The notes beneath the pieces are model-generated. The model made no database searches, was not told where the DNA came from, and was given only the letters and a program-made list of their open reading frames with translations. 42,577 bases of DNA from Chloroflexota bacterium (GTDB lineage Bacteria > Chloroflexota > UBA6077 > FW602-bin22 > JAMCYS01): positions 1 through 42,577 of the forward strand of contig JAMCYS010000064.1 of assembly GCA_023473795.1 (NCBI GenBank), given 5' to 3'. The translations under genes and the position numbers were made by a program. Positions 1-42,577 of this stretch are shown one piece after another; positions within the stretch are counted from its first letter, which is position 1, and each line of letters begins with the position of its first letter.

Positions 1-1
1 C

Positions 2-571
2 CAGCGGACCATCTACGTCTACCTCAACGTCAAGGGGCGCGACCCGCACGGCATCGTCGAGCCGGAGGACTACGAGGCGGTGCGCGAGGAAGTCATCGAG
101 GCGATGAAGTCCTACAAGCACCCCAAGAACGGCAAGAACCCGTACAGCATGGTCTGGAAGAAGCACGAGGCGGAGCTCATCGGCATCTACGGCGACCGCG
201 TGGGCGACATTGTCTACGCCCTGCGCCCGGAGGCCGACCTGGAGCACGGCCACGAGCTGCCGACCTCCCGCGTCAAGGACGTCGACATGCGGGTGATCTT
301 CTTCCTCAAGGGCCCGAATGTGAAGGAAGGGGTGCGCCTGGAGCGGATGGCCTACCAGGTTCAGGTCACGCCGACCATCTGCTACCTGATGGGCATCCCA
401 ATGCCCCACCAGGCCGAGGGCGCGGTGCTCTACGAGGCGCTGGTCGATCCCGACCTGCACCTCACCTTGCGCAAGAAGGCCGAGAAGGAGCGCGACCGCT
501 GGCGGGCCCTCTACAGGGGCATCGCCGTGGAGTACGATCTGAACCCCCGGCCGGAGTTGGGCGACCTGTAA
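2..571 (+). CDS. Alkaline phosphatase/type I phosphodiesterase family protein, C-terminal part
   Basis: The gene runs in from the left edge; 189 C-terminal residues are visible and the start is missing. It aligns by eye with the C-terminus of the complete phosphodiesterase at 5851-7743: both share a Y-x-N-x-K-G-R-x-P-x-G-I-V segment, a G-D-x-V-Y-A segment and a closing G-A-[VI]-L-Y-[EQ]-A-L motif. Members of this family (nucleotide pyrophosphatase/phosphodiesterase, AP superfamily) hydrolyse phosphodiesters or phosphomonoesters with two metal ions; the nucleophile and most metal ligands lie upstream of the window. The two copies are clearly diverged paralogues, so this is not a recent duplication. 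The family assignment is firm, the substrate unknown. Confidence 0.8.
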   Translation, partial: QRTIYVYLNVKGRDPHGIVEPEDYEAVREEVIEAMKSYKHPKNGKNPYSMVWKKHEAELIGIYGDRVGDIVYALRPEADLEHGHELPTSRVKDVDMRVIFFLKGPNVKEGVRLERMAYQVQVTPTICYLMGIPMPHQAEGAVLYEALVDPDLHLTLRKKAEKERDRWRALYRGIAVEYDLNPRPELGDL

Positions 572-596
572 GCCCCGCCACCGCGGGGTGTCGACC

Positions 597-627
597 GGGG
601 AGGAAGCCCGTTTGGGGCTTCCTCCCC
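597..627 (+). terminator. Hairpin downstream of the phosphodiesterase
   Basis: A perfect 13-bp inverted repeat (597-609 with 615-627) around a 5-nt loop begins 26 bases after the stop codon. There is no following T-run, so intrinsic termination is plausible rather than proven; it could also act as an RNA-stabilising 3' hairpin. Confidence 0.5.
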
Positions 628-696
628 TCGCTCGCGCCACACACCGACCTACCGTCTCCATCCCACCGGCGGCGGTAGCACTGCCAGGAGGCAACC

Positions 697-870
697 GTGG
701 CAAGGATGACCGGCTCCGTCCGACTGGACGGTCCCGCCATTTGGCGGGCCCGCTCGGGCAGCGGGCATACGCTGATCATCGACGGACCCGCCGATCAGGG
801 CGGGCAGAACGGCGGCTGCGGCACAACTTCAGCGAGGCGTCGATGCGCAAGCTCGCCGAGTCACCGGTAG
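697..870 (+). pseudogene. OsmC-like N-terminal remnant (57 codons)
   Basis: A strong ribosome binding site, AGGAGG at 686-691, sits 5 bases before a GTG at 697. The 57-residue frame contains G-S-G-H-T-L-I-I-D-G-P-A-D-Q-G-G, which resembles the N-terminal strand region of OsmC/Ohr-type peroxide-detoxifying proteins. The family then normally continues into a P-x-E-L-L-L helix and a catalytic Cys; here the similarity stops and the frame closes at TAG. I read it as a decayed or truncated osmC-like gene. Overlapping hairpins at 733-748 and 748-766 lie inside it. It could alternatively be a chance small ORF; the SD site and motif argue against that. Confidence 0.4.
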
Positions 871-970
871 ATTCGCTCACGTGGCGCCAAGACTGAACCC
901 GGTCTATTGGCCGCGGCAGCACCACTCCCCTGATGCTGAGAACTTAGTCGAGAGATTGTCCACTTACCCC

Positions 971-998
971 TTGACAAACCCTACCACAGGCGTATAAT
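971..998 (+). promoter_or_regulatory. Sigma-70 promoter of the GntR-family gene
   Basis: TTGACA at 971-976 and TATAAT at 993-998 are both exact consensus boxes with a 16-bp spacer. Predicted transcription starts near 1005, giving a leader of about 33 bases before the ATG at 1038. Confidence 0.85.
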
Positions 999-1004
999 CC
1001 GCTC

Positions 1005-1026
1005 ATCAGATGATCAGTTGTTGACA
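1005..1026 (+). promoter_or_regulatory. Candidate operator(s) in the regulator leader
   Basis: Directly at the predicted transcription start is the small inverted repeat ATCAGATGAT (1005-1014). It is followed by CAGTTGTTGACA (1015-1026), whose reverse complement recurs with one mismatch in front of the solute-binding-protein gene (2009-2020). Its last base enters the AGAGG ribosome binding site (1026-1030). Binding here would block start-site clearance or translation, as expected for an autoregulating GntR/FCD protein. Confidence 0.5.
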
Positions 1027-1037
1027 GAGGTGGCCCC

Positions 1038-1754
1038 ATGCAGTTGGAGCCTATCACCCGCCACCAGAACCTAAGCGACGAGGTCACCGAGAGGGTCGTC
1101 CGGCAGATACTCTCTGGCACGTTGAAGCCTGGCGATCGCTTGCCCACCGAACCAGAGCTGTGCCAGAGCTTGGGGGTGGGTCGGACGTCGCTGCGCGAGG
1201 GCCTGCGTCCCCTCGCTCTGCTGGGGCTAATCGATATCCGACCGGGTGAAGGTACTTTCGTCAGCCAGAACCCAGCCGAGTTCTTCGCCAAGCCTCTGAC
1301 CTGGGGGCTACTGATCGGCGAGCAGAACGTATCGCAGCTGATCGAGGCGCGCGAGCTAATCGAGCTGGGCGTGGTCGTGATGGCCACCCGACGAGGCTCA
1401 GACGATGAGATTCAGGACTTGGCGGACCTTCTGGTCAAAATGGAAGCAAGTGTCGGCGATCCGGCGGCATTCATCGACCACGACCTGGCGTTCCACGTCA
1501 AGCTGGCCGACATGTCGCGCAACGCCGTTCTGGCCAGGTTGGTCCTCAGCATGGTGGGGCTGCTGCGTCCCTGGATGATCAAGGTAGCCGAGACACCCGG
1601 TGACGCTGCTCGCGCTCTTCACTTGCACGGTCGGATTCTCGACGCCATCAGGCGCGGGGATGTAGAGATGGCCAAGACTGCTATGGCGGAGCACACGCAG
1701 GCCTGGCAGAACCAGCTTGCCGCGATCATCAAGTCAAAGGAATCCTGGGCATGA
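1038..1754 (+). CDS. FadR/FCD-type GntR family transcriptional regulator
   Basis: 238 residues. The N-terminal ~75 residues form the GntR winged helix-turn-helix (the V-x-x-Q-I-L-x-G-x-L-x-P-G-D-R-L-P-x-E segment, then L-G-V-G-R-T-S-L-R-E-G). The C-terminal part is an all-helical FCD ligand domain with the conserved F-I-D-H-D-x-x-F-H metal/ligand signature and later L-H-x-H and E-H histidines. The FCD subfamily typically senses carboxylic acids or sugar acids that are intermediates of the pathway it controls. ATG at 1038 has AGAGG 7 bases upstream and a consensus promoter in front. It faces the same way as the transporter and catabolic genes, so it is the probable local regulator; the effector is not deducible. 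Confidence 0.93.
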   Translation: MQLEPITRHQNLSDEVTERVVRQILSGTLKPGDRLPTEPELCQSLGVGRTSLREGLRPLALLGLIDIRPGEGTFVSQNPAEFFAKPLTWGLLIGEQNVSQLIEARELIELGVVVMATRRGSDDEIQDLADLLVKMEASVGDPAAFIDHDLAFHVKLADMSRNAVLARLVLSMVGLLRPWMIKVAETPGDAARALHLHGRILDAIRRGDVEMAKTAMAEHTQAWQNQLAAIIKSKESWA

Positions 1755-2104
1755 ACTGCCGGATGGGATGGACCCTACTGCGCGGGCAAACTATGGGCCG
1801 ACTCGACGCCAAGACTTCGCCGGCTGGCAGCGAGTAGTGCATTGCTTCTGCCGTCAGGTTGCGAGCAGCTCGCGAGCAGCTAGATCGGGATAGGGGGTGA
1901 GAACCGGCTAAGAAGGCCCTTCGGGAGTTCACCGAGGCAAGAGACCTCCACGCGGAGATTGACAGCGCTGTGCGCTTGGAGCTGACCTGCGTCTACCAGA
2001 TGGAACAGTGTCAACAATTGTAGGATCCGCCGACGACCGGCGGGCGATCTGGTCAAGGTGGCCCGCAGTTCGGTAAATAGCCTCTCTCGGAAAGGAGTGC
2101 GGCC
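1755..2104 (+). other. Leader region of the transporter operon
   Basis: 350 bases without a convincing gene. It contains a 10-bp direct repeat (1861-1870 and 1872-1881), a short open frame without a start ending at 2023 that reads like a helical protein tail (possible remnant), and the candidate operator at 2009-2020. No clear -35/-10 pair was found, so transcription could come from the upstream promoter or a weak one here. Confidence 0.4.
2009..2020 (-). promoter_or_regulatory. Candidate operator upstream of the solute-binding protein
   Basis: TGTCAACAATTG at this position is the reverse complement of the CAGTTGTTGACA box in the GntR-gene leader, with 11 of 12 bases identical. It lies 85 bases before the transporter start codon. 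Shared presence in the two leaders makes it a candidate site for the local GntR regulator. Confidence 0.4.
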
Positions 2105-3877
2105 TTGTCAGCCACTCGCATCACCAGGCGTCAACTGTTGGTCATAGGCGCTAGCTCGCTTGGTTTGCTGACGGCAGCGGCCTGCAGCAGCCCGAGCACG
2201 CCACCTTCCCCGACCGCGCAGCCTCCCGCCGCCACCCAAGCCGCCGCGGCCACGAAGGCCCCGGCCGCGACTGCCGCAGCCACGGCTGCGCCCGCGGCCA
2301 CCGCCCAACCAGCCGCGACTCAGGCTGCAGCCCAGCCAGCGGCGGCCGAGCCCGCGCCCGTGAAGGGTGGAGAGCTGGTATACGGGCTCTACTACGCCCC
2401 CGACAACCTCGACCCCCACGTCGCCTACCTCTCCGTCGTCCAGAACGTAATCATGAACATCTTCGAGCCCCTGGTTTGGCAGGGCCCCGATCTCAAATTC
2501 TACCCAGGGCTCGCGACCTCGTGGAAGACCTCTGACGACGGACTGAGCTGGACCTTCCAACTGCGCAAGGATGTCAAGTTCCACGACGGCACCCCGTTCA
2601 ACGCCGCGGCGGTCAAGTTCGGCTTGGACCGCATTGCCGACCCGGCCACCAAGTCCCTGGGTGCCGTGACCCTCATCGGCAAGTACTCCGGTAGCGACAT
2701 CGTTGACGACTACACGGTCAAGATCAACTTCAAGGAGCCACACGCGGCCTTCCTAGACGGTCTCTGTCAGGGTTTTCTGGGGATTGCCTCTCCCACGGCC
2801 ATCAAGAAGTACGGCCAAGACTTCGGGTTCCACCCCGTCGGCACCGGACCCTTCGTCTTCAAGGAGTTCATTCAAAACGACCACGTGACGGTGGAGCGCA
2901 ACCCGGACTACAACTGGGCCCCCTCGATCTTCAAGCATCAGGGTCCCGCCTACCTGGACAGGATTGTCTTTAAGGCCATCCCGGAGTCGGCCGTCCGACT
3001 GGCGACCTTGGAAACCGGCGAGACCAACCTGATCGACGATGTACCCGGCAAGGAAATCGGCAGGCTCCGGCAAGACAAGCGGTTCAACATCATCGAGGCG
3101 GCCATGCCTGGCATGCCCGAGCAGTGGTTGACCAACACCGAAAAGGCTCCGTCCAACGAGCTCGCCGTTCGCCAGGCCATGTGCTATGCGATCGATAGGC
3201 CGGCGATCATCAAAGCGGTCTGGTTCGGGGTCTCGGCCAAGCCGGCCAGCGGCCCCCTCAACGCCGTCACGCTGGGCTACGACAAGAGCATCGAGGCCCT
3301 GTACAAGTTCGACCAAGCCAAGGCCAAGCAACTGCTCGAGGATGCCGGCTGGAAGGCGGGAGCCGACGGCTTCCGCGCCAAAGGCGGCGTGCCGCTCAAG
3401 CTGACCACGATGTACGCGGCGGTCACCTGGCTGGACGATATGGCCCAGGTCCTCCAGAGCCAAATGAAGCAGGTGGGCATCAACCTGGACCTGCAAAAGA
3501 TGGCGGGCCCGGCGAAGAACGCCGCCGCCTCGCGCGGCGAGCACCACCTCGCCCACATGTCCGGGCCATCCAGCGATCCCAACATGCTCGACCGCTTCTT
3601 CAACTCTAAGAACATCGTGCCCAACACCGGCTGGAACTTCAGTCGGTTCAAGGACGCCGCGCTCGACGACGCCCTCAACAAGGGCAACACGGAGATGGAC
3701 GTCGCCAAGCGCCTGCAGCTCTACGCCCAGGCCCAGCAGATCATCATGAAGAACGTCCTAACCGTGCCAGTCGCCGAGGGGCTGAGGATGTTCGGTACTC
3801 GTTCGGAGGTATACGGCGTACGGCCAGACCCACGCGCCTTCTACCTCTGGATGTACGACGCCTTCATCAAGAAGTAG
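2105..3877 (+). CDS. ABC transporter substrate-binding protein, family 5 (peptide/oligopeptide type)
   Basis: 590 residues. TTG start at 2105 preceded by AAAGGAGTG (2091-2099). The N-terminus has a twin-arginine sequence (T-R-R-Q-L-L) plus a hydrophobic stretch ending in a lipobox (L-T-A-A-A-C, Cys about residue 27), so it is a Tat-exported lipoprotein. A ~60-residue Ala/Pro/Thr linker follows, a style common in Chloroflexota. The mature part is SBP_bac_5: a Y-x-x-P-x-x-L-D-P opening, W-x-F-x-L-R-K-D-V-K-F-H-D-G, and V-G-T-G-P-F. It captures peptides or other organic ligands outside the membrane and passes them to the permeases encoded next. The ligand cannot be told from the sequence. Confidence 0.93.
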   Translation: MSATRITRRQLLVIGASSLGLLTAAACSSPSTPPSPTAQPPAATQAAAATKAPAATAAATAAPAATAQPAATQAAAQPAAAEPAPVKGGELVYGLYYAPDNLDPHVAYLSVVQNVIMNIFEPLVWQGPDLKFYPGLATSWKTSDDGLSWTFQLRKDVKFHDGTPFNAAAVKFGLDRIADPATKSLGAVTLIGKYSGSDIVDDYTVKINFKEPHAAFLDGLCQGFLGIASPTAIKKYGQDFGFHPVGTGPFVFKEFIQNDHVTVERNPDYNWAPSIFKHQGPAYLDRIVFKAIPESAVRLATLETGETNLIDDVPGKEIGRLRQDKRFNIIEAAMPGMPEQWLTNTEKAPSNELAVRQAMCYAIDRPAIIKAVWFGVSAKPASGPLNAVTLGYDKSIEALYKFDQAKAKQLLEDAGWKAGADGFRAKGGVPLKLTTMYAAVTWLDDMAQVLQSQMKQVGINLDLQKMAGPAKNAAASRGEHHLAHMSGPSSDPNMLDRFFNSKNIVPNTGWNFSRFKDAALDDALNKGNTEMDVAKRLQLYAQAQQIIMKNVLTVPVAEGLRMFGTRSEVYGVRPDPRAFYLWMYDAFIKK

Positions 3878-3903
3878 GCAAGCGAATACCGGAGGCGCCC
3901 AAC

Positions 3904-4833
3904 ATGCTGCGTTACGTCGGCGCACGGCTGGTGATGGCAGTGCCCGTGCTGCTGGGAGTGACGATCCTCGTCTTCTCGATGCTCTACCTGCTTCCCGGCG
4001 ACCCGGTGCAGGCGATGCTGGGCGAGTCCGCCACCTCCGCGGAGCACGTCGAGCGCCTCCGGCGCGAACTCGGCCTGGATGACCCGATCTACGTGCAATA
4101 CGCTCGCTTTCTGGGCAACGCCCTGCGGGGCGACCTGGGGCGCTCCCTCGTGAGTCGGCACCAGGTACTCGACGAGATCCTCAGTCAGTTCCCGGCCACG
4201 GCCGAGCTGGCCCTGGCCAGCATGGCAATTGCGGTGATCGTAGGGGTCACGCTGGGCGTCCTAGCGGCCATTCGCCAGAACTCCTGGCTCGACACTCTCA
4301 GCATGTTCGTTGCCCTGCTAGGGGTATCCATGCCGGGGTTCTGGCTTGGACTTATGCTGATCTTCTTCTTCTCGCTGCGACTGGGTTGGTTCCCCGCCAC
4401 CGGCCAAGGTGGTCCGGAACGCCTGATTCTGCCGGCCACCGCCCTCGGCATCGGGGCGGCGGCCATCATTGCCCGGCTGACGCGCTCAAGCATGGTGGAA
4501 GTACTGAGGCAGGAGTACGTGACCACAGCCCGCGCCAAGGGGCTGGCGGAGCACGTGGTCATTCTCCGTCACGCCCTGCAGAACGCGCTGATCCCCGTCG
4601 TGACGATGGTCGGACTGCAGTTCGGCTATCTCTTGGCCGGAGCCGTGATCATCGAAACCGTGTTCGCGCGGCAGGGTATCGGCCGACTGATCATTACGTC
4701 CATACTGGCTAAGGACTTCCCGCTCGTGCAGGGCGCGGTCCTGTTCACCGCTTGTCTGTACGTCCTGGTCAACTTACTGGTCGATATCTCGTACGCCGTG
4801 CTGGACCCGCGCATACGCTACGGCGCCAAGTAA
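3904..4833 (+). CDS. ABC transporter permease, DppB/OppB type
   Basis: 309 residues, ATG at 3904 with GGAGG at 3891-3895, 26 bases after the binding-protein gene. Hydrophobic segments alternate with loops, beginning with an N-terminal anchor (residues ~9-30) followed by the short P-G-D-P-V periplasmic motif typical of DppB. The EAA cytoplasmic loop that contacts the ATPase is present (E-Y-V-T-T-A-R-A-K-G-L). It forms the transmembrane channel with the DppC-like protein downstream. Length and motif order are normal for the family. Confidence 0.93.
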   Translation: MLRYVGARLVMAVPVLLGVTILVFSMLYLLPGDPVQAMLGESATSAEHVERLRRELGLDDPIYVQYARFLGNALRGDLGRSLVSRHQVLDEILSQFPATAELALASMAIAVIVGVTLGVLAAIRQNSWLDTLSMFVALLGVSMPGFWLGLMLIFFFSLRLGWFPATGQGGPERLILPATALGIGAAAIIARLTRSSMVEVLRQEYVTTARAKGLAEHVVILRHALQNALIPVVTMVGLQFGYLLAGAVIIETVFARQGIGRLIITSILAKDFPLVQGAVLFTACLYVLVNLLVDISYAVLDPRIRYGAK

Positions 4834-4884
4834 GCGCCCGTCCAGGCAGCGGCGCTCACTGACTACCTGGGAGACAACACGGCC

Positions 4885-5778
4885 GTGCAGATCACCGTCA
4901 GGGGACGCATCGGACCGGCGAGCCGCCGGCACGGGCAAGAGGGTCGTCTGGCTTCGACGTTCAGGCGTTTGCTCCAGAACCGCGGCGCGACAATCGGGCT
5001 GGCCGTGCTATCGTTTCTGGTGGTGATCGCCGTGCTCGCACCCCAACTCGCGCCATACGATCCGGTAGACATGGTTCCTGATGACAGGTTCCTGCTCCCT
5101 TCGGGAGCGCACCCACTGGGCACCGATCAGTTTGGACGCGATCTGCTCAGCCGCATTATGCACGGGGCGCGGATCTCGCTCACGGTAGGCCTGATTTCCG
5201 TCGGCATCGCCGCCGTCATCGGCGTGGTGCTGGGCCTTCTGGCGGGTTACTACAGTGGGTGGCTCGACGCCGTCATTATGCGGTCCATAGACGTGATGAT
5301 GGCCTTTCCGGGCATCCTGCTTGCCCTGGTGATCGTGGCAGTGCTCGGCGCGGGTATCACCAACGTGATGATCGCCGTCGGCATCTCCTCCGTGCCCACC
5401 TACGCTCGCCTGACCAGAGGGTGCGTCTTGTCGGCCAAGGAGTTTCTGTACGTCGACGCCGCCCGCACGCTGGGCTGCCGCGACCGCAGAATCCTCTTCC
5501 GGCATATTTTGCCCAACGTGCTGGCACCGCTCATCGTCGTCTCGACCCTCGGGGTTGCCGGCGCCATCCTTTCGTCCGCGGCTCTGAGCTTCCTTGGCCT
5601 TGGCGCCCAGCCCCCCAGCCCGGAGTGGGGGGCTATGTTGAGCGGCGGTCGTGCCTATCTCAGAGACAGCTGGTGGATCGCCACCTTTCCTGGGTTGGCC
5701 ATAATGCTGGCGGTCCTCTCGATAAACATGCTTGGGGATGGTCTGAGAGACGCTCTCGATCCGAGGATGAAGGTCTAG
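4885..5778 (+). CDS. ABC transporter permease, DppC/OppC type
   Basis: 297 residues from GTG 4885; a weak GGGAGA precedes it. The N-terminal cytoplasmic segment is followed by a first membrane span, the conserved H-P-L-G-T-D-Q-F-G-R-D-L-L-S-R motif of DppC proteins, and an EAA loop (Y-V-D-A-A-R-T-L-G-C). Partner of the DppB-like permease. No DppD/DppF-type ATPase follows: the next gene is a phosphodiesterase. The importer must borrow ATPase subunits from elsewhere, or they lie outside this window. Confidence 0.93.
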   Translation: MQITVRGRIGPASRRHGQEGRLASTFRRLLQNRGATIGLAVLSFLVVIAVLAPQLAPYDPVDMVPDDRFLLPSGAHPLGTDQFGRDLLSRIMHGARISLTVGLISVGIAAVIGVVLGLLAGYYSGWLDAVIMRSIDVMMAFPGILLALVIVAVLGAGITNVMIAVGISSVPTYARLTRGCVLSAKEFLYVDAARTLGCRDRRILFRHILPNVLAPLIVVSTLGVAGAILSSAALSFLGLGAQPPSPEWGAMLSGGRAYLRDSWWIATFPGLAIMLAVLSINMLGDGLRDALDPRMKV

Positions 5779-5850
5779 CCGACTAGACAAGATTGGGTAA
5801 TCGCGCGGAACAGGCGCTGATTGGCAGTGACTGCTGCGAAGGAGGTTCAG

Positions 5851-7743
5851 ATGCCCGGCAGACCGACTAAGGTGATGATCATCGGCATTGACTCGCCGAT
5901 CGCCAGTCGCATGTATCAGTACGCTCGGGAAGGGGTTATGCCGACCCTGGCGAGAGTGATCGAGTCTGGCGTGCGCGCGCGGAACTACCTGGTGGCCTTC
6001 CCAACTAATACTCCACCCAACTGGACGACCATCGCCACCGGGGCCTGGCCGATGACCCACGGCATCACCGATGTCGACGGCCACTTGCCGGGCAACAGGC
6101 TCGATCACACGGAGTTCAACGTCAAAGCCGAGCACGTGCAGGCGGAGCAGGTCTGGAGAACCCTCGAGCGCGTGGGCAAGCGCACGATCATAGTCAACTA
6201 CCCGACTACCTGGGGAGTCGAGCCCGAGGGCGGCTGCCGGATAGGAGGCTGCGGTCTTGTTATCAACGATTGGCGCGTTGATCTGCCCCACACCGCGAGT
6301 GCCTATGGGAACCTGACGATGGAGATGCTCTTCTCAACCGAGACGTATCCGTTCGCGGACCAGGTGGTGTTCAGGCGGGCTCAAGGTTGGCAGGGTGTGG
6401 ATCACGCCCCCGATGCCCTCGAGGCCGAAGTGTCGCCACGGTTGACGCAGACTCGCTGCCAGGTAGAACCGTTTGTTTGGCATATCCTGGTTGAGCGCTC
6501 GGACCAGAGCAGCGCCGGCTACGACACAGTCGCGATCGCCAAGGACAAGAGCCAGAGGGGTATATTCGCCAGGCTCAGGGTAGGCCAGTGGAGCGAGACG
6601 ATCAAGGATACCTTCAGCACTGACATGGGCCCCCAGAGAGCCGCCTTTCGCTTCAAGCTGCTGGAGCTTTCGCCAGACGCGCAGAGGTTCCGCCTCTACA
6701 ATCCCGGCCTGTGCTCCCTGAGTGGCTGGGCCTACCCGCCTGGTCTGGAAGAAGAACTAGACGCGGGCGGATTGCCCACCAGCCGGGCTGCGTGGGTAAC
6801 CTACACCTACGACTGGCTCGATCTCGACACCGTCGCCGAGACGGCGGCCCTGCACAACCAGTATCAGGCGGACGCCTCCGCCTATCTGCTGAAGAACCGG
6901 CCGTGGGACCTATTCCTGACCCACATCCACCCGCCCGACTGGCTGTATCACATGTTCGCCGAGCAGTTGGACCCCGTGCACGCTCCTGACCCGTCCCAGG
7001 TGCCCGTTTTCGAGAAGCTGGAAAGGACGATCTGCGAGCAGACCGACCGGGTCATCGCCAGAATGCTAGAAGCAGCCGACGAAGAGACGCTTGTCTTCAT
7101 CATCTCCGACCACGGGGCCAAACCGCTCGGCGTGCCATTCAACTACCACCAGGTCAACGCCACCCTTGCCAGAGCGGGCCTGCTGACCTACGTCGACCCT
7201 GAATCGGCCGAGGTCGAGTTCGCAATGCACGGCTACGGCGCCTCGCCCGCCATCGACTGGTCGCGGACCAAAGCCTTCGCCCAGCGGTTTGTGCATATCT
7301 ACGTGAACGCAAAGGGACGTGAGCCGAATGGAATAGTCGATCCCGGCGAGGAATACGAGGACGTCCGGCGACGGATCATCAACGCCCTGTATGACTACAC
7401 GGACCCCAGCACGGGCCGCAAACCGGTGGCGCTGGCTCTGAGGCGGGAAGACGGGGTGCTGATCGGGTTGAGCGGCCCGCGCGCCGGCGATGTAGTCTAC
7501 GCCATAGACCCGTACTTCGCCCGCGAACACGGGGAGTTCCTGCCCACGGCCGGCTACGGGATTGGCAGCATGCGCGGCCTGCTAGCGATGACAGGTCCTG
7601 GCCTCAGGCGGGGCGTGGACGTGGACCGCATAGTCCGCCCGGTGGACATCATTGCCACCGCCTGCCACCTCACCGGCTGGCCGGTGCCTCTAAACTGCGA
7701 GGGAGCTATTTTGTATCAGGCGCTGGCCCGGGCAGAAGGATAG
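5851..7743 (+). CDS. Alkaline phosphatase superfamily phosphodiesterase
   Basis: 630 residues. The ATG at 5851 is chosen because GGAGG (5841-5845) lies 5 bases ahead; a TTG at 5821 in the same frame lacks such a site. The type I phosphodiesterase/NPP family signatures are visible: an N-terminal G-I-D metal Asp, a Thr/Ser-rich nucleophile region (P-T-N-T-P-P-N-W), T-G-A-W-P-M-T-H-G-I, the H-x-H-P-P-D-W-L-Y-H metal site in the middle, and I-S-D-H-G-A-K. These enzymes cleave phosphodiesters or phosphomonoesters. No signal peptide is seen, so it is probably cytoplasmic and would act after import. It is paralogous to the partial gene at the left edge. Confidence 0.88.
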   Translation: MPGRPTKVMIIGIDSPIASRMYQYAREGVMPTLARVIESGVRARNYLVAFPTNTPPNWTTIATGAWPMTHGITDVDGHLPGNRLDHTEFNVKAEHVQAEQVWRTLERVGKRTIIVNYPTTWGVEPEGGCRIGGCGLVINDWRVDLPHTASAYGNLTMEMLFSTETYPFADQVVFRRAQGWQGVDHAPDALEAEVSPRLTQTRCQVEPFVWHILVERSDQSSAGYDTVAIAKDKSQRGIFARLRVGQWSETIKDTFSTDMGPQRAAFRFKLLELSPDAQRFRLYNPGLCSLSGWAYPPGLEEELDAGGLPTSRAAWVTYTYDWLDLDTVAETAALHNQYQADASAYLLKNRPWDLFLTHIHPPDWLYHMFAEQLDPVHAPDPSQVPVFEKLERTICEQTDRVIARMLEAADEETLVFIISDHGAKPLGVPFNYHQVNATLARAGLLTYVDPESAEVEFAMHGYGASPAIDWSRTKAFAQRFVHIYVNAKGREPNGIVDPGEEYEDVRRRIINALYDYTDPSTGRKPVALALRREDGVLIGLSGPRAGDVVYAIDPYFAREHGEFLPTAGYGIGSMRGLLAMTGPGLRRGVDVDRIVRPVDIIATACHLTGWPVPLNCEGAILYQALARAEG

Positions 7744-7896
7744 ATGTGGACAGTCGATCAAGGAGGCAGAGACGCAGAGCCATCGGGTGCTCGTGCATAA
7801 GCCGTGGGCGATGTCGATGAGGACGGACGCAAGGGACGACTGATGGCACAGCGGACCCATCACCGTCGGAATGCAGGGAGGCAAGGGCCGGAAGCG

Positions 7897-9027
7897 ATGA
7901 TGACCAACCGCGAACGGATGCTGGCCATACTTGAAGGCAAGCCACCCGACCGCATACCCTGGGTGCCGCGCTTGCAGCTCTGGTACAACGCTCGCCAGAG
8001 CGAAGGCAACATGCCCGAACGCTACCGCGGTCTGTCGCTGCGGGAGATCGAACGCAGGCTGGGAATGGGCACGCCGGCGAGGGCTGGCAAAGTCTTCAAC
8101 ATTCGCCTCGTGGGGGTCGAGAAACACGAGACCGTCAAGGGGGGCGAGGTCTGCACCGAGTACCGAACGCCAATAGGCTGCGTCACCGAAGTCCGCACGC
8201 GTAGCGACCCGCTCGCCCCCTACGTCGAGAGCGGGCTGCTGCTCGAGTGCCCTATCAAGCGGGCCGAGGACTACCCGGTGATGGAGTACGTCGTCGAGCA
8301 CACGTACTATGAACCGGCCTACGAGGCTTATCTGGCCTACGAACGGGAGGTCGGCGAAGACGGCTATCCGCAGGTCGGCGTCGGCGATTGCCCCTTCCAT
8401 CATTTCTTGCTCAACCTCGTCGGCTACAACAGCGCCTATTTCCACCTTGTGGACTATCTGCCACAGGTCGAGCACCTGCTGTCGGTAATGGAAGGGGGCG
8501 AGATGGAGCGCCTCTGGCCGGTCGTGCTGGAGTCGCCCGCGCGCCTGCTGCGCCACGGCCAGCACTTCGATTCGCAGATGACCCCGCCCCACCTTTTCGC
8601 GCGCTACATCAAGCCTTACTACCAGAAGATCTCGCCCGCGCTGCACGCACGCGGCAAGGTTCTCGCCTACCACGCGGACGACGACTCGCAGGCTATCCTG
8701 TCGCTGATCAAGGAGTCGGGCTTCGACATGGCCGACTGCCTGGCCACCGCGCCGATGGTCACCCTCACCCTTCAGGAAGCGCGGAGGGCTTGGGGCAGCA
8801 ACGTGATCGTCTATGGCGGCGTGCCCTCAGTGCTGCTGGAGAAGTCGGCGATCAGCGACGAGGAATTCGAGTCGTATATGGCTAACGTGTTTCGCACAGT
8901 TGCCCCGGGCGACGCTTTCATCCTCGGGGTCTCGGACAACGTGATGCCCCGCTCACAGATCGAGCGGGTGGAGCTGGTCTCGCGCCTGGTCGAGGAGTGG
9001 GGCCGCTATCCGGTCTCGGTTCCCTAG
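7897..9027 (+). CDS. Uroporphyrinogen decarboxylase (URO-D) superfamily protein
   Basis: 376 residues from ATG 7897 (a second ATG at 7900 is equally possible; GGGAGG lies at 7876-7881). The opening M-T-N-R-E-R-M-L-A-I-L-E-G-K-P-P-D-R-I-P-W pattern is the hallmark of URO-D-like proteins outside heme synthesis. The C-terminal half has Y-H-A-D-D-D and Y-G-G-V-P-S barrel motifs. Relatives include corrinoid methyltransferases such as MtaA/CmuA and many uncharacterised catabolic proteins. With neighbouring oxidoreductase and isomerase genes, a catabolic role is more likely than porphyrin synthesis. An in-frame GTG at 7804 would add 31 poorly conserved-looking residues and is rejected. Confidence 0.85.
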   Translation: MMTNRERMLAILEGKPPDRIPWVPRLQLWYNARQSEGNMPERYRGLSLREIERRLGMGTPARAGKVFNIRLVGVEKHETVKGGEVCTEYRTPIGCVTEVRTRSDPLAPYVESGLLLECPIKRAEDYPVMEYVVEHTYYEPAYEAYLAYEREVGEDGYPQVGVGDCPFHHFLLNLVGYNSAYFHLVDYLPQVEHLLSVMEGGEMERLWPVVLESPARLLRHGQHFDSQMTPPHLFARYIKPYYQKISPALHARGKVLAYHADDDSQAILSLIKESGFDMADCLATAPMVTLTLQEARRAWGSNVIVYGGVPSVLLEKSAISDEEFESYMANVFRTVAPGDAFILGVSDNVMPRSQIERVELVSRLVEEWGRYPVSVP

Positions 9028-9101
9028 CGGCGGCACTACCTGGCCAAGGCCGATCCGGGCGGCCGGCCGGCACCCGGTCGTGTCCGAAGTAGGAGGCAAG
9101 A

Positions 9102-10139
9102 TTGCGCACGATCCGTACGGCCATTATCGGCGCTGGCGCCGTGGTCGAGATGTACCTGGAGCAGGGACTGCTCAGCCTGCGCGACGCGGGCGAGGTGGAG
9201 TTCGTGACCGCCTACTCGCGCACGCCCGAGAAGGCGGCTGCCCTGGCAGCCAGGACTGGCGCCGAACCGTGCACCGACCTTGACGCAGCGCTGGCCAATC
9301 CCGCGCTCGAGGCCGTCATCATCGCCACTCCGCACGCCTCGCACGCCCCCATCTGCCTGGCCGCGCTGAGCGCGGGCAAGCACGTGCTGGTGGAGAAGCC
9401 CATCGCCGAGCGTCTGGACGACGCGCGGGCCATGGTGCTGGCCGCCCGCCAGGCGGGGTTGACGCTCGCCGTCTTCGAGAACTTCCGCTTTGCCGAACCC
9501 TTCCTCAAGGCCCGGCAGTGTGTAGAGGCAGGAGATATTGGCGACCTGGTGGGCGTGCTGGGCCAGCGGTTCGTCTACCTGGCGGGCGCCTGGACCACCA
9601 GCAACTGGCGGGCTCAACTGGACGGGGGCGGGATCGTGATCGACCAGCTGTGCCATTACGTGGCGGCCCTCCGCCTGATCGTCGGCCAGAAGATCACCCA
9701 GGTCAGCGCGCTCACGAGCCGCTGCCGGTCCGACTTTGCGGCCGAGGATACCCTGGCGGTCAATCTGCGCTTTGACTCCGGCCTGATGGGACAGATCTTC
9801 CTCAGCTGGGCCTCACGGGCCGATCTCGAACCGGAGGTGCGCGTCTACGGGACGGACGGCAGTCTGGACGTATATCGCTGGCCGGATGGCCGGGTGACCC
9901 TGCGCGGCGCCAACCTGCCGGACGGCCCGCGGGTGCTGGTGCCACGCTCCGACTTCCTCTGCCACCCGCAGACGTTTCGCGAATTCTTCACCGCCGTGCG
10001 GGAGCGGCGGGAGCCGGTCTCTTCGGGGTTGGAGGGCTGGCGGGATCTGGCGGTAGTTGAGGCAGCGCGACGTTCGGCGCTTGGCGGCCGCTTGGAGCCG
10101 GTGGAGGACTTCGCACCGTCAGGGGACGGTGCGCGATGA
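9102..10139 (+). CDS. Gfo/Idh/MocA family NAD(P)-dependent oxidoreductase
   Basis: 345 residues, TTG start at 9102 with AGGAGG at 9091-9096. The N-terminal Rossmann fold shows A-I-I-G-A-G-A-V, the A-T-P-H-A-S-H strand end and the diagnostic E-K-P-I-A motif (Lys-Pro of the active site, about residue 107). The C-terminal alpha/beta domain follows. Family members oxidise or epimerise sugars, inositols and related polyols. It overlaps the next gene by 4 bases (ATGA), so the pair is translationally coupled; such oxidoreductase/isomerase pairs often act on one sugar-like substrate. Confidence 0.9.
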   Translation: MRTIRTAIIGAGAVVEMYLEQGLLSLRDAGEVEFVTAYSRTPEKAAALAARTGAEPCTDLDAALANPALEAVIIATPHASHAPICLAALSAGKHVLVEKPIAERLDDARAMVLAARQAGLTLAVFENFRFAEPFLKARQCVEAGDIGDLVGVLGQRFVYLAGAWTTSNWRAQLDGGGIVIDQLCHYVAALRLIVGQKITQVSALTSRCRSDFAAEDTLAVNLRFDSGLMGQIFLSWASRADLEPEVRVYGTDGSLDVYRWPDGRVTLRGANLPDGPRVLVPRSDFLCHPQTFREFFTAVRERREPVSSGLEGWRDLAVVEAARRSALGGRLEPVEDFAPSGDGAR

Positions 10140-10966
10140 GACTCGCCTGTTCTTCTTACTCGTTTCCGCTGCTCACGCTGGAACAATCGGCGCAGCTGGC
10201 AGCTATGCTGGGCTTCCGGTTTCTGGACTTGGGCACCCAGCCGGGCAAGACCGTCTGCCTGGCGCCGGCCGAGGTCGAGGCCGACCCGGGGGGCGTCGCG
10301 GACCGGCTGCTGCGCATCGCCGAGCTCTGGGGGCTCGGCTATCCCGATCTGTTCACCGTCCTCGCCGAGCCGCTGAACTCACCTTCGCTCGCGGCGCGCC
10401 AGGCCAACGGGGAGCGCTTTGCCGCCCATTTGCGCCTCTGCCGCCAGGCCGGCATCGCCGGGCTTACTCTGATGCCCGGGCCACTGTGGCCGGACCTTGG
10501 CTACGAACGCTCATTGCGCTTCTGCGCCGAGGAGCTTTCGCGACTGCTGGCTTGGGCCGGCGAGGCGGACGTGCGTCTGTCAATCGAGGCTCACGCCGAG
10601 TCGATCGTCGAGGACCCAGAGCGCGCCCTGGAGCTACTGCAGCGGGTGCCTGGGCTGAAGCTTACGCTCGACTACGCGCACTTCGTCTACCTTGGCGTGC
10701 CCACGGCGCGGGTGCACGAGTTGCTGCCCTATGCGGCTCACTGCCACGCCCGCCAGGCCGCCCGCGGCCAGATGCAGGCTATCTGGCAGGAGGGGGAGAT
10801 CGACTTCGAGGACGTGGTCGGGCGTCTAGCCGCCAGGGGTTACCGGGGCTTCGTCAGTCTCGAGTACGTCTGGGCCGAGCGCTGGGGCAACAACCGCCTC
10901 GACACGTTGTCGGAGACGATACTGTTGCGCGACCGTCTGCTGCGGTCGCCCCACGTCGAATTGTAA
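10136..10966 (+). CDS. Sugar phosphate isomerase/epimerase (xylose isomerase-like TIM barrel)
   Basis: 276 residues from ATG 10136, overlapping the oxidoreductase gene. The sequence reads as an AP-endonuclease-2/xylose-isomerase-like barrel: L-A-C-S-S-Y-S-F-P at the start, S-I-E-A-H-A-E-S (metal Glu) in the middle, L-T-L-D-Y-A-H-F (metal Asp/His), H-C-H-A-R-Q, and S-L-E-Y-V near the C-terminus. These proteins isomerise or epimerise keto-sugars, inosose or hydroxypyruvate-type compounds using a divalent metal. Substrate unknown. Confidence 0.87.
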   Translation: MRLACSSYSFPLLTLEQSAQLAAMLGFRFLDLGTQPGKTVCLAPAEVEADPGGVADRLLRIAELWGLGYPDLFTVLAEPLNSPSLAARQANGERFAAHLRLCRQAGIAGLTLMPGPLWPDLGYERSLRFCAEELSRLLAWAGEADVRLSIEAHAESIVEDPERALELLQRVPGLKLTLDYAHFVYLGVPTARVHELLPYAAHCHARQAARGQMQAIWQEGEIDFEDVVGRLAARGYRGFVSLEYVWAERWGNNRLDTLSETILLRDRLLRSPHVEL

Positions 10967-11007
10967 GCCTTGTACCTTAGACACCGGAAAAGGAGCAGAA
11001 GACGGCG

Positions 11008-12384
11008 ATGGATGCCAAGACCACGCGCACCCAGGAATACGCCGAACTGATTCAGCACTACATCGTGGACTTCCGCCAGATGGCGGAGTTCTGCCAGGAC
11101 CCTCTTGTGATGAAGACGGCCGAGGGCATTCGCTACCAGGACGTCGACGGACGCACCTGGCTCGACGGCATCTCGGGGGTCTTCGTCGTCAACACGGGTC
11201 ACGGCAACCAGTTCGTGCTGGACGCGATCAAGGCGGCGCTAGACAACAAGCTGACCTTCTCGGCCCCGCTGCACTCGACCAACGTCTACGCGCTCGAACT
11301 GGTTAGACTGCTGCTGGGCCTCCTGCCGGAGCACCTGACCGTGCTGAAGTTCTGCTCCGAGGGGTCGGTGGCGACCGAGATGGCGATGAAGATGGCCCGC
11401 CAGTACCATCAGCAGACCGGCAAGCCGCGCAAGCACAAGGTCATTTCCCGCTATCTCTCCTTCCACGGGGTGACGGCGGATGCCCAGGCCGCTTCGGGCC
11501 TCTACTCCCGCAAAGCCCCCTTCGAGCCGGGCCCGCCCGGCCACGTGCACGTCGCGCCCCACTACTGCTACCACTGTCCCTACGGGTTGGCCTATCCCGC
11601 CTGCGACGTGCTCTGTGCGCGTTTTGCGGAGCAGATCATCGAGTGGGAGGGGCCAGAGACCGTATCGGCCTTCATCGCCGACCCGGTGATGTTCAACGCC
11701 GGCGTGCTGGCGCCACCCAAGGAGTACTTCCCGATCATCCGCAGCATCTGTGACAAGTACGACGTGCTGCTGATCTACGACGAGATCATCACCGGCTTCG
11801 GGCGCACGGGAGCGATGTTCGCCGCCGACACCTACCAGACGGTCCCCGACATTCTGGTGATGGGCAAGGGCATCACGGGCGGCTACGCGCCGCTGGCGGG
11901 GATGGCCATCCGCGACCGGGTCGCCGCCGCCTTCTGGGGCGAGCTGGGCCAGGAGTTCGCCGACGGGCACACCTACGGCGGCAACCCGATCGCCTGCGCC
12001 GCCGCCCACGCCAACATCACCTACCTGTTGCAGAACGACGTCATCGCCCACGGCCGCCAGATGGGCGACCACCTCATGGAGCGGCTGCGGGGCCTCTACA
12101 AGTACCGCTCGGTCGGCGACGTCCGGGGGCAGAACCTGCTCGTCGGCGTGGAGTTCGTCAAGGATCGAGCGACGCGGGAGCCCTTCCCAGCGGCGGCCAA
12201 GCCAGCCAAGCTGGTCGAGCGGCTGGCGCGGGAGAAGGGGCTGATACTGCGAGCCAACCCCGAGTGGTTCTGCGTGGCCCCGCCGCTGATCATCGCCAAG
12301 CAGGACATCGACGTGATCGCGGATATCCTCGACCGCTGCGTTGGCGAAGCAGAAGCCGAGCTGGCGGCGGCCGGTTACCTGTAG
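11008..12384 (+). CDS. Class III (omega) aminotransferase, PLP-dependent
   Basis: 458 residues. Class III fold with the cofactor Asp in L-L-I-Y-D-E-I-I-T-G-F-G-R-T-G (Asp258-Glu259) and the Schiff-base lysine in V-M-G-K-G-I-T-G-G (Lys287). A short cysteine-rich insertion at 187-203 (C-x-x-C-P, then P-x-C-x-x-x-C) sits in the large domain; similar insertions occur in a subgroup of omega-transaminases and may bind metal or form disulfides. The enzyme moves an amino group between an amine or beta/omega-amino acid and a 2-oxoacid. It lies 41 bases after the isomerase, with an AAAGGAG site near 10988. Confidence 0.9.
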   Translation: MDAKTTRTQEYAELIQHYIVDFRQMAEFCQDPLVMKTAEGIRYQDVDGRTWLDGISGVFVVNTGHGNQFVLDAIKAALDNKLTFSAPLHSTNVYALELVRLLLGLLPEHLTVLKFCSEGSVATEMAMKMARQYHQQTGKPRKHKVISRYLSFHGVTADAQAASGLYSRKAPFEPGPPGHVHVAPHYCYHCPYGLAYPACDVLCARFAEQIIEWEGPETVSAFIADPVMFNAGVLAPPKEYFPIIRSICDKYDVLLIYDEIITGFGRTGAMFAADTYQTVPDILVMGKGITGGYAPLAGMAIRDRVAAAFWGELGQEFADGHTYGGNPIACAAAHANITYLLQNDVIAHGRQMGDHLMERLRGLYKYRSVGDVRGQNLLVGVEFVKDRATREPFPAAAKPAKLVERLAREKGLILRANPEWFCVAPPLIIAKQDIDVIADILDRCVGEAEAELAAAGYL

Positions 12385-12401
12385 GCGAGGCGGGTGGAGT
12401 G

Positions 12402-13874
12402 ATGGCTGAACGGACACTTACCGCGGGCGTCGCCAGGGCCAACATCACGCCGCCAGTTGGCATCCATCTCGTCGGCTATATCCTGCGAGTCGAGCCGGCG
12501 GTTGGCGTCGACCAGGATCTGTACGCGACCGTGCTCGTGCTGGCTGATGGGCGGGCAAAGGTGGCCATCGTCGACTGCGATCTGGCCGTCTTCACCGTCG
12601 ACAGGGCAGATGCCGTGCGAGAGAGGATCGCGGCGGCGATCGGCACCCCTCGCAGCCACGTGCTGCTGGCCTGCAGTCATACTCATAACGGCCCACCGAC
12701 CGGCATCTGGGATTTTGGGCCGACGACGGGCCCCGTGGAGCAGGCCTACGTCGCCGCTCTCGACCACTACCTAGTGGGGGCCGCCGTTACCGCCGACCAT
12801 AGCCGCCGACCGGCCCGGGTAGGAGCTGGCCTGGGCCACTGCGACATCGCCATCAATCGCATAGAGGAACTGCCCGACGGCACCATGGTCCTGGGTCAGA
12901 ACCCCGACGGTCCTACCGATCACGGCGTAGGCGTGGTACGCATAGACGGGCTGGACAGACGGCCCATCGCGGCGATCGTCAACTATCAGGCCCATCCAGT
13001 CGTCCTCGGTCCTGAGCCGTTGCTCATTAGCCCAGACTACCCGGGCGTCGTGCGCCGGGTGGTCGAGCAGGCGACGGGGGCGACCTGCCTCTACCTGATG
13101 GGAGCAGCAGGCGACCAGATGCCGAGAACGGCCTGGACCGAGGACCAGGCGGCGGTGCGCCGTGTGGGAGGCATACTGGGCCACGAGGCGGCCAAGGTAT
13201 TCCTCGGCATTGAGACCCGCCCCCTGGAGACGAGGAAACGGCGCGTTAGGTCGCTGGCCGAAGTGTTGGTCTACGAGGAGCACGAGGTTCCGGGTCAGGG
13301 GGGCACGTTGCTGGGAGCGGCAGAGCGCCGCGTCGCCTTGCCCCTGGTGCCAGCACCCAACTTGGGAGAGGCACAGCGGGTGCTCGAGGAGACAACCGCG
13401 GAGGTGGAACGGGCGCGGCAAGCGGACTCCTCCGCTCGCACGCTGCATCTCGGCAGTCTCGAGTTGAACTGGGCCCGGAGGCTCGTCGCGCTGGCGGAGT
13501 CAGGCCCTACCGACCGAACGGTCGAGGCCTCCATACAGGCGCTGCGTCTCGGCGATATCGCCATAGTCACCGCACCCGGCGAGGCCTTTGTCCGCATGGG
13601 TCTGGACGCCAAGGCTCGCTCGCCGCTGCCGCATACCCTCTACGCAGCCTACGCCAATGGCGTCGTCAGCTACATACCGACCGCCGACCAGTATCCCAAG
13701 CCCGGCCAGCGCCGGCTGACGCCTGATGGCATCAACTTCAAGGGGACCTTGCTCACGCCGCTGGCGCCGGAGTGCGCTGAACTGGTCGTGAACACCGGCG
13801 TCGGGCTGTTGCGCGGACTCATCGAAGAGCAAGACCAATCGCCAGGCGTCAGAGAGGAAGGAGCGCGGAGCTAA
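12402..13874 (+). CDS. Neutral/alkaline nonlysosomal ceramidase-like hydrolase
   Basis: 490 residues from ATG 12402 (GGTGGAG just upstream, 17 bases after the aminotransferase stop). The N-terminal domain matches the neutral ceramidase family: G-x-A-x-x-N-I-T-P-P-x-G opening, the zinc-site motif C-S-H-T-H-N-G-P, and a later N-Y-Q-A-H-P segment. True ceramidases cut the amide of N-acyl sphingosine; most bacterial short homologues are uncharacterised and lack a signal peptide, as here. An amidase-type reaction on an imported compound is the inference. An in-frame GTG at 12264 would overlap the aminotransferase by 121 bases and is rejected. Confidence 0.8.
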   Translation: MAERTLTAGVARANITPPVGIHLVGYILRVEPAVGVDQDLYATVLVLADGRAKVAIVDCDLAVFTVDRADAVRERIAAAIGTPRSHVLLACSHTHNGPPTGIWDFGPTTGPVEQAYVAALDHYLVGAAVTADHSRRPARVGAGLGHCDIAINRIEELPDGTMVLGQNPDGPTDHGVGVVRIDGLDRRPIAAIVNYQAHPVVLGPEPLLISPDYPGVVRRVVEQATGATCLYLMGAAGDQMPRTAWTEDQAAVRRVGGILGHEAAKVFLGIETRPLETRKRRVRSLAEVLVYEEHEVPGQGGTLLGAAERRVALPLVPAPNLGEAQRVLEETTAEVERARQADSSARTLHLGSLELNWARRLVALAESGPTDRTVEASIQALRLGDIAIVTAPGEAFVRMGLDAKARSPLPHTLYAAYANGVVSYIPTADQYPKPGQRRLTPDGINFKGTLLTPLAPECAELVVNTGVGLLRGLIEEQDQSPGVREEGARS

Positions 13875-13966
13875 GCGACTCGCCCCCGCTCAAGCCCGAG
13901 AGCGTCACCCAGGCGATTGTCTATCCTTGTAATGAACTTCGGTAGCCCACAGGACGGGAGGTTTGC

Positions 13967-14938
13967 ATGTCCGATCCAAGTACCGAGATGCTTGCCCGCA
14001 TGTACTACACGATGGGGCTGATCAGGGATTTCGAGAACAAGGCGGCCGAGCTGTTCACCCGGGGCATCCTGGCCAAGGGTGGGGTGCACTCCTCCGTGGG
14101 GCAGGAAGCCGTAGCCACCGGGGTGGGGCTGTCCCTTCGGGGTGACGACTGGATAAGCAGCACCCACCGCGGGCACGGCCACCATCTAGCCAAGGGCGCC
14201 GACCCGCGCCGGCTCATGGCAGAGCTCCTGGCAAAGGACGCCGGCTATTGCCGGGGTAGAGGCGGCTCGATGCACGTGGCAGCCTTCGAGATCGGCAGTC
14301 TGGGAGCCTATGCGATGGTGGGTGAAGGCGTACCGATAGCCGTAGGGGCGGCACTCGCAGAGAAGATGAAGGGTACCGATCGGGTAGCAGTCCCCTTCCT
14401 GGGAGACGGGGCTCTGGGACAGGGCGTGGTGCACGAATCGTTCAACCTCGCCTCCGTCTGGCGATTGCCGGTGGTCTTCGCAGTTGAGCGCAACGGCATC
14501 GCCGTCTCCACACGCTGCGACCAAATGGTAGCGCCAAGTACGCGCCTCGCCGAGCTAGCTCAAGCCTACGGTCTGCGGTACTACGGAGTGGACGGCCAGG
14601 ACGTGCTTGCCGTCCACGATGCGGCCGGGCGGGCGGTGGCGGCTGCCAGGTCAGGGCAGGGACCGGCGCTCCTGGATTGCCGCACCTACAGGTTCGAGGG
14701 CCACTACGCCAGCGAGCCGCAGGTCTATCGCCGTCGGGAGGAGATAGACGAAATGCGGCGGACCCAAGATCCAATCGCCCATTTCGAAGCCTACCTTCTG
14801 GATAGTGGTTTGTTTTCGACTGCCGACCTCGAAGCGCTGCGGCGCCGTAGTGCGGAGGTAGTCGAAGACGCCGCGGAGTTCGCCCAGACATCGCCTGAGC
14901 CAGATCCGAGCACATACGCGGAGTACGTCTATGCATAA
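13967..14938 (+). CDS. 2-oxoacid (pyruvate/acetoin-type) dehydrogenase E1 component, alpha subunit
   Basis: 323 residues, ATG at 13967 with GGGAGG about 8 bases ahead. Thiamin diphosphate-binding motif G-D-G-A-L-G-Q-G ... E-R-N is present (~residues 145-175) as are H-R-G-H-G-H and R-G-G-S-M-H, typical of PDH/AcoA alpha subunits. It forms an alpha2beta2 E1 with the next gene's product and decarboxylates a 2-oxoacid (or cleaves acetoin), passing the acyl group to lipoate. The stop overlaps the beta-subunit start by 8 bases, so both are coupled. Confidence 0.93.
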   Translation: MSDPSTEMLARMYYTMGLIRDFENKAAELFTRGILAKGGVHSSVGQEAVATGVGLSLRGDDWISSTHRGHGHHLAKGADPRRLMAELLAKDAGYCRGRGGSMHVAAFEIGSLGAYAMVGEGVPIAVGAALAEKMKGTDRVAVPFLGDGALGQGVVHESFNLASVWRLPVVFAVERNGIAVSTRCDQMVAPSTRLAELAQAYGLRYYGVDGQDVLAVHDAAGRAVAAARSGQGPALLDCRTYRFEGHYASEPQVYRRREEIDEMRRTQDPIAHFEAYLLDSGLFSTADLEALRRRSAEVVEDAAEFAQTSPEPDPSTYAEYVYA

Positions 14939-15917
14939 GGCGACTTACAAGGAGGCCATCAGGGAGGGCCTGGCGGAGGAGATGCGCCGAGACTCATCCG
15001 TCTTTCTCCTGGGAGAGGACATCGGCCTGCACGGTGGCGCGTTCGGTCTTACCAAGGGCCTATTCGCCGAGTTCGGACCCGAGAGGGTCAGAGACACGCC
15101 AATTTCGGAGAGCATAATCGCCGGTGCGGCGCTGGGATCGGCGGTCGCGGGTTTGCGTCCCGTCGCCGAGATGATGTTCGGCGACTTCTCGGCAATCGCC
15201 TACGACCAGATCGTCAACGCCGCCGCCAAAGCGCGCTTCCAGTTCGGTGGCCAGTGCAAAGCGCCGATGGTAGTACGTATGCCAGTGGGGGCCCTGTCCT
15301 GGAAAAGCGCCGGAGTAGTGCACTGCCAGAGTGTGGACAACTGGTACGTGCAGGTGCCTGGCCTCAAGGTCGTTCTACCCAGCACGCCTTACGACGCCAA
15401 GGGGCTCCTCAAGTCGGCCATCCGCGACGACAACCCGGTCATCTTCCTCGAGCACAAGGCGCTATACGAGTATCAGGATGAGGTTCCCGACGAAGACTAC
15501 GTCGTTCCTCTCGGGGTCGCCGACGTGAAGCGCCGGGGTTCGACCTGCACGGCCGTCACCAGCGGCAAGATGGTGCATTTCGCTCTGAAAGCGGCACTGG
15601 AGTTGGCCAAAGAGGGCATCGAACTGGAGGTGATCGACATCCGCACGCTCAAGCCCTTGGACGAAGAGACGATTTTCGCCTCGGTGCGCAAGACCCATCA
15701 TGCGGTGGTGATACACGAGGGGCATCGCACCGGTGGGCTCGCCGCCGACTGGGGGATGCGCATCTACACTGGATGCCTCGACTGGCTCGACGCGCGCATC
15801 GGCTGGGTTGCCGCCCACGACGTGCCAATACCCTACAACGACGGCCTGGAAAAGAAGGTGCTTCCCCAGCCCGCCGACATCTTGGCGGCCGTACGAGAGA
15901 CCTGCGGGGCGGCGTGA
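14931..15917 (+). CDS. 2-oxoacid dehydrogenase E1 component, beta subunit
   Basis: 328 residues from ATG 14931. Standard transketolase-like beta subunit: G-E-D-I-G-L-H-G-G-A-F near the N-terminus, D-T-P-I-S-E-S with the TPP-activating Glu (~residue 60), and the C-terminal transketolase domain with V-I-D-I-R-T-L-K-P-L-D. Length is normal. It is followed after 3 bases by the E2 gene. Whether the complex acts on pyruvate, branched-chain oxoacids or acetoin is not decidable from these motifs. Confidence 0.93.
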   Translation: MHKATYKEAIREGLAEEMRRDSSVFLLGEDIGLHGGAFGLTKGLFAEFGPERVRDTPISESIIAGAALGSAVAGLRPVAEMMFGDFSAIAYDQIVNAAAKARFQFGGQCKAPMVVRMPVGALSWKSAGVVHCQSVDNWYVQVPGLKVVLPSTPYDAKGLLKSAIRDDNPVIFLEHKALYEYQDEVPDEDYVVPLGVADVKRRGSTCTAVTSGKMVHFALKAALELAKEGIELEVIDIRTLKPLDEETIFASVRKTHHAVVIHEGHRTGGLAADWGMRIYTGCLDWLDARIGWVAAHDVPIPYNDGLEKKVLPQPADILAAVRETCGAA

Positions 15918-15920
15918 GAG

Positions 15921-17111
15921 ATGGCAGCGGAAGTCGTAATGCCCCGCCTAACGTACGAGATGCGCGAGGCGCGAATCATAGCCTGGCTCAAAGAGGAAGG
16001 CGAGGCGGTGAAACCGGGGGATGACCTACTCGAGGTAGAGACCGACAAGGCCACGGTCACGGTCCAGGCGGAGGTTGCCGGGGCTTTGCAGCGGATCCTT
16101 TTCCAGGCCGGCGAGGTGGCGCCGATAGGGGCAGTCCTGGCGCTCGTCGGCACAGCCGACGAAACCGCCGAGTCTGTGACTATCTCCGCGAGTGGAACGT
16201 CGAGTCCACCGGCTGCTGGCCAACAGGCAGTATCCGAGAAGCCCTCGAATGCGATGACAGAATGGCCGTCTGGCCAGGAGCCCGGAAAGCGAGTGGTGGC
16301 CAGCCCGATTGCGAAGAGGCTGGCCCAGCAATATGGCCTCGACTTATCAACGCTGCGCGGCACTGGGCCGGGCGGAAGGATCGTCGAGGCCGACATCGAG
16401 GGCGAACTCGCCCGACGCCAGCCAGCAACCTCGCCCGAGTTCGTAGACTTCGAACTGACCCGGCTGCAGAAGGTGAGCGGGGAGCGGCTGGCCCAGTGCC
16501 AGCGAGATGTGCCCCAGTTCGCGCTCGAAGTGCAGGTGGACATGGGGCGAGCTGCCGACTTGCGCGCGCGGAGCGACCGAGACTGCGGCTACCGGCCCTC
16601 CTTCACCAGCATCATCGGTCGAGCGGTGGCGCTGGCGCTGGTCGATCAGCCTGAACTAAACTCCGCCTTCGTGGAGGGCAAGCGACGCCAGTTCTCGGCG
16701 ATCGACCTGGGGTTCGCACTGGCCCTGCCGGCAGGTCTCATCGTGCCTGTCGTAAGGCAGGCGAACAGCCTTCATTTGAAGGAGCTCGACTCGCGCCTTC
16801 GCGAGCTGACTGCACGGGCTGGGGCCGGGGAGCTGCGAGCCGAGGACTGGAGAGACGGAACGTTCACCATCTCCAATCTGGGCATGTACGGTGTCGACGC
16901 TTTCCAGTCCATCATCAACCCCCCGCAGGCAGCTATCCTTTCCGTGGGTCGAGTGCGCGAGACCGTCTGTGCCAGGGAGGGAATGATATGCATCAAGCCG
17001 ACCGTGACCCTTCGTTTGACACTGGATCATCGGATTCTGGATGGGGTAGCCGGCGCCCGCTTCCTGGCCTTGGTCAGGACGCTGGTCGAGAACGCTGACA
17101 CCCTTACGTAG
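15921..17111 (+). CDS. Dihydrolipoamide acyltransferase (E2) of a 2-oxoacid dehydrogenase
   Basis: 396 residues. One lipoyl domain (1-77) with the lipoylated lysine in E-T-D-K-A (Lys43); a flexible Ser/Ala/Pro linker (~85-120); a peripheral-subunit-binding domain (~123-160: V-A-S-P-I-A-K-R-L-A then G-T-G-P-G-G-R-I); and the catalytic CAT domain ending in D-H-R-I-L-D-G (His370, Asp374). It forms the core of the E1-E2-E3 complex. An E3 dihydrolipoamide dehydrogenase gene is absent from the window, so E3 would be shared with another complex. Confidence 0.93.
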   Translation: MAAEVVMPRLTYEMREARIIAWLKEEGEAVKPGDDLLEVETDKATVTVQAEVAGALQRILFQAGEVAPIGAVLALVGTADETAESVTISASGTSSPPAAGQQAVSEKPSNAMTEWPSGQEPGKRVVASPIAKRLAQQYGLDLSTLRGTGPGGRIVEADIEGELARRQPATSPEFVDFELTRLQKVSGERLAQCQRDVPQFALEVQVDMGRAADLRARSDRDCGYRPSFTSIIGRAVALALVDQPELNSAFVEGKRRQFSAIDLGFALALPAGLIVPVVRQANSLHLKELDSRLRELTARAGAGELRAEDWRDGTFTISNLGMYGVDAFQSIINPPQAAILSVGRVRETVCAREGMICIKPTVTLRLTLDHRILDGVAGARFLALVRTLVENADTLT

Positions 17112-17122
17112 AGGTGACCGGA

Positions 17123-18397
17123 TTGGAAAGATCAGCAATCGGACGGGTTCAAGAGGCCATCTCGGCAGAGGCGATCGCCGACCTTGCCTACGAGTTAGTT
17201 AGCATCCCCAGCCCCACCGGAGAGGAGGGGGCAGCTTCCCGGTACTACGCCGAACGCCTGAAGCGGGCGGGTTTGACTTCCCGGCTGCAATACGTCGAGC
17301 CGGGGCGCCCCAACGTCCTGGGCGAGCTGAAGGGTCTCGGAGGCGGGGCGAACCTCCTCCTTCAGGGTCACATCGATACAATACCGGCGATCGACTGCGT
17401 CAGCCCACAACGGGATGCCGACGCGGTCTGGGGACGCGGCGCCGCCGACATGAAGGGCTCGCTCGCCGCCATGGCCGTGGCCGCCGAAGCCGTTGTCCGG
17501 GCCGGGATCAGATTGAAGGGGGATTTGATCCTCGCCGCCTGTGTCGGCCACGAGATCCCTTGGCCGCTGCATCCCACTCTTGGCCACGGTGACGGAGCCA
17601 AGGTTCTGGCTCGGGCGGTACGGGCAGGAGAGGTTAACGCGGACTGCTGCGTTATCACCGAGGGTCCGACCCGCATGCCGTGGGTGGTGCAGGGAGGAAT
17701 AGCTCCCTGGCGTATCCGCGTGACGGGCGGGCCGGGACCTGTCCACACCACCCTCACAACCCTCGATCACAACCCCATGGTTTGGGTTTCCGAACTGATA
17801 CTGGACCTTCGCGACTACTGCCGCGAAGTGGAGGGCCGGGGGGAACACCCGCTCATCGGCGTGGCCCCGCGGCTGGAGCTCGGCCTGGCCTGCGGCGGCG
17901 ACTACTTCAACCGCAACCCCGCCGAGGGCATGATATGTGGCGCCATCCGCTGGGATCCCGGCTGGTCAGCGGAGCAGGTAGAGAACCACTTACGGGATAG
18001 GTTGGAGAACACACGCCAGCGCCTGGTCGCCAAGTATGGCGACGACAGTATCCGGATCGAGCTTTTCTTCCGCACGGGGAAGGACGCTTTTGACGCGCGC
18101 GAGCACCCGCGCACCGAATGGCTGATCGAGAGGGTGAGAGCGGCCGCCGAGCCTGTTGTCGGCCCACTTGAGGCGCCGTGGGGCAGCCGGGCAGCAACCG
18201 ATCTCGACATCTTTGGCCGCGGTGGGGGCATTCCCACCGTCGCCATCGGGTTAGGCCTGAGCCAGGAGCGCACGGCCGCTGGGCGGAACCTCGGCATCGC
18301 CCACTCTAACGACGAGGGCATCTCTAAGGCTTCCCTCCTAGCGGCAGCCCGCGTCTTCGCCGGCCTGATTGTGGAGATCTGTGAGGTGGACCAGTGA
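17123..18397 (+). CDS. M20 family metallopeptidase/deacylase (ArgE/DapE-like)
   Basis: 424 residues from TTG 17123, chosen because GAGGTGA (17111-17117) lies 5 bases upstream; a GTG at 17114 in frame would sit inside that site. M20 metal-ligand motifs are in order: G-H-I-D-T-I-P, G-R-G-A-A-D-M-K-G, G-H-E (catalytic Glu) and a C-terminal H-S-N-D-E-G. The inserted lid/dimerisation domain lies in the middle. The family removes acyl groups from amino acids or cleaves small peptides. It follows E2 closely and overlaps the next gene by 4 bases. An amide substrate would fit the ceramidase-like and aminotransferase neighbours. Confidence 0.9.
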   Translation: MERSAIGRVQEAISAEAIADLAYELVSIPSPTGEEGAASRYYAERLKRAGLTSRLQYVEPGRPNVLGELKGLGGGANLLLQGHIDTIPAIDCVSPQRDADAVWGRGAADMKGSLAAMAVAAEAVVRAGIRLKGDLILAACVGHEIPWPLHPTLGHGDGAKVLARAVRAGEVNADCCVITEGPTRMPWVVQGGIAPWRIRVTGGPGPVHTTLTTLDHNPMVWVSELILDLRDYCREVEGRGEHPLIGVAPRLELGLACGGDYFNRNPAEGMICGAIRWDPGWSAEQVENHLRDRLENTRQRLVAKYGDDSIRIELFFRTGKDAFDAREHPRTEWLIERVRAAAEPVVGPLEAPWGSRAATDLDIFGRGGGIPTVAIGLGLSQERTAAGRNLGIAHSNDEGISKASLLAAARVFAGLIVEICEVDQ

Positions 18398-19161
18398 CTC
18401 GTTTGCGGTTCTTCGGAGTCGCCACGCTGGAGATCGACACGGAGAGCGGACTGCGAATCATCGTCGATCCCTTCCTGGACGACAACCCGGCCAGCCCTGT
18501 GAAGGCGGCTGATCTGGAACGGGTCGACCTAATGCTCGTCACGCACGCGTCGTTCGATCACTACGGGCAGGCGCCGGACATAGCTAAACGGTTCGGTTGC
18601 CCGGTGGTATGTGGTTCGGAGGTCAAGGCGCTATTGCTGGATCAAGGAGTAAAGCGAGATCAGTTGATCGGTCTGACCTGGGGGTTGCGCGCGGAAGTCC
18701 TGGGTGTGGGCGTGCAGGCCGTGGAGAGCCATCACTGGTCCTTCGGCGTGACGAAGTCCGGGGATTCTGTCTGCGGGCCGGCGCTTGGCTTGGTCGTATT
18801 CGCTGACCCGGATCTACGGTTGTACATCAATGGTGATACGGCGCTCTTCGACGGGCTGAAACTAATCGGGCGCCTCTATCGACCGAACATCGGCCTGGTG
18901 CCGGTCGCCATACCTGACCTGCCGGGGGTCCAGCCCGCAGTTGGACGGCTCACTCGCGGCATGATGTCCCCCGAGGAAGCGGTCCTCGCCTCCCAGTGGT
19001 TGGGGCTAGAATACGTCATTCCTTGCCACTTCATTGATCCTGATTGCCCGGAGGTAGCCGAGTTTGTGGGCGCCCTGGGCCGCCTAAGCAGAGCCGATGC
19101 GCCCAGGCCTCGCCTGTTGCTCTTGCGACCGGGGGAGAGCCACGAGTTCGAAAGTCTCTAA
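18394..19161 (+). CDS. MBL-fold metallo-hydrolase, UlaG/UPF0173-like
   Basis: 255 residues from GTG 18394 (GTGA overlap with the M20 gene). N-terminal L-R-F-F-G-V-A-T-L-E-I and D-P-F-L-D-D are typical of the UlaG-like lactonase branch. The metal motif is T-H-A-S-F-D-H-Y-G (~residues 51-59): the usual H-x-H-x-D-H has Ser in place of the second His. Later ligands look present (S-H-H-W-S-F, N-G-D-T-A-L, P-C-H-F-I-D). Possible lactonase or phosphodiesterase acting on a pathway intermediate; the altered metal site could change metal content. Moderate certainty on activity, high on fold. Confidence 0.8.
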   Translation: MTRLRFFGVATLEIDTESGLRIIVDPFLDDNPASPVKAADLERVDLMLVTHASFDHYGQAPDIAKRFGCPVVCGSEVKALLLDQGVKRDQLIGLTWGLRAEVLGVGVQAVESHHWSFGVTKSGDSVCGPALGLVVFADPDLRLYINGDTALFDGLKLIGRLYRPNIGLVPVAIPDLPGVQPAVGRLTRGMMSPEEAVLASQWLGLEYVIPCHFIDPDCPEVAEFVGALGRLSRADAPRPRLLLLRPGESHEFESL

Positions 19162-19214
19162 AACCGTATTGACGGCCGCTGGGCAGCACCGCAGGGGCCG
19201 GGAGGAATCGCTTG

Positions 19215-20189
19215 ATGGAAATACTCTACCTTTCGCAGGCAGACATCATTGCCCTTGACATAGGGATGCCGGACGTAATCAGAATCGTGGAGGCGGCGTT
19301 GCGCGAGCAAGGCGAAGGGCGGGTGGAAATGCCGCCCAAACCGGGCATTCACCCGTTGCCCCAGACATTCATCCACGCTATGCCCGCTTACCTACCTCGC
19401 CTTGGTGCCGCCGGGATGAAGTGGATCGCCTGCTTTCCCGAGAACACGCGCCGTGGCCTGGAACAGACGACCGGCGTTCTAGTGATGAACGACCCAGAGA
19501 CGGGCGCGCCCATAGCCATTATGGATGCGGCCTGGATTACCGCCGTCCGCACGGCGGCGATCACGGCGATCGGCGCTAAGCATCTGGCCCGCCAGGATTC
19601 CCGCACGCTGGGCATCGTGGGCGCTGGGGTCCAGGGACGCTACAACCTGCTGGCGCTGGCGGAGGTGCTGCCCGAGCTGCGGGAGGTGAGAATAGCCGAC
19701 AAGCGCCAAGAAGCGGTGGAGGGCTTCATCAAGGAGCCGCGGCCCCACTTTCCAGACATCAGGGTCGAACCCGCAGCAAGTCCGGAGACAGCAGTCAGGG
19801 GAAGCGACGTCGTCGTCACTGCCACGATGTTCTACCTGACCAGGCCCCTGGTGAAGGCAGAATGGTTCGACCCCGGTTGCTTTGCCGCCCCTCTGGAGGC
19901 CGACTACGCCTGGGAGCCCGCGGCGGTGAGGCTGGCCGACAAGCTGGTCACCGACGATGCGGAACAGACACGCTACTTCGCCGCGCACGGTTGCTTCCCA
20001 GAGGGAATGCCGCCGCTGTACTCCGAACTAGCCGAGATCGTCTGCGGCCAGAAGCCGGGCCGTGAGAAGTCCGACGAGCGCATAATATCCATCTGCCTTG
20101 GCATGGCATTGGAGGATGTGGCGCTCGGTCACTACATAACAGATCTAGCCCAAAGTCGTTGGATAGGAAGACGCCTGCCACTGGCGTGA
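19215..20189 (+). CDS. Ornithine cyclodeaminase/mu-crystallin family dehydrogenase
   Basis: 324 residues. ATG at 19215 is preferred over TTG 19212, with GGAGGAA at 19201-19207. The family signature K-W-I-A-C-F-P-E-N, then G-V-L-V-M-N-D-P-E-T-G and the Rossmann motif G-I-V-G-A-G-V-Q-G-R (~residue 135) identify it. Members interconvert imines and amino acids with NAD(P): ornithine cyclodeaminase, alanine dehydrogenase, ketimine reductase and others. As last gene of the run it could release or reduce an imine from the amine compound handled by the pathway. The exact reaction is not deducible. Confidence 0.88.
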   Translation: MEILYLSQADIIALDIGMPDVIRIVEAALREQGEGRVEMPPKPGIHPLPQTFIHAMPAYLPRLGAAGMKWIACFPENTRRGLEQTTGVLVMNDPETGAPIAIMDAAWITAVRTAAITAIGAKHLARQDSRTLGIVGAGVQGRYNLLALAEVLPELREVRIADKRQEAVEGFIKEPRPHFPDIRVEPAASPETAVRGSDVVVTATMFYLTRPLVKAEWFDPGCFAAPLEADYAWEPAAVRLADKLVTDDAEQTRYFAAHGCFPEGMPPLYSELAEIVCGQKPGREKSDERIISICLGMALEDVALGHYITDLAQSRWIGRRLPLA

Positions 20190-20384
20190 TGGGCATTACC
20201 TCTTACCCTGACCTGCCACTAGAAGCACCAGCCCCCGGAAGCATATGCTAGAATACGAAGCTGACGCTCGTTGTGCGTCTGCAGTCTGTTGATCAATTTG
20301 CATATCCCTCCTCCGGTGGTACTTATGGTATGCAACGGAGAAGGTTAGGATGAGGGTCCCCGCCAATCCTTCCTCGTTGTAACG
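20190..20384 (+). other. Spacer before the restriction operon
   Basis: 195 bases with locally lower GC. TAGAAT at 20249-20254 preceded by TG looks like an extended -10 box, but no matching -35 is seen. No inverted repeat of a terminator kind follows the upstream gene. The promoter for the restriction operon is probably here but cannot be fixed. Confidence 0.3.
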
Positions 20385-22865
20385 TTGACCGACTGCCCGG
20401 GCAGGCGTATATTACAGGCGTACTGGCATTCGCTCTTTGGCCAAGGCCCGCCCAGAGGTGATGCGCCGTTGCCCGAGCCAGCCGGCTACGCCCCAACCGA
20501 AGCCGATACCTGCCGCAAGTACGTCCTGCCGAAACTGGTCGCGGCCGGCTGGGACACCGCGCCCCATTCCTTCAGCGAGCAACGCACCCTCACCGACGGC
20601 CGCATCGTCGTCTATGGCAACCGGGCCAAGCGCCGTCCCTCCCGCCGCGCGGACTATCTTCTGCGCTACACCCGTGACTTCACCATCGCCGTCGTTGAAG
20701 CGAAAGCCAGTTACCACGCGGCCGGCGAAGGTCTGCAGCAGGCCAAAGAGTACGCCGGGATGCTCGGCCTGAAGTTCGCCTACGCCACCAACGGCAGCGA
20801 GATCGTCGAGTTCGACTACACGACCGGACGCGAGCACCTGTTGGAGGCTTTCCCCAGCCCCGCCGACCTCTGGAGCCGCCTGCGTGCCTCCCAGGGTATA
20901 GGAGAGGCCGCGGCGGCGCGACTACTTGAACCCTTCAACCTCAGCCAGGGCAAGCAGCCGCGCTACTACCAGGAAATCGCCATCAACCGCGCCGTCCAAG
21001 CCGTCCTCCAGGGCCGGTGGCGCCTGCTGCTGACCATGGCCACCGGCACCGGCAAGACCTTCGTCGCCTTCCAGATCTGCTGGAAGCTCTGGCACAGCCG
21101 TTGGAACAGGACGGGCACCCACCGTCGCCCCCGGATTCTTTACCTGTCCGACCGCAATCTGCTGGTGGATGATCCGAAGGACAAGGAGTTCGCGCCCTTC
21201 GACAAGGCCCGCCACAAGATCGAGGGCGGCGCCGTGGTCAAGAGCCGGGAGATGTACTTCGCCATCTACCAGGCCATCGCCGAGGACGAGCGCCGGGAGG
21301 GCCTCTATCGCCAGTACCCGCCCGATTTCTTCGACTTGATAGTCGTCGACGAGTGCCACCGGGGCAGCGCCCGCGACGAAAGCATGTGGCGGCAGATTCT
21401 GGAACACTTCGCGCCGGCCTACCAGCTGGGCATGACGGCCACGCCCCTGCGGGAGGAGAACCGCGATACCTACCGCTACTTCGGCAACCCGATCTACCAG
21501 TACAGTCTGAAGCAGGGCATTCTCGACGGCTTTCTCGCCCCCTACAACGTCCATCGGGTCGTGACCAGCTGGGACGCCGCCGGCTGGCGACCGAACAAGG
21601 ATGAGATCGACCGCTACGGGCGCGCGGTGCCCGACCGCGAGTACGGCACGCCGGAGTTCGAGCGCCTGGTGGCTCTGCGTGCCCGCACGGAGGTCATCGC
21701 GGCCCACCTGAGCGACTTCCTGCGCCAGAACGGCCGCTTCGCCAAGACGATGGTCTTCTGCGTGGACCAGGAGCACGCCGACGAGATGCGCCGCTCCCTG
21801 GGCAACCAGAACGCCGACCTCGTGCGGAAGCACCCCGACTACGTTTGCCGGGTGACGGCCGACGAGGGCGCCATCGGCATCGGCCATCTCTCCAATTTCC
21901 AGGACGTGGAGAAGGCGACGCCGGTCATCCTCACCACCTCCCAGCTCCTCACCACTGGCGTGAACGCGCCCACCTGCCAGAACATCGTCCTGGCCAGGCT
22001 GGTCACTTCCCTGCCGGAGTTCAAGCAAATCATTGGCCGCGGCACCCGGGTGCGGGCCGACTACGGCAAACTCTTCTTCAACATTATCGATTACACCGGC
22101 AGCGCCACCGAGATGTTCGCCGACCCGGAGTTCGACGGCTATCCCGCCCACATCACCGAGGAGGAGCTCGACCGCGAAGGCAGGCGGCTGCGGCTCAGCG
22201 AGCGTCCGGGCCAGGAGCAAGGGGAGTGCATCGCCGAGGGCGAAGATGAGGCGGAGCCGGCAGGCGAAGTTCTAGAGCCCGGCATGACAGGCCGGCGCAA
22301 GTATTACGTGGACGGTGGCCAGGTGGAGGTCGTGCAGCACATCGTGCAGGAGCTCGATCCCGAGGGCAAGCAGCTGCGGGTGGTCAAATACACAGACTAC
22401 ACCGCGGAGAAGGTGCGCACGCTCTATCCCTCCTCGGCCGAGCTGCGCCGACTCTGGGCCGACCCGGCCGAGCGGGCAGCATTGGTGGCCCTGCTGGCCA
22501 GCAAGGGGGTCGATCTGGAGCACCTGGCCGCCGTCGCCGGCAGCCCGGAGGCCGACCCCTTCGACCTTCTCTGCCACGTGGCCTTCGGCGTCCCCCTGCG
22601 CAGCCGCCGGGAGCGGGCGGAGAAGCTGCGCCGCGAGCGGAAGGAGTTCTTCACACGTTACAGCCCCCAGGCCCGGGCCGTGCTGGACGAGCTGTTGGAG
22701 AAATACGCCGAGCACGGCGTCGGCCAGTTCCAGATACCCGACGTCTTCTACCTGCCGCCCTTCGCCCAACTGGGCAACGTGGCCGAAATCGCCGGCCTCT
22801 TCGGGGGACCGGAGCAGCTCAAGGCGGCGGTAGCCGAGCTGCAGACGATGCTATATGCGGCGTAG
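20385..22865 (+). CDS. hsdR: Type I restriction enzyme R subunit (HsdR, EcoEI-like)
   Basis: 826 residues. TTG 20385 is the only start upstream of the conserved E-A-D-T-C-R-K-Y-V-L-P region; no clear SD is seen. An N-terminal PD-(D/E)xK nuclease domain shows Asp90 and E-A-K (105-107). The SF2 translocase has Walker A A-T-G-T-G-K-T (219-225), D-E-C-H (322-325), M-T-A-T-P and the motif VI Q-I-I-G-R-G-T-R. The C-terminal ~220 residues match the EcoEI R C-terminal domain of type IB systems. HsdR cleaves DNA after translocation with HsdM/HsdS. Very high GC at third codon positions, unlike the following gene. Confidence 0.95.
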   Translation: MTDCPGRRILQAYWHSLFGQGPPRGDAPLPEPAGYAPTEADTCRKYVLPKLVAAGWDTAPHSFSEQRTLTDGRIVVYGNRAKRRPSRRADYLLRYTRDFTIAVVEAKASYHAAGEGLQQAKEYAGMLGLKFAYATNGSEIVEFDYTTGREHLLEAFPSPADLWSRLRASQGIGEAAAARLLEPFNLSQGKQPRYYQEIAINRAVQAVLQGRWRLLLTMATGTGKTFVAFQICWKLWHSRWNRTGTHRRPRILYLSDRNLLVDDPKDKEFAPFDKARHKIEGGAVVKSREMYFAIYQAIAEDERREGLYRQYPPDFFDLIVVDECHRGSARDESMWRQILEHFAPAYQLGMTATPLREENRDTYRYFGNPIYQYSLKQGILDGFLAPYNVHRVVTSWDAAGWRPNKDEIDRYGRAVPDREYGTPEFERLVALRARTEVIAAHLSDFLRQNGRFAKTMVFCVDQEHADEMRRSLGNQNADLVRKHPDYVCRVTADEGAIGIGHLSNFQDVEKATPVILTTSQLLTTGVNAPTCQNIVLARLVTSLPEFKQIIGRGTRVRADYGKLFFNIIDYTGSATEMFADPEFDGYPAHITEEELDREGRRLRLSERPGQEQGECIAEGEDEAEPAGEVLEPGMTGRRKYYVDGGQVEVVQHIVQELDPEGKQLRVVKYTDYTAEKVRTLYPSSAELRRLWADPAERAALVALLASKGVDLEHLAAVAGSPEADPFDLLCHVAFGVPLRSRRERAEKLRRERKEFFTRYSPQARAVLDELLEKYAEHGVGQFQIPDVFYLPPFAQLGNVAEIAGLFGGPEQLKAAVAELQTMLYAA

Positions 22866-22874
22866 GAGTAGTCC

Positions 22875-23933
22875 GTGAGCCAACTACCCGACGGCGTTTC
22901 TCTTATGGAGGATCCTACCACGCCTGCCGAACGGCAGCGCAAGTGGTTGGGTGAGCCTGTGCTCCGCTATGCTTCGCCCACTCCTCTGATTGGCGCTATC
23001 CTACCCAGGTTCGAGAGACGTCCTTTCGCTCTTGAGACACGGATGCTAACGCCTCAGGCCGCCCTCTGGCCAACACCACTATTCGGGGAGAATCCCTACT
23101 ACGACACTGTCGTGCGCCTGCCCACAGACGAGCGTGAGGACCCAATGCCAGTCGGAATTGTGTCCAAGCGTTACCGGCTGGTACAACATCGAGAGGTACT
23201 GGACACGATTCTCCATGCCCTGCGAGGGGCTGACATCGACCCCGAGATGACTACGTCCGAAGTTGAGATTACGTGCTCTGGCAGCAGAATGCTTATGCAC
23301 GTTCTGTTGCCGCAGAAATATGAATTTGACCCTGGCGATCGCCACCCGATGGGGCTCAGGCTGGAGTGCTTCAACTCGGTCGATGGTAGCACTCGCTTCC
23401 AGGTTCTTATGGGGTGGTATCGCTTTGTCTGCAGCAACGGAATGGTGGTCGGCACCACGCAACTGAGGTTCAGATATGTACATAACTACTCCCTTTCCCT
23501 GGATGACATCCCTAGAGTACTCGCTTCAGGCCTGGCGTTAATCGCCCAAGACAGGGAAGCCTGCAGACACTGGCTGCAGACCCCCATAGACGAATCTCGC
23601 CTAGTTGCCTGGGTTGACGGACCGGTGCGGGATAGGTGGGGCGTGCTGGCGGCCGCCCGGGCATATCACATCGCTCGAAGCGGTCACGACGCTGTATTCC
23701 TAGACCGTTTCGAGAAGGCGCTCCCGCACAGCAAGAGCATGGCCAACGGAGCGCCCGTACCTGGGGTCGTCGCTCCAGCCCGCAACGCTTTTTCGCTTTC
23801 ACAGGTGATCTCCTGGCTAGTCCAGGATAGGCGAGAACTACAGGAGAGAACGGACAGGTTACTCGAGATTCCCGACCTCTTGAATGAACTGATAGGAGGC
23901 AAGTCGGCAGATGCCTCGCGTAGCCAAGAATAG
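22875..23933 (+). CDS. DUF932-like protein embedded in the type I RM operon
   Basis: 352 residues from GTG 22875 with TAGGAG at 22863-22868. The central part resembles DUF932 proteins of plasmids and phages: K-R-Y-R-L-V-Q-H-R-E-V (~residues 95-105), L-E-C-F-N-S-V-D-G-S, and V-C-S-N-G-M-V-V-G. No enzymatic motif is recognised and the function of DUF932 is not established. It starts 9 bases after hsdR and overlaps hsdM by 23 bases, so it is expressed as part of the operon. Its codon use is visibly less GC-biased than hsdR and hsdM, suggesting separate acquisition. It could be a modulator, an anti-restriction or antiphage component, or a passenger. Confidence 0.72.
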   Translation: MSQLPDGVSLMEDPTTPAERQRKWLGEPVLRYASPTPLIGAILPRFERRPFALETRMLTPQAALWPTPLFGENPYYDTVVRLPTDEREDPMPVGIVSKRYRLVQHREVLDTILHALRGADIDPEMTTSEVEITCSGSRMLMHVLLPQKYEFDPGDRHPMGLRLECFNSVDGSTRFQVLMGWYRFVCSNGMVVGTTQLRFRYVHNYSLSLDDIPRVLASGLALIAQDREACRHWLQTPIDESRLVAWVDGPVRDRWGVLAAARAYHIARSGHDAVFLDRFEKALPHSKSMANGAPVPGVVAPARNAFSLSQVISWLVQDRRELQERTDRLLEIPDLLNELIGGKSADASRSQE

Positions 23934-25437
23934 TGACTCTCCCACCACCGCCCAGCAGCTGGGCAGCCTCGTCAAGTCCGCGCGCGACATAATGCGCAAG
24001 GACAAGGGGCTGAACGGCGACCTCGACCGGCTGCCCGTGCTCACCTGGGTCATGTTCCTCAAGTTCCTGGACGACCTGGAGCAACTGCGCGAGACCGAAG
24101 CCTTCCTCGCCGGCCGGCGCTTCCGCCCCGCCGTCGAGCCGCCCTACCGCTGGCGCGATTGGGCCGCCGACGAGAAGGGCATCAGCGGCGACGACCTGCT
24201 CGCCTTCGTCAACAACGACGAGGCGCCCCGCCCCGACGGCAGCCGCGGCCCCGGCCTCTTCGCCTACCTGCGCTCCCTGCAAGGAGAGAACGGCGGCGAC
24301 CGCCGCGACGTCGTCGCCACCGTCTTTCGCGGCACCGCCAACCGCATGCTCAACGGCTACCTGCTGCGCGACGTCATCAATAAGGTCAACGGCATTCACT
24401 TCACCTCCTCGGAGGAGATTCACACCCTCGGCCACCTCTACGAGTCGCTGCTCAAGGAGATGCGCGACGCCGCCAGCGATTCGGGCGAGTTCTACACCCC
24501 CCGCCCGTTGGTGCGCTTCATGGTTGAGGTGACCGATCCCCGCCTGGGCGAGGTCGTGCTCGACCCCGCCTGCGGCACGGGCGGCTTTCTGGTGGAGGCT
24601 TTCCGCCACCTGGAGGCGCAGTGCCGCACGGTGGAGGATCGCCAGTTGCTGCAAGGCGAGAGCATCCGCGGCGACGAGGCCAAGTCGCTGCCTTACTTGC
24701 TGTGCCAGATGAACCTGCTGCTGCACGGCCTGGAGTACCCCCGCATCGACTCCGGCAATAGCCTGCGCTTTCGCCTCAGCGAGCTGGGCGACGCCGACCG
24801 GGTCGACGTGGTGCTGACCAACCCGCCCTTCGGCGGCGAGGAGGAGCGGGGCATCCGCGACAACTTCCCCGAGGACAAACAGACCTCCGAAACGGCGCTG
24901 CTCTTCCTGCAGCTGATCATGCGCCGCCTGCGGCGGGCGCCCCGGCCCGGCCGGGCGGCGGTGGTCGTGCCCAACGGCACGCTGTTCGGCGACGGCGTTT
25001 GCGCCCGCGTCAAGGAGGAGCTGCTGCGCGAGTTCAATCTGCACACCATCGTCCGCCTGCCCAACGGCGTCTTCGCCCCCTACACCAGCATCCCCACCAA
25101 CCTGCTCTTCTTCGACCGCTCCGGACCCACGCAGGACGTCTGGTTCTACGAGCAGCCGCTGCCGGCGGGGCGCAAGCAGTACACCAAGACCCAGCCTCTG
25201 CAATACGAGGAGTTTGCGGACTGCCTGGCCTGGTGGCGGGAGCGGCGAGAGGGCGAGCGCGCCTGGCGCGTCCCCGCCGCCCAGCTGCTGGCCAACGGCT
25301 GCAACCTGGACGTGAAGAACCCTGGGACCCCGCAAGACGAGGTCGAGCTGCCACCTGAGCAGCTGGTCAAACAGATTGCTGAGAAAGAGCGGAGAATCCT
25401 GGTTGTTCTTCTGGAAATCGAGGACCTACTTAGTTGA
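23911..25437 (+). CDS. hsdM: Type I DNA N6-adenine methyltransferase M subunit (HsdM)
   Basis: 508 residues, ATG 23911 with AGGAGG at 23894-23899 (11-base spacing, inside the previous gene). An N-terminal helical HsdM_N domain precedes the methyltransferase domain with SAM motif I D-P-A-C-G-T-G-G-F (from Asp218) and catalytic N-P-P-F (304-307). With HsdS it methylates adenine at the recognition site and with HsdR forms the restriction complex. Its stop overlaps the hsdS TTG start (TTGA). Its last 127 bases belong to the 681-bp duplicated unit, so a second copy of its 3' end lies downstream. Confidence 0.95.
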   Translation: MPRVAKNSDSPTTAQQLGSLVKSARDIMRKDKGLNGDLDRLPVLTWVMFLKFLDDLEQLRETEAFLAGRRFRPAVEPPYRWRDWAADEKGISGDDLLAFVNNDEAPRPDGSRGPGLFAYLRSLQGENGGDRRDVVATVFRGTANRMLNGYLLRDVINKVNGIHFTSSEEIHTLGHLYESLLKEMRDAASDSGEFYTPRPLVRFMVEVTDPRLGEVVLDPACGTGGFLVEAFRHLEAQCRTVEDRQLLQGESIRGDEAKSLPYLLCQMNLLLHGLEYPRIDSGNSLRFRLSELGDADRVDVVLTNPPFGGEEERGIRDNFPEDKQTSETALLFLQLIMRRLRRAPRPGRAAVVVPNGTLFGDGVCARVKEELLREFNLHTIVRLPNGVFAPYTSIPTNLLFFDRSGPTQDVWFYEQPLPAGRKQYTKTQPLQYEEFADCLAWWRERREGERAWRVPAAQLLANGCNLDVKNPGTPQDEVELPPEQLVKQIAEKERRILVVLLEIEDLLS

Positions 25438-26039
25438 GCGCCGTGACTTCACTTGCATGGCCGATGATACCCCTCGGGGAAGTTGTAAGGCAACGCCGGG
25501 AGTTCATCACCATTGATGACCTAGCCTCCTACAAGCGCTGTCGCGTACAGCTTCGCGCGCAAGGGATTGTCCTGCGTGACACAGTGCCAGGTGTGGACAT
25601 AAAGACTAAGCAACAGCAAACCTGTCGCCCTGGCGATCTGCTGGTCGCGGAGATCGATGCCAAGCACGGTGGTGTGGGGATCGTTCCCGCCGAACTTGAC
25701 GGGGCCATAGTCAGCAGCCACTACTTCTTGTTTGAGGTCGATGATCAGAAGCTGGACCAGCGCTTTCTTGGCTACTACCTTCACACCCCTGCCTTCCTAG
25801 ATCAGATACAGGCGCAAGGCAGCACCAACTATGCAGCTATCCGGCCGGAGCAGGTACTAGGCTACCGTATCCCCCTCCCTCCCCTACCCGAGCAGCGGCG
25901 ACTGGTGGCGCGGATCGAGGCCCTGGCGGGGAAGGTGGACGAGGCGAAGAGGTTGCGGGCGGAGGCTGCCGGTCAGCTGCGGGACCTCAAACGTGAAGAA
26001 CCCTGGGACCCCGCAAGACGAGGTCGAGCTGCCACCTGA
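25434..26039 (+). CDS. Half-size HsdS specificity subunit created by tandem duplication
   Basis: 201 residues from TTG 25434. Residues 1-186 are identical to the first half of the complete HsdS at 26115: the first target-recognition domain plus the P-L-P-E-Q-R-R-L-V central conserved helix. At 25992 the duplication junction switches the frame into a copy of the hsdM 3' end read out of frame, adding 15 unrelated residues before a stop. Single-TRD HsdS halves are known in other type I systems to dimerise and give a palindromic recognition site, so this product could be active; it could equally be a by-product or an assembly artefact. Confidence 0.75.
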   Translation: MSAVTSLAWPMIPLGEVVRQRREFITIDDLASYKRCRVQLRAQGIVLRDTVPGVDIKTKQQQTCRPGDLLVAEIDAKHGGVGIVPAELDGAIVSSHYFLFEVDDQKLDQRFLGYYLHTPAFLDQIQAQGSTNYAAIRPEQVLGYRIPLPPLPEQRRLVARIEALAGKVDEAKRLRAEAAGQLRDLKREEPWDPARRGRAAT

Positions 26040-26118
26040 GCAGCTGGTCAAACAGATTGCTGAGAAAGAGCGGAGAATCCTGGTTGTTCTTCTGGAAATC
26101 GAGGACCTACTTAGTTGA
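25992..26118 (+). pseudogene. Duplicated 3' fragment of hsdM
   Basis: This is the copy of the final 42 codons (stop included) of hsdM carried by the tandem duplication. It has no start codon of its own and is partly read in another frame as the tail of the half-size HsdS. It does reproduce the TTGA overlap and upstream sequence used to start the complete hsdS at 26115. Confidence 0.9.
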
Positions 26119-27308
26119 GCGCCGTGACTTCACTTGCATGGCCGATGATACCCCTCGGGGAAGTTGTAAGGCAACGCCGGGAGTTCATCACCATTGATGA
26201 CCTAGCCTCCTACAAGCGCTGTCGCGTACAGCTTCGCGCGCAAGGGATTGTCCTGCGTGACACAGTGCCAGGTGTGGACATAAAGACTAAGCAACAGCAA
26301 ACCTGTCGCCCTGGCGATCTGCTGGTCGCGGAGATCGATGCCAAGCACGGTGGTGTGGGGATCGTTCCCGCCGAACTTGACGGGGCCATAGTCAGCAGCC
26401 ACTACTTCTTGTTTGAGGTCGATGATCAGAAGCTGGACCAGCGCTTTCTTGGCTACTACCTTCACACCCCTGCCTTCCTAGATCAGATACAGGCGCAAGG
26501 CAGCACCAACTATGCAGCTATCCGGCCGGAGCAGGTACTAGGCTACCGTATCCCCCTCCCTCCCCTACCCGAGCAGCGGCGACTGGTGGCGCGGATCGAG
26601 GCCCTGGCGGGGAAGGTGGACGAGGCGAAGAGGTTGCGGGCGGAGGCTGCCGGTCAGCTGCGGGACCTCAAAGCAAGGGCATTGACGCAGGCCTACCTGG
26701 GTTATAGGGATCGATATGGGGCAAGGTCCATTGAGAGCTTAGCGGAGAGCGTGACTGATGGCGACCACATAACCCCACCTTTCCTGGGGGAGGGTGTCAA
26801 GTTCATCTTCGTCGGCAACGTCTCTTCGGGAATACTGCACTTCAAGGGCTGCAAATATGTTACACATGAGCACTACGCATCCTTGGCCTCCCAGCGCCGG
26901 CCCCGGCCTGGTGACGTTCTTTACAGCTCCGTCGGCGCTACACTTGGCGTGCCGGCCGTAGTCGACAGCACGGAGGAGTTCTGTTTCCAGCGGCACATTG
27001 CCATCGTTAGACCAAGGGCTGAGTGTCTTACGCCCAGGTTCCTGTGGTATATGCTTCGCTCTGAGTTCATTTATCGTCTGGCCCGCGCTGCGGCTACAGG
27101 TTCGGCCCAGCCCACGGTGCCGCTGCGGGCGATCAGGGAGTTTCCCATACCTTACCCGCCCATCGAGGCCCAGGTCCAGATCGTGGGTCAGCTGGATTTG
27201 CTGCTATCGCGGCTGGACGAGGCAGGAACGGAACAGATCGAAACGGAGGCTAGCCTGGTTGCCCTCCTGCCCGCCATCCTCGACAAGGCCTTTCGGGGAG
27301 AGCTGTAG
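26115..27308 (+). CDS. hsdS: Type I restriction specificity subunit S (HsdS), complete
   Basis: 397 residues from TTG 26115. Two target-recognition domains (~1-150 and ~200-345) are each followed by a conserved helical region: P-L-P-E-Q-R-R-L-V-A-R-I-E-A-L after the first and Y-P-P-I-E-A-Q-V-Q-I-V-G-Q-L-D after the second. The C-terminus K-A-F-R-G-E-L is characteristic. The TRDs decide the bipartite DNA target of both methylation and restriction. GC bias at third positions is lower within the TRDs than in hsdM, as usual for exchanged specificity domains. The first 558 bases are duplicated upstream. Confidence 0.94.
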   Translation: MSAVTSLAWPMIPLGEVVRQRREFITIDDLASYKRCRVQLRAQGIVLRDTVPGVDIKTKQQQTCRPGDLLVAEIDAKHGGVGIVPAELDGAIVSSHYFLFEVDDQKLDQRFLGYYLHTPAFLDQIQAQGSTNYAAIRPEQVLGYRIPLPPLPEQRRLVARIEALAGKVDEAKRLRAEAAGQLRDLKARALTQAYLGYRDRYGARSIESLAESVTDGDHITPPFLGEGVKFIFVGNVSSGILHFKGCKYVTHEHYASLASQRRPRPGDVLYSSVGATLGVPAVVDSTEEFCFQRHIAIVRPRAECLTPRFLWYMLRSEFIYRLARAAATGSAQPTVPLRAIREFPIPYPPIEAQVQIVGQLDLLLSRLDEAGTEQIETEASLVALLPAILDKAFRGEL

Positions 27309-27342
27309 TCCAGTGGGCGACAGGGAGGGACCCTCACCCCAG

Positions 27343-27388
27343 CCCTCTCCGACGCTTCGCTCTGGACGATGTCCCAGCGGGGAGAGGG
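27343..27388. repeat. CCCTCTCC/GGAGAGGG intergenic inverted repeat
   Basis: CCCTCTCC (27343-27350) pairs with GGAGAGGG (27381-27388), preceded by CCCTCACCCC. The layout resembles short intergenic repeats that I recall as common in Chloroflexota and other high-GC genomes; whether this genome has further copies cannot be seen here. Confidence 0.45.
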
Positions 27389-27397
27389 AGAATAAAC

Positions 27398-27428
27398 AAG
27401 GGGGACGGGCTTCGTTCCCGTCCCCCTT
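27398..27428 (-). terminator. Intrinsic terminator between hsdS and clpC
   Basis: A perfect 12-bp stem (27398-27409 with 27417-27428) with a 7-base loop lies between the convergent genes. On the minus strand the hairpin is followed by TTGTTTATT, a usable U-tract, so it is a good terminator for clpC; on the plus strand it may also stop hsdS transcripts. Confidence 0.75.
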
Positions 27429-27453
27429 CGGGTAACCGGTCTGCGCTTGGAGG

Positions 27454-29919
<2,466 letters not shown>

Positions 29920-30022
29920 AGTATATATTCCTTGGCTCAGACCGACGGAACAGCCGTGCTACCGCCTTGTGTAGCCCCGGTCGAGGTCCGATGCGATCTG
30001 CTGATGACGGCGATGCAACCGA

Positions 30023-30051
30023 ATTATAGGGGTTGAGCCAAGCATTGTCAA
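30023..30051 (-). promoter_or_regulatory. Consensus sigma-70 promoter of clpC with overlapping inverted repeat
   Basis: On the minus strand TTGACA (complement of 30046-30051) and TATAAT (complement of 30023-30028) are both exact, with a 17-bp spacer. The inverted repeat AAGCAT-N7-ATGCTT (30040-30058) straddles the -35 box and would make a repressor site. The leader to the ATG at 29919 is about 95 bases. Confidence 0.85.
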
Positions 30052-30284
30052 AATGCTTACTACCACGGCTGCATCCTTGCCCGCTAGTCTGCCGGCACCC
30101 GGCCCACACTAGCACTAGAATGCAATTTGCGGGCCGGGCCATGCCCACTCGCGTGGCACCCGGCGCCGCGCCGCCTGGGGCGCGCGGACTGCCCGCTCGG
30201 GTCGCCGCGGCAGCCGTCGGCGCCGGCAATCCGTCCCAGGCCGGGGGCCCGAGTCCGGATGGCCTGGTCGAGACGGCTGGCGCT

Positions 30285-30313
30285 TTGCGTTGGCTCTGGC
30301 GCTCTCCTATACT
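30285..30313 (+). promoter_or_regulatory. Probable promoter of the DUF1080-like gene
   Basis: TTGCGT (30285-30290), a 17-bp spacer and TATACT (30308-30313) form a reasonable sigma-70 promoter 57 bases before the ATG at 30370. Confidence 0.5.
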
Positions 30314-30369
30314 ATCAGTTGGTTTGACTTGCCCCGTCGACCTATTCTTGGACTGAGGTGGCTGGATCT

Positions 30370-31014
30370 ATGACTGGCGATGCTCCCGAGCCGCGCACCC
30401 TCACCCCGCTTGACCAGGGCGACGCGACATTTCAGTTGCACAAAGTGCTGGCCGAGCGGACCACCTATAAGGGGAGGAAGGCCCTGCGGGTGACCGACGC
30501 GCTGCCGGGCGGGGCCGAGGGCAACGAAGACCGCCTCGTGGTTCTCGGGCAGACGGATTTCCAGGATGGCGTCATCGAAGTGGAGTTGGCGGGCGAGCCT
30601 GGGCCGGGCGCGCCTGGTCTGGCGCGCGGTTTCGTCGGCATCGCCTTCCACATCGCCCCGGACGTTGCGAGTTTCGAAGCCATCTATCTCAGGCCGACCA
30701 ACGGGCGGGCCGAGGACCAGGTGCGCCGCAACCACTCCGTCCAGTACATAGCCTTCCCGGAGTACCCCTGGCACCGCTCGCGCCGGGAAACGCCGGAGAA
30801 GTACGAATCCTACGTGGACCTCGTGCCGGGTGCCTGGACTTCGCTGCGAATCGAAGTCTCGGGTGAGAGGGCGAGACTCTACGTCCACGGGGCTGAGCAG
30901 CCGACGCTGCTCGTCAACGACCTGAAGCTGGCCGGCAGGCGCGGCCCCGTTGGCCTCTGGACCGGCCCGGGCACCGAGGCCCACTTTGCTAATCCGCGAG
31001 TGACGCCCTCCTAA
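30370..31014 (+). CDS. DUF1080/LamG-like (concanavalin-fold) protein, function unknown
   Basis: 214 residues from ATG 30370, with GAGGTG (30355-30360) 9 bases upstream; a GTG at 30358 would fall inside that site. The sequence suggests a beta-sandwich of the DUF1080/LamG type: F-x-D-G-V-I-E-V-E-L near residue 70, G-F-V-G-I-A-F, the Y-L-R-P-T-N-G-R patch, and closing G-P-V-G-L-W and A-H-F-A-N-x-R-V. Such modules bind or hydrolyse saccharides, or are extracellular lectin-like domains; no signal peptide is seen. Monocistronic. Fold likely, function open. Confidence 0.75.
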   Translation: MTGDAPEPRTLTPLDQGDATFQLHKVLAERTTYKGRKALRVTDALPGGAEGNEDRLVVLGQTDFQDGVIEVELAGEPGPGAPGLARGFVGIAFHIAPDVASFEAIYLRPTNGRAEDQVRRNHSVQYIAFPEYPWHRSRRETPEKYESYVDLVPGAWTSLRIEVSGERARLYVHGAEQPTLLVNDLKLAGRRGPVGLWTGPGTEAHFANPRVTPS

Positions 31015-31039
31015 CCGGCGCCGGGCGCGAGGGCGGGCC

Positions 31040-31486
31040 TTAGGCCAGCGCGTCCCGGTGCAGCTCAACCCGCAGCAGGCGACCGTTGGCCGTCATTTCG
31101 ACCGCCACCACGTCCATCCGGCAGCCGGACGGCTGCTCCGCCAGAGTGGCCAGATAGGCGTCGGCCAGGCGGCACAGCCGCTCCTTCTTGGCGGGCGTGA
31201 TGGACTCCTCGGGCGTGCCCAACCTGGCCCCGCGGCGAGTGCGCACCTCGACCAAAACCAGGCAATCGCCCTCTTGGGCCACGATGTCGATTTCGCCGCC
31301 CGGCAGGCGGACGTTGCGGGCGACGAGCCTGTAGCCTTGCCGTCGCAGGTGCTCGGCCGCTAGGTCCTCGCCCGCGCGCCCCAGGCCCCGCCGGGGGTCT
31401 TCGGGCCTCGCCCCCGCGTCCTTAGGCTGTTTAGGTCGCGGGGGCATGGTCCCCGCGTCCTTAGGCTGTTTAGGTCGCGGGGGCAT
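31040..31486 (-). CDS. YraN/UPF0102 family endonuclease-like protein
   Basis: 148 residues from ATG 31486. The core matches UPF0102: G-R-x-G-E-D-L-A-A, then L-P-G-G-E-I-D-I-V-A-Q-E and V-L-V-E-V-R-T-R, the D...E-x-R form of the PD-(D/E)xK nuclease site. The family is linked to Holliday-junction/DNA metabolism, though its role is poorly defined. The first 26 residues are a 13-residue unit present twice, from a 39-bp tandem repeat; starting at the internal ATG 31447 would leave one unit. It overlaps rnhB by 17 bases, and rplS-rnhB-yraN is a widespread gene order. Confidence 0.88.
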   Translation of the reverse strand: MPPRPKQPKDAGTMPPRPKQPKDAGARPEDPRRGLGRAGEDLAAEHLRRQGYRLVARNVRLPGGEIDIVAQEGDCLVLVEVRTRRGARLGTPEESITPAKKERLCRLADAYLATLAEQPSGCRMDVVAVEMTANGRLLRVELHRDALA

Positions 31487-31489
31487 GGT
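31412..31489. repeat. 39-bp perfect tandem repeat at the rnhB/yraN junction
   Basis: Units 31412-31450 and 31451-31489 are identical. The repeat covers the end of rnhB and the start of yraN and, being 13 codons long, keeps the yraN frame, adding a second initiation codon. Likely slippage-derived and possibly variable in copy number. Confidence 0.92.
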
Positions 31490-32123
31490 CGAGCTCCGCG
31501 CCGCGGAGGGTGCACATCGGCGCGAAAGAGCGGCGATGAATGGGGCACAGGCCGAGCTGCGCCAGCGCCAGCTGGTGCTCCGCCGTACCGTAGCCCTTGT
31601 GCTTGGCGAAGCCGTAGCCGGGATAGGCGGTCTCCATCTCCACCAGCAGGCGGTCGCGGCTGACCTTGGCGACGATGGAGGCGGCGGCGATGCTGAAACA
31701 GAGGGCGTCGCCGTCGACGAGAGGGGTTTGCGGCGTGGGCAGCGAGTGAAGCCGGTAGTAGTCGATGAGGAGATGGTCGGCCGGCAGGCCCAGGTTGTCC
31801 AGCGCCGCGGCCATGGCCAGCCGGTTGGCCGCGTTGATGCCCATCTTGTCGATGAGTTCAGGGGGCATCATACCCACGCCCACGGCCAGAGCCTCTTGGC
31901 AGACCAGGCCGCAGAGTTCGTCCCGCGCCTCGGGTGGCAACTGCTTGGAGTCGCGCACCCTGGCGAGGAGGCTTGGTACCTCGCCTAGCGGCGCAAACAC
32001 GACGGCCGCGGCGACGATGGGGCCCGCCCACGCGCCGCGGCCGGCTTCATCCAAGCCTGCCACGACCCTGCAGCCACAGTGCCAGAGGCGCTGCTCGTGC
32101 GTTAGGGTTGGTATCTGAGCCAT
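31470..32123 (-). CDS. rnhB: Ribonuclease HII
   Basis: 217 residues. RNase HII signature G-L-D-E-A-G-R-G-A-W-A-G-P near residue 23 contains the first catalytic Asp-Glu; the following D-S-K-Q-L, L-I-D-Y-Y and S-I-A-A-A-S-I-V-A-K-V-x-R-D segments complete the fold. It removes RNA primers and misincorporated ribonucleotides. It lies just downstream of rplS and its stop falls within the yraN start region, so all three are one transcript. The last residues lie in the 39-bp repeat. Confidence 0.95.
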   Translation of the reverse strand: MAQIPTLTHEQRLWHCGCRVVAGLDEAGRGAWAGPIVAAAVVFAPLGEVPSLLARVRDSKQLPPEARDELCGLVCQEALAVGVGMMPPELIDKMGINAANRLAMAAALDNLGLPADHLLIDYYRLHSLPTPQTPLVDGDALCFSIAAASIVAKVSRDRLLVEMETAYPGYGFAKHKGYGTAEHQLALAQLGLCPIHRRSFAPMCTLRGAELDHAPAT

Positions 32124-32129
32124 TCTCCC

Positions 32130-32489
32130 CTATGCCGACGGCTGGACGCGCTTCTCCTTGACCCGGGCGCGTTTGCCGATACGGCCGCGCAAGTAGTAAA
32201 GCTGGGCCCGGCGCACCGCGCCGTGGCGGGTCACATCTACCTTTTCCACCCGCGGCGAATGCAGGAGGAATGTACGCTCCACGCCGACGCTGCGGGTCAC
32301 TCGCCGCACCGTGAAGTTCTCGTTGACGCCGCCACCCCGCCGACGCATCACGACGCCCTCGAAGACCTGGATGCGTTCGCGGCCGCCCTCCACGACCTTG
32401 ACGTGGACTCGCACGGTGTCGCCCGGCGCGAACACGGGTACTTCCGCCTTCAGTTGCTCCTGTTCGACGGAACTAAGTAGATCAGTCAT
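32130..32489 (-). CDS. rplS: 50S ribosomal protein L19
   Basis: 119 residues. The start ATG 32489 is chosen for normal L19 length and an AGGGAG site about 10 bases upstream; the frame stays open further 5' but that part does not resemble L19. Family segments [25 protein letters not shown] and Y-Y-L-R-x-R-x-G-K-x-A-R are all present. It sits at the 30S-50S interface. First gene of the rplS-rnhB-yraN operon. Confidence 0.96.
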
Positions 32490-32550
32490 ATCTAGTACAC
32501 TCCCTAGCCCAGATGGCGAATAAGGACGGACGCCGCGCGCCGCGCTGGCG

Positions 32551-32584
32551 AACAAACTGAAGCCGGGTGGACTCGCCGCCCGGC
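32551..32584 (-). promoter_or_regulatory. Candidate attenuator hairpin in the rplS leader
   Basis: On the minus strand GCCGGG and CCCGGC (complement of 32579-32584 and 32562-32567) form a stem around 11 bases and are followed by TTCAGTTTGTT. A hairpin plus T-rich tail in the leader could be an attenuator, for example one sensing L19; no match to a known leader structure is claimed. Confidence 0.35.
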
Positions 32585-32613
32585 CCTTGCCCTGCAAACA
32601 AACACAGCAATGG

Positions 32614-32643
32614 ATTATAGCACAGTGGCGCCGCCACGGGCAA
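32614..32643 (-). promoter_or_regulatory. Extended -10 promoter of the rplS operon
   Basis: On the minus strand TTGCCC (complement of 32638-32643) is followed after 18 bases by TATAAT (complement of 32614-32619), itself preceded by TGC (extended -10). The untranslated leader would be about 115 bases. Confidence 0.7.
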
Positions 32644-32850
32644 CGCGACCGCGCGTCATCAGGTTCGTCGGCCATCGTGCCTAAGGCGCGTGCCTCTTTC
32701 TGGCTCTGCCCGTCGGGTTCGGATACCACCGCATCAGTGCTCACGCCTTTCGTGCGCACAGCCATCCTGCCCCATCGCCGTTGGTGGCCCGCCGGGGCGA
32801 GGGACGACTTGTGGTGAAGCCGACCCTCTGCCGTGGGCCGTGCGTGCGTG

Positions 32851-32879
32851 TTGCGCTGCCGAACGCCGGGCGCTAGTAT
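32851..32879 (+). promoter_or_regulatory. Possible promoter of the DsbA-like gene
   Basis: TTGCGC (32851-32856), 17-bp spacer, TAGTAT (32874-32879). Transcription from here would start near 32886 and favours translation start at ATG 32920 over ATG 32878, which lies in the -10 box. Confidence 0.4.
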
Positions 32880-32919
32880 GGTGAGCACGTACAGGCAAGA
32901 TCGCGGGGGGGTCCGGCGA

Positions 32920-33747
32920 ATGGGGCAACATGACTTGTGGGGGAGAACTCGACTAGCGCTATGCCTGGCTGCCGGACTGGTTGCGGCGCTCGTGGGCGCC
33001 TGCGCGGCGCCGCCGGCCGACACCTCGTCTCGTCAGCTCGCCGAGCTGCAACAGAGGCTGGCGGCGCAGGAGACGCGCGTGGCAGGCCTGCAGAGCCAGA
33101 ACGCGGCCTTGCAGACGGCTGTGGCCCGGTTGAGCCTAGCCCCGACCCCCACGGCGGTGGCGCCGCTGGCAGCCCTGCCGCCAGCGGCGACCGCGACGGC
33201 GTTGCCGCCCCCCGTGCCGGGGCTGGCGGTCAGCGGGGCCACGAAGGGCAGCCCTGAGGCGAAGGTGACGCTGGTCGAGTACAAGGACTTCCTTTGAATA
33301 TACTGCGCGCGGCATGCCGTGAGCACCGCCCGCCAGATAGACAAGGACTACGTCGCCACCGGCAAAGTGAGGGTGGTCATCAAGAACCGCGCGGGATTAG
33401 GGGCGGAGTCTCAGCCGGCCGCCGAGGCGGCGCTTTGCGCGGGCGACCAGGGGAAGTACTGGGAATTCAGCGACAAACTGTCCGAGGCGCTGATGGCCGG
33501 CAATCGAGCCGGTTTCAACAAAGACAGCTACAAGGCCCTGGCCGGCGAGCTAGGCCTGAACGCCGCTGCCTTCGGGCAGTGCGTGGATGGGGGCAAGTAC
33601 GCGCGGCAAGTGAAGGCCGAGACCGACGAGAGCACCCGGCTGGGCATCACGAGCACGCCCACGTTCCTGGTCAACGGCACCAAAATAATCGGCGCCCAGC
33701 CCTACCAGACCTTCCAGGTCGCCATCGAGGCCGAGCTGGGCAAATAG
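32920..33747 (+). CDS. DsbA-like thioredoxin-fold lipoprotein with in-frame TGA (candidate selenoprotein, UxxC)
   Basis: 275 codons from ATG 32920 to the stop at 33745, interrupted only by TGA at 33295-33297 in the same frame. The N-terminus has a hydrophobic signal and lipobox (V-G-A-C), then a coiled-coil-like Q/L-rich stretch and an A/P/T linker. The fold begins at [10 protein letters not shown], where DsbA-family proteins normally have D-F-x-C-P-Y-C. Here the codons read L-TGA-I-Y-C, so TGA replaces the first active-site Cys while the second (TGC 33304-33306) is kept. The cis-Pro loop [10 protein letters not shown] is intact downstream. Selenocysteine at this place would give a U-x-x-C redox centre; the alternative is a recent nonsense mutation or a sequence error. 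TGA serves as a stop in neighbouring genes. Confidence 0.7.
33304..33325 (+). promoter_or_regulatory. Possible bacterial SECIS-like stem-loop after the TGA
   Basis: Six bases after the TGA, 33304-33312 can pair with 33317-33325 (eight pairs including one G-U, one internal G/A mismatch), leaving a CATG loop, or GCATGC if the top pair opens. The apical loop is about 15 bases from the TGA, near the distance seen for bacterial SECIS elements, and a G at the loop start fits only in the open form. Any GC-rich sequence can fold, so this is weak support. Confidence 0.3.
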
Positions 33748-33831
33748 CCGGCCGCCGGCGCTCCCGGGCGGACGGGGCAGGTCCCGTCCTGATCGCCGTG
33801 CAGGCAGCAACCAGAGCTGAGACTGGTTTTC

Positions 33832-33855
33832 GTAGGGACGGCGCATGCGCCGTCC
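33832..33855 (+). repeat. REP-like element 1 (GTAG plus 20-bp palindrome)
   Basis: GTAG at 33832-33835 is followed by a perfect palindrome at 33836-33855 (GGACGGCGCA with its complement). GTAG at the foot of a hairpin is the hallmark of REP sequences recognised by REP-associated transposases. The transposase's first ATG (33845) lies inside it. Confidence 0.8.
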
Positions 33856-34546
33856 GCCCGCCGGCACTGAGTGGCAAGTGAACGACCTGAAGGATTTGTA
33901 CCCCAGTCGTAGAACCACCCGGCTGCCCGACTACGACTACTCCTGGTCTGGCGCTTACTTCGTGACCGTATGCACTCACGGCAAAGCCTGCCTGTTCGGT
34001 GAGCAGACGAACGCGGCCGTGGCGCTGAACGACCTCGGCCGCATCGTGGAGGCTACCTGGCTAGCCCTGCCCGAGCACTTCCCCTCTGTGCGCCTCGACG
34101 CCTTCGTGGTAATGCCCAACCACGTTCACGGCGTGCTGTTGCTCTCCGCCAACCAAACATCCGCCAATGCCCCCGCACTTGGCACGGTCGTGGGAGCGTT
34201 CAAGTCCGCCGTTAGTCGGCGCCTGCACGAGGCACTAGCGGATGATTGTTCGCCTATCTGGCAGCAGCGCTTCTACGAACACGTCGTGCGTGGCGAAGCC
34301 GACCTCCAGCGCCTCCGCGAGTACATCGCCAACAACCCGCTGGGCAGAAGACCCCGAAAACTCCGGCTAGACGAGCGGACGGGGCATGCCCGTCCCTACG
34401 AAACGGGGAGATGGCAGCTAGGCCACTCCTCGGGCATCAGCAACAGGAAAGCGGCTCAGAAGTTCCGTAGTGGCCGGGCTCTGCCCCGGCCATCTGGTCG
34501 TCCTCCGAAGGACGGGAACGCGGCCTGCGGGCCGCGTGGCCGCTAG
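33845..34546 (+). CDS. REP-associated tyrosine transposase (RAYT, Y1/HUH family)
   Basis: 233 residues from ATG 33845; a GTG at 33878 (new residue 1 before N-D-L-K-D-L-Y) may be the true start because the ATG is inside the REP palindrome. Family features: R-L-P-D-Y-D-Y, G-A-Y-F-V-T-V-C-T-H, the HUH motif M-P-N-H-V-H-G (~residue 96-102), and F-Y-E-H-V-V-R ... L-R-E-Y-I-A-N-N-P with the candidate catalytic tyrosines. RAYTs nick and rejoin single-stranded REP hairpins. The usual protein would end soon after N-N-P; here ~55 further residues are encoded by the downstream REP and flank. Confidence 0.9.
   Translation: MRRPPAGTEWQVNDLKDLYPSRRTTRLPDYDYSWSGAYFVTVCTHGKACLFGEQTNAAVALNDLGRIVEATWLALPEHFPSVRLDAFVVMPNHVHGVLLLSANQTSANAPALGTVVGAFKSAVSRRLHEALADDCSPIWQQRFYEHVVRGEADLQRLREYIANNPLGRRPRKLRLDERTGHARPYETGRWQLGHSSGISNRKAAQKFRSGRALPRPSGRPPKDGNAACGPRGR
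34377..34399 (-). repeat. REP-like element 2, inverted
   Basis: A 7-bp stem (34377-34383 with 34389-34395), loop GCATG, and CTAC at 34396-34399, that is GTAG on the minus strand. It is the same type as element 1 in opposite orientation, so the transposase core is framed by inverted REPs. It is read through by the transposase frame. Confidence 0.75.
34467..34492 (+). repeat. REP-like element 3 (GTAG plus TGGCCGGG hairpin)
   Basis: GTAG at 34467-34470 followed by TGGCCGGG (34471-34478), a 6-base loop and CCCGGCCA (34485-34492). Same GTAG-foot architecture with a different stem sequence, perhaps a second REP class. Confidence 0.55.
34518..34537. terminator. Hairpin between the transposase and the exporter operon
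   Basis: ACGCGGCC (34518-34525) pairs perfectly with GGCCGCGT (34530-34537) across a 4-base loop, near the convergent ends of two transcripts. No T-run follows on either strand, so terminator function is tentative. Confidence 0.4.
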
Positions 34547-34628
34547 GTCCAGGGCACAGCGGAGGAGAGACGGCCGCCGCTGCGGGCGAGGGTGACATCC
34601 ACCGGTTCGATAGTCCAGCGAACGGGTG

Positions 34629-35567
34629 TCAGTCCGCCTGGGCGATGAGGGAGACGAAGGCGTCCTCCAGGGAGGGCCGGATGGGGCGATAGCGCTGGAC
34701 GGCGAAGCCCCCAGCCTGCAGCAGGTCTGCCAGTAGAGCGGCGCTCTGGCGGGCGGGGTCCAGCTCGACGTGCACGAGCAGGCCGTAGAGCGCCGCCTCT
34801 ACCACCCCAGGCTGGCCGCGCAGCAGGTCGGCCGCCTCCGCCGCGGGGCGGCAGGCGAACTCCCACAGCTCGCCCCGTAGAGAGTCCTGGCGCAGGCGGC
34901 TGGGACTGTCGCAGGCTATCAGGCGCCCGCCGTACATCAGGGCCACGCTGTGGCAGTGCTCGGCCTCGTCCATGTAGTGAGTCGTGACGAAGACGGTCAC
35001 CCCGCCCTCGGCCAGCTCGTAGATCAGGTCCCAGAACTGCCGGCGCGAGGCGGGGTCGACGCCGGCCGTCGGCTCGTCGAGGAAGAGGACCGGCGGTCGG
35101 TGCACGATGGCGCAACCCAGCGCCAGCCGCTGGCGCCAGCCGCCGGAGAGGTTGGAGAGCAAGACGCTCTCGCGCCCCTCCAGCCCGGCCATGGCCACCA
35201 GTTCCTGGAGACGCCGCGGGCGCTCGCCGGCGGGCACCCGGTAAAGCCCGGCGAAGAAAGCCAAGTTCTCCCCCACCGTGAGGTCGTCGTAGAGGGAGAA
35301 CTTCTGCGACATGTAACCGATGCGTGACTTCACCTCTTCGGTTTGGCCGGTGATGTCGAAGCCCAGGACTTGCCCGCGGCCCGCGCTGGGGGGCAGGATG
35401 CCACAGAGCATGCGGATGGTGGTGGTCTTGCCGGAACCGTTGGGGCCGAGAAAGCCGAAGATCTCTCCCTTCTTCACCAGGAAGGAAACGCGGTCGACGG
35501 CGGTGAAGTCGCCGAACGTTCGTGTTAGGTTCTCGGCCACCACCGCCGGCTCAGCGTTGGCTGCCAT
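34629..35567 (-). CDS. ABC-2 type exporter ATP-binding protein (second NBD)
   Basis: 312 residues. Complete nucleotide-binding domain: Walker A G-P-N-G-S-G-K-T-T (~residue 40), signature L-S-G-G-W-R-Q-R, Walker B V-L-F-L-D-E-P-T, D-loop and an intact H-loop (V-T-T-H-Y-M-D-E-A-E). The C-terminal ~80 residues are the accessory domain usual for CcmA/DrrA/YbhF-type ATPases. It resembles the C-terminal half of YbhF. Last gene of the exporter operon, overlapping the preceding ATPase gene by 17 bases. Energises efflux through the ABC-2 permease. Confidence 0.93.
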   Translation of the reverse strand: MAANAEPAVVAENLTRTFGDFTAVDRVSFLVKKGEIFGFLGPNGSGKTTTIRMLCGILPPSAGRGQVLGFDITGQTEEVKSRIGYMSQKFSLYDDLTVGENLAFFAGLYRVPAGERPRRLQELVAMAGLEGRESVLLSNLSGGWRQRLALGCAIVHRPPVLFLDEPTAGVDPASRRQFWDLIYELAEGGVTVFVTTHYMDEAEHCHSVALMYGGRLIACDSPSRLRQDSLRGELWEFACRPAAEAADLLRGQPGVVEAALYGLLVHVELDPARQSAALLADLLQAGGFAVQRYRPIRPSLEDAFVSLIAQAD

Positions 35568-36585
35568 CGCTCGGCCTCCTCACCGCCTGCTCGTGCCGGC
35601 GTAGATACATGAAGACGTCCTCCAGGGAAGGCGCCACTCGTTCGGGCGCGGAGGGGGCGCCGGCGCCGGCCAGGACGCGGGCCACCGCCGCCTCCTCTGC
35701 CACGCCCGCCACCAGCACGTGCAGCTTGTCCCCGAAGGCCTGCACGTCCTCGACGCAGTCCAGCCCCGCCAGATGGCGCTGCCAACGGCGGGGCTCATCC
35801 GATTCGACGGCCAGGACGTAGCCGGGCAGCAAGGCGCGCAACTCGTCGGTCGTGCCCAGTGCCAGCAGTCGCCCCGAGGCCAGGAAGGCCACGCGGTCGC
35901 AGCGCTCGGCCTCGTCCATGTAGGGCGTGGAGTAGACCATAGCCACGCCCCGGGCGCGCAGCGAGTTGAGGATCTGCCAGAACTCGCGCCGTGAGACTGG
36001 ATCGACGCCGGTAGTGGGCTCGTCGAGCAGCAGCACGACCGGGTCGTGGACCAGAGCCGTGGCCAGGGCCAGCTTCTGCCGCATACCGCCGGAGAGGTGC
36101 TGCGCCAGACGGTCGCGGAACGGCGTCAAACGGCTGAACCTGAGCAAACGCTCCTCGCGCTCCGCCCGCAGTTGCCGCGGCACGCCGTAGAGATCGGCGA
36201 AGAAGCGCAGGTTCTCGGCGACGGTGAGGTCCTCATAAAGGCTGAAGTGCTGCGCCACGTAGCCAAGCCGCGCCTTGACCGCCTCGGGCTGGCGAACCAC
36301 GTCGAAGCCGGCCACCCGCGCCTCGCCCGCCGTCGGCGAGATCACCCCGCCCAGCATGCGGATAGTCGTGGTCTTGCCCGCCCCGTCGGGGCCCACCAGG
36401 CCACAGATCTCGCCGGGCTGCACGTCGAGCTCGAGCCCGACGACGGCGCTGACGTCGCCGAAGGAACGGCTGAGGCCGCGGGCTGTGACAGCAGATATTC
36501 TTAGGCCAGCGTCTTCTGGAAGCGGCGGGCGCTGATCAGGAAGACCACCAGCCCGAAAACCGCCAGCAGGGCCACTTCGCTCCAT
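35551..36585 (-). CDS. ABC-2 type exporter ATP-binding protein (first NBD, H-loop variant)
   Basis: 344 residues from ATG 36585, the only standard start upstream of the ATPase core; it overlaps the permease gene by 85 bases and the SD is weak, so the true start is uncertain. Walker A G-P-D-G-A-G-K-T-T, signature L-S-G-G-M-R-Q-K and Walker B L-L-L-D-E-P-T are present. In the H-loop the His is replaced: Y-S-T-P-Y-M-D-E-A-E. The N-terminal half of YbhF-like proteins shows a similar substitution, as I recall. It likely pairs with the next ATPase as an asymmetric dimer. Confidence 0.9.
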   Translation of the reverse strand: MERSGPAGGFRAGGLPDQRPPLPEDAGLRISAVTARGLSRSFGDVSAVVGLELDVQPGEICGLVGPDGAGKTTTIRMLGGVISPTAGEARVAGFDVVRQPEAVKARLGYVAQHFSLYEDLTVAENLRFFADLYGVPRQLRAEREERLLRFSRLTPFRDRLAQHLSGGMRQKLALATALVHDPVVLLLDEPTTGVDPVSRREFWQILNSLRARGVAMVYSTPYMDEAERCDRVAFLASGRLLALGTTDELRALLPGYVLAVESDEPRRWQRHLAGLDCVEDVQAFGDKLHVLVAGVAEEAAVARVLAGAGAPSAPERVAPSLEDVFMYLRRHEQAVRRPSDGSQR

Positions 36586-37619
36586 AGGTACTCAATCCCC
36601 AGCCCCTTGAGGGCGATGCCGCGCAATATGCGCAGAAAGTAGGTCAGCGGCAGTAAATAGCTGATGGCGCGCAGCAGCGCCGGCATGTTCTCCAAAGGGA
36701 AGATCATACCGGAGAGCATGATGGCCGGCAGCAGAATGAACATCGACATCTGGATGGCCTGGGTCTGCGTATGCGACACGGTGGAAACGAGCAGGCCGAG
36801 CCCCAGCGAGCCCACCAGGAAGACGACGGAGAGCGCCAGCAGCAGCAAGAGGCTGCCGTTGAACTCGATGTGGAACCAGAGCAGGCCCAGCGTCGTGGCC
36901 ACGCCCACGTTCCAGAAGGAGATGAGCACGAAAGGCGTGATCTTGCCCAACAGCAGCTCCCAGGGCTTGACAGGTGAGACGATCAGTTGCTCGAGCGTGC
37001 CGCGCTCGCGCTCGCGCACCACGGCGAAGGCCGTGAGGATGAGCGACTGGAACTGGAGCACCAGACCGATGAGGCCCGGGATCATGAAGTTGACGCTGCG
37101 CATGTCCGGGTTGTAGAGCACCTGCGGGCGCAGCTCGATCGCGGGCGGCGGGATGGCCAGGCCGGCGCGCTGGGCCTGGCTGGCGGCGGCCTGGGCGAGA
37201 GCGTTGGCCGCGAAGAGGGCGGTCGAGGCCACGTTGGGGTCGGAGCCGTCGATGAGCACCTGCACCTGTCCGGTGCGGCTGGTGGCCATATCCCTGGCGA
37301 AATCGGGTGGGATGACGACGCCGGCCTTGGCGTCGCCCCGGTCGATCATGTCGCGCACCTGCTCGGCGCCGTCGACGTAGCCGACTACGTCGAAGTACTC
37401 GGTCGTAGTGAAGGAGCGTACCAGGTTGCGCGAGCTCTGGTCGCGCGACTCGTCGGCCACGACGGTCCGGATGTGCTTGACGTCGGTGTTGGCGGCGTAG
37501 CCGAGGAGCAGCACCTGCATCGGCGTCAGCAGCAGCACCATCGCCAGCGTGCGCGGCTCGCGCACGATCTGGATGAACTCCTTGCGGATAATCGGCAGGA
37601 TGCGGTCGAACATCCTCAC
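36501..37619 (-). CDS. ABC-2 type transporter permease (YbhS/YhhJ-like)
   Basis: 372 residues from ATG 37619, overlapping the adaptor stop (ATGA). One N-terminal membrane span (~residues 25-45), a large extracytoplasmic domain (~46-175), then five hydrophobic spans with the P-G-L-I-G and R-E-R-E-R-G-T-L-E-Q-L loop typical of ABC-2 permeases. It forms the membrane channel. Related systems usually have two permeases; only one is present, so it probably works as a homodimer. Exports an unknown hydrophobic compound. Confidence 0.92.
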   Translation of the reverse strand: MRMFDRILPIIRKEFIQIVREPRTLAMVLLLTPMQVLLLGYAANTDVKHIRTVVADESRDQSSRNLVRSFTTTEYFDVVGYVDGAEQVRDMIDRGDAKAGVVIPPDFARDMATSRTGQVQVLIDGSDPNVASTALFAANALAQAAASQAQRAGLAIPPPAIELRPQVLYNPDMRSVNFMIPGLIGLVLQFQSLILTAFAVVRERERGTLEQLIVSPVKPWELLLGKITPFVLISFWNVGVATTLGLLWFHIEFNGSLLLLLALSVVFLVGSLGLGLLVSTVSHTQTQAIQMSMFILLPAIMLSGMIFPLENMPALLRAISYLLPLTYFLRILRGIALKGLGIEYLWSEVALLAVFGLVVFLISARRFQKTLA

Positions 37620-39202
37620 AGCTGCAACCTCGCGTCCGCCGGCATGCCCGGCTTGAGGGCGTGGTCGGGGTTGGGCAGCGCCACCTTGATGGCGAAAACG
37701 GTGTTGGCGCGCTCGCGCGAGCTCTGCACGTTGCGTGGCGTGAACTCGGCTTGGTCGGCCACCTGGACCACCTTGCCGGTGAACGTACGCCCGGGGAAGG
37801 AGTCGACCGTCACCTGGACTTCGTCGCCGAGTTTGACCTGGCCGTACTGGGTTTCCGGCACGTAGACTACCAGGTGCACCTCGTCGAGGTTGGCCAGTTG
37901 CAGGACGCGCCCGCCGGGCGCCACCTGCTCGCCCGGGTTGACGAGCTTGTTGAGCACGACGCCGGCGACGGGAGCCTTAATCGTGGCCTTGGCCAGCTGG
38001 GCCTCGAGCACGCCCTGAGCGGCTTCGGCCTGGCTCACCTGGGCCTGGGCGACGGCCAGCTGGCTGGGCGTGGCGCCGTTCTTCGCGGCGTCCAGGCGGG
38101 CCTGGGCGGCGGTGACCGCCGCCTCGGCCGTTTGGTACTGGGCATAGGCCGCATCCATTTGCACCTTGAGCGACTGCGAGCCGTTTTGCATCTCGAGCAG
38201 CGAGTTGAGGTTGGCCTGGGCGACGGCCACGTCTGCCTCGGCCGCCCACAGCTGCTCCGGCGTGGCGCCGACCGCCAGCTTGGCCAGCTGGGCGTTGGCC
38301 ACGTCCACGGCGCCCTGCAACTGCGCCAGCTGCTCGGGCGTCGGCGGCGCCTCGGCGGATGCTATCTGGGCCTCCACCAGTTTCGTCGTCTCGTAGGCGA
38401 TACCCATCTGGGCAGCGCTGATGCCTTTGGAGAACAGCGGCACCTGGACCGAGTGGCTGGTGCCCTCATTGGTTCGGAAGGACATCTCCTGCGCGTTCTG
38501 CTGGGCCAGGTACTCCTGGTTCTTGGCTATCTTCAGCTGCCGGTCGAGCACTGCCTGCTGCTCCGGCGTCAGGCCCTTCACAACCTGGTCGAGCTTGCCC
38601 TGAGCGATGGCCAGGCTGGCCTGGGCGGCGGCGAGGTCCTGCGTGGTGGCGCCGGCCCGCAACTGGTCGAGGCGCGCCTGGGCCGCCGTCAGCTGAGGCC
38701 GGGCCACGGCCACCTTAGCGTTAAGGTCCTGGGGGTTGGCCAGGATGGCCTTGGCGTTTTCCCAGGCCACCCTGGCGCCGTCGCGCGCGGCCGTTGACTG
38801 CCGCAGCGCCGCCGAGAGCTGGCGGATGTCCTCCTCGCGGCTGCCGGCTGCCACCAGGGCGGCGTTGGCGCGAGCGACCGCGACGGCGGCCTGCGCCTGG
38901 CGCAGCTGGGCCTGGAGGAGAGCGGTGTCGATGGTGGCGAGCTTTTGGCCGGCGGCCACTTGCTGGCCCTCGCCCACGCCGACGCTGAGCACCTGGCCGG
39001 AGATCTCGGCGGCGAGGGCTACTTCGTCGGCCTCGATCGTGCCGGAGGCGGCCAGATACCCCGTTGGGCTGCGGGGCCAGTTGTCCCAGAGCCACCACCC
39101 CCCGAGCGCCAGGAGGAGCAGGAGGGGAATCAGCGCCCGGCGGGGCGGGCGAAAGGCGTGACGACCGGTGGGGGGCGTGGGGGCGACCGTATCAGCGCTC
39201 AC
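37616..39202 (-). CDS. HlyD/YbhG-like membrane fusion (periplasmic adaptor) protein
   Basis: 528 residues from GTG 39202 (complement), chosen because GGAGG lies 6 bases upstream; an ATG at 39241 would overlap tetR by 50 bases. One N-terminal membrane anchor (~23-41), then a biotinyl-lipoyl-like half (G-T-I-E-A-D-E-V), a very long Ala/Gln-rich helical hairpin (~95-420) containing repeated G-A-T-P-E-Q-L-type units, the second lipoyl half (A-P-V-A-G-V-V) and a beta-barrel domain. The helical part is unusually long for the family. It links the exporter to an envelope or outer layer. First structural gene after the regulator. Confidence 0.9.
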   Translation of the reverse strand: MSADTVAPTPPTGRHAFRPPRRALIPLLLLLALGGWWLWDNWPRSPTGYLAASGTIEADEVALAAEISGQVLSVGVGEGQQVAAGQKLATIDTALLQAQLRQAQAAVAVARANAALVAAGSREEDIRQLSAALRQSTAARDGARVAWENAKAILANPQDLNAKVAVARPQLTAAQARLDQLRAGATTQDLAAAQASLAIAQGKLDQVVKGLTPEQQAVLDRQLKIAKNQEYLAQQNAQEMSFRTNEGTSHSVQVPLFSKGISAAQMGIAYETTKLVEAQIASAEAPPTPEQLAQLQGAVDVANAQLAKLAVGATPEQLWAAEADVAVAQANLNSLLEMQNGSQSLKVQMDAAYAQYQTAEAAVTAAQARLDAAKNGATPSQLAVAQAQVSQAEAAQGVLEAQLAKATIKAPVAGVVLNKLVNPGEQVAPGGRVLQLANLDEVHLVVYVPETQYGQVKLGDEVQVTVDSFPGRTFTGKVVQVADQAEFTPRNVQSSRERANTVFAIKVALPNPDHALKPGMPADARLQL

Positions 39203-39845
39203 GACTGACCTCCTCGGGGAGCCGAATAGGGGACTGCTCAAGGCCGTGCTGGTAGAACGTGGCCAGCTGATCGATGATCTGCTGGCGGCTCTGCGGCCCG
39301 CCGAGCGGCAGGTCGAGATTTACGTTGGCAAGGTAGGTAGCGAGCAGACCGCCGATCATCGCCGGCAAAACCACGCGGAGGTTGAGCGGGCTCGTGGCTG
39401 GCAGGCGATTCTTCAGGTTGGGCACGACGGCGGCAAGGAGCGGGAAGAGAACGCGCTGGAGGAACACCTGCCGCAGTCCCTCGTCGACCAGCAGTTCCGG
39501 CAGCAAGGCGTGCAGGAGGGGCAGGTTGCGCTCGAGCACGGCCATGCGGTCGGCCAACAGCCCGGGCAGCCAGTCGGCATCCGGGCCGACGGCCAATTGG
39601 GCCACCAGACCGGGGGTGGTGTCGTCGACCACCCGCTGGGCGAGGCCGGCGAGGATGTCGCGCTTGCTGGCGTAGTAGTTGTAAAGGGTACCCTCGGAGA
39701 CGCCGGCGGCGGCGGCGATGTCGCGGGTGCGGGCGCGGGCGAAGCCGTACTTGCAGAAGACCCCGGTGGCCGCGTCCAGTATCTGCCGGCGGCGTTCCTC
39801 CTGGCGGGCCGCCTCCTCGGCGGGCTCACGTCTTCTTCGTGGCAC
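39192..39845 (-). CDS. TetR/AcrR family repressor of the exporter operon
   Basis: 217 residues from GTG 39845, with GGGAGG about 6 bases upstream; the GTG at 39878 lies within the operator palindrome and has no such site. N-terminal TetR DNA-binding domain: I-L-D-A-A-T-G-V-F, T-R-D-I-A-A-A-A-G-V-S-E-G-T-L-Y-N-Y-Y. The C-terminal helical domain senses an unknown ligand. It overlaps the adaptor gene by 11 bases and its promoter carries a perfect palindrome, so it most likely represses itself and the exporter. Confidence 0.93.
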   Translation of the reverse strand: MPRRRREPAEEAARQEERRRQILDAATGVFCKYGFARARTRDIAAAAGVSEGTLYNYYASKRDILAGLAQRVVDDTTPGLVAQLAVGPDADWLPGLLADRMAVLERNLPLLHALLPELLVDEGLRQVFLQRVLFPLLAAVVPNLKNRLPATSPLNLRVVLPAMIGGLLATYLANVNLDLPLGGPQSRQQIIDQLATFYQHGLEQSPIRLPEEVSRER

Positions 39846-39863
39846 AGGCCGCCTCCCAACATA

Positions 39864-39881
39864 TGAGTGAGTGCTCACTCA
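39864..39881 (-). promoter_or_regulatory. TetR operator palindrome
   Basis: TGAGTGAG-TG-CTCACTCA is a perfect 8-bp inverted repeat with a 2-base spacer, just downstream of the -10 box of the tetR promoter. The sequence is of the TGAGTGA-type seen at many TetR/AcrR operators. Confidence 0.85.
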
Positions 39882-39887
39882 GAGGCC

Positions 39888-39916
39888 ATTATGGGGCAAG
39901 AAGAGGGCCTTGTCAA
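39888..39916 (-). promoter_or_regulatory. Promoter of the tetR-exporter operon
   Basis: TTGACA (complement of 39911-39916), 17-bp spacer and CATAAT (complement of 39888-39893). Its predicted start site falls in the operator palindrome. Confidence 0.85.
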
Positions 39917-40004
39917 GGGGGTAGGCTAAAGAATTGCGGGCAGACGGTCGCCAACCTACAGAGCTTCAGCATCCCCTGCGGCGGCTGTCGGCTGGGCGCT
40001 TGGG

Positions 40005-40310
40005 CTAGGCGCTGAGGCTGTCGTCTGGCCCTGCCGTCTTGGCGGGTCGTTTCCCGCGTATCAGCCCCGTTGCCACCGCGACTGCGTCCGGCGGGTGCAG
40101 GAAATGCGTGACTTGCCTCATCCGTCCACTGATTGCCAACAGACTGCAGCCGTCTCCCCAGGCGTCACGTACGACGTAGACCACCGTTCCCCCGCCCTCA
40201 AGGCGCACCCATCGGTCGAAAGGGGACGCCTCGAACTGCCGACGGCCGGCTGGGACCGCCAGTAGCAGGTCAGAGAAGGAGTATCGGGTTGTGAGATGCG
40301 AGTTTTCCAT
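40005..40310 (-). CDS. Small hypothetical protein
   Basis: 101 residues from ATG 40310, with GAGGGA about 5 bases upstream. I do not recognise a family. The sequence is soluble, with a hydrophobic core segment (T-V-V-Y-V-V-R-D-A-W) and a basic C-terminus (R-G-K-R-P-A-K). It stands alone between the divergent tetR region and the DtxR-type gene. The SD and typical composition make it a plausible gene, but no conserved motif supports it. Confidence 0.5.
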   Translation of the reverse strand: MENSHLTTRYSFSDLLLAVPAGRRQFEASPFDRWVRLEGGGTVVYVVRDAWGDGCSLLAISGRMRQVTHFLHPPDAVAVATGLIRGKRPAKTAGPDDSLSA

Positions 40311-40622
40311 CTTAGTCCCTCGAACCACCGCGGCTCCTCTCCGAGCCGCCCCGGCCGGTTGCAGCGGCCGGTATGAAGGCCAGACAACAAACCATACGCC
40401 TCTGCCATAGCCCCCGGGTGCCGACAAGGGCGGGAAGCTGCGATGTCCCTCCTTCCGCGGCGGACCTGACCGCCTCTGGGGGAGGCGTGGCGTATCACGA
40501 ACGTTCCACCGGCGGCAGCGCGGTCCGCCGATCTGGCGCGTCGGCCAGACGGTCCGCGCCACCCTGCCGCCCAACAGCACAGCCGCCATGCGTGCCCGCA
40601 GTCGTGGCAACGGCGATCGCAG
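40311..40622. other. Gene-free stretch upstream of the small hypothetical gene
   Basis: About 310 bases. The only structure seen is a perfect 7-bp stem (CCGGCCG 40351-40357 with CGGCCGG 40365-40371) with a 7-base loop. No promoter was identified. Confidence 0.4.
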
Positions 40623-40852
40623 TCAAAGGAGGGCAGGCTCACTAACCAACAGACGGTCCGCTTGCGAGCACGTCGGACCGTCTGTGGCAGCGCCGATCAC
40701 CCTCACCATCATCTTGGCCGCCGCTTCCAGCCCCAGCACTGTCGAGCGCGAAGTGCCTTCGTTGGCTACCACCTCATCCCGTCGCGAACCGGCGCAGTGC
40801 GACACTATGAGCGTGCCGACCGAGGGTGACGCCGAGGCCACCCTTAGCCTCA
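40623..40852 (-). pseudogene. C-terminal (SH3/FeoA-like) fragment of the DtxR-family gene, out of frame
   Basis: Starting right after the L-L-P-G stop of the regulator, another frame reads V-R-L-R-V-A-S-A-S-P-S-V-G-T and then S-T-V-L-G-L-E-A-A-A-K-M-M-V-R-V, the usual ending of DtxR/IdeR/MntR-type proteins with an SH3-like domain. Adding one G to the GGGG run (complement of 40853-40856) joins both frames without loss. So the pieces are one gene with a one-base deletion, a frameshift site, or a sequencing error. Confidence 0.7.
40649..40685. repeat. 12-bp perfect inverted repeat in the 3' part of the dtxR frame
   Basis: ACAGACGGTCCG (40649-40660) and CGGACCGTCTGT (40674-40685) are perfect complements around 13 bases. 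It lies within the last codons of the disrupted dtxR-like frame and may be its transcript 3' hairpin or a separate DNA element. Confidence 0.7.
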
Positions 40853-41425
40853 CCCCGGCAAGAGCCGTTCGCGATGCAAGTACTCCAGAAGCAGGGAATC
40901 GTCCTCCGCGCCCTCGGCGATTCGGTCGAGCACTATCTCGCAATCTGTAGCCGCACGGGCAAGCGGAATGACAGGCTGGGGGGATGCGGCGCAGCGACCG
41001 GGCAGTGGATTGCCGTGGGGGCAGGTTTCACACGAGCCGACCATTGCCGCCATCCGCTCGACCACTGCAGGTGTGAGGGCGTGCTCCAAAGCACACGCCT
41101 CGGCGTGGACGTGCGCCCAGTCCACGCCGAGCACCTCGAAAAGCCAACGTTCCAAGAGGTGGTGGCGACACAACAAGTCCTCGGCCAACTTCCTGCCGCG
41201 CTGCGTCAAATAGGCGCCCCGTACCTTTGGCACAAGCAATCCGATCCGGGCCAGCCGTGCGATGGTGGCCGAGACGGTCGGCGCCGAGACGCCCATCCGG
41301 CGGGCCAGCTGGGCCCCGGTGACCCGAGCCCCGCCTTCACCGAGAAGATAGACTGCTTTGATGTACTTCTCGGTCGTCGCCGTGAGCTCCCCCGATTTCT
41401 GGCGCCGGTTGCCGAGTGTGGTCAT
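40850..41425 (-). CDS. DtxR/MntR family metal-dependent repressor (truncated by frameshift)
   Basis: 191 residues from ATG 41425. N-terminal winged helix (Y-I-K-A-V-Y-L-L-G, then V-S-A-P-T-V-S-A-T-I-A-R-L), followed by the metal-binding dimerisation domain: L-C-R-H-H-L-L-E, H-x-x-A-C-A-L-E-H and the characteristic C-P-H-G-N-P. Such proteins repress iron or manganese uptake genes when metal-loaded. The frame ends early at L-L-P-G; the SH3-like domain continues in another frame (see 40623-40852). DNA binding and metal sensing would remain in the short form. The neighbouring membrane-protein gene on the same strand may be its target. Confidence 0.88.
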   Translation of the reverse strand: MTTLGNRRQKSGELTATTEKYIKAVYLLGEGGARVTGAQLARRMGVSAPTVSATIARLARIGLLVPKVRGAYLTQRGRKLAEDLLCRHHLLERWLFEVLGVDWAHVHAEACALEHALTPAVVERMAAMVGSCETCPHGNPLPGRCAASPQPVIPLARAATDCEIVLDRIAEGAEDDSLLLEYLHRERLLPG

Positions 41426-41558
41426 GTGGCTACCCCCTCATCTACCTCTTGCCACCTTGGGTGAGACGCCTGTGCCCGCGGGCGGGGGGCCACCCGCAGC
41501 CAACCGCGCCCTGCCTGCGTCGCCGTTTCTCGGCCCTGCGGCTCCTCCCCCCGCGAAG

Positions 41559-42203
41559 TCAGGCCAACAGCAAGCGCGCTCCCAGCGCTACCATCACGAG
41601 GCCTGCCACCAGAGGGGCGGCCGTATCAACACGGCTGCCGAACCTCCTATGCAAGACGGTCAAGAGCCCCCCTGCCACGAAGCCAAAGGGCAGTAGGGAC
41701 AAGATGGTACCCAAGGAAAACGAGAAGACAAGCAGCGCACCGAAAAAGGCGCTCTTGACTGAGGCGGCCCAAGCCAGCATCGCCAGTTCCACCGGACAAG
41801 GGACGAGTCCACGTGCCAGTCCAAACAGGAGAAGCCCGCGCCGGCTCTTCGCGAGATCCGCAAACCTGCCGTGAAGGCAATGGCTCTCCAAACCGTGTAG
41901 TCGCGCTTGCCAAACCATCAGCACGCCCAGCGCCAGCGTGGCCACTCCTGCCAGCAAGCTTAGTTGAGCTGATAGGTCGGCCAAGAGGGTCGCTCCGGCC
42001 AAAGCGACCAGGAAGCCGAGTGATGTGTTGGCGACGAGCATACCGAGTCCGTACAACAACGTCAGAACCATCGTATCCAGGTTGCGTCCGCCGCGCGACG
42101 CCACATAGGCTGCCACCACCACTTTGTCCTCGCAGGGCTGGAGGACGTGGAGCACGCCGACGAGAAACGCACCCAGCAGTCCGTAGTCGGTTGGATCGAT
42201 CAT
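41559..42203 (-). CDS. DsbD/CcdA- or NicO-like membrane protein (TauE/UreH-type)
   Basis: 214 residues with about six hydrophobic spans. Two P-C motifs are in symmetric places: L-H-V-L-Q-P-C-E-D-K-V-V-V-A-A-Y near the N-terminus and A-R-G-L-V-P-C-P-V-E-L after the central loop. The layout matches the DsbD_2/UreH-type proteins and is related to NicO nickel exporters, whose first motif is normally H-A-x-x-P-x-H; here Cys-Glu-Asp replaces it. It could pass electrons across the membrane or move a metal. ATG 42203 has its SD-like GCGAGG directly adjacent, so the start is uncertain. Same strand as the DtxR-type regulator, 133 bases upstream of it. Confidence 0.75.
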   Translation of the reverse strand: MIDPTDYGLLGAFLVGVLHVLQPCEDKVVVAAYVASRGGRNLDTMVLTLLYGLGMLVANTSLGFLVALAGATLLADLSAQLSLLAGVATLALGVLMVWQARLHGLESHCLHGRFADLAKSRRGLLLFGLARGLVPCPVELAMLAWAASVKSAFFGALLVFSFSLGTILSLLPFGFVAGGLLTVLHRRFGSRVDTAAPLVAGLVMVALGARLLLA

Positions 42204-42225
42204 CCTCGCATCGGCCTACGTTGCT

Positions 42226-42494
42226 TCACGTCTTGATCAAACGGCGCTCCCGCGAAGCCTCGTTGCCTTTCTCCCCGTCGGCGTCTCGACGTTCGCGGTA
42301 ACAGCGCTCGCAGTAGACCGGACGATCATCGTGAGGTTGGAACGGGACTTCGGTCGGCGCGCCGCCCGGCAGCTCGGGCAGCGTGCGGGCAAGTTCTGGA
42401 AGCCAAGCGAGGCGAAGAACTGCTGCTCGCCCGCCGTGAAGACAAAGGTCTGTCCGCATTCACGACACACTAGCATCTTGTCTGCGCAGGCCAC
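42226..42494 (-). pseudogene. Zinc-ribbon domain protein, frame-disrupted
   Basis: From GTG 42494 (AGAGGT a few bases upstream) the frame reads L-V-C-R-E-C-G-Q-T-F-V-F-T-A-G-E-Q and C-P-S-C-R-A-A-R-R, the first half of a common small zinc-ribbon protein. At about 42350 it leaves the family pattern; the neighbouring frame then gives T-E-V-P-F-Q-P-H-D-D-R-P-V-Y-C-E-R-C-Y, the second half. A one-base change plus loss of the linker that normally carries a third C-x-x-C would explain it. If translated as is, the frame ends at 42237 (85 residues) with a nonsense tail. Function of the family is unknown. Confidence 0.65.
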
Positions 42495-42577
42495 GGGTCA
42501 CCTCTCAGTCACTTCGCCAGACCGGCCCTTAGCAGGCGAAACGGAGTGCACAGGCTCCGTGACGCGTTGAGAAGGCT

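Follow-up and report, generated by a model that had tools for sequence, protein, structure and literature searches.

An active-site TGA in an otherwise intact frame

The window analysed here is a 42,577-nucleotide stretch (contig JAMCYS010000064.1) of a metagenome-assembled genome (MAG) of the Chloroflexota, which comprises 4.44 Mb in 170 contigs and is an estimated 95.9% complete. On its forward strand lies a gene whose single reading frame has a TGA as its sole interruption, at the position of the first active-site cysteine of a DsbA-like domain (Table 1). With the TGA read as selenocysteine (Sec, U), the frame yields a protein of 275 residues with one recoded codon, ending at a TAG, and the motif around that codon becomes D-F-L-U-I-Y-C, wherein U126 is followed by I-Y-C129. 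The sequence-only reading had described a frame broken solely by a TGA at the first Cys of a CxxC motif, with the second Cys, the cis-Pro loop and the remainder of the fold undamaged. Re-reading the interval agrees on each point: Cys129 and T246-P247 are present, and all columns that are invariant across a 10-member alignment of homologues are retained by the window protein in the frame that includes U126.

Table 1. Features of the candidate selenoprotein gene and its predicted product
Feature	Position	Strand	Evidence
Complete gene of the predicted selenoprotein, 275 aa + TAG	32920..33747	+	one open frame under TGA=U; PF13462 103.5 bits, PF01323 57.4 bits
Likely lipoprotein signal peptide with lipobox-like LVGAC end (Cys28)	32920..33003	+	sequence; predicted helix 6-26; NF041057 alignment from residue 20
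Long single helix, likely coiled coil, residues 35-72	33022..33135	+	AlphaFold2 model
Pro/Ala/Thr-rich flexible linker, residues 73-106	33136..33237	+	pLDDT <50 at residues 82-95
DsbA/thioredoxin-fold catalytic domain, residues 107-275	33238..33744	+	pLDDT about 97-98 over most of domain; Foldseek matches TsdA/DsbA of C. diphtheriae, BdbD
In-frame TGA, read as Sec (U126), first residue of U-I-Y-C	33295..33297	+	column TGA in 23, TGC/TGT in 104 homologous domains
Cys129 (TGC), second active-site cysteine	33304..33306	+	invariant in two homologue alignments
SECIS-like hairpin GCGCGCGGCATGCCGTGAGCACCGCCCGC, loop CGTGA about 25 nt past TGA	33305..33333	+	-11.9 kcal/mol
Cis-Pro loop Thr246-Pro247, opposite active site	33655..33660	+	P247 invariant in 10-member alignment, >90% in second one

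The coding signal continues across the TGA. The log-likelihood per codon is 0.096 before it and 0.305 after it, with the frame of the gene scoring highest on both sides, and the third-position GC content is 0.84 before and 0.86 after, against 0.82 in the neighboring genes. Codon usage is therefore that of a coding frame on either side of the TGA.

The AlphaFold2 model, built with 47 sequences (mean pLDDT 87), comprises an N-terminal hydrophobic helix, the helix spanning residues 35-72, a disordered Pro-rich linker and a DsbA-type domain, in which U126 is placed at the start of the active-site helix (127-134). The match to PF13462 (Thioredoxin_4) covers residues 108-270, and that to PF01323 (DSBA) likewise exceeds its cut-off. 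The protein thus combines all the hallmarks of the DsbA/Thioredoxin_4 superfamily, namely, a score above the curated cut-off, the DsbA fold, a C/U-x-x-C motif and the cis-Pro. The lipobox-like LVGAC and the match to a (seleno)lipoprotein model (see below) suggest that it is exported and lipid anchored. This architecture also bears on the notion that the TGA is a genuine stop separating two proteins, a 125-residue anchored N-terminal part and a 142-residue product restarted at the GTG at 33319. A mechanical open reading frame (33319-33747) does correspond to the latter; however, both U126 and C129 precede it, so that in the AlphaFold2 model the restart product is devoid of the first strands and the entire active site, and the homologues are single proteins. 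We accordingly regard this arrangement as most improbable.

TGA and cysteine codons alternate at one column

The pairing of Sec and Cys at a single alignment column is the standard test for selenoproteins. A single-protein search of genome contigs retrieved no relative of the window protein; an alignment-based search recovered relatives. In total, 127 distinct homologous domains were collected, of which 23 display TGA at the column in question (a biased frequency, since one of the two search patterns favored Cys forms) and the rest TGC or TGT. Across the approximately 150-residue core of these 127 domains, TGA was found nowhere else. Judging from these alignments, such confinement of TGA to one column is incompatible with random nonsense mutation. 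The sequence-only reading had proposed to examine homologues for TGA or Cys at this column and for accumulating stops; they possess either of the two at this one column, and no stops accumulate.

The closest relative found, with 50% identity across a gapless stretch of 167 aa, has TGA at this column as well. Homologues in several families of the window's class likewise contain one TGA within the match, always at the first active-site Cys, in motifs such as DFQUPAC, DFFUPGC, DFRUPYC and DFQUPGC. In one class genome the gene agrees in motif and score with that of the public record Chloroflexi bacterium UBA6077, so that the window would fall into the same class of Chloroflexota as that record. 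Among named records, TGA forms occur in Candidatus Aquidulcis, in Anaerolineae and Herpetosiphonaceae MAGs and in two Acidobacteriota MAGs. Most relatives have [U/C]-P-x-C, and the usual Pro is missing from the U-I-Y-C of the window protein.

In a quick tree computed with the active-site column masked, the Sec and Cys forms interleave, with 13 changes between them as opposed to 21.2 for shuffled labels; at least 6 of the 13 are forced by well-supported branches. The same tree pairs the window protein with a long-branch paralogue (L002), a placement that we distrust, leaving its exact position unsure. On balance, we lean toward viewing the Sec forms of this little-sampled class as an uncurated DsbA-like set that stands beside the NF041057 family and has repeatedly switched between Sec and Cys, the window protein being a member with an unusual UIYC motif. 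With both forms interleaved on one tree, the family is well suited to exploring what makes Sec take the place of Cys in an exported disulfide oxidoreductase. The finding introduces no new principle.

These comparisons weigh directly on the principal alternative to Sec, a recent mutation of TGC or TGT to TGA that would make the gene a young pseudogene. Such a change requires one base substitution; furthermore, the -I-Y- dipeptide deviates from the usual -P-x-, and its hairpin fails to reach significance by itself (see below). Against it stand the 22 other homologous domains with TGA at the same column and none elsewhere in their cores, the undamaged coding signal downstream of the TGA, and the presence of the Sec machinery and other selenoproteins in the genome. 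Taken together, these render a pseudogene very unlikely. A sequencing or assembly error at 33295-33297 might be entertained given that the window comes from a MAG fragmented into 170 contigs, yet an error would be very unlikely to strike precisely this column, at which 22 further homologous domains also have TGA, and its probability is minute.

Sec-decoding genes in the same genome and RNA structure past the codon

The genome harbors matches to selA (544 bits) and selB (363 bits), as well as a tRNA-Sec (71.9 bits) that ARAGORN also reports as tRNA-SeC with the anticodon tca (UCA). It also encodes FdhA (798 bits), an undisputed selenoprotein, whose CARIUHSPTV segment contains an in-frame TGA; the UHxP of FdhA is the classical textbook position of Sec. 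An in-frame TGA is also present in a second gene of the DSBA family, which is of the FrnE type (L004, C167:21849-22109), and its DFVUPFC motif marks it as a candidate for a further selenoprotein.

Canonical selD yielded no match over the cut-off in this 96% complete, 170-contig MAG. The search for the machinery suggested by the sequence-only reading was thus borne out for selA, selB and tRNA-Sec(UCA), but not for canonical selD. Among 29 genomes sampled from the class, selA is over the cut-off in 26, tRNA-Sec in 23 and selD in 22; in nearly all of these 22, selD itself contains an in-frame TGA. Given this prevalence of selD, the simplest reading is that its absence from the MAG probably reflects a gap in the assembly. 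Directly upstream of selB there is an AIR-synthase-like gene (L021, C107:6910-7665), which was considered as a substitute for SelD and rejected: its best matches are to models of the thiL/hypE type, and no selB lies within about 1.5 kb of its homologues in 16 other class genomes, many of which also possess canonical SelD.

The in-frame TGAs in at least three genes of this genome might also be accounted for by a genome-wide alternative code, wherein TGA stands for an amino acid such as Trp. This is contradicted by the window itself, in which TGA terminates 11 of the 30 main genes. Moreover, all the in-frame TGAs examined fall at Sec/Cys positions, and the genome has the tRNA-Sec with the UCA anticodon, so that such a code has a vanishingly small probability. 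The claim of the sequence-only reading that the TGA encodes Sec is, in contrast, strongly supported by selA, selB and tRNA-Sec, by the UHSP of FdhA and by the recurrence of TGA at the same column in 23 of the 127 domains.

The evidence from RNA structure is more graded. Taken alone, the hairpin of the window gene is not significant, as 14% of synonymous resamplings are equally stable; likewise, the comparison with random in-frame positions gives 22%. As a group, Sec forms are more structured than Cys homologues in the 45 bases past the codon (mean z of -1.28 versus -0.14; p=2e-4), and this persists among sequences with a GC content of at least 0.5 (p=0.002), with both p-values counting related sequences as independent. 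An Rfam scan around the TGA codon gave no SECIS-type match. Since the signal is significant for the group and the window gene's own hairpin is not, a SECIS in the window gene is plausible rather than demonstrated, with the hairpin as its candidate. Elsewhere in the order, three relatives from different genera (L030, L031, L032) have an identical hairpin, CGCCCTGGGTCCAGGGCG, whose loop is GGTC and which is a clear SECIS-like element.

Relationship to known families and proposed role

DsbA- and DsbG-like UxxC selenoproteins have already been catalogued (PMC1088965, PMC1794560, PMC13188914), which bears out the premise of the sequence-only reading that thioredoxin-fold selenoproteins with UxxC centers, including DsbA-like ones, are known. 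They include a DsbA-like family from the Sargasso Sea survey (COG2761, PF01323, UxxC; PMC13188914, PMC1088965) and the Rcas_1661-type family, which appears as a "DsbG-like protein" with UxxC (PMC13188914) and is also represented by the NCBIfam model NF041057. The kind is therefore already known, and the window gene is a further, unannotated and well-supported member.

The best NCBIfam match of the window protein is indeed to NF041057 (Rcas_1661 family thioredoxin-like (seleno)lipoprotein), with residues 20-271 aligned to positions 4-246 of the 247 in the model (158.2 bits, E=2.6e-46), although this score lies below the curated equivalog cut-off of 190 bits and hence outside formal membership. 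The model, named after a Roseiflexus protein, contains both Sec and Cys members from Roseiflexus and its relatives, and shares with the window protein the lipoprotein signal, the linker and the UxxC/CxxC domain. However, its members L098 (Roseiflexus) and L153 score 270 and 280 bits, respectively, as against 158 for the window protein, and the family has UTAC or CTAC where the latter has UIYC; the predicted coiled-coil stalk is a feature of the window protein. As judged from its score, it is a divergent relative of NF041057 that would work in the manner of that family.

Other comparisons are less close. With the Sargasso Sea type the window protein has in common the DsbA fold, Sec as the first residue of the redox motif and a PF01323 score above the cut-off, but its stronger match to PF13462 than to PF01323 sets it apart, and the COG2761/FrnE type is better fitted by L004, the other DSBA-family gene of the genome. 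The Candidatus Aquidulcis relative (L040), one of the Chloroflexota UxxC forms, is 50% identical to the window protein across 167 gap-free residues and carries its TGA at the same codon; its motif is UPYC, and its membrane-anchor N-terminus lacks the lipobox and coiled coil of the window protein. Among structures, the Cys-form DsbA/BdbD/TsdA proteins of C. diphtheriae and B. subtilis (PDB 7unn/4pwo, 3eu3) display the same fold over 171-172 columns (rmsd 2.0-2.1, 26-30% identity), with Cys where the window protein has Sec.

Hence, the gene very probably encodes an exported and likely lipid-anchored DsbA/BdbD-like oxidoreductase with Sec as the first catalytic residue of U-I-Y-C. The UGA at 33295-33297 would be decoded by tRNA-Sec(UCA), charged via SelA and delivered by SelB, with the hairpin just 3' of it presumably directing insertion. 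The helical stalk and Pro-rich linker probably hold the catalytic domain off the membrane. Outside the cell membrane, Sec126 would then be the selenolate that attacks disulfides or thiols of the substrate and exchanges with them, and Cys129 the thiol that resolves the mixed Se-S bond; these roles rest on the established chemistry of DsbA-fold enzymes and UxxC selenoproteins, and the enzyme may act as an oxidase or as a reductase. Because routine gene finders would report this gene and its relatives as split or truncated, extracytoplasmic Sec-based disulfide chemistry is probably under-counted in the Chloroflexota.

Two other loci in the window merit mention. On the reverse strand, 8 kb from the selenoprotein gene, lies a gene for a CcdA/DsbD-like membrane protein (PF13386; 40850-42203), adjoined by one for a DtxR-type regulator. 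It is conceivable that this protein donates electrons to extracytoplasmic thiol-disulfide proteins, though nothing ties it to the selenoprotein gene. Separately, the window contains a 300-nt direct repeat (25284-25583 and 25965-26264; 96% identity, spacing 681), in which the last part of a type I restriction hsdM-like gene and the first part of hsdS are present twice; the open reading frame at 25434-26039 is a shortened version of the hsdS-like one at 26115-27308 that retains its N-terminal part. Either a recombinational specificity cassette or an assembly artefact could underlie this arrangement.
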